DNA of 64,000 nucleotides from Phytoseiulus persimilis (lineage: Eukaryota > Arthropoda > Arachnida > Mesostigmata > Phytoseiidae): assembly GCA_037576195.1 (NCBI GenBank), contig CM075101.1, positions 11,222,001 to 11,286,000 on the forward strand. The letters are read 5' to 3'. Within the stretch, counting starts at the first letter, position 1, and every line of letters starts with the position of its first letter. The notes under the pieces were generated by a model. It worked only from the letters and a program-made list of their open reading frames with translations. It was not told the origin of the DNA and did not search any database. Both the position numbers and the translations under genes were made by a program. Shown in pieces: positions 1-64,000 of the stretch.

Positions 1-573
1 CTCTCCGGCGGGCACGGGCGAAAAATGAGAGTTCTTGATGAAATCAGCGTCACGGCGGCTTTCGAACTAGAGTTCCAGAGCCGGATTCGACCTGCCGGGC
101 AGTTCCCGACTCTTGATCTGCGGATCTTATTAGCGAGTCGAGCTGCCCCATGCGTTTCGAGAAGCCGGAAGGCGCTGCATGATGCGAAACAGCACGCACT
201 GCAACTCACCTCGATTCAGGAATGGATCTCACTCCAACTTGTCCGAGCGTCCGGCTGTTCAGCTGTCGTCGGGAACGACGATCACTGAGCTCTGTGAAAA
301 CTACGCTACATTCCTGTTTACGCCCCTTCGGTGCTGCCTATATGCATTTTTGTTACGGAGACCGATTACCGAGATCGCATTCACAGACGGAGACGACGCC
401 GCTGCTGACGCGGATCTCAGCGAGAAATCTCAGGGTTTTTTTTTCGCGCAACTTAGGGCGGAAACCTCGGCGTCGGAAATCTCTGCCCGTATCTGAAATC
501 AGTTTCGAGGTCGCGGTGGTCCGAACGATCATTGAAGCTCATCTGCTGGTCGGATCTTGACTTAGCCGGTTCG

Positions 574-596
574 CCAGCCAGCCAGCCAGCCAGCCA
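574..596. repeat. CCAG tetranucleotide microsatellite
   Basis: Nearly six perfect tandem copies of CCAG. Similar short tetranucleotide runs of the CAGT/CAGG type occur at about 7912-7928 and 13986-14000 in the same region. Confidence 0.9.
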
Positions 597-1663
597 AAAC
601 TCACTCACGCTACTCCCATTCATGGTTCAGGGATTCTGGTTTGTGACGGGTAGGGTCGTGGATACGTCGCGCTCGCTCCTCCTCGGCTTCTCTCTCATCA
701 GACAGTCCGATTATCTATTTCCGCAAAAACAGTCTTCCCCCATAGTCTCGACGTCTCCGGCTTTAACCCCTTCATCAATCGACCTCGGGGCAGGTTGCCT
801 GACTGACCGACAGACTACTCGGTCGACTGGTTTCAGCTTGTTAGCCAGCCTGAGATCCTGAAAAGATCCGGCGACGTGCTCAACCTCGAGCGAGGGTTCA
901 GAAACCGCTTCGCAGGTTTCGTCGAAACGGAGCCCTCGTCTTAACGGTCTTTTCGTCGGAGAATCCGGCTGGATCGACCGCAATAAACTCTCGGGGCGCA
1001 GTGCCTCTGAGAGATTTCCAGCGATCTGTGTCAGTTTCCTTCCGGGACGCGTTACGTAACGCTCAGACAGTCCTAAACCGCTGGATCCGCGACGCCGCGT
1101 CGTCTTTGCGGTGAACGCTGTCGAGTGCGAACGTCGTTCACGGGTTTTCTTTTCCCTCCTCAGAGCGGAGGACGGCTCGGGTTTCATCGGAACGCCACTT
1201 TGCGATCTTGTCGTCCGCGCGAGTTCAGTTACGTCGTCCAAGACGTGAAACGTCTCGTGATCCGGAATGGCTCCGAACGGATTCCGGTCTCAATTTACGC
1301 CTGTTGCCCGCTCTCTTCTCGGAGGCGATCGCGAGTGGCAAGCAAACAGAGTCGCCGTCTTCCCGATGAGTTAAATAAAGACCCTGTCAACAACCGACTG
1401 GAGCAGAGTTCGGCTGCTTTTCGTTCTCTCGTCTGGCCGAACATAAGCATTCAAGAAACATCGGGGGCGAGGAGGGAGATCCCGGGAAAAGGATTGGAGG
1501 ATGCGATGGGACGACGCGCGACACCGCTTTTCCGGAAATCATCGAGGCCCTTCGACGCGAAGTGTTTCAAACGTCTCGCGGTCAGAAGCCTGGCCAGTCC
1601 CTTCCACGATCGAGATCGAAGCCTCAGTCTCCTCATCTAGCTCAATGATTTTCTCGAATCTTT

Positions 1664-1699
1664 TCGCGAAGGAAGATCTTCTCGCGAAGAAAGATCTTC
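1664..1699. repeat. Tandem 18-bp repeat, two copies
   Basis: Two adjacent 18-bp copies at 1664-1681 and 1682-1699 differ at one base, and the next six bases begin a third copy. Each copy contains the palindromes TCGCGA and AGATCT. No function is apparent. Confidence 0.8.
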
Positions 1700-4600
1700 T
1701 CGCGGCTCCTGGTGGTGGAGGGCCTGACGACAAGCCGAACGCTTCATGGTGGTCGAGTCTTTGACGGGATCGCTTCAAGAAGCCATCAAGACATCGTTGG
1801 CTGGTTGAGGCCGTTGAGCCATCATCTCTCTGAGCTGAAATTCAACCAATTTGATCTTGTTAGCAGCGGCGGATCTCTCGGCTGGCATTCGGTTTTCCCC
1901 TCATCCTCCACTTGTCGTTCGTTCCCTTTCTTTCTCTACGATGAAACAGAAAATATAGAAGAGCGAACGATGAAAAAGTATCGTCCCGGTCTTCACGGGT
2001 GGCAAATGTGGCTATTCCTCTGTAGAAATCCGCCATGTGGCCTCTATGGGCGGTTCTAGATTCGGTCGAGCTCGTTTGCTTAGACAAACGGCTCTGTGTG
2101 TCTTTCTTTTCCCTCATTTTCTCTGCGCTGCTTCTACTTCCCTACTCCCATCGGGTTACACGGCTTGTTTGGAGAAGAGCTTTCTGATCTCTCGGATTCC
2201 GAGGTCCCTTGGGTTCGTTTGTCGTCTCTGCAGCCTGAGACGCCTCGTGGAAACGCGATGTACGGACTACGCACACGAAACGTACATAAGTGTGACACTA
2301 CGTACGAGAATACCTGCTGCTCGTGTTCTCCCCTCCATGACCGTTGGCCAGAGAGGCTCGTCTCAAATGGTTCAAAATCGCTGAATGAATTACACAAAAG
2401 CATATTTGTAAGCTCGACGAAGCAATCAGCTGCCACCGGATGCAGCGTTTCCATTCGTCTGTCCAGTCGTGTGATATCAGACGATGACAATCGATCGGAA
2501 ACAAACCGAGCGGCGTTTTTTCCGCTCGTCCTCTGTTGCTCTGGAACGGAGTCAAGTTCTGCGTCGGTGACCGATCGGCGACTCTTGTTGGGGAAAAACA
2601 TTATCGACTCCTTCCGAAGGGACCCGCCGACGATTGGTTCAACGGAGTTCCTCGGTGTGCCGCAGCAAGCTCACTGAGCACTCACTCAGTGGTGAGTGGA
2701 GTAACGCGAGGGTTCGTCAGGCGCTCGGTCGGTCGATCCATCCGTTTGTCTGTATCCACTATCATCATTCGTAACTAGTCAAAACAGCCGACAGAGTGAA
2801 TTCACGGTGATCCGCGGGCGTGGTCGCGGCCGCCATCTGGGAGAACCCGGTTCACGACGACAACTTCATTCAGGGCGCCGGCCGGGGTCTAACAAGCGGC
2901 CACGCGGACGGACAAGCAAATGGATAATCGAGCCGCTGTGGTGGCAGGCAAACAGAAGCGTCGGCACTTCATTCCCTCGTGGTGCAGCTTTTTACTACAC
3001 ATATCAGCTCGCTCTTTCACTCAACAGGAGCAGCAGCTACTTCAGGCAGTTCAAAGAGAGCTTGATGGGTGCGCGCGCGCGCCTAATGATGACTTGCTGA
3101 GTTTTCAACAATTGTTTTTGCTCAGAACCTCGGCCGCTATCGCTATGCGAGCCATCCGCGATCTCCCTTGACGAGAACGCTGTTCTAGAACAGGCTGAGG
3201 TGAGAGTCAGATGAGATCTTGGCGACGACTCTGACCACGGTGAGAACGCCTCGATGGAGTAATCACGATCGGGGGCTCCGCGTGACCGGTACAGACACCG
3301 AGTGAGTGGTGGCACCGTGTCCAGAGCGCCCCCGGCACCGGGTCGTCCGGAACTCTGTTCCGAACACCGTGAGTGCCTGGGACTCCCTTCGGTTCGCTGT
3401 CGGAAACAAATGATTTCTGGTTGGCGCGCTGAGCCAGACGGGGCTCTGCAAAGAGTGGGAAGTTTCCTCGAGCCGAATTAGCATCAGATCTTCGATGGTT
3501 CTGGACGAGCTTGCAGACGAACAGATTAGCGGCAGAGACAAACCAGGCGGCCGCCCGACCGAGCGTCAAACTTTGGTGAAGTTCCCGAAGTGCGGTGAAG
3601 TGCTGCGTGTCGACTCTCGTCACCCGTCATGCGTGTTGTCATTAGCGGGCAGGCAAGAGAAAAACAATTTCGAGATTAAATCTCCACTACTGCCTAGTTT
3701 TTTCCACTTTCCTGACTCTTTGAAAGAAAAAAGAGATTCAACTCAGATAGCATAGATGGATGGCACGGCGACCGCTCGTTGTGAATCGTTGTGGCGCTCG
3801 TTCCTGTGGTGTTAGCGGTCGCACGCTACCCTTCGAAAAAGCACAGTTCTTAGTTGTGCAGTCGAAGTTGATGTTTCTGTTCGCAGAAGCTTCAAGGTTG
3901 CTCCTCGCATACAAGTTTTCCGTCAATTGAATCAAAACCCGAAGCGAAGCTAACTTTCTTGTCGGATCCGAACCTTGGACAGCGAGTGTCTCCCAACAGC
4001 TTCGGGAGCCGTTCTTCACCGTTCGACGGAGAAGGGTGGATCCCTGAGGAAAGTTTTCCAACGAGGCGAATTCCCGGGGAATTGCAGTCAATCTCGTAGG
4101 GCCCAGACAACAGCTCGAACCCCGAGTTTCGGGAAAAGCATTCTCGCTGAGGGCAGCGACAAAGCCGAGGAACAGCTGCTCGCAATGCAGTTCAAGGTGG
4201 CGAAAGCTTCGGCGCTGATTGGGAGTAGTTCAGAAATTCCATCTTGAGGGCGACAGATTGGCCACGGCAGATAGCCGGCCAACTAACTGGCAGTCGCCGA
4301 GCCGGGGTTTCGGCGGCCAATATCAGAATAAATATATCGGTATCTGCTGCCGGTACTGGTGTCGCTCGTTATCAGCGGATACCATCCTTCAGAGCCGCCA
4401 TGAAAAGTGAGAAACGAAGGACCAAGTACACCATGGAGTGAGTGTCTTTCTTTTTCTTAATACCTTTTTATCTACGCTTCGACTTCACGGCTCCGCGGAC
4501 GGCTCGTCAGCCGCGGCCGAGACTGAGAAAGAAGAGATTGAAGGCGATTCCGCGGCGGTATTATCACTCCGCGACCATCTCTCACGAATCAATCATCTCA

Positions 4601-7600
4601 GGACCGGACGCCTCGCACATGACATCGGTTGGCTCGAGCGAACTCAAAGAGGGCCCTCGTTCAAATTCCCCTCTTCCCCCGCATTCGAGCATTCCACTTT
4701 ACGGTCTCCAAACGGCGCGAAGCTCCCCCGGGACTACTTCGGCGACATCTGCCCCGAACGACGCTGTCGACAGACCTGTTCGGGCTCTTGGATGAGTCCT
4801 GGTTCCGGTGCCGTTAGAGCCAACTGTTTTTCTTTAGAAATTCCTTAAGCGTCCTACTAATTGAGGAAGATTGCAGCTTTGTAAATGACGTCTGTTTCCA
4901 CGCCTCGCATCAGCCATTCGCTCGGCGCATTCCGCCGCTGCGGCACCTGTTCGCGTACGAAGAGCTTTTCTCACTCGATGAGTGGTCGCAGGCCGTCTCG
5001 TCCGACCTCGAACTCCTCGTCCATCGAGATCTTCGGGTCCGGGGATCATCGTCGCTCAGCTCGGTGGAGACCTCAAACGGGGAATATTCTTCTCATTCGC
5101 GCACACTTCGAGGACGCGTCAGCAACCGACTTGCTCGATCTCCGGAGTTCGATTACCGATATCTCACCCGCACGGATTCCGGACAAATGCATCGGAAAGT
5201 TTCCAGCCGTTATGGTCAGGTCTTCTCTCAGTTTGTAGAATATTTGTGAAACCGACACGAGAACATGTGGCTCTGATCGTACCGAATCTGTTCACGTCTG
5301 TTCAACCGCCCGCATATCGCGAACATGAGACAAGTGTTCCGCGGGAATCTTTCGATTCGAGACGTCGGATCACATGAGATCTCCGGCGACTGACGAGAAA
5401 CTCGAATATCTCCGCGCCGCAACACATTTTCGTTCTGTCCCCGGAAATATTATTCGATCTTCTCCATTTCGGCTCAGCTTCTAAGCCCCCGTCCGTTCGT
5501 CTGAACGTCCTGGACAACCTTTCGCGCTCATCGATGCGAAGTCCCGAAACAAAGTCGCGGCACCAAATTCATAATGGTCGCATAACGCATCGATATTTAC
5601 GTGGCCCTGATGTGCTCGAGGTCTGTCCCTCGTCCGAACCGTCGACCTGTGGGCACTGCCGCTAGGATGTCGATCGATGCGCGAAAGGCTGCTCGAATCC
5701 AGCGAGAATAACAAGAAAGCAACCTCAAATCATTCCCCGCGGAATGAATCTGTTCTGACGCTCCGTAGATTCACGAATCTCGACGGATGTAATGACATAC
5801 CTCAAACGTCGCTCGGGCTCGTAATGAATATATTCAACAGTACGAAATGAATCATTCGATTGAACATCAGTCAGATATCGCTCAGCGGAATGCTCGAATA
5901 TCAAAGACAAGTTGGAACGATGAAGGCTTGGGCGACGCTCAGATGGGAGCGGGACTCATCGAGATGTCGGAGCCGCGGACTGAATGAGCCTCGCGCGTTG
6001 GAAGGCTCCCATAGGGCCTGATTTTGAGGATGACCATGGATCCGAAGCCGGTGATATTATTTGGGAGAAACACTCGAATCTAGGGCTCTCGGTGGGATCG
6101 GGCGATCAGCACTCTGTCACGAGGTTCCTCCCCCTGTATGCACCTACTCCGCCGCCGCCTCTCTGCTGGCTCAGTCATGCGTATTGTCATACCAATAGTT
6201 GTACAGTTCCTCCGATTCGAGCTCTTAGCGGGTGACCTGTAGGGCGAGGAGAACGACTCGAAGCGCAGAACCCGGATCTTCGCCGGGAAGGCGCGCTGCT
6301 GGAACCGGAACCAGAGATTTCCTTCCCGGTATCGGCAACGGGCTCCGCGGTACATCCGCAATGCTGTGGAGATGTTCCTCGGAATTGATAGCCGTGAACA
6401 GCTCACTGGTTGCGCGTTCAGCTCATCGCTGATCCATTAATTACCCCTCCTGGATGTTACCACGGGTTCAATCTAGGCCACGGTATGGTCGCTAGTCCAC
6501 TCGAAAGTGTACAGAACTCCATATGCTTAGCATATATTTCCCATCAGAGCTGATTATAATGGTTATCACGAGCCGTGTCACATGGAGGACGTCCGTCGAT
6601 GATCTATCGGACGGATACCCCATCCCTAGCGAGTACCTGTTGATGAACTGTGGCAGTGTGCTCCGGCTGATAGCGAACCAGGCTGTCTTCCGGGCAGGAA
6701 TATGTGTGCTACGAAACCGGTGCCGTCCATCAGCGTCGGGCTCAGCTGTCGCTCAAGCGCAAGTTTGAATCTCGCTCGGGCCCATTGTTCATTTCTCTGT
6801 CTTACACCTGATTCTGGAAGTCGCTGACGTTTCGACTATCATCTGCAGCTCTCATCTCAAACGATTGCGAGTCGTTTTTCCACCGCCAACACAGTAGCTG
6901 GTGCGCTTTGATTCGAGGGAACATCCTAACTGGTTTGACCTATTTCGAACAATGCTTCGTCGGTTGTCAGCCTCGCCATATCTTCGAGAAACAATAGGCT
7001 ATACGTTTCCTATCACTAGAATGAAGACCGATGGTACTGCTGCCAGGTCGGATCGAACGCGAGAGGAGCTTTGAGCGCACCCGGTGCGATTAGTTCTTCC
7101 AGATCAGCTCGTCGTTGTGGCACTTCGTCGCGCGAAACGGTGAAGGTTTTCAAACACGCGCATCGACGCATTCATTGCGACCCCCTGCCATGAGGAGATA
7201 CGAAAGCGGCGACTCCGAATCGTGTGGATGTGCGTGCGATTGTCACAAGCGTCTATCCTTCTCTCGTTCTTTTTCGTTGTCAACTAAAAAGCCGCTGAGA
7301 CGAACAGAACGACAGGCCCTGATTAAAGTCTGCAGAGCTTTAAGCCTCGCTGCCTCACCTAAGTGGGGCTTGTCCTGTCCTGACAATCCTGTCTCGGCTT
7401 GTTCTTCCTTGACTCCTTGGCTGCTGCTGTCAATTGCGCCAGCGAAATGGCGGCACCAGCAGCAGAAGCTTTTCACTCTGCACAGGGAAACACCCACAGC
7501 TTGAGTGTCACCTTCGCGACGACGATGACGCCTCTCACGTCGACGCGGCTCTTGAGAGATGCTCTGATCTGGAAGAAGAGCTCCATCGCGAAAAAGCATG

Positions 7601-8701
7601 CGAGTATCCGATATCTGCTCTCGGCTATGTGAAACCAACGTTCAGGAGAATGTCTTGGCAGCAAACGCGATGCACTTCGTCGAGATCGACGATTCCCCCA
7701 GCGGTTTCTCCCAGCGAACTGGACTCCTCGCGAACATGGAGCAACTCCTTTGAGGATCTGGAATAAGAACGGAGCAGGGAACCCAATCCTGCACCGTTTG
7801 AGCCGGGGTGATCTTTCCCGCTGGTTTACTGTTGCTGCCGCTGTCTCCTGCCTCCCTGTTAGTGAGCCAGCCAGCTCGAACCACCAATGAGCAGGAAAAC
7901 TGGCAGCCAGGCAGTCAGTCAGTCAGTCCAGTGAGGCTGTCAAAGAGATCTGACATAGAAACGAGATACACCAGTGAGCAGCAGCGTGCGCCCGTGGTTC
8001 GCACAAGCTCACAAGACAAAATTACCCCCTGTGTCGAGCCGTGACGCCCGCCCCGAGCAGTTCTTTTGTGTCTCCGTCTGTTTGTCCACCAGTCCAGTCG
8101 GTGAGCTAGCCTAACCACTCGAGCAAGTTCAATGCTACAAATGTCATCGTTTTCGCGGAAACTGTCACGGAGAAACTGGGGTTTTCCGCCGGCACTGCGG
8201 TCGAGATGAGACACTGCGAAGGATCTTCACCAGCACAAAGGGAGTGAGCGCAGAAATCTTCCATTCTGCCGAGGTCAGCTAGCCGCGGCTGGCTAAGGAC
8301 TTGGACCGAGGAGCCTCCGAACTGAGCAAATCGAGGGGGCACGTTGCATTCGCCTCCCGATTCGTGGCCGTGTTCGCGGGTCTTCCGGCGAGCGGGGCAA
8401 GCATACCCAATCGTCGGAGATGATCGCGCCTGGGGAGATCTGGACGGTGGGTCCGATGGGAAGAGACCGGGAATCGATATATTTTTCATGGGCGTGTGTC
8501 CCCGTGACTTTGGCGAACGCATGTGCTTATGTAAGTGTGGAGGCAGATTCTAGTTGAAGTCGACGGCTCCTCCCAGCGAGCATGCTTGTTCGCTCGCCCG
8601 TCCGCTGTCATCAATGCCATCAGTACGCTTTACGACCGTTGTGCTGTTTTTGTCATGAATATCAAGTTCAGAGGCGAGTTCATGTCGATCCATCCTGGTA
8701 G

Positions 8702-17956
<9,255 letters not shown>

Positions 17957-18120
17957 AGCATTCGAATTTATACACGACGGCGGAAAACAAGTGATCGCGC
18001 GTGCGGGGCGCCGCCAGGAGATGGGAATCAATGGAGCTCCAGTTCCAGAGACAGTATTCTCCTAGTTGCTCCTGGATGACGCAGGATCGTTTGCAGAGGA
18101 GCCGATCAGTTCGGCTATAA

Positions 18121-18128
18121 AGGTGTGA
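18121..18128 (+). promoter_or_regulatory. T-box half-site AGGTGTGA in the 3' UTR/flank of the T-box gene
   Basis: AGGTGTGA is the canonical T-box half-site. It follows a TATAA string at 18116-18120 and lies 165 bp past the stop codon of a T-box gene. A second exact copy is at 37262-37269. An 8-mer is expected about twice by chance in 64 kb counting both strands, so this is only suggestive. Confidence 0.25.
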
Positions 18129-18204
18129 TCTCGCAGAGTAACCGCTTACAGCAAATGACCCCCACAAGTTGATCGATCACTGGATCGGATAGATAAGTCA
18201 GCCG

Positions 18205-18210
18205 ATTAAA
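18205..18210 (+). terminator. Candidate polyadenylation signal of the T-box gene (ATTAAA)
   Basis: ATTAAA lies about 250 bp past the T-box stop and is followed within 10 bases by a GT-rich stretch (gtgtcgttg). It is the second most common poly(A) hexamer in animals. I saw no AATAAA nearer the stop. Confidence 0.4.
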
Positions 18211-21200
18211 ATTCCTTGTGTCGTTGCATGCTTTGCAACAATCGAGTGGCGAAGCCCGACTGAGTCCAAGAAAAGCGAACAAGACACCGCTGTAGACTCA
18301 TCCCGAGCGAGGTTAGTTCAAGTTCTGCGGGTGCTCCGCTTCGAGCGATGAGTCAAGCTCTGTTCCCAGCCGGAGTGAACCCGAAACCCAAAAAGCCTCC
18401 CGAGAACCTTTCCCGAAATTCCGACTTCAGCTTGTTCCTAGAGCCTCCACCAGGAGTCTCCTCACATCGTCTCCGTTCGCGACTCTGACCGCCCCGAACG
18501 TTCTATGCGCAACCAACGACAGACACGGAACAATGATCACAAAAACTAAACGAACTCCAGAGATTTCAGAAAAAAAAAACATTCAACAAGTCCAAATCAC
18601 GCACAAGACTGTACATATGAAGACTGGGGGGTCTTCCGACAACCAGCGGGCGAGCTCGTTGATGCAGGGCCCCTTCTGAAGGAGGTCTGTCTTCAATTTC
18701 AAAGGAGGATTTGCATTTCTCAACTTGTTCATGTTCCCTCAGTTACCATGACTGTTCGAGGTTCTCAACAATAATTGGGGTCTAAGTTCCCTATTTAGAG
18801 ATATTCCATCAACACGACGTTCACTCTCAAGGGAAGTTCCATGATTCATCTGCAGCTCCGAATTGATGACCATTCTCGAGAAATGTCCTGAAAAAGTGAT
18901 AACTTCCTAAATCTGCACTCCTTACCCTCACAACATCAGTTATTCAGTCTGATTGATGAATTCAACTCCGCCTCGGGCGTTATTCATGTACACAAACACA
19001 TATATACATTCACACACAAACTTACACATACGGACGGGGCGCGAGAGCTTTGGGGCGGTTGCACGCTTGGGATTCTGAGATGAATTCCAGAAAAGAGTTC
19101 CAACATCTGAAGCATTTGACTGAAAAGCGGTGTGGTCTCAGAAGTCCATCATCAAACAAGCCTCTTTCTCAGCAGAGGATTGCCTCTAAAATGTGTCGGT
19201 GTCGGCTGCAAACAATGATTTTTCATATTGAGCACCAGAACGACGTCCGTGAAATTCTAGCGGGATCGCGAATGGGCGTTTCGAGGCTCTCGTTGCAATG
19301 TTCTTGTGGAACAGAGAATCCGAAACGAGCTCAGTCTGATGAATCGAAAGAAAAATCTCTCAAAGTTCTCCCAAGTCATCCCAAAGAATGAAGACCCTAG
19401 GTAGCTGCGGCAGTCGTCATCCTCGAAAATCTATCAATTTGCGGATCTCGAATAAGCGAGCGTAATGCGATCCAAGAACGGCAAGTACACGGGAGGAACA
19501 GATGAGGACCTCTGGATCAGGGAATCTGAAGCGCCTGATCGCTCGGAAAATTACACCATGAACCGATCACGAGCAGAAGCCATCGACAGCGGTTGGAGGT
19601 TTTCGTTGGTGCCGAACGAGAACCGAAGCACAGGTTCACAGGCTGTCGCTCGGATCCTTGCGACGATGATGGACTTGATAACATTCAACTATGATATTAT
19701 TGAGAATGACTGATCCATTTAACTCTATCCTTGAAATTATTATCGAAATGTATGTAGTGAAGGATTTCGAGAAGAGCGCGAACAGCCGCATCAAGACGAG
19801 TGTTAGGAGTAACAAAAACGGAGACACGAGAAGTAAAGTTCCACATTACCAAAAGATTTATAAGCTAAGCGGTACTTCATGGCAAGACACACCAGAGGTA
19901 CCCCCAGACACGAATCGAAACGGAGAGTGCAATCTTGTAGGGTTTGAATTGCGAGGATAAAACTTTGAGTTTGTCAATTTGTAGATACAATGAACAAATG
20001 ATCTTGTGAAGAGAGGGCAAGCTCGTACTGAGCGTGGCTCGTCTGGAATGGCTAGGTTTCTAAAGCATCGAGCGCTATGCTCGCCTACGAAAACAATTGA
20101 CGGAACCCCGAGAGACGGAGATTTCGGAACGCGGGCTAAGAGACATAGTGAATTCTCCAGCCATTCGTTTGGTGATGACACTCTTGAACCGTTGGCAGCC
20201 GCTTCGTGAGCGAGCCCACGTGTTCGTCGTTTCATGTTTGTCAACCGACACGTCGCGATCAATGAATTCATCGACGGCGTTCGGAACGAACCGGAGTTGA
20301 ACTTCAACTACGAAGAGCTCCGTCTGACCTACGTGCGTCTGGGCACTATCTGTGACATCAGATGTAATAGGAGGCGGCCGAACCCGACCAGTCGAGGAGG
20401 TGTCTCACAGAGGAAGCCGGCAAAGAGAGATAGAGAGAGTTTCCAATTTGAGATACTGAATACTAAGTAGCCGACCCTTGAGAACTGTCGATGGGCATGG
20501 CCTCCACACTGAAAACTCATTAAATAAACCGATCGCTATTTATTATTGCACTATTTTCGTTGTCATTTATATGAACTACGTGATGGCGTACTCGTGACCC
20601 ATCACGGGAAACCTCATCCAGTCATCCAGAACAGTACACGTCAGAGTGTCGGAACACGACCGGATTATTATCAATTCCGCTCCGCAGAGAGCAATTCCGA
20701 GACACGATGCGTCCTTTCAGCGGGACCGCTTGAATTCTCCTCGAAGAATTTGTTTACGCTGTCAGGGTTTGCCATCTTCCGAATTTCGTTTCGGCTCTGC
20801 TCCCCAAATTTTTCAGCTTGGAGCGGATTCCAGTTGATCCCCTAACGACAGCAGGCTTCGAAAATATCGCCTGCCGGAGGTGTGTGCATGGCTGCTGCGA
20901 TAATTTGCCGAGTCGCAGGCAAGAAGCTCGCCGGAACGCAACGCTTGTTAGTAACGATAACGACAGCGATCCAAATGGGTGAACTCTGTCGATTCTCATC
21001 CCCAACACTCTGTCACCTTGTACCATTAGTGGCGAATCACGTAGCACGTTGGAGTGTTTCACTTTAGATTGGCACGCAGGCCGTCGAAATGGGCTTCAGA
21101 AGAGAGCTTCACACAGAGCGGTTGTCGCCAGCTCATGCTGAGGTTGGGCGCTCCGACCGAGAGGCCGTCTGAACCGACAATGGCCAGCGCCGGTTAGCGT

Positions 21201-24200
21201 CCGGCTCGCAAAGCAAATATACGCGGCGCCAGACGAATTTGTGTCAATCGTACGACTGAACCGATGCCCCCAGACTTGTGCCGAGCTCGAAGAGTGGGAT
21301 TCCTCCCAGAGGAAACCTGCGGACTCATCAAATCTGCGTCGGTTTCTTCCTCTAATGCCAACACTTGCTGCATCGCTTCGGGCTCGTATGAGTCGAGTGA
21401 CGAGCAGAACAAACGAGGGCAGACCAAACAGTTCAAGAGCCGAGATCGGAACAGAGGTTATGGCGCACGCGAGCCCCCTCCGCAACGGACGTGATACCCA
21501 CGCCACTAGTCTCTAATGGTCTGACCGCAGGGGACCTGGCTCCCTCGTGGAAGGCGCCAGCAGAGTGAAGAAAAACACCCTCGTTGATAGATCTGTATCA
21601 CAGTTCGGAAACGAGTGGAAACACGAATGCGAAACCAGTCGGCCTTCCTTCGCAGCTCATCTCGTCCGATGCGTATTCCTCTCGGAACTAACTGGGACGG
21701 TTGTTCGCCAGGACGTTCTTGCTGGCGGCAGGTCCGGTAGTCATTTGTGTGCACCAACTTCGTTCTCGAATTCCCATGGAGCCCGGATCGTCGGTTTCGT
21801 GGCTGGGAACTTCTCCGGTCGTCCATTCAACACATCAAACTCGTCATGAACGACCTCATCGCGTTTCATGCTTCCTGGAATGCGGAGTTAGCGGTGTGCA
21901 AGCTCTTTTTCGCTCGGGGAATTTTCAATTTTAGCGGAAAGCGGCAGTAGCATCCGCGGTGGGCGTCATTCTATGGTAGCTGACGCGAAGGCAAACCCAC
22001 CGGCGTCAAAACGCATTCTGGTGGCAGTGGTACTTCATCGTTTGCTATGCGCCCGACTATGCGAGCTTCCATATCTCAAAGGTATATCTCCCGACGTAAT
22101 ATCAGCCGACAACTCGCTGTCGCGTCTACCGGGGCGCACCGCGCAGTCGAACACAAATAAATAACGGAGACGCCGAGCTCTGCGACAGCAAGATCTACAA
22201 AGCGGACGAATTCAAACAGCGAGCGACACATCAACAATAACAACAGTGCCAACAATGACGGGGCTGGAAGCTGTGCTCACGACATTAGCAAACAGAGCAG
22301 AGAGAAAAGCTGGGGACTTTCCGAAAGGCTTTCATGCTCACAGCTGCAACTGAAGCGCTCTGGAAGTGAGGTTGAATCGCAGTGTTCGTTGTTCGAATCG
22401 GTGCCGCGATCGGCGTGCAGTATCATCCGAGCGCAAAGTCTGGGGTTCAACTGCTACACTGACCAGCGACAAAACTCAGCCTCTCTGGGTCGGGGCTTTG
22501 CGAAAAGAGTTCTAGCCTCGGGAGACCGAGTGGAAGAGGATGTCCGGCAAAATCATGACAGGTACGGGCATGTTCCGCGACGTGCCACGAAGCATTCACG
22601 AGTGTCGGGGCCGGCGTTTTTCGGGCCACAGTCGTTGGCTTTGCAGCTCGGTCCGCGAAAAGTCGCTTTCCCTATGGAGAATGCCGGCTACGATCTTTCT
22701 TCATGGATGACGCTCAGCTCATCGTCTTTTCTGATCGGTATCACGATCCGACTTCCCCGTCCGTCCGGTTGGTTCGTTCGTCCGCTCGTTCGTTCAAGTG
22801 ACTCTCTCGGCAGAATGATATCTCGCCGCGGCTATCTACAAAGAGGCCAACTTTTGAAGACACCTTTTGGCAACGCGCAACGAGACGAAATTCCCCGCGG
22901 CCAGAACTCTCAACCGGTTAACCTTCGACAGTTCTTTCGAGTTTCCCGCAAGCCCCGTCAGCTCACTGTCGAACTCCCTCGTGGTTCAAGTCCAGTGTTC
23001 GTTGTCGATGAACTCCAGTGCCCATCTCCATCGTTTTATTCGGGTTTCACTCTCGTACTTCAGCTGGAAAGTGGCTGGCAGGTTCTCTGGCAGCGAGTCG
23101 GTTCTGGCTCGGGTCCTGCTGCCGCGGGCTTGAACACCTCCGCTGAGCAGAGAGCTGTGGGCGTTCGAAGGCGCCTCGAATGTCCGGACGGCTTTGATAT
23201 CACCATCAAACGCTTGAGTCGAGAAGCAGTCTACGAGGACGTTGTGACTGGCACATTCCTTACCAACATCTCGAGAAGCGCCTCGGCAAATGGTCGTCTC
23301 GGCTGCTGCGGTCGTTGTCGTTGGGGACGCTTGTTCTCTCAGTGGTGCTGTTTCTCAATCAGTCTGATTCGCTGTCTGTCCTGCCCGTCGGTGATGTGAC
23401 TTTCCCTTCGCGGCTTCGACTCTACCTGTCTTCCTCTCGGGCCGCGGTTATGCTTTAGACTCGCCGGCACTCGATAAATGATGTTCGGCCGCCTCGGGAC
23501 GCATAATGGACAGAGCTCACTGACTGAATGACTGCTCTATTGATCGACATCACAAGGCTCGCGTACCTGATCCGTCGTGTTTAGACAGTGTCCTGTCTAT
23601 TGAGATCGCAAGGATCACTCGAATCGGCTTCGCTTCGCAGCGAGTCTCGGCGAGAGCTCTGAGGCTATGCACTGCCTCGTCGAGACTTCGATTCGATGGG
23701 GTGCGCGTACGTTCCGCTGTCCTGTCGAGGGCCCTCAGACTCGAGAGCTGCAGAGATTCGGACGAGTTCGTTTGAATGATAGTTTGTTTGCTGATAGCGA
23801 ACGATTGGTTCTTGGTCAGATACATCGATTGCGAGCCATCGATCACAGCAACGTCTTCGTCGGACTCGACGGCAACACCGTAATACTGCCCGACTTGGTA
23901 TAAATCTTCCACACGAAAGGTCATCTTGAGGCCAATGTGTAATCGAGCCGTTTCCTTTTCGATGGAGGGATGGCCGGCTGACTGGCAACCGTGCAAACTT
24001 CTATTCCGCACACGCGCAAACAAACAAAAGTATTCCGTACACTTCGCCGAACGTGTGTATTTCTGGGTATTGTGTTTTCCCGCTCGACGTCGGATGGGAC
24101 GATGTCTCTATAAAGCGCGAGGCGATACGATTATAATCGCAAACGATAAATTGTCTGGGCACAACGGCCACGAGGGGATTCCTTCTGTTCTAGAGGGAAA

Positions 24201-27200
24201 ATTCGATCAAGCAGACTTCAGCCAAGGATTAGCCCATCGAAAAGCATCGGAAACGTTCACATGAAATCGGAGTGAACGCTGGCTTCGGAGCGCGGGAAGT
24301 TTTCTGCCTACTCCTGACTGGCCTCGTCGCAAGGAGCAGAATCGCAAACAACGTGCCGAGACCCCGCGATGCTGAATACCTTCCGCTGGTCAACGATTGA
24401 ATGCGGAAATGAGCCAGCTACACAAATGTGGTCGCTGACTCGCGATCGACCCACGTTTGAGTCGCGGTCACAGATGCTCTCCCTCATTTGTCTGCTTTGC
24501 ACGCTGAAAATCCCCTCCAAAAGTGCGCAATCTACTACCGAGGCGAAAGCTGCGGTCACCGAAGACGCTAGAAGCGAGCTTGGGCTGTTATTAACGGTAG
24601 CCCACTTCTGGGCGAACTTTATCTCTCGAAGAATGTTACGCAGGAGTAGCTCCCGGTAGTAAACTATGCTCGTCAGTGTAGTCGGCGACATGGTGTAAAA
24701 CTTGAGTAATTGAGTTTGTCTGTGGTTCGACCCGAAATGTTCTCTCCGAGTGTTCTCTGGCCTGGAGCAATTCACCAGGCGGGCCGACTCAAACAGCTGC
24801 GATGATTCGCGGAAGATGTGCTGGAGAAGGAAAGCGGAGCGAAACCGCTGCCTATCGCAAATCAGGAAGATCGAACTCGTTCACTGCTGAGTTGGGAATC
24901 TCTCGAAGGCCACGACGAACATCGGCTCCGATGGAACTCCTTGGAAGATCGATCGGCGCTCTGGAACGGGTCGAGTCCGCTGCGCCCAGTCAAGATTCGA
25001 ATTGTGTCGATTCTGTGGGCTTAGTGTAGGGGAAGCGCAGCTCCGATTCGTTCGCACGCTAATGTTCTCGTTCGTTGTCTCCAAGTTCGTGCAGTTTTCC
25101 CTTCCGATGATGATCCCCTCCGTTGTGGCCGTCGTTGTCGTCCACCGGCGCCGCGGTGGCGCCGTTCGCCAAAGTTGGGACAACGTAAGCTCCTTGTTCT
25201 GGCCTGGAAAGCAAGCGCTCGTTCTAGACTGCTCTCCCCCTTTGACATGTCCCGTGGGTGTCTGTGTGTTTCTTGCTCATTGAGAATAGACCGCCAGTCA
25301 GGCAGCTCGGCAGCGGTAGCAGTCATCCGGGTGTATATTTCTGCTCTTTACCTGGATGGATCTCCTTCTCTTCATGAATGGAAGAAGGAGACGTTCGCTG
25401 CCGCGCCGACGAGCCGGCAAGAGAAACAAAGGGCGCCGGAGGGGGGGGGGGGGGGATCATCAATGAGACGAACAATAACAAGAAACTCCTGATGAACCAA
25501 CGACACCAGCGGAAAAAGTGTTCCCGCCGACGCGAACCTCGACTACGACGAAAAGCTGTTCCTGCTGTTGGTCCTATTCGGCTGGAATCCAACACCCGAT
25601 CGATGGAGGTCGGCGTTTCTGGGTTTCCATCCGATCCGACAGAGTGGGTCGGCGAATCCGCTCCTAACAGACTCAGAACGAGTGAGTGACTCGCGTTTCC
25701 AGCGGTTCGGCTGCTCGTGTCGGTGTGATGTTGCGATGGCTCCCTCTGGCATGGTCGAACTCGAAGCGTCGGAACTGTTGTTCTCATCAGCCCTCGACGA
25801 TCATCACCCCGACACCGGAAGGGCAACATGATCGGCCTCGTAGGCTTCCATTCCGCCTCCGCGATGAATGCCGTCGCTCGAACATCTTGCGCCGCAATCG
25901 AACCCGTTTGCGCGAAAGCGTCCGCAGGAGGCTGAGGACACTTTGGCGAAGATGAAAAGGAAGCTACAGACTCGTGTCGAGGGCTGAGGAGCGAAAGATC
26001 GTCTCGCAGTCGTCGGCCATCCCTGAAGGCAGAGCCCGGACCTCGAGCATGAAGTCTTGCAGGCTCATTCAAGGCGCAGCAACAGCGGCGTTCGTTGCAG
26101 CTCCGAAGACGACCGAAGCAGGATATCATATGAAGACCCGGTGACATGCGATCCTCTCGTCGGTTAATCTCCTGAGGTCCAATTACTCTTTGTGTCCTTT
26201 GTTTAATTGGCTCTTTCGTGTATTAGCCGACTAACCGACGGACCCGCCGGCGCTGCGTTCAGCGAAGCCAGCCAAACTGCCATCAAGACACTCTGCCATG
26301 GAACCAGTGGCACGCTCGACCGTGATGAAACCTTATGCGACGTCGGAGAGGTCGAAAAGGTTACGCGAACGAAGGATCGATTTCCAATGCCGAATCGAGC
26401 GTCGACCACCGGATCCGTCGCTCGAACGCGAAAGTCCATGTTCTCGCTTTCTGTGATCCTCGACCTTTGTCACCTATCCAAACATCCGAGAGGACATGCG
26501 TCTCTGGAACTGATTCGGCAATCTCCCGTCTCCACGATGACAACTTCGGAACGGCTCGGATTCGACTCTGATCCCTAATTTACTAAGGATCGAAAACTCC
26601 GGGCGGAGTTGCCACTTGCTCATATTTACGATTCGCTTCGAGGTTACTTTCGATCGGGACGTGTATAGCTCCTCACGGGAACGGTCATATAGGTCAGTGG
26701 TATGCGTTTGGGATTCCAACGAGGACAGCCGAGGAGCGTCCTCGAACCCCACTTCAACTGTTCCTCTCCCTACAGCTGCTGTACGGATCCGTGTCGCATC
26801 AGCTACCACGAACTTCCACGGGAGAGGGAGCTTTTTTCGGACTATATATAGCCAAAACTTGTGATTTGTATCGGACTCTCTGTACCTTTTACCGATGGAG
26901 ATGAGAACTCGATTGAGACCACGAAAAACGTGAACCATTTGATTCTCAATTCTCATGTAGTCGGGAGTCCCGGGACTGCGTTCCCCTTAGTGCGCGGTTC
27001 TCCTCGAAGATCTCCGCGGCCGGCGAATATAAATCTGTGGATGATCCGATTCTGCCCCCGGGTGTGCTCCGATTCGAGAACGGTTAGATTGGAAACCTGA
27101 TTGCATTTACAAAATGAACCAGTGCCCAGATTCCGACATCATTGCCTACCGCGAGCAGAGCGATGCACTGGCGCCGGAAGATTTCGGTCAACAAGCCTGG

Positions 27201-27720
27201 ATATCAAATACGAGACGAATCGAGCTCACAACATGACCGGGCAACTTCCGCACCCAATCCTGGACTCGTGCTGCCGTTACTTCGAACCCTCGCTCGCTTC
27301 CGCCACCACCACGGCTCCACGGAATCGGTCCGGACCACTGCAGCACCGACGCTCGCGCTTCAAGCCGATATTTCTGAGATTCGATCCCGATTGAGTATCA
27401 GGACAGAATTCAGTTATCGCGAGAACTTTCAATTGACGACGCTGGCTCTCCGATAAGCCTGCCTTGAGATCCGAAATTCCGATTCGTCATCGACTCGAGA
27501 GCTGTGGAATCCGCTCGAATAATTTCGGGCTGCCCTCAACACTGAACCGCATCTCGGAGCGTCCCAGTAACTTGGGAACGCTCCATCTCTGGACCCGTCT
27601 TTCAACATTTGTTCGATCACAGATATGGTGGCGCTGTCTGGCGGAGCTCTCCCCAACTACCGTTGGCTAATGCACTGTGGAAGCATTTCCCCTAGCTGTG
27701 ACGACGCGAGGGCGCCAATT
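18211..27720. other. Intergenic stretch with no recognisable gene
   Basis: Both strands were read for family motifs and none was recognised. The longest open frames, 336 codons on + at 22389-23399 and 274 on - at 25323-26147, are low-complexity or composition-driven and show no domain. One weak - strand exon candidate is listed separately. G homopolymers interrupt the stretch near 25441-25456. TATA-like strings occur at about 24109 and 26843 with no convincing gene behind them. Confidence 0.5.
23550..23924 (-). CDS. Weak candidate exon, unknown protein
   Basis: I do not recognise this. On the - strand an ATG at 23924 opens 124 codons beginning MTFRVEDLYQVGQYYG. The sequence is hydrophilic and balanced in composition, which sets it apart from most chance frames nearby. 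No signal peptide, membrane segment or known motif is visible, and I could not define splice sites. It could equally be a chance frame. Confidence 0.15.
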   Translation of the reverse strand: MTFRVEDLYQVGQYYGVAVESDEDVAVIDGSQSMYLTKNQSFAISKQTIIQTNSSESLQLSSLRALDRTAERTRTPSNRSLDEAVHSLRALAETRCEAKPIRVILAISIDRTLSKHDGSGTRAL

Positions 27721-27737
27721 CATCGAGTAAGTGGGCG

Positions 27738-27769
27738 TATAAAAGCCGTTTCGAGTGGCACTCGAAACG
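27738..27769. promoter_or_regulatory. TATA motif followed by a perfect 10-bp hairpin
   Basis: TATAAAA at 27738-27744 is followed two bases later by a perfect inverted repeat. The arms are CGTTTCGAGT (27747-27756) and ACTCGAAACG (27760-27769) around GGC. The downstream frame on + is not a known protein. The motif could be a promoter with a dimer-binding site, a hairpin RNA, or a transposon remnant. Confidence 0.35.
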
Positions 27770-30700
27770 TCTGCACCGAAACCACCGGAAATTGGCCCGA
27801 CGATACGCGAGTACCTGGAGTGCGGCGAGTTCATTGTGGAAGTCGATCGCAGCTCATTTTCGGGTTCCGCTGCCGGCGGGGTTCGAGCATCCTGCTTCCG
27901 ATGATGAGCTCCAAGTGGCTTTCCAAGTGGTTTGGGGCTTTTGTTTCTTGTTCTGACTCGATGCATTGTTCGCGAGCTTCGGATACGGGAACGAGCGGTC
28001 TAGATACGGTGAGAAAAAAAAAAATTTCTTCCGAGGTCCAGGGGCTCGAACACGGTCACTCGCGTATGGGTAACCCCGTGATGACCTCCCGACCGCAAGC
28101 GTCTTTCTACCGAGTCTGTTGAAGTGAAATGGCTGGAGTCTACTCCATCTGCAGGAGCTGCTGGAGCCTGCTGCGCTCAGCGAGAATTTCTCTGGGCTCT
28201 GGTTCCTGGCGGTCCTTGACGACGAACGTCATCAGCATGATCCAAGCTCACTTCCGAGATTGTCCCCAAGTTCCCCCTCCCTACTAATCCACGAAGCTGA
28301 CAAACATGCAATAAGCGTCGATGGGGAGAGCCCTCTCTAGAGAGAGAATGGGTCGATGATTCGGAAAAGGAACCGCATCCCGTCTCGAAGATAGCTGTCT
28401 GACCATCAATCGAAGCATAACAGCTTCCTGTGACCCTCCGCGGAGCGTTGGAGAACCTGTGAAACTTTCCTCTTCGTGAAGCACCCATTTTTTGAGGAGA
28501 AAGAGGATCCACGTTACAGAGTTATTCGGCATGTACGCGGACGGACTATGGTATACGACGTCGGCGAGCCAGAGCTTCCATCTCCTGGATCAAAGGGTAT
28601 TCGAAATGGTCAAAGCCATCGCTCTGCTGTGATATCGAAGCTCCTCGAGTGGGATCTGAACACCCGCAGGTGAACACCTAAAGGCATTGACCGATTTCTG
28701 TCAAGGATGATGAGAACACTCCGATATTGACTGACGGAGGAAGCCCACACAGTGTGGGATCCCGTCCGGTGCGCTAGCGCCGCGGTCGCGGATGTGCAGA
28801 AGTCAATTATAGTGATCTGAACGCGAAGATCCGTTGGGTTTGCTTGTCCTGATGCGCTCCGCCGTCTCCCCGTGACGAGTGCATGAAGAGCGCCCGACCC
28901 GGGAGACGTGCTCAGAAACTTGATCGGCGTCTCGCTTCGGATTTCGCATGCAGCGGAGTGAACAGGCGGCGGCATTGGCTGAAGTGACTTAAGATGCTGT
29001 TCCCACCTCCAATCGCACTCTTGTGAGCAGCGGGAAGCTTGAGCGTGCAGAGCATAAATTAGCATTCTCGATCGGAATACGAAAGGAAACATCTTTCTGG
29101 AAGCCTCGGCATCGTCAAGGGTCTCTCCAGAGTCAAGAATGCGAGAACAGAGTTCGAATACGGATGAACCCGAGTGTGAGAGGGAACTCAGTTCGTGTGG
29201 TGCAGACATGCATTGCCCCGCATCAGAAGGAGTTCTACGCATGTTGTGGACATGAGATCCTCGTCCGTACACCATCAAACCCATGCCAATGAATTCGGAT
29301 TAACTCACTCCCCATCATGGATCGATTCCGCCTCAGTCGAGCTTCTTCCTGCCTGGTCGTGTTCTCGATCATAACACGTAGCTAGTCGCGTTGGCATTTG
29401 AATCCAGCGGTTTTTTCCGCTCCGAACGTCCCATAGAAATTGCTTCCGACCTTCGGACTTGACGGTCATCCTTCCACAGCAATCGAAGTCCTTTCGGTCG
29501 CAGCTCCATCGATGGTTCTTCTGCTGTGTGGAACTAGGAGCTGGCGCGGAGAGGCGCCTGAGTGAGTTTCGAAGTCGCGACAACGAATCGCTTTCGACCC
29601 ATTGAAATCTTCAGCTGCCGCGTTCGGGAAGAACATTAAGGCGGAATCACCTGTACTGGGTGATTCTGCGAGTGTTCGACGTCGATCTTGATCGCAGGTG
29701 TGTTCCGATGGGTGCCAAAATGTTATTTCTACAGTCGCGTTCCAACGGAATTACGCCACCGGGTCGAGACGCGGTAGAAAGGCAAACCCGCGCCGCTTCA
29801 GCTCATATATGAAGGGGAAGAAAAACAGGAGCAGCTAGGATTTTTCCAGTTCAAGCGACGAGGAGCTAAGTCCCAACGAACACGAAATCCCTACGATGCT
29901 TCGAATGACTCCAAGCAAGTTGAAATGCATAATCGGAGGGAAAAAACCCTAAGCGAACGAGTGAACGAACACAACCGGCATAAAAAGGCTGCTCGGCGCC
30001 CTTCATAATGGCGGCGCGTTTCTTTCTAGTGCGTTCGGCCGCCCGGCCACGTCCATCCGTGGCTCCAGCCACCAACACGCAAAGCAAAGTGGACCACGTT
30101 ACTTGAGAAGCTTCTGCCCTAATGATCGACCGCACGAAATCACGCAAACACGTTGCTGTGGCCATTCGCCAAGCGAGCATCTGTTTTAGAGAAATTCTAA
30201 TGCCAGAAGTTGTTGTGAGACGCACACGGGCTTCGTGCAGGACAAACGCACGGATGACCATTCTCTGACCGGCTCACGGATCATCTCGAAATATTCGCTC
30301 AAACCATTAGAAGGAAGTGTGGCTTCAAGCAGTTTCTAAATACGCAGCTCGCCCCGTGGAAATCCTGGAGGGCTGTACGATGTTTCCAGGTTCCCGACCT
30401 CTCACAGAACGGCGAAAGCCTCCTCGATGAGCCTGATTGCTTGTGAAGTCGATGTTTAAACTGCGCGAGCATAGATATTCCCATGCCAATCAGAGGTTCT
30501 GTCCGTTCAGCGGTTAGTCAGAGTGTCTGGGGTTGACGTTTCCAGTTGGCTGCTGAATGAAGTTCCAAGCTCAATCTACATTTCGTTGTATGTGAGGAGC
30601 GCCATACGCTAGGGCGAGCTCACTGCACTGGTTACGGGACGAGTGGTGCTCATCTGAGCAGGTCATAGAACGCGGCACTCGTTCGTTTGTCTTCTGTTCG

Positions 30701-31972
30701 TTGATTAGCTGTTCTTCTCCGCAATAACAGCCGACAGTACGCTCGGGGGCATGACTCCGACCAAGTGGTGCTTGGATCATACTCGCCGAGGGGTCCCTGT
30801 TGGAACGGCATCCCAGACACCTCTGTTGCCGCTCAGAAAAGCTTCGCGGGGTTCTCAGCAAATGAGATACTCGAAAACCGTAGAATAGATGTCAGCGTTC
30901 GATATCGAAAAATTCTTGACTGTTTTTTCCGGAGATCGCTCTCGTATGTAACTCCAGATAAACCCGAATATCTATTGAGTACAAAACGTTTTGGAGAAAC
31001 TCTAAACTCGCTAAGTGAGCAGCGTTCCCGGCGAACCGGCCGATAAGCGGGCTGCGAGACATCATTAGGTCCCGAACAAACAACCCACGGGAGATAAGGA
31101 ACTTTATTGAGGGTACGTACTTGACCACATTCGAGTTTCTGGGTTCCATAACGCTGATCAATAGGACCACCAAGCCGTGCTGGCAGTGATGCCGCTCCAT
31201 CGCGTGATTCCACCACGAACCCCATCGTACTCAGGCTCAGCTGTATCCGGATATACTTTCGATCAGAATGCTGGGTTTAGTTGTTTTGAGAGGAATTCCA
31301 AAGATGGTCTGGTGCGATTGGTTTCAGAGCTTGTCCTTCTGAACATTGATCTTCTGGCGAGGACGCAGCGCAACTTCGAGTCTCCAGGTTCAAAGGAACG
31401 CCACGTTTCATCGATGGAGAACAATGGAAACTACAGAGGAATCAGGAGGGCAAACTCGAACGGAGATTCCGAAAATATGGATTGATTCGCGCAAATCGGA
31501 GTCCTCAGCTCAGCCTCCTCACGATATTTTCACGCGTATTGAATCAATCGAATTGTAGAGGAAGCGTACCGGGATAATCGCTATTTGGAGCTCCACGCGC
31601 ACAATACAAGCTCGAATCTTCAACGAGAGCAAGAACGTCTTCCACGGCGCCTTGGTGGTCTATTCCAACATCCGTGATTAAGTGTTCATATTCCATCAGG
31701 GAAAAGACCCGTCATGTGCTCATCGAGGCGAGATATTCATCCAACTCGTGATTATTCCGCTCATCCGTTCATATTGGAGAATATATTTTCATGATTCAGG
31801 TGGTTCGGAGCGACGTCGCGGGTCCGCTCGTGTGAGTTTTCTTTTCTTATTACTTATCCCGTGATGGGTGGTCTTCGACGGGCAGAACATCTAGAGGAAA
31901 CGAAAGAGCGTGAACAGCTATGCACAAACGATTTAACAGTATCTCATCTCGATGGATTAGAGATCCCTCTCA

Positions 31973-32527
31973 GATATGACCTCGCTGGGGCAGTTCGAGA
32001 ACTGCGCCCGCTTCTGAGCTACAGCTTCTGAAAGCCAATCGATTCGGCTCTCTGGAATGAGTTTCGGATGGAGGACGAAAATCACTTGTTCTCTGAAGTT
32101 TCGGGTAACTTGGACGAAGTCAGAGCAAACACGCTTTGATAAGAACCATTTGTCTGATTTTCTCGGCTCGGCGATGACGCTCGACTCAGGCCACCTCCTC
32201 AAACGTATCTTCCGAACCCAGCGCCTCGTCTGAATTCTCTCTCGAGATGGGATACCATGACAATCTTGTCAGACGGTGGCTTTTTGTATGCTCGCTGGAT
32301 GACAGACCATGATTTCGTTCAATCACGAGCCGAATGGTTCGCGCCGACGGTGTCAGATGGTGCCCGGAGCGGCAAGTTGGAACGCAAATGCTGACATCGA
32401 TAGCGGCAGTCAGCGCTTCGTATTCTTTCCCTCGAGACGAACGCCGGAACGGATCTCTCGATCGAGGGCAGACCGACGAAATTTTCTGTGCTATGATTGC
32501 AAGCATAACAATCAACCTCCGCGTCAT
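31973..32527 (-). CDS. Weak candidate for a small secreted protein, two adjacent frames
   Basis: On the - strand an ATG at 32527 opens a frame beginning MTRRLIVMLAIIAQKIS, which looks like a short signal peptide, and runs 113 codons. The neighbouring - frame, from 32202 down to about 31960, is plausible protein ending CPSEVISERDL and a stop. A small intron or a frameshift between them could give one product. No family is recognised and splice sites are not convincing, so a chance arrangement is possible. Confidence 0.15.
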
Positions 32528-33187
32528 GAACGTTTCTCGTGAGCTCAGAAGTCTCGTGTTATTTTAGATTATGTTCGGTATCATCAAATGCTCTCCAATA
32601 TTTTCATGGAGAGCTCTCCCGAATCCTGATTTTCGCTAGATTGTCGATAGCTCTCGAGGAGATAGAGCGCCAGCGAGCGGTACGAACGCTCTAAAGTACG
32701 CACCCCGAGGGAGCATGCAAGCAGCCCGAGCTCGAAAGGAAATCTCTCGCAGCGTCGGCGGCACCGGGGGAATCAGTCCCCCACTTGATCGGACGAGCAG
32801 GAGTCAGTCGTGACTCAGAACTGACTTGAGGGAAGCATTTTTAGACTTGGTGACACTCGGCGCAGCGCCTCACTCGGTCGAGCATAATGCCGCGGCCCAG
32901 TGCAAACTGTTGGATCCTCTCTCTCTCTCTGTCGCGGTCTCCCGCGGGATCGGGTCGTGCAATGGAAGCCTGCGAGCTCGCTCGTCTGCCTGACGGCCTA
33001 CCTCACAGCCAACGATCACAAAGCTTTGCATAATGAGCGTCGTTCCTCCAGGCGCCTCCAGCTATCACTACTAAGAGTCGATTTTTAGCATTGTGTGCAC
33101 GAAAGTCACCGACTCGACCGAACCGAGGTGATGCCTGAGAGGTTCGGAGGAGCCGATTCGAAGCCAAGCTGCTTTTGGATTCAACAG

Positions 33188-33451
33188 TTGTGGTCCGATC
33201 GTGGTGAGAACACTCCGGACCCGGCAAGCCTCCGAGATGTCTTGGAACAGTCGGCGCTCATCGGATTACGGCGACTTCGGCGTGCTGTCGGATCCGGCGC
33301 GAATTGCACTACTTTCCATGAGACCTTGAGCAAGTGTTCCGACGAGATCGATGCCTGCGCTCCGAACGATCCTCCGATGCGGAAAGCGGCGGCGGCGGCG
33401 ATACGAGGCGCCTGCGCGGCAACGGATTCTGATCGTCTTCGACCGTACATA
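33188..33451 (+). CDS. Candidate internal exon, unknown cysteine-containing protein
   Basis: After a passable acceptor (ggattcaacag, ending 33187) an 88-codon stretch reads in phase to a weak donor GTACAA at 33452. It contains NCTTFHETLSKC, then CAPNDPPMRKAAAAAIRGAC. Evenly placed cysteines and helical character would suit a small secreted arthropod protein, but I do not recognise the family. No signal-peptide exon or following exon was found. Confidence 0.22.
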
Positions 33452-36400
33452 GTACAAGACGTTTCCGAAGTCGGTGACAGGGGGCGGCCTTCGATCGGCC
33501 CGCCGATAGATGTTCCCCGAGTCTGAGAGACGAGACGTCGTACAGGCCGAAGAATGGAAAGTTTTTTCTATTTTCTCTATCTCGTTTAGCTGACTGTTGA
33601 CTTCGGACAGTCAGCTAGAATTTGACAAAGCTGCGCCACCAAGCGTATGATCATATCGACGGAGTCAAGACATGAAAGCAAATCTTTCTCTCTGCTGTGG
33701 CTGCAGCTTCTCCCTCGTCTTCTCTTGAGTTTGAATAGTTTAGTCGGCCGACAGTCGAATAATCCGCTCTCGAGTCATTGTGCTCCGGATAGGATCTTCC
33801 TATTGTTGCGCGTCCGACGCTGCCGAACCCCGTGACGACGGCCGAGACGGCGAGAACGACGATGGCGAGCCCTCTGAATTCCCCAAAGTTCCGATCGCTC
33901 GGCCGGAACTGAGCCTCAAAGAGAGGAACGACAGAGAGTTTCGGAGTCGCCGGACAAAACTCTGAAGTCGATCGTGGCCGTCGAGAACAAGTTCGCGATG
34001 TCTTCCCCAAATTGTTTGGAAAGCCTATGTTGTCACCGCCGACGCTGCGATTCCGATCGGAGTCGCGACGGCTAATGCACTTGCGACCTAGGAGAAAAGC
34101 GACTTCGGTGGGTAGATAAGCTCCGAGTGAAATTTTCAGAAGTGCTCTCTTCTGCCACAACAATATGGGAGTGCTCTCGATGCTGCCCGCCGTGTGTCGT
34201 GAGCGATGCTCGTCATGAGGGATCAGGCACGCATCGATACTCCCGACCTGGCGGAGCTTTCGCTCGAGCCGGGACAGCGTTTGGGAGCAGCTCCGGCTCC
34301 TTGGATTTTGGGAGCGGGAGGAGTCCCCGCGATGTTGAGCTCCGATAGAGCGGCAGACAGCCTGGGCAAGGCACGATCGCGAGCACGCTGCAGAGTCACA
34401 ACCTTGGTGGATCGATCGGCTCGCTCATCTGATGATTGATTTGTGGACAGACCCCTTGCTACTGCGCAGGAACGACCGCACAGGACACTGTCAGCGCCAA
34501 ACAGTGCAAGTCCGCAATCATGTGATGGAAGGCGGATGGTCTCGATCGAAGTCATGTCCTGCGCACTATAGAAGTCCAGAGCCGACCAAACAACGCTCCG
34601 AAGTTGCGTTTCGATAATGGTAGCAGGCTCCTTCGTTGCTCGCTCGGAGGCCGGTTTGTGAGTTTTCGATGACGAGACGCATTCGACATCATCGAGCGGA
34701 CCCGTTCGTGAGATCAAACATCGACGACAGGGATCAATTTTTATCGATTTCATCCAACCGAGTGGAGAGAAACCGAGAAGTCCATCGCGTGGTTCTTGGG
34801 ATAACGATCGGTTCGGGCTAGAGAGTCGGACCTGCGAGAGAATAGAGGAGTAACGCTTACGTGCATCGTACTCTGAAAGAAGTTCCTTAGGCTGAGGACG
34901 CGAAACTCATCTGATGAGTGATTTCCCAGGATTGACCTCTGGCAAGAGATCTGACAGCGCTGCGGGTATGGCTTCCTCCTTCATTCGGTGTCCTTGATGC
35001 AAGAGAGGCTCGCAGGCGGCCTCTGAGCCTGGATCTCAGGACCGATGGGTTCTCAGCCTCAACCCAGAGCTCGCAGGCGACTTTCGCCGCAAGTTGCCAA
35101 GAGGGAACGGCATACCCATGAGCTCACAAACTCAGGAACTGAGGGCAGGCCGAGTGAAGCGGCGGGCTAGAGCGGCAGAGGAAGCTATTGGACCTTCAGC
35201 TCTGACTTCTTGAAAGAATCTTCCCGGAATCTCGCGATCCGCTGAGTTATGAATCCTCCAAAGCGAGCTCATGTCAACTCCGTGGAATCCTCGGCAGGAA
35301 CTGAACTGCTCAAAATGAATGGCGACACTGTCGGACCGAGTGAACGGAGTCATGGCATTCCTGATGGAGTGGCTCAAATCAACCTACGAGAGAAAGTCGA
35401 AACTGCGCGATATCCGATCACTATCGAAATCTCTCCGCGGGAGTTCTCACGAAGCATACGTTGTAGTCCATGGAGCTGACCCGATAGGATCGGAAGCGTT
35501 GCTTTCCGCCGCAGGCTCCGAGTCCTATGGTGGTTTGACGGAGAATGTTCCGATGTGACGCGTCCAACCGCTTCTGGATCGCTCAGTCGCGAGGCTGGCC
35601 CGGAAATATTTCTATCCAGTTCCCCAGTCCGTGGGAAACCCGATATTCCCGCGGCGAGGGGCGATCGTTGCTATATTTCTACCCGGATCGGAGTCAAAGT
35701 TCTCGCATTACAACGAGTGTACCGATCTTTTCGAGGTTCCGTTTGAGTTCCTCCGGAAGGGTTTACCGAGCGCGTGCTCACTCAGTTGTCAAACCTACGC
35801 AGCGGAGCGACTGCGAATTCTCGGCAGGATTTTCCGTTGTCAAAAGTATTTACCATATCGTAAGCTGACATGGAGCTCGACCTCCCCAACAGGTGAGCAG
35901 CGCTAAATTTAGCTCCCTATCGGGTTTCGGCTCCCGGTTTCGATCAGCTCTGGAACTGGTCTTATTGTCCGCCTCCAGCCGAGCATTGTCAAGCCGACCA
36001 GAGTCGAATTCGTTTACACATAGTCGTACCAATCGTGAATATCTCCGTCCCGGAAATTGGATTGTATGCTTCCCGGAGTTCTGTCAATCTCGAGGACGAC
36101 TGGAAGTTCGTAGTTTCCCCCTGTCCCATAGACTGCGGAGCATGCGATCCTCGTCGTGCTTCTGAGACTCGTTGTTATTGGGTCGCAAGCAATGGCCAGC
36201 GCTCCCGAACATCACCAGGAAAGCGTTTGAATGTCTTGAATTGTTGTTGCATCCACGCGATGCGGACGCCTGACGTTGATTTGAGCATTGTGCGGCCGAC
36301 AAGTGGTTCGCGTATCCGTTCGGCTGAAATATCAGACGGGCTAAGGGTGACGTGCGGTCCACACTTAGTATTTAAGGCAGACAATCGCTGCGCCGTCGTC

Positions 36401-37261
36401 AGCTCGTTCGTTCGGCGGCTCGCTTAGCATATAGTGGGAGGCGCCTGACTACTGGCTGCAGCCGCGGAGCAGCGGCACCAACAGCAGTCATTGTCACACC
36501 GCATAATGCTCCCTCTGTTCTTCTCTGCACGAAGCTAGTCGGTCCGCCGAGCGGTGAACACACAGCTTGCTGACGCCTGAAACAACGCTCAGCTAACGAA
36601 TTGAGACAACTGAGCCTCTGAAAACGAAAACTTCAGACCGTCTGATCAGCGAAATTCCGAACTATCCGACTTTCATGCCCCACCGCTCGCCAGCACGATG
36701 CTCTTGGAAGAGCACCGCGGTGAAGGTGAGGTTCTCCCTCCGTCCCCGGGCTCACGAGACGAACCTTGGCAGTGCGCATGGCCACCCATTCGTTCCCACG
36801 TAGTTCAAGATTTTCACCGTTTTCCGAACGTCGTTCCGATGATTTAGCGCGCGGAACCGGTCCTGTCGAAAAAGCCCAGGACGAGGAGTGCGAGGTCAAA
36901 ATTGTATAATGGCGGGCGATCCAGATGCGAACCTGAAACCAATTGCGGAGTGGCGAACAGACGCCCCTGCCGCGGTTGAGGCGGCAATAGTTGCATGTGG
37001 CAACAATGAACGTTGTTTAGTGGAGCTCTTGTTCGTTTGCGTCGGTTCAGAGTAATTTATGCCGTTGTCACTTTGCCGCCGCCGTTGAGCGATGAATAAC
37101 CGACCGACCGACGGACCGGCCAGGCAACCAACCAAGCGCGCTAACAACGTGTCTGAGTCGACGCCAAAAGCGTTTCCAGCCGTCTGTCGGATTTCGGTCT
37201 GTGGTTCCCGCCGTGCGAAAAGTTTTGGAAGGCCTAAGATCTCCAACCAAAGCCTCGGCCC

Positions 37262-37269
37262 AGGTGTGA
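37262..37269 (+). promoter_or_regulatory. Second AGGTGTGA T-box half-site
   Basis: This is an exact match to the T-box half-site, 19 kb downstream of the T-box gene. On base frequency alone such an 8-mer is not significant. Confidence 0.12.
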
Positions 37270-40200
37270 GACGGCGCGGAGCGATGTGTTAGGTTAATTC
37301 TTGAAACTATCCTTCGTGAGGCCTCTAGGAAACATTCCTGAAGTTGCTTATCCGCTACTCATCCTGTTTTCCAACCGTCCGGAGAGCCTTCGCAAGAATA
37401 TTGCCTGGGGAGAAAATGTGGGAAAAGCGGTCTGAGAATATTGACCTCGAAGAGAAAATTGTCAACATAGATTTACGGAAAAAGGGGGAGACTAGAGATT
37501 CAACCACTATTCATCAAACTCTCCGTAAATTCTATGGAAATTCGTGGGAGCACTTATGATCAAAGGTCGGGAATCCGGATTCAGGTAATGACGGCCTGCT
37601 TTTCAAGAGGTTTTCCTCCGGCCGTCGCCGTCGGTAATCGATAATGGGAGGAAACCTTGGCTGATTGTCGGACCCCAGTAAGAAGTCTCGGGGAGAATCC
37701 GGCCCGCGATGTAAGAACTAGCGGTACTGAAGAGCATCGATCCCAAGAGTGTTCATGAACCATTCCGATCCTCGGAGAGGTTTACGAGTCTCGGTGACGA
37801 GAGTCAGGAGACGGTTCGACAGAGCTGAGAAATAATCGAACACCTTACGTGAAAGCGTAACGAGAATTCCCCCATCAGTCAGAGGCTATGTGGAGAGAAA
37901 TATTCGGAACTCCGGATAAACTCTGGATTCGCTGGGCTCATCCCGATCCGCCGCCAGAGAGACCGCATGCGAGTTGTGTCCACAGCTAGGAGGATGCTGT
38001 ATGTCATACGTTCCAGGTGTTCCAAACGTCTCGCGTTAGGAAAACCAAGAGGTCAAACAGACATGGTTTCGTCTTGTTCGCACATCTTTCAGAAACGTGT
38101 AATCCTCGTCTCCGGGATTTCAATGCTCCCGGACGACTCCACTCACTTCTAGCTATTGAAAGCAGTCGTTGTCGTCGCCATCGTCCGCAGTACTTACTGG
38201 CTGCTCGACCGGCACATTACGCGTCTTGTTCACAGGCACCACTTAGCCTCTCCGACAGAACTCAAACATTCTGCGCGGACCGTGATCGGCATCAGGTCGA
38301 TTAAACCTTCAACGGACGGCACACATACAGCGGTTCGGGCACGTCAAATCAGAATTCCGGGATCTCGCCAAGTGCGTAGGATGAGCAAATCTGAGTTTTC
38401 ATGGCGGTTCGTCAACCGACTCCTTATCCTAGCGGATCAGAGAGATCGCGAGCCGTCATGGAAGGAGCTGAGCGCGCCCGCTGCATGCCGGACTCTCGAT
38501 TCTCTCAACGTACCCGTCGCCTTCTGAGCTGTCGCACAGAACGTGTTGTCGTGGATACGTCAATTTGACGGCGGTCCGCCGGTGGTCACTTGCTAGCTTG
38601 CTTCAAACGAATGGACGAAACCCATAGAGACTCTTTGGATGATGGGGATCCAGACGGACAGATGATCATGATGTCTCTATTAGTACCCCAGTCAGCCCGA
38701 CAGCCAACGGAACAGTCGAGTCAACGAAAGTCGTCGAAATGACCACAAGCACGGACCGAATAAGACTGTTTGACCATTTGACGAATAACCCATCTTGTGG
38801 CAGCCCTTCGCGAGTCTGTCACATTTTTTCACAACCATTCAGCGCAACAGTTTCAAACTTGTCGCCGTTCAGATACGAGCTGACGGCTCCACCAAATCTT
38901 CAGTGCTCGAGTCGTCAACAGCGATTCCAGACGGGATTCCAAAAGGAACCAGCGAGAATTCACTTCCGAACAGGCGGTAGTCCGCGCGTTTGGATGTTCG
39001 ATGGTGGAAAGAAAACTACTCAAGGAAAATCCGGAAACGCGCCCGAAAAGCCTCGCGAGAGACAGCAGGCTTGGATTCTTTAATTCTCGTTCGAGTGTTT
39101 GCGGTCTGCTGCTGCACGTCCTCGCGGCGAAGTTTTCCCGATCTGATGATCCGTGGTCTGAGATGTTCTTCTCTTCAAGCTCAAAGAACACGTTCGCCAC
39201 GGCCTCGGGTCACCGTTATCCGAACAAGCTTCGGAAACCCCAATCGGAAGAACGCAGAAACAATCGATCAACGCACCACTCCTGAAGAAGAGTGCGGTGC
39301 CACCCAAGAACCGAATGTTCGGACCGGTATTGTCGTCGTGCTGCTCGCGTTTTCCGGGACTCGTCCAGATTGGATTGCCAGAACGAAGATCATTGTCGGT
39401 CATTATCTTCTTCATAATCATCGTTGTTGCCGTCTCCGTCTTCTCCATCAGTCGTGAGCAACCACCTCCTTAGGGTCAAACGAAGATGAACGCAAACAAC
39501 CACTGTGGCAACAGTGTCGAATATGTGTGCCTTGACCGCCGAGACGTGGCGTGCCGGTATTAAACAATTAGGACGTTTCCTGCGAGTGTGCGTGCAGCGT
39601 ATCTCAACGACGTATCGACGCTCTGTGTGTTTACTGATAAGTGTCAGGTGGCGACTTTGATGAAGCGTCTTCCATCCCACCAACTGAATCTCTTGGCTGC
39701 CTAATGGACGCAACTTCCTCGCTGTGCTGAAGAAAAAAAAAGTTTTCACCGCTCACCATGAACAGATAGAAATGAAAACAAGAGGAGACAACGGAGAAAA
39801 ATTGCAGGCTCACTAGCGTATAGAAGACCGCTGAGATCTGCAGCGGTTGATAAACGTCTGTCCGCATCCGAACGCACGAGAGCGCCGACCGAGTCTGCGG
39901 CGGCAGTCGGAGCTTCCTGTTTTTTCTCTGTCTGAAAACGCACGTATTTAACTCCGCTAAACCAGCGACTACAACCGAACAAGCAACCAGGCGACCAATA
40001 GTTGAATGGGCGAGCGATACATCTGACTGCCCCGAAAGTCTAACGTACGGTAGTGCATTCACGGATGACCGCCAATGACGCTGCGATCCTTAGCATCCGC
40101 AGAACACATCCACGAGAATCGAAGGGGAACAAACCCAAGGTCTCCGCCTCACCGGCAGCTGCGCACTAACATGGGGCTGAACTTTTGAAGGATACGGGTC

Positions 40201-43200
40201 TCATTCATCTCCAGCGGATAATTCTGTGCACTTCCTCAGAAGTGTTTTGGAGTCCACCGGTGTATTGTCCTGCAGGACGAGCTCATACTTGAGGAATCAG
40301 AGGTCTCTCCGAGAATTTCGTCTGACCTGCAGAGTTCAGCAATGGGATGTTCTAGATGGTCCGTCGTCACCACACGTTTTTGAAAATCATGAGAACTGCG
40401 TGGAGTTCCCATAGGTAGTGGACAAGGCACCACATTAGACACCCACGTGTTCAAATGTTTTTCGTTCGCTGGACTGAAATCCGGCAGATAATTGCGTTCG
40501 GTGCTCGTCAATCGAGGAAGGTTCAACGGTGTCTTCTACCCTCATCGGTGAGGGCATACTCCCTCGTGGTAGCTGGAAGTCGGCCGCGAATGCAGACACA
40601 CTCAGAACCGCGGGAGTAACCTGATCATTGCGCTGAATTTTTGAGAGCTTGTGTTTCATGTCAATTGCCAGGATTTGATGTGCGGCTGCCGGTCGACACA
40701 GACAAAGCGCTTGACCGGAGATGCGATGGATCACGTGCCCGGATTCTTTCGAGGAGAGCATTCGCTGCTACCATTGAAGAGACAAGAGAGATATCCATCC
40801 GTATGAGACGGGCTCAAACGCCAAAGTTTACATCAGACCATCGAAGAAAACAGATTCCGGTCGAGCTTGCGGAAATTCATTACTTATCCACGCCTCTGAC
40901 ATTTTTTCCTCTCAGTGGGGTGAATCTGACTGTTGATGATTGGACAACGTCGAAAAATCCTGTCAGAGTTGATTGAGACTCTCGGAAATCTCACGAAGTT
41001 GGTTCTCCTCGCACGCCATGTCAATTTATCACATCATTCAGCTCCAGAGTATCTGAACTCCGTCCCGCTCTCCCGATGGGAAATGGTATGCGACGTGTAG
41101 CAATTTTGCGCTATCGACTCACTGTGTCGTTGTGCACCAGTGAAGCTGGACATTCGTCGCGGTATTTCGGTCCGAAATTCGCAGATTTCGTCGACATCGC
41201 AAGAGTTGATCTTCGAGGGAGGCTGAGAGACGGGGTACACATCTACTCCTCGAAACCGGTGGGTGTTTCGCTGATTTATAGAGTCGGATACATGACTGGA
41301 GTGGAGTCTCGCCAGTCTCGTGAGGGTGAGCTCGAGAATCGGGATTCCTCGGATGGTTCCCGTCAAAACTCTGGACCCGACTCTCGTCGCATCTGGTGCG
41401 ACGTGGCATCAAGCTATGCAAATCGGCTTGAGAGCTGCTGCTGTTTGTGTTCAAAAGCACACCCCGAGATACTTGCACAGACTCGCAGCAGCGAGAGAGA
41501 GAAAGACAGAAATCCAAAGTCAGTTTGGTTATTCTCCGGGGTAGCCTGCTGGGCTTCGTACTCTTGGAGTCGACTCGGAGTTGGTAGGGATGGGCCAATG
41601 CCAGAGGGTGAAGAATGGCCATTATGAAGCGCCTCCCTCCCGTCTGAGTCACACACTCAACACTGTCGCATGGGGATTTGCTTCGAGCGTTCAGGTTGAA
41701 AATCCATGACAGGGAACTCTCAGAGAAGCATCCCTGGAGGGCTCGTGGCATTATGGGTTCCATGGGCAGCTTATGTTTCCCGACTTTTTCTTTCGAAGCG
41801 CCTGCGGACTGCAAGCTGTGACATCAAGTAGGTATGTTTCGGTGGCTCTCTGGATGCAAAACTCGTCAAGCTGGGTTCTCTTCCTGACAGCAGCTCATAT
41901 TACGGAGCGAAGCCAAACATATCGATATGCCTGGTGGCCGCGTTCATTGGAGCGGTTCGCCGTGGTTGTTGACGCCGTCGTTGTTGCGATGATGATTACT
42001 TGTGCTTTCAAAGTGACCACGTTCGTTATCTCGGCATCAAAGGGTACACCCGGGCAGCTGAATTCGCTTCTTTTGAAAGGCGTGGCTCACGTTTCGTCAA
42101 CACGAAATTACGACACCGAAAAGCGAACGCGCTGGCGAGCAAACGGACAACAGATTTCTCTCGAACATATATCACCGACACAAGCCGGTGTTTCTGTCCG
42201 TTAGATGATTGAAATCATGTCCCTCGCTGTGTCTGCCAAAATGGGAAGTCGCTCGAGATCATTCTCACTCGTTCTCAATTTGGGTAACTCCTGCTTCGGA
42301 GAAACTGCTCTTGCTCAATACATGCGGTATATCACGGGAACCTGGGAGAGTTCTAGGAGGGGAGCAGAATCCCCTTCCATGGACAGCCGGATATCTTGGC
42401 CGTTATGGCTTGGAGTTCCGAAGCTCAATCGGTCGTGATTCCGGCGATTGGAACTTCCTCCTACAGGCTATTTTTCCGCCAACTTCTTTCGGCCTTCCGC
42501 AAAAGCCTGTGGTGCGAATTTGATTCAAGGTTCGATATTTCGCCAGCTGCTTGAAAGATTGTGCTCATTAGAAGTTGGACGTATCCCCAGGAACCGCGTA
42601 ACGGAAGTCAATGTTCTCTCAACGCTCCGATGAGATGGGTCTGTTCCAAACTGCACAATGAGGGCTGATTTTATGGTTCTGGCAATCAAATCAATCTGCG
42701 TAGGGCAAATGTTTCGTGGCCACATCGGGGGTTCGCCGTTGAACGGAGGACAGAAGTTCGCAGTCTCAGTTGTATTGGAGGTGAACGAGAAAGTTTCATG
42801 AGCGGAATAGTCGGATGGTACGAGCTCTCAACTGGTAGTCGTCATAATGGTGCAGGATGGGAGAAAATGATGAAGACCGTTTCTGTCCACCTCTGTGAGC
42901 TGAACCGATCAGGCCATCTGCGAGGGCATAGAGCGCTTCGTCATGCCCTTCATCATTTCTCCTGTTCGGCAATACTCCAAAGCTCGTTGCGGTGGACTCT
43001 CCAACTTCGGGACTCCTCCCAGGCCGGGAAAATGCTGGCTCGGGCCCCTCCACGAGCCGTGACGGAATGGAATCATGCTTCTCCGCGGTCAATCGCGAGA
43101 TTACACCACCGCCCTTTTCTTGGAAGACATAAGGAGGAAGCCTCGGCCAATGATGGAGAAAACAGAATTCCAGGGTGACCTGTGGAGGGAGATCAGTTCG

Positions 43201-45654
43201 TTGTGCATCGAAAAAAAAAACGCCAACGGACCTCAAGTGAAACACGCAGACAGCACCAGACTTGATCGAGAGCCTCGATGCCTCCAGCAGCTTATATTGG
43301 GCACACACATCACGAGGTTCTCCACGACGAATCTACACATGGAGTGGAACTAGATGTGACTGCTTGATTGAAAGCACGACGGGTCTGGGGGAAGGTTCCA
43401 GATGAGCCTCGATGTGTTCATGTACTCTACTCGCGTCGAAATTCGACTTGTTGGGAAGCATGCCACAAATTTCTCCCGCCTATATTTTTTTCTCGAAAAA
43501 TCGAATGGTTCTCGGAATTCACGCAGAAATTGTGAGCATTTCCTCGGGGAACATCTGGATGATTTCCTAAGAAAGCGAATCATTCAACGATTGTTAAAAG
43601 AGCTCGTCTTCTAGTATGCGCTTGAAGGCTCAGACGCAAGACAGAAAGAGCGAGGTTCTGTCCACTGCGGGACATGTCCTGAGGATCAAATTTTACATTC
43701 CTGGTGAATCGATAGCGAGTACGACCTGGAGTTGAAATTTCGGAAAGCCATTCATTTTTCGATCCACCACCTCTTCCGAGATTCGGATATTCCGCGAAGT
43801 CAGATCTCCTTCATGGTTGGAATACAATCGAAGCTCATCAGAGCTGAAGAATGAGTTCTGACAGCATTGCTCAGCACTGCTGGCCGTGTTTTCGTGCGCA
43901 GCCCCAACCGTTTCTGACTCGCGGAAGCCGCGTGGCTTCGTTGAGTTGACCACCAGTGGCAAAATGCACAATTGCGCAAAATCATCTTCTCGAGTGAAGG
44001 CCTCGTCATAGAGATCTACCGTGAAATAACAGCTGGGTCACGTACATCGGAGCGCGAACATCGTGACCAAGTTCTGGAACTTTGATCTTCCGATCGTGAG
44101 ATGGCGTTCCTGGTTGACGTTCCAGACCGCGGCCCTCTTACTTCCTCAATGTTGAGCCACACGTCGACAGTGAGGACGCCGGTGAGACGACGAGGCAACT
44201 ACGCCGGTTCTGAGCAGCGGATTAGGTCTTCGTCGTCGTGTTCTAAGGGAGCTCGACGTTGCTCCCGAAAATTTCAACAGCGATCGGTTCCGCTTCGCCC
44301 AGCGCCGCACGATGCTCGAATGTTTGGATGCTAGGCGAGTGGAGCAACATTGCCTGAAGAGACAACCCATATGATTCTGTGCGGTTGGTAAAATTTTTGA
44401 GAAGCATAGGTGGCGAAAATTCGTCCAGATTCCTGAGAATCTCTCCGGCTAAGTTTTTTCGCTCTCTCTGAGTGCCGGCAATCAGCCGAAAGAGAGGGTA
44501 GATCCCGCGGCGGACAATAGCAAAGCCTATGCGGAAGGTTCCCAATCGGTGAGGACGGAGGTTGCATCTGCGCCCGGGGCACGTGCCCCTCCTGCTCCAC
44601 ACCCTGAAGACGCCACTGTCTGTGAGCCGTTAACATTGAGAACCTGCAGCGGTGCAGCGCATACATTCGTCGCAGTCCTCATCGGTGCCGTCATCCGTGC
44701 CGCGAATTCAGAGCCGATGCAGTTCACGAACGCGACGTAAACGGAGGCTGCTGAGCGTTTCTCCTACCCGTAAACTGGTGCGGGGCACAGTCGTCCAAAA
44801 ATTGAAAGAATGGCGCCAAAGCGTGAGACGTCCATACGTACGGTGGATGTATACTTGGGCTCCTAGATGAGAAGATAGCCACACGCCGGTCACTCGAGAA
44901 TGAGCCTCTTCGGAACAACAAAGAGTGTATTTTTTTGTCACGTTCGCGACCTTGGCCTCGCGAACCTTCCATGTCCTCACCTAGTCTAATGCCCGGTTGT
45001 ATCCGGTTTTGCGATCACCTGCACCCGTCTTGCTCCTGTCTTTTTAGAGCGGCGCACAGAAGAAGTGTCCGTGTTTCGTCGGACAGATTCCAGACACGCC
45101 GTGGATGCCCAGTAAGAGAATCCCACAGGTGAACATTCCAGAAGAGTCCGGAGAATCCCCAACTACGACTGCCGGGCCAAATCGTGCGAACGGCACGAAT
45201 AGAGTCGGATCCGATGTACTCGGTGATGTTATGTTCCACATTGCGTCCAGAATTGAGATGGAAGAACTTGACCTAACAAATCATTCTCTATGTGAAGTTT
45301 GGAACCTCTGTGGAGCTGATGTGGAAGCCTGTGAGCACATTTCAAAGGGAGAGGCAACCGCCTCAAGAGGTTCCTGGATCAAGCGTTCCAATGTCACTTC
45401 AAAGCCGAGTGGCAAGCGGCATTCAAGAAGGCGTCTCGGTTCGAAGAAAAGCATGGGTCCTGATTCGGTGGTATTGCGGTAAAGATGCGCTGACAATCAA
45501 ACTGTTGTCCGACGATCCCCAGGCCGGCCCGAGAGAACTTTCGAAAATTGAGGTGCGAGAGGAAGCAAACACGAAGCGGACGATTTCATGGAGGCACATT
45601 CGCTTGTCCCTTTGGAGGCCGTGGCGGGTACGATAGCGGGAGAAGACGATCGGC

Positions 45655-47090
45655 GTCCGGGCGAAGTTCCTCTCATGGCAGCACTCGTAATGCTGGTCCA
45701 CAATGGACTGTCCACAGCACAATATTTGAGCAGTACGTATACGTTCTCGTATACGTAATGACTCGGCACTGGCCAGCACCTCGAGACGGAGCTCACTCGC
45801 ACATGGTTGAGTCAAGAATAAAAGGAGAAGAAGGAAGCGAACGGAGAAGCCGTCGCCACACGTCGAGACTTCTAAAACGCACTTGTACGCGGAGAGGGTA
45901 CTTGCAGCTCTTCGAGTGGTGTTCATTCAGAGCTATCTTGATCCCACTTATTCCAAATCCATGGGAATCGTTAACACAACCCTCCGAGCTGGGTATCTAT
46001 CTCACCTTGACGCGCAAGTGAAGATGAGATGGTTGATCTGGTCACCGTGAGTATCAGCAGTCTCTCTCGGATGGTGACGCTTCAGAGTCTAGCATTTTCT
46101 TGACTTCAGTCGTGTCCCTAGATCTCGAAGAAGAGAACTGGAATGTTGCATAAAGGAATCCGAAGCCAACCTCAAGCGAGCTCTGCCGGTTCCTGCGGTT
46201 AGAGTTTGTGGATGAAGCAGCGGAGGACGTAAGAGAGGCGGTGGAAAGAACGAGGGCCGTCATCGCAACATTGAGTCAATCGAAAGTCGTGATCACCAAC
46301 ATCGAGTTCACAGACGTGGATCGCAAACTATCACTAAGGATGATAGACGAGAACATTGGGCATGTTCTGGGTGGAGTTACGTCGCCAACATGTTCCATTT
46401 GCAATGCGAATCCGATGGAAATGAACGATTTGGATAATATTTTCCAGAGGCCGTTACGTGAGGACGCTTTGTAACACGGAATCTCACTTTCCCTTGCGCG
46501 CATCAAAATCATTGAGTTCTTCCTCCACATTTCGTACAGCATGTCATTCAGAGCTTTGCGAGTGAAGTCATTGACCATAGGTGCTCGAGATGAGCGCAAG
46601 CACCAATTTCAAGCGATGTTCCCGACTCGATCACGCCACCGAATTGATGCCGTGAAATAAAGTTTGGGATCTGGAACCGACGGTAACAATGCGCACCGAT
46701 TCTTTTCCGAGCTCAGTACAACCTGCGAGCTGACTGGTGTTGACGAAGCATTGCTGCATAGAGTCGGCGTGATCTCAGATGTTATAAACTGCAACAATCC
46801 CATCGACCGCCAAAAGTTCGGTCAGAACTGTGCAGAAACGGCTTGCCGTTACGAGAGCTCCATCATGGCCATTATAGGCCTGATACTTTGCACCGCCCTC
46901 TGATTCACGATGCACAGGTCGTTGAGCAGGCTTTGTTGCCAATCGGTACTCTGAGAGAGGAAGCGCAGGAAACCTGCAACAAGGTCCAGAAGGAAATCCG
47001 GGGGCATCACTCGCGCAAACCCAGCCGTTTGGCGACGAATCTTGATATTACGCACATGTCACTTGCGACATCAGATCCCTACGCGCATTC
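45655..47090 (+). pseudogene. Degenerate Transib/RAG1-type transposase
   Basis: This is a decayed DDE transposase of the Transib superfamily, the lineage related to RAG1 recombinase. The best stretch, 46208-46903, is one frame with in-frame stops at 46472-46474 and about 46657. It shows a CSIC zinc-type pair followed by NPMEMNDL, then HGISLSLARIKIIEFFLHIS, then GSGTDGNNAHRFF and ELTGVDEALLHRVGVI, in the order of the family. After a frameshift near 46.89 kb it continues with LPIGTLREEAQETCNK, which holds the position of the last catalytic glutamate, then SRLATNLDI and LATSDPY. Near 45660 a segment ending HNGLSTAQY resembles the family N-terminus, but much between is missing. Family assignment rests on recalled motifs. 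The copy is inactive. Confidence 0.78.
45734..45757. repeat. Perfect inverted repeat, 10-bp arms, 4-bp loop
   Basis: The arms TACGTATACG and CGTATACGTA flank TTCT. Each arm is itself nearly palindromic. It sits within the Transib-like relic and could mark a deletion or a small insertion there. Confidence 0.85.
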
Positions 47091-48108
47091 AGAAATCAGT
47101 CCTCGAAAGTTCCTATGTCCGCCTCATTCACTCTTTGACTGCAGCTTTCAACTCTGGTTTCTCGGTGATGTGTGTGTGCATCGCGAGCTCAGTATAGGAG
47201 ACTCATCAGCGATTACGGAGTGATTGAAGTTGAAGCTGCAATGAAAGGGACAAAGTGGCGGAAGGAAACTCCAGACGACTGTTTCTCCCAAACTCCATGG
47301 AGGAGTAGCTGACTACGCAAGTCTCAATGCCAGATCCCTACATGAGGCCGAGCCATAACCTCGTGAGCATATGATTCTAGAAACTCAATTGATAATCATT
47401 GGAACTTGCAGAGAAACTAGCCGATGGTCAACCGTCCACCCTTTCATCGAATCGCTGCGGCGAGAGGATGGAGCTCCAGCTAGCGACCATCTTTCAAGAG
47501 AAGGTTGCGAATATTAATGAGTCCCAATCAAGCTCAAGTATCCTTGATGAATTTTGGCACTAGTGACACCACCGTGGGAGGATGGATCAATTTACCTTCC
47601 AGCAGTCTCCTCAGGTTCAAGACTCGACGCGACGGCAGACAGGCAGCGATTTCAAGTTCGGACTCAGTTCCTCGAGAAGAGAATTTTTCGCTGCCTATTC
47701 ATTCTGAGATCCAAATGACGCGCGGAGTTCTTTTGGATCAGATGAGCGTTCGCTTCATTTTCTGATCGTTCTTTGCTTGTCAGCGTGGGGCTCACTCCAA
47801 CGTCATTCGTCGGGTATCGGGGTAACGTATGGAAGCTGGGGGATCACTCAAGTTTCTAATATGGAAGAGATCGAACAAATTCACGCTGCTACAGAAAATC
47901 ATCCCATTGCATACAGTTCAGGCAACGGGGTAGAGAAAACAACTGCGCCGCGCTCGCTCTCGGAGAATGCATCCATTCGGTAAACAACGAGGTGCCGACG
48001 ACATCTTGGAAACAAAATACGGGCCCATATCATCACTGAGATATTGACTCCAGTGACTGGGTTCTAGTACCTCTGCCCCGCAACGACGAGAAACCTTCAC
48101 ACCTGGGC
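47091..48108. other. Spacer between the Transib relic and SPT4
   Basis: No gene was recognised. The stretch presumably contains the SPT4 promoter and 5' UTR, but I see no TATA box near the SPT4 start, and broadly expressed elongation factors usually lack one. Confidence 0.4.
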
Positions 48109-48793
48109 ATGGCAGCTTCCATTGAAAACATTCCGAAGGACTTGAGGAATCTCAGAGCTTGTATGCTGTGTTCCTTGGTCAAGGTAGGCTCCATGTGTAT
48201 ACACTCGTTATGGGACCCGGTTTCTGAGTTCTCGAATCAGAGGAGTCTTCGACGTCTCGGCAGATATAGATCGAGTCTCGGGGAGCTTGTTCTTGGCAAG
48301 CGGTTTCTTTTGTGCGTTGTTGAGGATTTGCTCTTACGCTGCGCTTCGTCGGAAGTCCTGCGATGTCTGCTCCGTTTAGCCGCGTTCGAAGTCGATTTAC
48401 GAGAGACTCTTTTTTTCCAACAGTCGGCCGATCAATTCGAGGACCTAGGGTGTGAGAACTGCGACAAGTACCTTCAGATGAGAGGTAATCGTGAGCAGGT
48501 GAATCAGTGCACATCCACACGGTTCGACGGCCTCATTGCTCTGATGCAGCCCGAAGATAGCTGGGTTGCGAAGTGGCAAAGACTGAGTGAGTACTTCCAA
48601 GAATCGAAGCAGCAGATGAACTTCCATGTTATCTCATTTCTATTCTCGCATCTCCGTGATCGTGACATCATGTTTTCCAGCTCATCGCCTCCCCGGGATG
48701 TACGCTATCTCGGTGTCAGGAAGACTGCCTTCAGGGATGATTCGGGAATTGAAGAGCCGGGGAATAACGTACCGATCGAGAGACATGAGCTGA
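48109..48793 (+). CDS. SPT4: Transcription elongation factor SPT4, three exons
   Basis: Spt4 pairs with Spt5 to form DSIF, which clamps RNA polymerase II and controls pausing and elongation. The coding exons are 48109-48183, 48424-48586 and 48681-48793. They join in phase to 116 residues, almost the usual 117. Exon 1 encodes [20 protein letters not shown] ending CSLVK, followed by donor GTAGGC. Exon 2 follows ttttccaacag and encodes [17 protein letters not shown], then [20 protein letters not shown]. Exon 3 follows ttttccag and encodes [20 protein letters not shown] and ends YRSRDMS. The four zinc cysteines are present as CxxC (CMLC) and CxxC (CENC). An unspliced 232-codon frame covers the locus but breaks the conserved C-terminus. 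The introns are 240 and 94 bp. The gene looks intact. Confidence 0.95.
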
Positions 48794-51532
48794 GCCTGTA
48801 TTTTTGAATTGGTCATTTGTAAAATATGTAAAATCCCGCGAACGCCGATCTCTTCGTGACGTATCCAATACTAGTGTCTCAACGCCAGGATCGCACGCGA
48901 GGATTCGAGATTATAAGAGACAGCACTGTAACATGCTAATTTCAACTTTCGTCTCTCTCGTTCGCATAGTTAGCCAAGAGGATAGAGTAAGGCACACAGT
49001 TTCTGGGGGGGGGGGCGAGGAACGTGACCTCCCTTAGGTGAACTTCCTGCTGCATTCAGGGATCTTATGAAAAAACATGAGTTTGTTTTGCAATCCAGTA
49101 GTGTTTTCCCAGATAGACGGCTACGCTGAGCTCCTGGAAGGTCGGAAAAACTCGCTCTGTATATGATGCACTCCCTGCTGCAAACGGACTGCTGTTCCGG
49201 GCGTCCGTTATGCGTCCACACGAGATCGCTTTCAAGGCGTCTATCGACGCTCACTCAGGGAAACGGACGTATCGCCGAGAATCTCCCCGCAGCATCTATC
49301 ATCCCTTTTCTACAAGGGGCTAACTATGAGAGCTCTCCTCGTTGCAAGCTCGATGTCTCGGGATCGACCCAACCCACCAATCCATCAGCCAGAGTTGCAC
49401 GCAGGCTGAGAAGTACCTATGATCCACACTCTCTCGAAATTCTCTTTGGCACCCTAAAATAATTCTGAAACCCTCCCTCAGCTTCAGAAGTCCACTACAA
49501 ACGAGGTTCATTTCTACTCGCATTGAGAATGGCGGTGCCCGCACGGAGCTCAGCTGACTCGAACTCTACTGATGTTATATCCCGAGAATCGAGCTTGAAG
49601 ATTCCCGGATCATTTGTCGCATCAAATCTTCCGTGTAGATCCCCTTCACCGCTCACGGACGCGAACCCGGTCGCCATTCGCCTAGCTTGGTAGATAGAGG
49701 CTCACGCGCGCGACTGGAGTTCACATGAAGCCACATAATGACGAAAATAATAATGGGCAGCCATCAGGATCGCTCATTCAGAGTTTCGATCAGCTTCGAA
49801 TACTTTGCTTCCGGGCTGCGAGTTTCATGATCACCTCAGTGCAGACTCTGGAGCTCCTGCTTACCCCGATCTTTCCATCCTCTCGAAAATCACGCCACTA
49901 TGCTCGACAGCCGCCAGGGCCGTCGAGATTGGGATTTCTCTCCTCGCTGGACAAAACACTTCGTCTCTCGGGATCCAATAGATGCATTATTTTCTAGACT
50001 TTTGTGAATGAAAGTGGTTTATGGGCGTCTTCAGCATACGCTATTGTCCTCGCCGCAAGAGTTCAATGAGCCCCCCAAGCACAGTAACCCTAATCTGCGA
50101 CTATCGGGGGAGCCGGATGGTTCGCCAAGCCATGCCCCCGGAAACGGAGAAGTCAGCATTCAGCTACTGAAGCTGAGTTTGTCACTGACAGAGCCGGAAA
50201 TAACGAGTATCCCAGAATCGTACTCGACTCGCAACTGGGACCACGACAAGATGCCGATCAGGGGTGTCCGGAAATGAAGAAAAGTTATTCGTTCATGCGT
50301 TCAGAGAACTGCACCACTCTGATCTGTGAGATCGGTACAACTGACACTGGATTGCTTGTAAGGATCGGAAACGGGTACGATCAGGCTCGAGAATATCTAT
50401 TGGACCGTTGCGAGTCTCATCGGTTTCTCTGGGTGAATGATCCGCACACTTCGCGCCGACTCGTGAAACCTCGTCGAAGCTAGAGTGAGGTTGATAACAA
50501 GGAGACCCCAGGAGAAGCTCCGATGTCGCATGAATCCTTGACGTTCATTCCGACCCGCGGAAGAATTCCATTCTAGAATACGAAACGGACAATGGCTCAC
50601 CCATCCTCTCGACTTCCCGAAACGTGGTTACAGAGCTTTACACAAGTTTCGGACTTCCGGGGGAGAAGCCGGACATGGTTTCCGAAACATTCTCTTCGAC
50701 GCAACAAACTCGATGAAAGACGATGCTCGGAGCCGGACCATAAGGAAGAAGCTGGAGTCCGTACATCTATGCTACACTCAGACTGGTCAACGGGGATGGC
50801 GGCTTTTGGATTGCGGAGCTTGCATGCCAGGTGTTATCAAGGAACTCCAATAGAGAGGACGTGTTCTTGAAGAGTGCAAGTTTCTGGCCGGAGGGATCGA
50901 GCTGAACTAATCACAGACTGGGCACTGCTGCTCGAAGCGGTTGAATTGGAGCTCGGACCTCACAGAGAACGAGTAACTCGGCTTCACCTCGAGAACCTGG
51001 GAGAGTAGCAACGGACCATCGGGAGCGTGCCCGTATCCCCAATCCGTATTTCCGAGAAGAAAAGATTTATTTGCGTCCCACTTGACTTCCTCGTGGATGG
51101 ACTCCTAGGTCATCTTCCGGATCCCAGTGGACGAACAGTTGCTGACTTGAGTGTTATACGCAACTCGGAGTACCCCTTCACAGTGGCGTTTTCTATTTCC
51201 CGTTGAAGCATGTCAACGAGACGCCTGTCCGGCAGGAGGTCCGTCACAGGAACGCGACCATGTTTTGAATGTTTGGCTCGAGTCGGCTGTACACGGAAAC
51301 TCTGCAACTCATCGTACGAAAAACATCAGCCACGTACTGGGTGAAAGACTCGGCTCTATCATTCCATAGATCCAATCCAACAATGGGAACGACTCTTCAA
51401 CACCATGTTGGCCCAAACCCTCGTTGTTCGGGTATTGTGCGTTCAATTCGACCATCACCATACTCCCCGGTCGCGAGTGGTGACTTGACTTCAACTGGAC
51501 AAGCGCGCGGTCAGACGCTGTCCTTCCGTTTC
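48794..51532. other. Spacer downstream of SPT4; no gene recognised
   Basis: The SPT4 3' UTR must begin here, but no AATAAA is visible close to the stop. Neither strand shows a recognisable protein. A G run of about ten lies near 49003-49013. Decayed repeats are likely, given the relics on both sides. Confidence 0.4.
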
Positions 51533-51645
51533 TCCGGACCCGTTTGCCCGAAACCGTTTCCTCGAACCCGTTTCCCCGACCAGAAACCCTCTCCCGATTC
51601 CGACACCCTCCGAGTAGATGGGGTCTCTATGCAAAGCGCCGAGTC
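51533..51645 (+). repeat. Left arm of an inverted repeat flanking the hAT-type relic
   Basis: This arm matches the reverse complement of 52807-52913. Shared blocks include the GACCCGTTTCCCCGA type segment, CCGAAACCGTTTC, a CCCGATTCCGACACCCTC-like block, and TATGCAAAGC/TATGCAGAGC. The left arm has about 18 extra bases from an internal duplication of the CCCGTTTCC motif. Divergence shows it is old. Confidence 0.7.
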
Positions 51646-52251
51646 CGAGGAAGCGGACTTCAAGGGAAGCGAGTTGAGGATCCTCCTCTGTGCAACCTGA
51701 TGAACTTTGCGTAGAGGAATACAGTCGCATATCCCGCCAAACCTTAATCCGGAATCAATCATTTCAGATTTGGTTAATATCAGAATAACTTACATCAAGG
51801 ATTGGCAACTTGGTGAGGGTATAATCTGATTGATTGATGGATTGGTTTATCAACCGTTTCTTGCCGATATAAATTTCATTATGTGTAAGAAACCCTGTGC
51901 GCGGGGGTGAGTACACTCTGCTGGTTCGCGGGCCGGGGCGCAAAGGACCGTCGCGAGCGTTCAAACTTACAGGCCGCTACAGAGAACATATCTAAGCGAG
52001 CTCGAAATATTCGTGGGCCTTGTGACGTGTCTAAAAACGGTCACATCCGGCAAAGATGAGTCTTCGAACTCAGGAATAGTTTCCCAACAAGACATCCGAG
52101 CTCCATGAATATCACAACACGTAGATTTGACAAATGAAAAGTGAACACTCGATTCACTCGTCGACTCTTTCTTGTACGTCTTCGATAGCTGTGTTGGGGA
52201 TGGCGTCGAAGCGAACAACCGGTAACTCGGATCGAGAGGTTCCAGCCTGAA

Positions 52252-52739
52252 TGGAAAGAGACGTTCCCCTCCGTGAAGTTTAGAGAAAAACCAACGTGCT
52301 TGATTTGTGAGGGAAGCCTGTCGGTCTACAAGGAGCGAAATCTGCGGCGGCACTGCGGAAGCGCCCCCCAAGGTGAGGAATCCCTATCAGGTTAGGGAAG
52401 ATTCGAGAGAATTGAGGCACTGGAGACTGCTCGCCACAAGTCGGTTCTGATGAAGCATCGAAGCGAGCTATTTGATCGCTCGAGGAGTTGCATCCGCTGA
52501 CCGCTCTCTCACGGAAGGCGATTTGATCAAAAAGTGTCTCACAATCGCAGCGAACCAAGTGTGCCCCGAATCTTCCGAAAGTTTCACCGACTCGAGCTTT
52601 CCAGAAGAACCATACTTCAAAGAATTGGTGGCATCGCGACGAATATCACGGAGCAGCTCAGGCAGCGAGTGAATGACATCGAAGCTGAGAGATACTGCCA
52701 AGTATTACTCGTCGAGTCCCAGCACCGTCATTCCTGAAG
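52252..52739 (+). pseudogene. BED zinc-finger hAT-type transposase relic (GTF2IRD2/SCAND3-like)
   Basis: This is a fragment of a domesticable hAT-like transposase. The first piece, about 52252-52380, reads WKETFPSVKFREKPTCLICE and continues ERNLRRHC. That is a BED-like finger of the EW..FF...K.VCLIC...V..N..RH type, though the last histidine is gone. A second piece near 52500-52570 reads SLTEGDLIKKCLTIAANQVC, like the family segment F.DGEF.K.CL...A...CP. After a frameshift, TILQRIGGIATNITEQLRQR continues the family motif (T..RRI.DI..N...QL). The catalytic domain is absent. The recognition is from memory of the family pattern, and the copy cannot be functional. Confidence 0.72.
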
Positions 52740-52806
52740 CCGAGCGTTAGCGTCTATGGTCGGCCGACTTCACGTTTCTCCCCAATTTCTCAGCCTCATT
52801 CGTATC

Positions 52807-52913
52807 GACTGCGGGCTCTGCATATAAGCCCCTTTCATTGGGAGGGTCTCGGAATCAGGAGTGGGTGTATGGTCGGAGAAACGGTTTCGGGGAAACGGGT
52901 CAAGGGAAACAGG
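52807..52913 (-). repeat. Right arm of the inverted repeat flanking the hAT-type relic
   Basis: This is the reverse-complement partner of 51533-51645, about 1.16 kb away, with the transposase relic between. If these are true termini they are very long for hAT elements, so two separate insertions in opposite orientation remain possible. Confidence 0.7.
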
Positions 52914-53063
52914 CTGTAACCGATCAGACGACGAAAGGCGCGGTCCCGAAACCGGCAGCATACTGACTCAGGACGCACCTGTAGGGTCGTAAAGGTTTCC
53001 TGCACGTGTAGAAAAGAGAATACGAGAGACCTTCGACGACGGAAGAGCCGAAAAGAAGTATAC

Positions 53064-53242
53064 CTCGACGAATTCAAAAAGCGGCAGAGCTGGGAATCGT
53101 CGATCAGGCACATCTCGCACAGGAAGCCGATCACGTTTTGTGCATCGATGAGTCGACTTCGCTGGGCAGAATCTTCATACCAACGGTGGCACGCATGCAC
53201 GTCCTGGGAGAAAACCATGACTTTGCCGACGCGGGTGGCCAT
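53064..53242 (-). CDS. Weak candidate exon, unknown protein
   Basis: On the - strand 59 codons begin MATRVGKVMVFSQDVHACHR and end before a possible donor GTATAC at 53063-53058. The composition is protein-like. An adjacent - frame at 53322-53585 is also plausible. I do not recognise either, and no acceptor or start context confirms them. Confidence 0.15.
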
Positions 53243-54306
53243 GAGGACTCATTTAGAGGTCCCGAATAAGATTCAGGGGCTCAGGGGTAGTTTCAGATAA
53301 TACACGATACATGAAGTTATGTTAAGCCTGCCGGGTGAAACAGGCTCCATTAGCGCCGCGTGGCGATCGGTTGTGCCTTCGACCAAACGGTGACCCCACG
53401 ATTCGTACGGTAGATCCCGATTTCGCGGAATCGTCGAAGAAAACCGCAAAATTGGCTTTGCAGCTGCTCGAGCTGGAGGCCAGAGCACTCATGCGGTTCC
53501 TCAGCTTATGAATTTCGACGAACACCGCGAGAACATTCAACCCCAGGGTCGGCTTTCCGAACTTTAGAGGAGCGCCCTCGACCACGATGTATTGAGTTTT
53601 GAATTTTCGGTGCCCGTTCGAGTGTTTTCACAGCCGATACCGCCCGTGTTGCGTAGATGGAGTCTGTAAGGTGAAACGGAGTTCTCGATTAGAACTCGCA
53701 ATTCAGAGTTATAAATCAAAAGATGGATGACTGGATCCGATGAGCCCGATTCTGGGCCTCGGACAAGCCGACACCTTCTCGACTAGATCAATCGATCGGT
53801 TTCCTTCCTGAAACTCAAACGGAGAGGGACATACAGCTGACCTTGATCTTGCGATTGCTCAACTTTCCCGCAAGAGAATTTCGATTCATTTTTCGAATCG
53901 ACGTTATCTTGCCCGAATTCCACGACGCCAATGAGAGAAAACGTGATCACAGCGTTGGTTCGGACGTTACTCGACAATTTCGATTTCCGCGACTGCGATG
54001 GTTTCAGAGAAATTGCGGTGTCTGCGCAATCGTTCAGCCGCAAACGTTTTTTCCAGTTATTCCATTTCTCCTGTGCGCCTTCTAGAAGCGGATATTTGGT
54101 CTATTGAATCACTAGCAAGATTACTCTCGACGCTTCCGAATTTCAAGTTCGGTGCGAGCTTCAGGTGGCATCATAGCCAACAGCGAAGCTCGTCAACTTT
54201 GGTCAGTGAAGTTTCCCTCGACCGACCAAGCCATAGCAATTTCGTGGCCGGCGATGGATGAAAAGAAAGGCCATCGGCAGATATTTTCCTCACAAGGAGT
54301 GAACAG

Positions 54307-54312
54307 TTTATT
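54307..54312 (-). terminator. Candidate polyadenylation signal of DNAJC22 (AATAAA on -)
   Basis: TTTATT on + reads AATAAA on -, about 140 bases past the DNAJC22 stop codon, a normal 3' UTR distance. Confidence 0.55.
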
Positions 54313-54453
54313 CTTATCTCTACCGAACGTGATTTCGAGCTCCTTTTCGATCGTTCCTCATGGGACTGAGTTCCCAATATTTCTCTGTCGCTCCAGACTT
54401 CCACAGAACCTCCTGGTTTCAGGACCGAGTATTCACTGCATTCCGCTCGGGGG

Positions 54454-55518
54454 TCAGAGTTCGACTCTCAGGGATTTCTTGTTTGTTCGTACGCGCTTCG
54501 ATTTTGTCGTCGACAATAACTCATAGGCGGCACCAATGTCCATAAATCTTCGTTCGGCTGAAAGCCTTTCCCCGAGATCCCTAACTCTGTCTGGATGGTA
54601 CTGACGAGCCAATCTCCTGAACGCGGCTTTGATGTCATCTTCCGGGGCATTCTGTGATACGCCGAGGATTTGAGCAGCGTTCTCCTCAGGGGTAGAACTG
54701 ACGAGAACTTCCCATACAGAGCCGAAGCCATGATAGCGGACGTGATTGTATACCACCGGTATCGAGTCCCTTATCTGATGCATAACATCCTCCGCGTGCA
54801 AGTAAATATGGCGCAGCGCGTCAACGCATCGCACTTCTGCTTCATCTTCTTGAAGTGTTATTGTACAGTTATGAACGAGAGAACTTGCTGCGAGAGACAC
54901 TATGATTCCCACCAAAAGCGCGTTGGAACCCAACCTTTGCAGCTTGGAGCCGTAGTTATTCGGCTTCGAGCGAAACCTCTTCGATGCTCCGAACGTATGG
55001 TCTGACACCATCAGACACCAAATGCGGGTGGCCTCAGGGAAGTACATGTAATATGGGGTGGTGAGAAGGGCTCCTTGCGCAGCGCTCCAGAAAGATCCTT
55101 CGGTTTCTCCGATGTTCCCGAAGAAGTAAACTCCGTACGCAACGACAAGACTCATCAGGAGAGGTATAACGAAGGCTTCAATGCTCTTCGGAAAGAAACC
55201 CTCCGGTATCGAGCTTTCGGTCAAGCCGCAGAATGAGCAAATGAGCCATGAGCCTGCCACATCGACATGAAATGGTCGGGATGGCTTCTTCCGGGTCTTT
55301 GTTCTCTCCAGGAATTTTCCGTTGTAGACACCGACGGAGTTGGCCCACGCAACGTAGTGCCGCATTCGGAACGCGTCGTGAATCCAGCCCACCACAAAGC
55401 CGCCCAAAGTCACTAACTGCACGATGCCATGCCGGTCTCTCCCCAGATAGAAGTGGTGGGCACCGAGAAGCCCTAGTGTTCCCCACAAGAAGAATGCCAC
55501 GGCTAGCGACTTCGCCAT
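54454..55518 (-). CDS. DNAJC22: DnaJ homolog subfamily C member 22 (wurst), intronless
   Basis: This is a multi-pass membrane J-domain co-chaperone. In flies wurst recruits Hsc70 and clathrin and is needed for endocytosis in airway development. The product is 354 residues. It starts [20 protein letters not shown], then [11 protein letters not shown], the TM2-type hallmark, followed by several hydrophobic segments such as [19 protein letters not shown] and [16 protein letters not shown]. The J domain is C-terminal, from about residue 279 ([20 protein letters not shown]), with HPD at 308-310, as in this family and unlike most DnaJ proteins. The frame is open 30 codons further upstream to 55608, but MAKS matches the family start and I chose it. 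A basic tail ends the protein. The coding region is intact with no introns, so retrocopy origin is possible though nothing else suggests it. Confidence 0.93.
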
Positions 55519-55909
55519 CGCGTCAACGATCACACGTAGACCGGGAACTGGGACTGGTGAGATTAGGAGTCTAGCATGCCAGAGCAATTCCAGTATTGCG
55601 CTAGCCACCTAACACAGTTGCTTATACACGGCAAAACCGACGCACTTGAGATAAAACTTCAACTTTCACAGCCGAACGAATACAACTCTTCTTCGACAAA
55701 TAACCCCTGTCTTCAGTCTTCCGTGGGAGGGCTCGTCGATCTGAGAACGGATTTGAGAACGGATCTGAGAGATCACCCGAAGATCTCGGAATAACCGACA
55801 CCTCTCTCCAATTCAGAGGGTATGACCGAGGCTCTCGCCGACTGTTCACGATACCACCCGACCGAAACACCATTGGAACGTAGCGGTTTTCTGATTACTG
55901 CAGCCTAGG

Positions 55910-55964
55910 CATCTCGGTAGTCCAGCGGTTGGCAGTGAGGAGCCAGCCAACCTCGGGTGAGATG
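55910..55964 (+). ncRNA. Nested stem structure with a tRNA A-box-like motif
   Basis: CATCTC (55910-55915) pairs with GAGATG (55959-55964). Inside, GGTTGGC (55927-55933) pairs perfectly with GCCAACC (55946-55952). The stretch between begins TAGTCCAGCGG, close to a tRNA A-box. It is too short for a tRNA and has no clear B-box. It could be a tRNA-derived SINE head or tRNA pseudogene, or chance. Confidence 0.25.
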
Positions 55965-57910
55965 AAAATCGGATACGATTTTCAACAAGAAAAGTTTCGC
56001 TCCAGAAAACGCATAATTAGGACATCGGCGGCATCGAACGACCGGTAGGTTTCCCTATTGGCCGCCGCGAATAGCAAACCATCCTTACTGATTCGGGTTC
56101 AGCTGAAAACCGTGGCAACCGAGAGAGACTTCACTGCTATCTCGTAATTCACAATCGCTTCCTCCTTTCGATAATGAGTCATCTGTAAGTGTTGATGAAA
56201 CCACAGACTTTGTTTGCATACAGCTGCGGGGTCCCTCCGATTTCCCGCGAGCTTCTGGGACATTCGGTAGACCCAACCTCGCTGAACTCTGTTGCACAAT
56301 GAGGGCCTCAGGCTCAGGCGTCTACCTCAGGAAGTCTTAGCATCAGTCAGGTAGGTACCAATAGACGCCCCCGGAGTTCTCACCCCGGAAACATAACTAG
56401 TGCCGCCCGCCTCACACTCACTCATCTTCGGGCTGTCCCCATTGCAAACTCCCGCGTTCATGGGGCAGACACTCGAAGATTGATGTTTGTATCAGCGTTC
56501 CGCGCGATACTTTTTAAAACGTTAAAGAACTACCCTCCTTGTTGAGCTCTCGGAACGAGTATTATCAATGAGATCCAACGACGAGTTTCAGGCACACCTG
56601 TTCAGCTGTTGAAGCCTGTTAGGGAGCTCGCGGATCTTCTGATCTCTCAACTCCTCATGGCGCTCTTGACATAAATTGTAGATCTTCTCTTTTTGGTGAG
56701 ATTCTGGCTCGCCTTGGTACCTTGCAGCGACGCTCACTGAATTCATCGATTCCGACTGCCCGTCCGTAGCTTACGGAATTCGCACGATTCCGATAACATG
56801 AGAAAGAAAAACACTCTATCGGGATCGAAAGCACTCTGGATCAGTTCCGTTGCGGCTAGCTCCCGGTACAACAAACGAATCCTCGCCGGTAGAATGTAAG
56901 CCTACATTGAAAGATCAGGTTGCGCCCGTGATTCACGTTCCTCGAGTCATCTATGATCCCGGCCACGATCTCCGAAGAGTAAGTTCGAGCTGCTGCCGAC
57001 CTGCTTTTGCTACCAGAGTCGTTGCAAGCCGCCACTTCGGTAGCCTCTATGTTGATACGCAATAGAGTGCGGGCCAATTTCCTCGCGGGGCCAACTTCCG
57101 CGCAGAGGCTGTGATTTCTCATCGAGTTCCCATTCTCATCATTTTCATGACAGCCGACCCTGTCTTCATCCATTGAGTCAGCGATAGAGGACCTAGCGCA
57201 AAGACCATATCGGACTAAGCATGGGGTTCTGGCCCTGGGGCGTCTTTTCAAAGTGCTGTGCTGCGAGGTACGCCACTCCTTCCCCGGGGCCCCACCTGCC
57301 ATCATGTGTTGATTGATGTGTGAGCCGTGGCCGCTGAAATTCGCCGAAAGTCTCAAAAGACAAAAAAAAAAAGGGTTTTCCTTCAAAGGAATAAGCCTGG
57401 AAGAGCGACGAGACTCAGAAATCCGCTGTGCATTACATTGGACAGATGGTAAGTCTTGCCACAACTCATGATATCCATAAGTCATGGAACCGTTGACGTC
57501 TCCAGTAGAGGAATAGGGTATCATCATCTCTTTCGCTAGAGATGGGTGAACTTGATTTGATCGAGCCGATGAGTGGCCCACAACGTATGCATCATCCTGA
57601 TGATCCAACAAGAAAACCTCACAAATTCTCCATGGGGTTAACAACATTGTAACAAGCTGGCCACTCGAAGTCATCCGGATCATTGGAATGAAGCATTCTT
57701 GCTCCGCCGACGATCACCTCGGAAGAAAACTCGAGGTTTGAGCCTCCGCGAGTAGGCATGTATTTTTGCGACTCGTATCTCGGTGTACGAAATGGAGCTC
57801 CACCATCAACAGACGATTTCAACCCACCGAAATCATCCAATTAATGGTGGATCCCTGTTCTCGGACTCGAATATTAATTTCCGAGTCCCGGGGATGCATG
57901 CCATACCGAT
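55965..57910. other. Spacer before the Helitron-like array; no gene recognised
   Basis: The - strand holds a 275-codon frame (56856-57683) with no recognisable domain and patchy low-complexity composition. I do not call it. An A-run of about 12 lies at 57361-57372. Confidence 0.4.
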
Positions 57911-58080
57911 CCCCCCCTCACCATTTACCCCGACGGTGACCCCCTCAATACCATCACATGTATGTAAATTCTGACGATAAGATGCAACGCCCCAATTTGA
58001 CGCCAGCTAGACTCCGAGGACACATCGCATCGTCATCGTATACCCTCCCCACCCCTCCTCACTCTCTCCTTACCCCCTCT
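57911..58080 (+). mobile_element. Truncated copy of the Helitron-like internal region
   Basis: This stretch parallels 58275-58420. Both share a 'gaccccctc..ata' block, 'aattctgacgataag.tgca', 'cgcccc', 'tgacgccag', and 'tcgtcatcg.ata' followed by C-rich sequence. It is a partial copy lying directly upstream of the next unit's 5' end, which extends the tandem arrangement. Confidence 0.65.
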
Positions 58081-58452
58081 TCTATATATATCTATACTTC
58101 TATATCTATCTATATATATAAAAATCCAGGGTCTGTTTGTTTGTTTGTTTGTTTGTATGTCCTCAATAGGCTCCTCTGGTATTGATCGGATCGACTTGGA
58201 ACAAACTGCATAATGTAGGGCGGCTCTCCGGGACGGACATAGGCCACCCACCCCTCCCCCCTCCTCCTCCCCTCCTCCCCCCCTCGCGATCTACCCCAAC
58301 TTTGACCCCCTCCATACTGTCATCCGCATCCAAATTCTGACGATAAGGTGCACCGCCCCGTTATGACGCCAGCCAGACTCATCCCATCGTCATCGGATAT
58401 CCTTCCCCACCTCCTCTCCTGTACATCTATCATGAAAATCTATCATAAAAAT

Positions 58453-61250
58453 TCCTGGAGGGGTGATTTCGAGACCAATAAGGCCATTACTTCCCAACTC
58501 TTGAGGGGTGATTCCGAGACCAATCTGGCCATTACTTTACAACTCTGGAGGGTTGATTCCGAGACCAATCTGACTATCACTTTCCAAGTCTGGAGGGGTG
58601 ATTCCGAGACCAATCTGGCCATTACTTTCCAACTCTGGAGGGGTGATTCCGAGACCAATCTGGCCATTACTTCCCAATTCTGGAGGGGTGATTCCGAGAC
58701 CAATCTTGCCATTAGTTTTCAACTCTGGAGGGGTGATTCCGGTGCCAATCTGGCCATTAGTTTCCAACTCTGGAAGGGTGATTCCGGTATCAATCTCGCC
58801 ATTAGTTTCCAACTCTGGAGGGGTGATTCCGGTACCAATCTGGCCATTACTTTCCAACTCTGGAGGGTTGATTCCGAGACCAATCTGACTATCACTTTCC
58901 AAGTCTGGAGGGGTGATTCCGAGACCAATTTGGCCATTACTTCCCAACTCTAGAGGGGTGATTCCGAGACCAATCTGGCCATTACTTTCCAACTCTGGAG
59001 GGGTGATTCCGAGACCAATCTGGCCATTACTTTCCAACTCTGGAGGGGTGATTCCGAGACCAATCTTGCCATTAGTTTTCAACTCTGGAGGGGTGATTCC
59101 GGTGCCAATCTGGCCATTAGTTTCCAACTCTGGAAGGGTGATTCCGGTATCAATCTCGCCATTAATTTCCAACTCTGGAGGGGTGATTCCGGTACCAATC
59201 TGACTATCACTTTCCAAGTCTGGAGGGTTGATTCCGAGACCAATCTGACTATCACTTTCCAAGTCTGGAGGGGTGATTCCGAGACCAATTTGGCCATTAC
59301 TTTCCAACTCTGGAGGGGTGATTCCGAGACCAATCTGGCCATTACTTTCCAACTCTGGAGGGGTGATTCCGAGACCAATCTGGCCATTACTTTCCAACTC
59401 TGGAGGGGTGATTCTGAGACCAATCTGGCCATCACTTTCCAACTCTGGAGGGGTGATTCCGAGACCAATCTGGCCATTAGTTTCCAACTCTGGAGGGGTG
59501 ATTCCGGTGCCAATCTGGCCATTAGTTTCCAACTCTGGAGGGGTGATTCCGGTACCTATCTGGCCATTACTTTCCAACTCTGGAGGGGGGATTCTGAGAC
59601 CAATCTGGCCATTACTTTCCAACTCTGGAGGGGGGATTCTGAGACCAATCTGGCCATTACTTTCGAACTCTGGAGGGGTTATTCCGAGACCAATCTGGCC
59701 ATTACTTTCCAACTCTGGAGGGGTGATTCCGAGACCAATCTGGCCATTAGTTTCCAACTCTGGAGGGGTGATTCCGGTATCAATCTGGCCATTACTTTCC
59801 AACTCTGGAGGGGTGATTCCGGGAGCAATCTGAGCATTACTTTCCAACTCTGGGGGGGGGATCGCGAGACCAATCTGGCCATTACTTTCCAACTCTGGAG
59901 GGGTGATTCTGAGACCAATCTGGCCATTACTTTCCAACTGTGGAGGGGTGATTCTGAGACCAATTCGGCCATTACTTTCCAACTTTGGAGGGGTGATTCC
60001 GAGACCAATCTGGCCATTACTTTCCAACTCTGGAGGGGTTATTCCGAGACCAATCTGGCCATTACTTTCCAACTCTGGAGGGGTGATTCCGAGACCAATC
60101 TGGCCATTAGTTTTCAACTCTGGAGGGGTGATTCCGAGACCAATCTGGCCATTACTTTCCAACTCTGGAGGGGTGATTCCGGAACCTATCTGGCAATTAC
60201 TTTCCAACTCTGGAGGGGTGATTCCGGTATCAATCTGGCCATTACTTTCCAACTCTGGAGGGGTGATTCCGAGACCAATCTGGCCATCACTTCCCAACTC
60301 TGGAGGGGTGATTCCAAGACCAATCCGGCCATTACTTTCCAACTCTGGAGGGGTGATTCCGAGACCAATCCGGCTATTACTTTCCAACTCTGGAGGGGTG
60401 ATTCCGGGACCAATCTGGCCATAACATTCCAACTCTGGAGGGGTGATTCCGGGACCGATCTGACCATCACTTCCCAACTCTGGAGGGGTGATTCCGAGAC
60501 CAATCCGGCCATTACTTTCCAACTCTGGAGGGGTGATTCCGAGACCAATCCGGCTATTACTTTCCAACTCTGGAGGGGTGATTCCGGGACCAATCTGGCC
60601 ATTACTTTCCAACTCTGGAGGGGTGATTCTGAGACCAATCTGGCCATCACTTTCCAACTCTGGAGGGGTGATTCCGAGACTAATCTGGCCATTAGTTTCC
60701 AACTCTGGAGGGGTGATTCCGGTGCCAATCTGGCCATTAGTTTCCAACTCTGGAGGGGTGATTCCGGTACCAATCTGGCCATTACTTTCCAACTCTGGAG
60801 GGGGGATTCTGAGACCAATCTGGCCATTACTTTCCAACTCTGGAGGGGTGATTCCGAGACCAATCTTGCCATTAGTTTTCAACTCTGGAGGGGTGATTCC
60901 GGTACCAATCTGGCCATTACTTTCCAACTCTGGAGGGGGGATTCTGAGACCAATCTGGCCATTACTTTCCAACTCTGGAGGGGTGATTCCGAGACCAATC
61001 TGGCCGTTAGTTTTCAACTCTGGAGGGGTGATTCCGGTGCCAATCTGGCCATTAGTTTCCAACTCTGGAGGGGTGATTCCGAGACCAATCTGGCCATTAG
61101 TTTCCAGCTCTGGAGGGGTGATTCCGAGACAAATCTAAGCATACTTTTCAAAACCTGGAGGGGTGATTCCGGGACCAATCTGACCATGCTTCTCCGAATC
61201 TGGAGGGGTGATTACGACACCAATCTGACCATACTTCTCGAGACCATGAT
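58453..61250. repeat. 45-bp minisatellite, about 62 tandem copies
   Basis: The unit is 45 bp and includes ggaggggtgattccgagacc followed by aatctggccattactttcca. Copies differ by a few recurrent substitutions, such as gagacc/ggtgcc/ggtatc and ctggcc/cttgcc. The variants recur as higher-order repeats. The marker 'gggttgattcc' recurs at 58551, 58866 and 59226, spaced 315 and 360 bp (7 and 8 units). 'ccaatccggcc' blocks recur 180 bp apart near 60320 and 60500. Edge units (61140-61250) are the most decayed. Since 45 is a multiple of 3, several frames stay open: 841 codons on - (58537-61062) and 657 on + (59290-61263). I read this as noncoding satellite. Confidence 0.95.
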
Positions 61251-61405
61251 GCTGACCAAGTGAAGAGAGGGGAAAGTGCCTCGATTCCAGGTCAGAACCC
61301 TTTCGAGAATCGGTGGCCACTCCCGAAGGTCTCATGACACTACATTTAAGGCGATGTGTGTCTGTCAGCAGTAGACTCCCGAAGCAAGGGACGGGTCGGC
61401 CAGCG

Positions 61406-61427
61406 TAGTCGGCCGAAGGCCGGCTAG
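61406..61427 (+). other. Helitron-like 3' terminus: hairpin plus CTAG (unit A)
   Basis: TAGTCGGCC pairs with GGCCGGCTA around GAA, nine pairs with one T-G wobble, and the unit ends CTAG at 61424-61427. The next base begins the AT-rich 5' end of unit B with no spacer. Confidence 0.75.
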
Positions 61428-61570
61428 TATATATATAAAAATCCAGGGTCTGTTCGTTTGTCCTCAATAGACTCCTCCGGTATTGATCGGATCGACGTGG
61501 AACAAACTGCGTAATGTGGGGCGGCTCACCGGGAAGGACATAGGCCACCCACCCCTTCCTCCTCAGCCTG

Positions 61571-62394
61571 CCGCCCTCCCTCTTTCGATCTTGGGCCCGA
61601 TACCGTGGAACATAGCGTACGACGGCGTTCTCAGAATTCGGCTCCCTCCAAACTCCGCCACCTTGGCCTGCGCCGACGATCTGGCCCTGCTGACCACCGT
61701 GCTGGATACCAAGCTCTTGCAGATGTATGCGAATGAGAGTCTCGCTTCCATCTCATCTTGGATGTCGGACGAGGGCCTGCGCATGGCGCCACACAAATCG
61801 TTGGCCATCTTTCTGAACGGCCGAAAGCCCCCGCCTTCCTCAATCGATATCCGATCCGACGGAGAACAAATTGTGGTGACCAGCACTGCCAAGTACCTGG
61901 GCGTCTTACTAGACACCGGGCTGACAGGGAAGGCCCACTATGATATACGCGATGGCGAAGACGACCGAGGCAACCCAGGCACTCTCAAGACTCTTCCCCC
62001 GAGGTTTGGTTCTCGGCCGGTGGACGGGCCCACGCTGGTGAGCCTAATGCTCAAGGGAAGCAAAGAGTGTCGAGCCGTCGCAGCGCTCGCTGCCGGTTTG
62101 ATTTCGTACGAGAATCGAACCCTCAAGGCTCATATTGACCGCTACCTAGCGGCTCGACAGCATGCGCCAGCCCAGCCCACGGGCTCCGCGGTCCGGTAGA
62201 TCGGAAGGATAAGAAGGGGACCCGTAGTTATTCCCACTGAGGGACGTGCCGGGTTCCCTCCCCTGTTCGCAGGGCCAATAGAGGATAAAGGTTTTAAAAG
62301 GTATTGGCTCCTGCACTTTCACGGGTCGAGCTTGGATCAACAATTCCGTTGATTCCGATAAACGCATTTCGCGTGAAAAAAGAAGAAAAAAAAA
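61571..62394 (+). pseudogene. 5'-truncated R1-like non-LTR retroelement (reverse transcriptase fragment)
   Basis: The + frame contains LGPIPWNIAYDG, then LPPNSATLACADDLALL, in which CADD stands where the catalytic YADD box of reverse transcriptase would be. SSWMSDEGLRMAPHKS and AKYLGVLLDTGLTGKAHYDI follow. This order is typical of the R1/jockey-type fingers-palm region. A frameshift follows, since another frame reads MAKTTEATQALSRLFP as in R1 relatives, and a stop at 62197-62199 ends the frame. The fragment ends in an A-rich tail (62376-62394), which fits a retroposed 3' end. The N-terminal RT, endonuclease and gag parts are absent. It is inactive. Confidence 0.8.
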
Positions 62395-62419
62395 CATGTG
62401 GTACCGGGATCTATCTCAG

Positions 62420-62470
62420 CACGCTTCTCGGAGTCTGGGAAGGTGATTCCGCGGTCGCTCTGACCCATTC
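62420..62470 (+). repeat. Single decayed minisatellite unit in unit B
   Basis: 'gtctgggaaggtgattccgc' followed by 'ggtcgctctgaccca' aligns with one 45-bp unit of the unit A minisatellite. Unit B therefore descends from a repeat-bearing ancestor or kept one copy. Confidence 0.6.
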
Positions 62471-62683
62471 GAGAGGTAGAAATGTACCCCCTTGCCGGAA
62501 CTTGCCAGATTGTGTTTGTTCCCATGTATGAACGGGATACTAATCTCAACCATGAGGCGCACTGCCCCGATACTATGCTGGCGAGAATCGGTGGCCACTC
62601 CCGAAGGTCTCATGACACTACATGTAAGGCAACGTGTGTCTGTCAGCAGTAGACTCCCGAAGCGAGGGACGGGCCAGCTAGCG

Positions 62684-62705
62684 TAGTCGGCCGAAGGCCG
62701 GCTAG
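62684..62705 (+). other. Helitron-like 3' terminus: hairpin plus CTAG (unit B)
   Basis: It has the same hairpin and CTAG end as at 61406-61427. TC at 62706-62707 begins the next unit (tctatcataaaaatcc), giving an exact CTAG|TC junction. Confidence 0.78.
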
Positions 62706-64000
62706 TCTATCATAAAAATCCACTTCTTCGAATGTCCTGGATGGACTTCCACGCGACTGATCGAATCGACATGGAACTGGCGGCATGTTGTGGAGTGGTT
62801 CACTAGGATGGACGAAGACTTTCCGGGCACAATGAAGGTGCTTCCGGGAGCAATCCGACCGTACTCTCGGAAACCTAGGAGGGGTAGGGGATCCCGAGGT
62901 CGATCTGACCATACTCTGCGGACCCTAAGGAGGTGCTTCCGGGATCGATCTTTTCATATTCTCGGGAGTTCTGGGAGGTGGCTCCGGTCGGGTACCAGTT
63001 ACCCGAATCCCAGTTAATCGTATTTCACTTCCCCGGATCCCAGTAACCCGAATCCAAATCACCCTCTCTCACCGCTAAATCCTCATGCGTTGAAGCTCCT
63101 TGTGCTTAGCGATTCGGGCGCCGATAGAACTTCGGAAGTTCGACCCAACCGGTTCTACCTTTCCCTCGAGAATGACGTTACCCGAGAGTTCCAGTCTCCT
63201 ATCTCGCTTGAAGTTTCCAATGTTCCTACTGGGACTCCAAAAGTCATCCTCCACAGTGAAGTATGGTTCTCAATATTCTTATCTTGATGCTCTCTTGTTG
63301 ATTTATCGGTCGAAAATAAACCCTGTCATCGCCTGCTCTGCCGCGCGCTTTTTGGGAAATCCGGCTCTATGCCGGAGGACCTTCTTTGTTTTCCGGCTGA
63401 ACCTCTCAGCCAGCCCTCAGAAGTGTCCCGGAATCACCTTTCGGTATTGCTTCAGTAACACTCCCTATCGCCTCGCAAATCCCATTGCGGGCGGTGGGCT
63501 TGGGTCTTAAGATGGTTCAGATATAATTCTGATATAAATTGAATCCTCTTTTTACCACTAAAGAAATTTGTCGGAGGACCTGGCTGATCCCCGTGAGTTT
63601 TTGCTCGTGGGTTTCCATGATTCTCAAGCGATATTTGTATTCCGCACGATTTGTGGAAATACATTGTACACTGCGCTATACTCCACTGCACGAAAACTTC
63701 GTCGTATATTCCAATGGGTTCCACCCTTGTTGCGTCAGTGGAGTGAATATCTCTTTCAGTCAGGGCTCAAGAGCGTAAGGATTCGGCAGTGAGAGAGAGT
63801 AATCTGGATTCGGGTAAGTGGGATTCGGGTAACTGGCGTAGGACGGTGGCTCCGGGGTCGTTCTCACCACACTCCTCGCAGTCTAGGTAGGTGAATCCAG
63901 GATGGGTCTGAGCATACTTTAGACAGACAACACGCACAGACTAGCCGAATGAGGAGATAGTTCACCAATGCTGCTGACCCATCCGAGAGGCAGAAAACCT
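62706..64000 (+). mobile_element. Helitron-like unit C, incomplete at the window end
   Basis: It starts tctatcataaaaatcc directly after the CTAG of unit B. A diverged 5' block (gatcgaatcgacatggaact) parallels that of units A and B. The interior holds decayed 45-bp units at about 62830-62990 and again at 63840-63920. They are interrupted by a separate element with terminal inverted repeats. 'gacccatccgagaggcagaaa' near the window end matches 'gacccattcgagaggtagaaa' in unit B (about 62461). The 3' terminus lies outside the window. Confidence 0.62.
62996..63835. mobile_element. 840-bp element with 21-bp terminal inverted repeats
   Basis: The left end (62996-63016) and the reverse complement of the right end (63815-63835) share CAGTTACCCGAATCCCA and differ at one of 21 positions. 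A second inverted pair lies just inside: AACCCGAATCC near 63045 and GGATTCGGGTAA near 63806. TA dinucleotides lie at 62993-62994 and 63839-63840, one and three bases outside the ends. CAG-beginning ends and TA targets suit pogo/Tc1-mariner type MITEs. No transposase is recognisable inside (63090-63790). It interrupts decayed minisatellite of unit C. Confidence 0.7.

Follow-up and report, generated by a model that had tools for sequence, protein, structure and literature searches.

Organization of the locus

Towards the end of the window, the whole 64-kb stretch of DNA analysed here, three Helitron units are arranged end to start. Their parts, all on the + strand, are as follows.

57910–58060 (+): relic of the later half of another copy's 5′ block, diverged and truncated (76% identity over 151 bp to the unit 1 5′ block)
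58085–58108 (+): AT-rich TCTA(TA) stubs immediately upstream of unit 1, recognized from sequence
58109–58425 (+): 5′ block of unit 1, 'a', which begins TCTATATATATAAAAATCCAGGG (48 BLAST matches in the loci compared)
58426–58452 (+): 'b', an internal site resembling a left end, TCTATCATGAAAATCTATCATAAAAAT, with A before it (a|b joint pattern recurs genome-wide)
58453–61240 (+): minisatellite of period 45 bp, forming the element body (17 of 17 annotated loci)
61305–61427 (+): 3′ terminus of unit 1, comprising hairpin and CTAG (identity 99.2% with copies elsewhere and 94.3% with 62583–62705)
61428–62705 (+): unit 2, with a 5′ block lacking TC, a reverse transcriptase-like insert, a short minisatellite remnant and the 3′ terminus (sequence comparison)
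61595–62199 (+): open frame within unit 2, similar to a reverse transcriptase end (RVT_1 positions 127–203)
62583–62705 (+): 3′ terminus of unit 2, likewise comprising hairpin and CTAG (sequence comparison with other copies)
62685–62703 (+): terminal hairpin AGTCGGCC-GAA-GGCCGGCT (present in MFE and centroid DNA folds)
62706–64000 (+): unit 3, starting TCTATCATAAAAATCC at an exact CTAG|TC joint, with diverged sequence after it and its 3′ end beyond the window

The two 3′ termini, described in the first-pass annotation as one shared sequence, are 94.3% identical across 123 bp and both end in GGCCGAAGGCCGGCTAG; no third copy of this terminus was found in the 64-kb window at E ≤ 1. Directly adjoining each terminus, with no spacer, is an AT-rich element start, as had also been claimed. 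The exact CTAG|TC proposed for both joints is present at 62705|62706 and missing at 61427|61428, which reads CTAG|TATATATATAAAAATCC (CTAG|TATATA), without TC. A 20-bp terminal core has 720 matches in the genome at two or fewer mismatches, against 5 for the reversed control, a likeness of termini that goes beyond chance. The terminal hairpin stops 2 nt short of the element terminus, and the 73-nt terminal region is no more stable than its shuffles (z-score of −0.56, matched by 58 of 200 shuffles).

Unit 1 begins at 58109, not at 57911 where the array had been thought to start; the sequence at 57910–58060 is the truncated relic. The last TCTA stub before unit 1 may be the left part of the unit 2 5′ end, split by the insertion of unit 1. 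Microsatellite slippage could also produce such a stub, which counts against the insertion-split reading. The seven best listed BLAST matches of the 'a' block are 88–98.7% identical to it (the top match being locus L062), and the 5′ block of unit 2 is 82% identical. Unit 3 aligns with L087 at 66% over 257 bp and has no match to the unit 1 5′ block at E ≤ 1e-3.

The units had been thought to carry different cargo, which is only partly right. The minisatellite, variable in copy number, is part of the body in all 17 annotated loci and is ruled out as captured cargo. The L075 copy, at 261 bp, is too short for much minisatellite. The frame proposed as a reverse transcriptase fragment in unit 2 is there, but its RVT_1 match is weak (E = 0.0045; 17.1 bits against a Pfam cut-off of 29.6). 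Searching a phage collection gave no match.

A canonical Helitron family

Hundreds of copies of the family are present in the genome, the host of which is probably a mesostigmatan mite, and their sequences support its assignment to the canonical Helitrons, with the form A|TC...hairpin-CTAG|T and RepHel-coding copies sharing the same ends. The Helitron-like nature first suggested for the units is upheld by these canonical ends, the A|T position and the RepHel copies. A host T follows 330 of the 334 exact occurrences of the terminal sequence GAAGGCCGGCTAG genome-wide, the other 4 having a different base; the control gave 2 and 13, respectively. Preceding TC at 24 non-array 5′ ends (among them L067, whose flank resembles the end of an 'a' block) is A in 19 cases, T in 3 and C in 2. 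Single insertions between A and T, which the first-pass annotation had advised looking for, are present. Target-site duplication is not consistent among the six complete non-array copies, four of which share no base across their ends and two of which share TA (L013) or TTTT (L085). Neither of the findings named in the first-pass annotation as refuting, an internal hairpin-CTAG or flanking target-site duplications, was obtained.

Of 40 distinct 3′ ends from the retrieved loci and the window, 28 abut DNA that is not classed as an element start and always begins with T; one of these 28 flanks, in L090, may be a related left end and was left out of the motif analysis. This count leaves out ends other than CTAG, CCAG or CGAG (L010, L063, L068, L077, L089 and the first end of L090), flanks shorter than 40 bases and flanks whose 30 bases had already been counted, and it draws on a non-random sample, loci L001–L030 being the best terminus 2 matches out of 40 that were scored from 530 candidates.

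An autonomous relative with Rep/helicase and the same ends, as the first-pass annotation had envisaged, has candidates on C3 and C4. The L034 RepHel frame gives a Helitron_like_N match (E = 7e-61) and, for the beginning of PIF1, one at E = 2.7e-4 whose 21.0 bits fall short of the 25.9 cut-off. The frame lies on C3 in a stretch of ~7.45 kb between a CTAG|b joint (252801–252825) and a CTAG|a joint (245340–245372); a further end may lie within ~3.4 kb of this stretch. A 9.4-kb stretch on C3 was rejected as a single autonomous unit because a further CTAG|b joint lies inside it, shortening the unit to ~7.45 kb. A helicase C-terminus is ~240 bp before the CTAG of the stretch, with 36 of 52 amino acids identical to a Centruroides RepHel, and the last 22 bp differ from the non-autonomous end by one mismatch. 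On C4, a stretch of ~6.7 kb between joints at 1889561–1889585 and 1882820–1882857 contains, by positions only, a RepHel match. Among the best 120 of 3197 matches to the L034 RepHel, the closest named are from the scorpion Centruroides (75%) and the frog Eleutherodactylus (74% over 88%), with the pseudoscorpion Cordylochernes at 71–72%.

Membership of the Helentron/Helitron2 group, with non-TC/CTRR ends and TT or TTTT|T targets (the targets as defined in the available text of PMC5148889), was rejected on the TC/CTAG ends and A|T target found here. The family is probably undescribed, as had been proposed, whereas head-to-tail CTAG|TC Helitrons as such are already published (PMC2267711, PMC5148889 and PMC5876387, from the portions available); among the papers listed, titles and abstract openings revealed none on Helitrons of predatory mites.

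Head-to-tail joints across the genome

Tandem junctions beyond the window, another suggested check, are abundant: searches gave 46 joints of an a-type pattern and 45 of a b-type pattern, segmental duplicates included, with controls at 0. Thirty-seven a-type joints are exact CTAG|TC and three lack TC, the 61427|61428 joint among them. Four of the nine non-exact joints sit 3 bp upstream of a left end; with that spacing, T-N5-ATA (see below) is provided by the left end itself. Insertion within the TATA tract was rejected as the origin of all array joints, only 3 of 46 a-type joints beginning with TATA. The b-type joints, of which the 4 of 45 with two mismatches might represent host target sites instead of left ends, fall into 33 places separated by more than 50 kb, and the a-type joints into 35, many places being common to both.

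With up to two mismatches allowed, 188 genomic sites show the a|b joint pattern (control, 0). Counting identical sites once, the loci compared hold 22 distinct b sites, of which 17 follow an 'a' block, 3 follow CTAG and 2 are degenerate and classed as 'other' (L005 and L065). None of the 22 is a clear 'b' start at a host site, which leaves unsupported the notion that 'b' ordinarily serves as a left end at host sites. Composite units exist, with a|b joints and doubled 'a' blocks, and the a|b composites are copied.

A target motif shared with a left end

Non-array copies prefer T-N5-ATA downstream of the A|T insertion point. The motif is present in 18 of 27 distinct non-array flanks (CTAG ends only, with the second L090 end also left out), against a mean of 1.4 and a maximum of 8 in 20,000 shuffles, and at 0.7% of A|T sites in the window. 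Genome-wide it follows 182 of 330 CTAG ends, compared with 31 of 330 for the shifted decoy T-N7-ATA. The 100 listed rows of the 182 include 18 b-type joints and 14 ends that share one flank in one cluster; of the 20 decoy rows (of 31) with letters, 13 places are also among the listed T-N5-ATA ends.

The left end TCTATCATAAAAA fits the motif, and left end 'b' scores 8.99 on the 27-flank matrix, the in-sample median of the flanks themselves being 8.46. The commoner left end TCTATATATATAAAA fits only loosely and not in exact register; its score of 2.46, although in the top 4% of window A|T sites, leaves the 37 exact joints before TCTATATATATAAAA unexplained by the motif. Motif frequency alone predicts ~0.2 insertions at b sites, against 45 joints, so something beyond the motif is needed, either wider left-end recognition or concatemers. 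The available text of PMC13286980, PMC4778049 and PMC2575219, in which the published logos are figures, names no ATAA-type Helitron target motif; a T-N5-ATA-like motif may already be visible in those figures. T-N5-ATA is a concrete target motif open to testing, and one left end of the family overlaps with it.

Origin of the arrays

How Helitrons choose targets and come to lie in head-to-tail rows has been debated since the maize and bat cases. We consider it probable that this is a canonical RepHel Helitron family whose three window units are separate copies, inserted successively at or within a few bases of a resident left end, possibly as a favoured site. A copy entering A|T ahead of a resident TC would give an exact CTAG|TC joint. 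Unit 1 would have entered a few bases inside the TATA tract of unit 2, which would account for the TCTA stub on its left and CTAG|TATATA on its right. A preference for left ends may stem from overlap between target choice and recognition of the donor left end, A|T-N5-ATA(A) targets and the TCTATCATAAAAA left end being alike; a single recognition for both is the most uncertain step. In array rows, new copies seemingly land on older left ends, which variably resemble the preferred target sites.

The termini of units 1 and 2 are 99.2% and 96.7% identical to copies elsewhere and only 94.3% to each other, so each is closer to distant copies than to its neighbour, which argues for separate insertions in the window. 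The first-pass annotation had offered read-through or repeated insertion; repeated insertion fits the window, and concatemer origin of these units was rejected, since adjoining units are not the most closely related ones. To judge from its sequence, the nested copy in L074 shows an insertion event of the proposed kind: its inner element is flanked by ...CTCCTATACA and TCTATCATAAAAATC, and joining the two restores, without duplication, the a|b joint of other copies.

Elsewhere the picture is mixed. Arrays whose units are 99.8–100% identical count against purely successive insertion, being what concatemers or unequal exchange would give, and these appear to fit either. Rolling-circle read-through, in which a circle with joined CTAG-TC ends is copied repeatedly and several units insert together as a concatemer, is nevertheless unlikely as the general origin. 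It agrees with the array at C2:20265990-20277486, which opens with units of 2490 (339 + 2151), 2151 and 2151 bp, the 2151-bp parts showing identities of 100% and 99.8% and borders exactly at CTAG|TCTATCAT, with two adjoining 500-bp units on C1 that differ by one base (499/500), and with the exactly joined Helraiser circles demonstrated in the available text of PMC4778049. It accords poorly with the window neighbours, with the unlike 923-bp unit (83–91% where aligned) that directly follows the third 2151-bp unit on C2, and with C3 array units that range, judged from joint positions, from ~2.0 to 7.45 kb. Two further observations count against successive insertion: the C2 array contains a single 'a' block although three of its bodies start with b, a pattern not expected from full-copy insertion alone, and the available text of PMC4778049 reports no local hopping in 701 Helraiser re-insertions.

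Constant periods of 2151 and 500 bp, a 2361-bp spacing found twice on C2, a C2 array stretch (the 923-bp unit with host flank) doubled at 99.9% and 14 ends with one TATCTCATA flank at C2:6.24-6.61 Mb would suit a single insertion whose CTAG|TC joint was multiplied by unequal crossing-over and segmental duplication, most joints then being copies. We judge this improbable as the main account: duplication cannot make the first joint, leaves the unlike window units unexplained and would have to reach the widely separated places that hold b-type and a-type joints. That the hairpin-CTAG and TC ends are internal parts of a large composite repeat transposing as a block has very little probability. The a|b joints and doubled 'a' blocks, with copying of the former, speak for it, but the 28 of 40 3′ ends that abut T-initial non-element DNA place hairpin-CTAG at an element edge, and for the 3′ end this reading is largely refuted.

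Successive insertion could be extended to a general rule, in which one transposase recognition mode for donor left end and target (A|T-N5-ATAAA) would make all resident left ends landing pads, head-to-tail arrays would generally reflect self-homing rather than read-through, and alternative left ends inside the element, 'b' among them, would arise as a side effect. We hold this extension only tentatively and rather doubt it.

Comparison with known systems

Helitron1 and the Helraiser/Helibat elements of Myotis resemble the family in TC...CTAG ends, the 3′ hairpin, A|T insertion without target duplication and RepHel. Helraiser targets are AT-rich, mostly on the 3′ side (PMC4778049, in part); the present family is set apart by a 45-bp minisatellite body and, unless published insertion logos already show such a motif, by a fixed downstream T-N5-ATA. 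As far as the accessible text of PMC2267711 goes, head-to-tail Helitrons at maize r1 and in Myotis share the CTAG|TC joint, with G|T replacing A|T, and the maize pair, of unlike contents, was interpreted as successive insertion. Maize provides one case and bat several, whereas here 91 joints in two patterns, duplicates included, come from one genome. With some 90 joints detected beside non-array, nested and RepHel copies, insertion and read-through become separable case by case.

Tandem Helitrons of plant centromeres and elsewhere, in the excerpts of PMC5148889, likewise represent multiple tandem insertions; the centromeric cases are described there as truncated Helitrons, with circular intermediates cited as the cause. 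FoHeli of Fusarium, for which the same excerpts propose nested 5′ self-insertion yielding several 5′ termini, parallels the a|a and a|b composites seen here, but is Helitron2-like and differs in ends and targets. Satellite-carrying oyster elements (PMC7492417, in part), Helentrons according to the paper's title, also have tandem repeats within rolling-circle elements.

Helitron joints in the window

In the last part of the window (G000:C1:11222001-11286000; genome of 181 Mb in 127 contigs), three Helitron copies (units 1, 2 and 3) follow one another end to start, beyond a gene frame.

54454-55608, minus strand: frame of a DnaJC22-like gene; among named full-length matches the closest is from the mesostigmatan mite Tropilaelaps mercedesae (39%), with unnamed matches up to 57%, so that the host is likely to be a mite of this group
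61305-61427: terminus 1, the 3′ end of unit 1
62583-62705: terminus 2, the 3′ end of unit 2

The two 123-bp termini reported in the first-pass annotation are present, 94.3% identical and ending in GGCCGAAGGCCGGCTAG. Of the exact CTAG|TC joints also claimed there, the second holds and the first does not: in the window sequence, terminus 1 is followed by TATATATATAAAAATCC and terminus 2 by TCTATCATAAAAATCC.

Family anatomy and target site

In the annotated loci, a unit usually comprises a 5′ block bearing the left end (‘a’, about 300–350 bp, starting with TCTATATATATAAAAATCCAGGG and usually ending with CTCCTATACA), directly followed by a second, internal left-end-like site (‘b’, TCTATCATAAAAAT), then 45-bp repeats (17/17 loci, variable copy number) and the 3′ end. 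At two mismatches or fewer, the a|b joint occurs at 188 places genome-wide (control, 0) and the 20-bp terminal core at 720 (control, 5). Two or three successive ‘a’ blocks occur in loci L062, L070, L071 and L074, with a TCTA stub between them in L062 and L071, as if the second A|T of ‘b’ had been hit by insertion. Both strands of the 45-bp minisatellite hold long open frames, 45 being a multiple of 3 (58537-61134, minus, 865 aa; 58954-61263, plus, 769 aa), a pitfall for gene callers.

Non-array copies have the form A|TC...CTAG|T. The expected single insertions between A and T are borne out, with A before TC in 19 of 24 non-array copies and T after exact GAAGGCCGGCTAG in 330 of 334 genome places. 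Target duplications, which would speak against the assignment, are not consistent among the six complete non-array copies, as four have no base common to both ends and the others share TA and TTTT.

T-N5-ATA is present in 18 of 27 distinct non-array 3′ flanks (shuffled flanks, positions 2–16: mean 1.4, maximum 8 in 20,000 shuffles). Genome-wide it follows 182 of 330 ends, including b-joints (18) and segmental duplicates (14) among the 100 rows listed, versus 31 of 330 for T-N7-ATA. By motif score, left end b reaches true-target level, and left end a ranks only within the highest 4% of A|T sites.

Joints across the genome

Further tandem junctions, anticipated by the earlier annotation, are numerous. 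The a-type pattern (CTAG, a gap of 0–30 bases, AAAATCCAGGGTC) occurs 46 times (control, 0): 37 start with TC at normal spacing, 3 with TATATATA (one in the window), 4 precede a left end by 3 bp and 2 have six extra bases. b-type joints, CTAG|TCTATCATAAAAATC, number 45 at two mismatches or fewer (control, 0); 32 are exact, 9 have one mismatch and 4 have two, and these last could be host targets. Counting places more than 50 kb apart leaves 35 a-type and 33 b-type, many common to both by our own count. Motif frequency alone predicts about 0.2 insertions at b sites versus the 45 joints observed, more than the short motif can account for by itself; the excess reflects either wider left-end recognition by the transposase, or multiplication of joints by concatemers and unequal exchange. 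Within 0.4 Mb (G000:C2:6236740-6607268), 14 Helitron 3′ ends have the identical flank TATCTCATA, which looks like segmental amplification of one insertion.

Head-to-tail CTAG|TC Helitrons are already known as a kind. The relevant passages describe them in maize and Myotis (PMC2267711), invoke them as support for rolling-circle transposition (PMC5876387), and cite tandem Helitrons of plant centromeres alongside a self-insertion model derived from Fusarium elements (PMC5148889); for Helraiser, they report circles with joined ends and AT-rich targets, chiefly on the 3′ side (PMC4778049). This family, its array number and its T-N5-ATA preference were not found in those parts of the open-access literature searched.

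Candidate autonomous copies

A candidate autonomous relative with the same ends, also sought by the annotation, was located on contig C3, where the frame of locus L034 lies between joints.

C3, CTAG|b joint 252801-252825 to CTAG|a joint 245340-245372, minus strand: Rep-helicase (RepHel) stretch, ~7.45 kb, read except for ~3.4 kb

The frame matches Helitron_like_N (E 7e-61) and the start of PIF1 (E 2.7e-4, under the Pfam cut-off), and shares 75% identity with a Centruroides protein. At the right end, the helicase C-terminus lies ~240 bp before CTAG (36/52 aa identical to the Centruroides protein); the final 22 bp differ from the non-autonomous end at a single position, and the preceding bases are unmatched. 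A ~6.7-kb stretch on C4 has the same arrangement, judged by positions alone. The PF14214 profile has 101 genome matches, some outside this family. In its N-terminal part, the L034 frame carries about eight ~23-aa repeats (for example, RASRLGTQRERTTQARALEDTQQ) resembling the STPR family (PF21107, 23.4 bits, under the cut-off of 27), which is precomputed on several relatives too.

Origin of the arrays

The annotation had offered both repeated insertion and rolling-circle read-through; the former fits the window better, and the latter, or unequal exchange, fits some other arrays. Termini 1 and 2 are closer to copies elsewhere (99.2% and 96.7%) than to each other, the 5′ block of unit 2 is 94% identical to L062 (137 bp) versus 82% to unit 1, and unit 3 is more diverged than unit 2; the units therefore look, from these comparisons, like separate insertions. 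Unit 1 would have entered within the TATA tract of unit 2, leaving TCTA upstream of unit 1 and a TC-less start to unit 2, features that microsatellite-type slippage could also have made. L074 is a clean example of nesting, its inner element being bordered by ...CTCCTATACA on one side and TCTATCATAAAAATCTATCATG... on the other; when rejoined, these flanks reproduce the a|b joint seen in other copies.

Elsewhere, near-identical units fit read-through or unequal exchange. An array on C2 has one ‘a’ followed by three b-starting bodies of 2151 bp (100% and 99.8% identity); next come a dissimilar unit of 923 bp and host DNA. The array is partly duplicated further along, the second 923-bp unit being 99.9% identical to the first. 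On C1, neighbouring 500-bp units differ by one base. Insertion and read-through or unequal exchange are probably both at work.

Inside unit 3 lies an ~842-bp element (62995-63836) with 29-bp inverted ends, 86% complementary, and no clear target duplication by eye; a stretch of 187–188 bp from its middle has 95–97% matches in L048, L053 and L059, while L078 contains 173 bp of this stretch.
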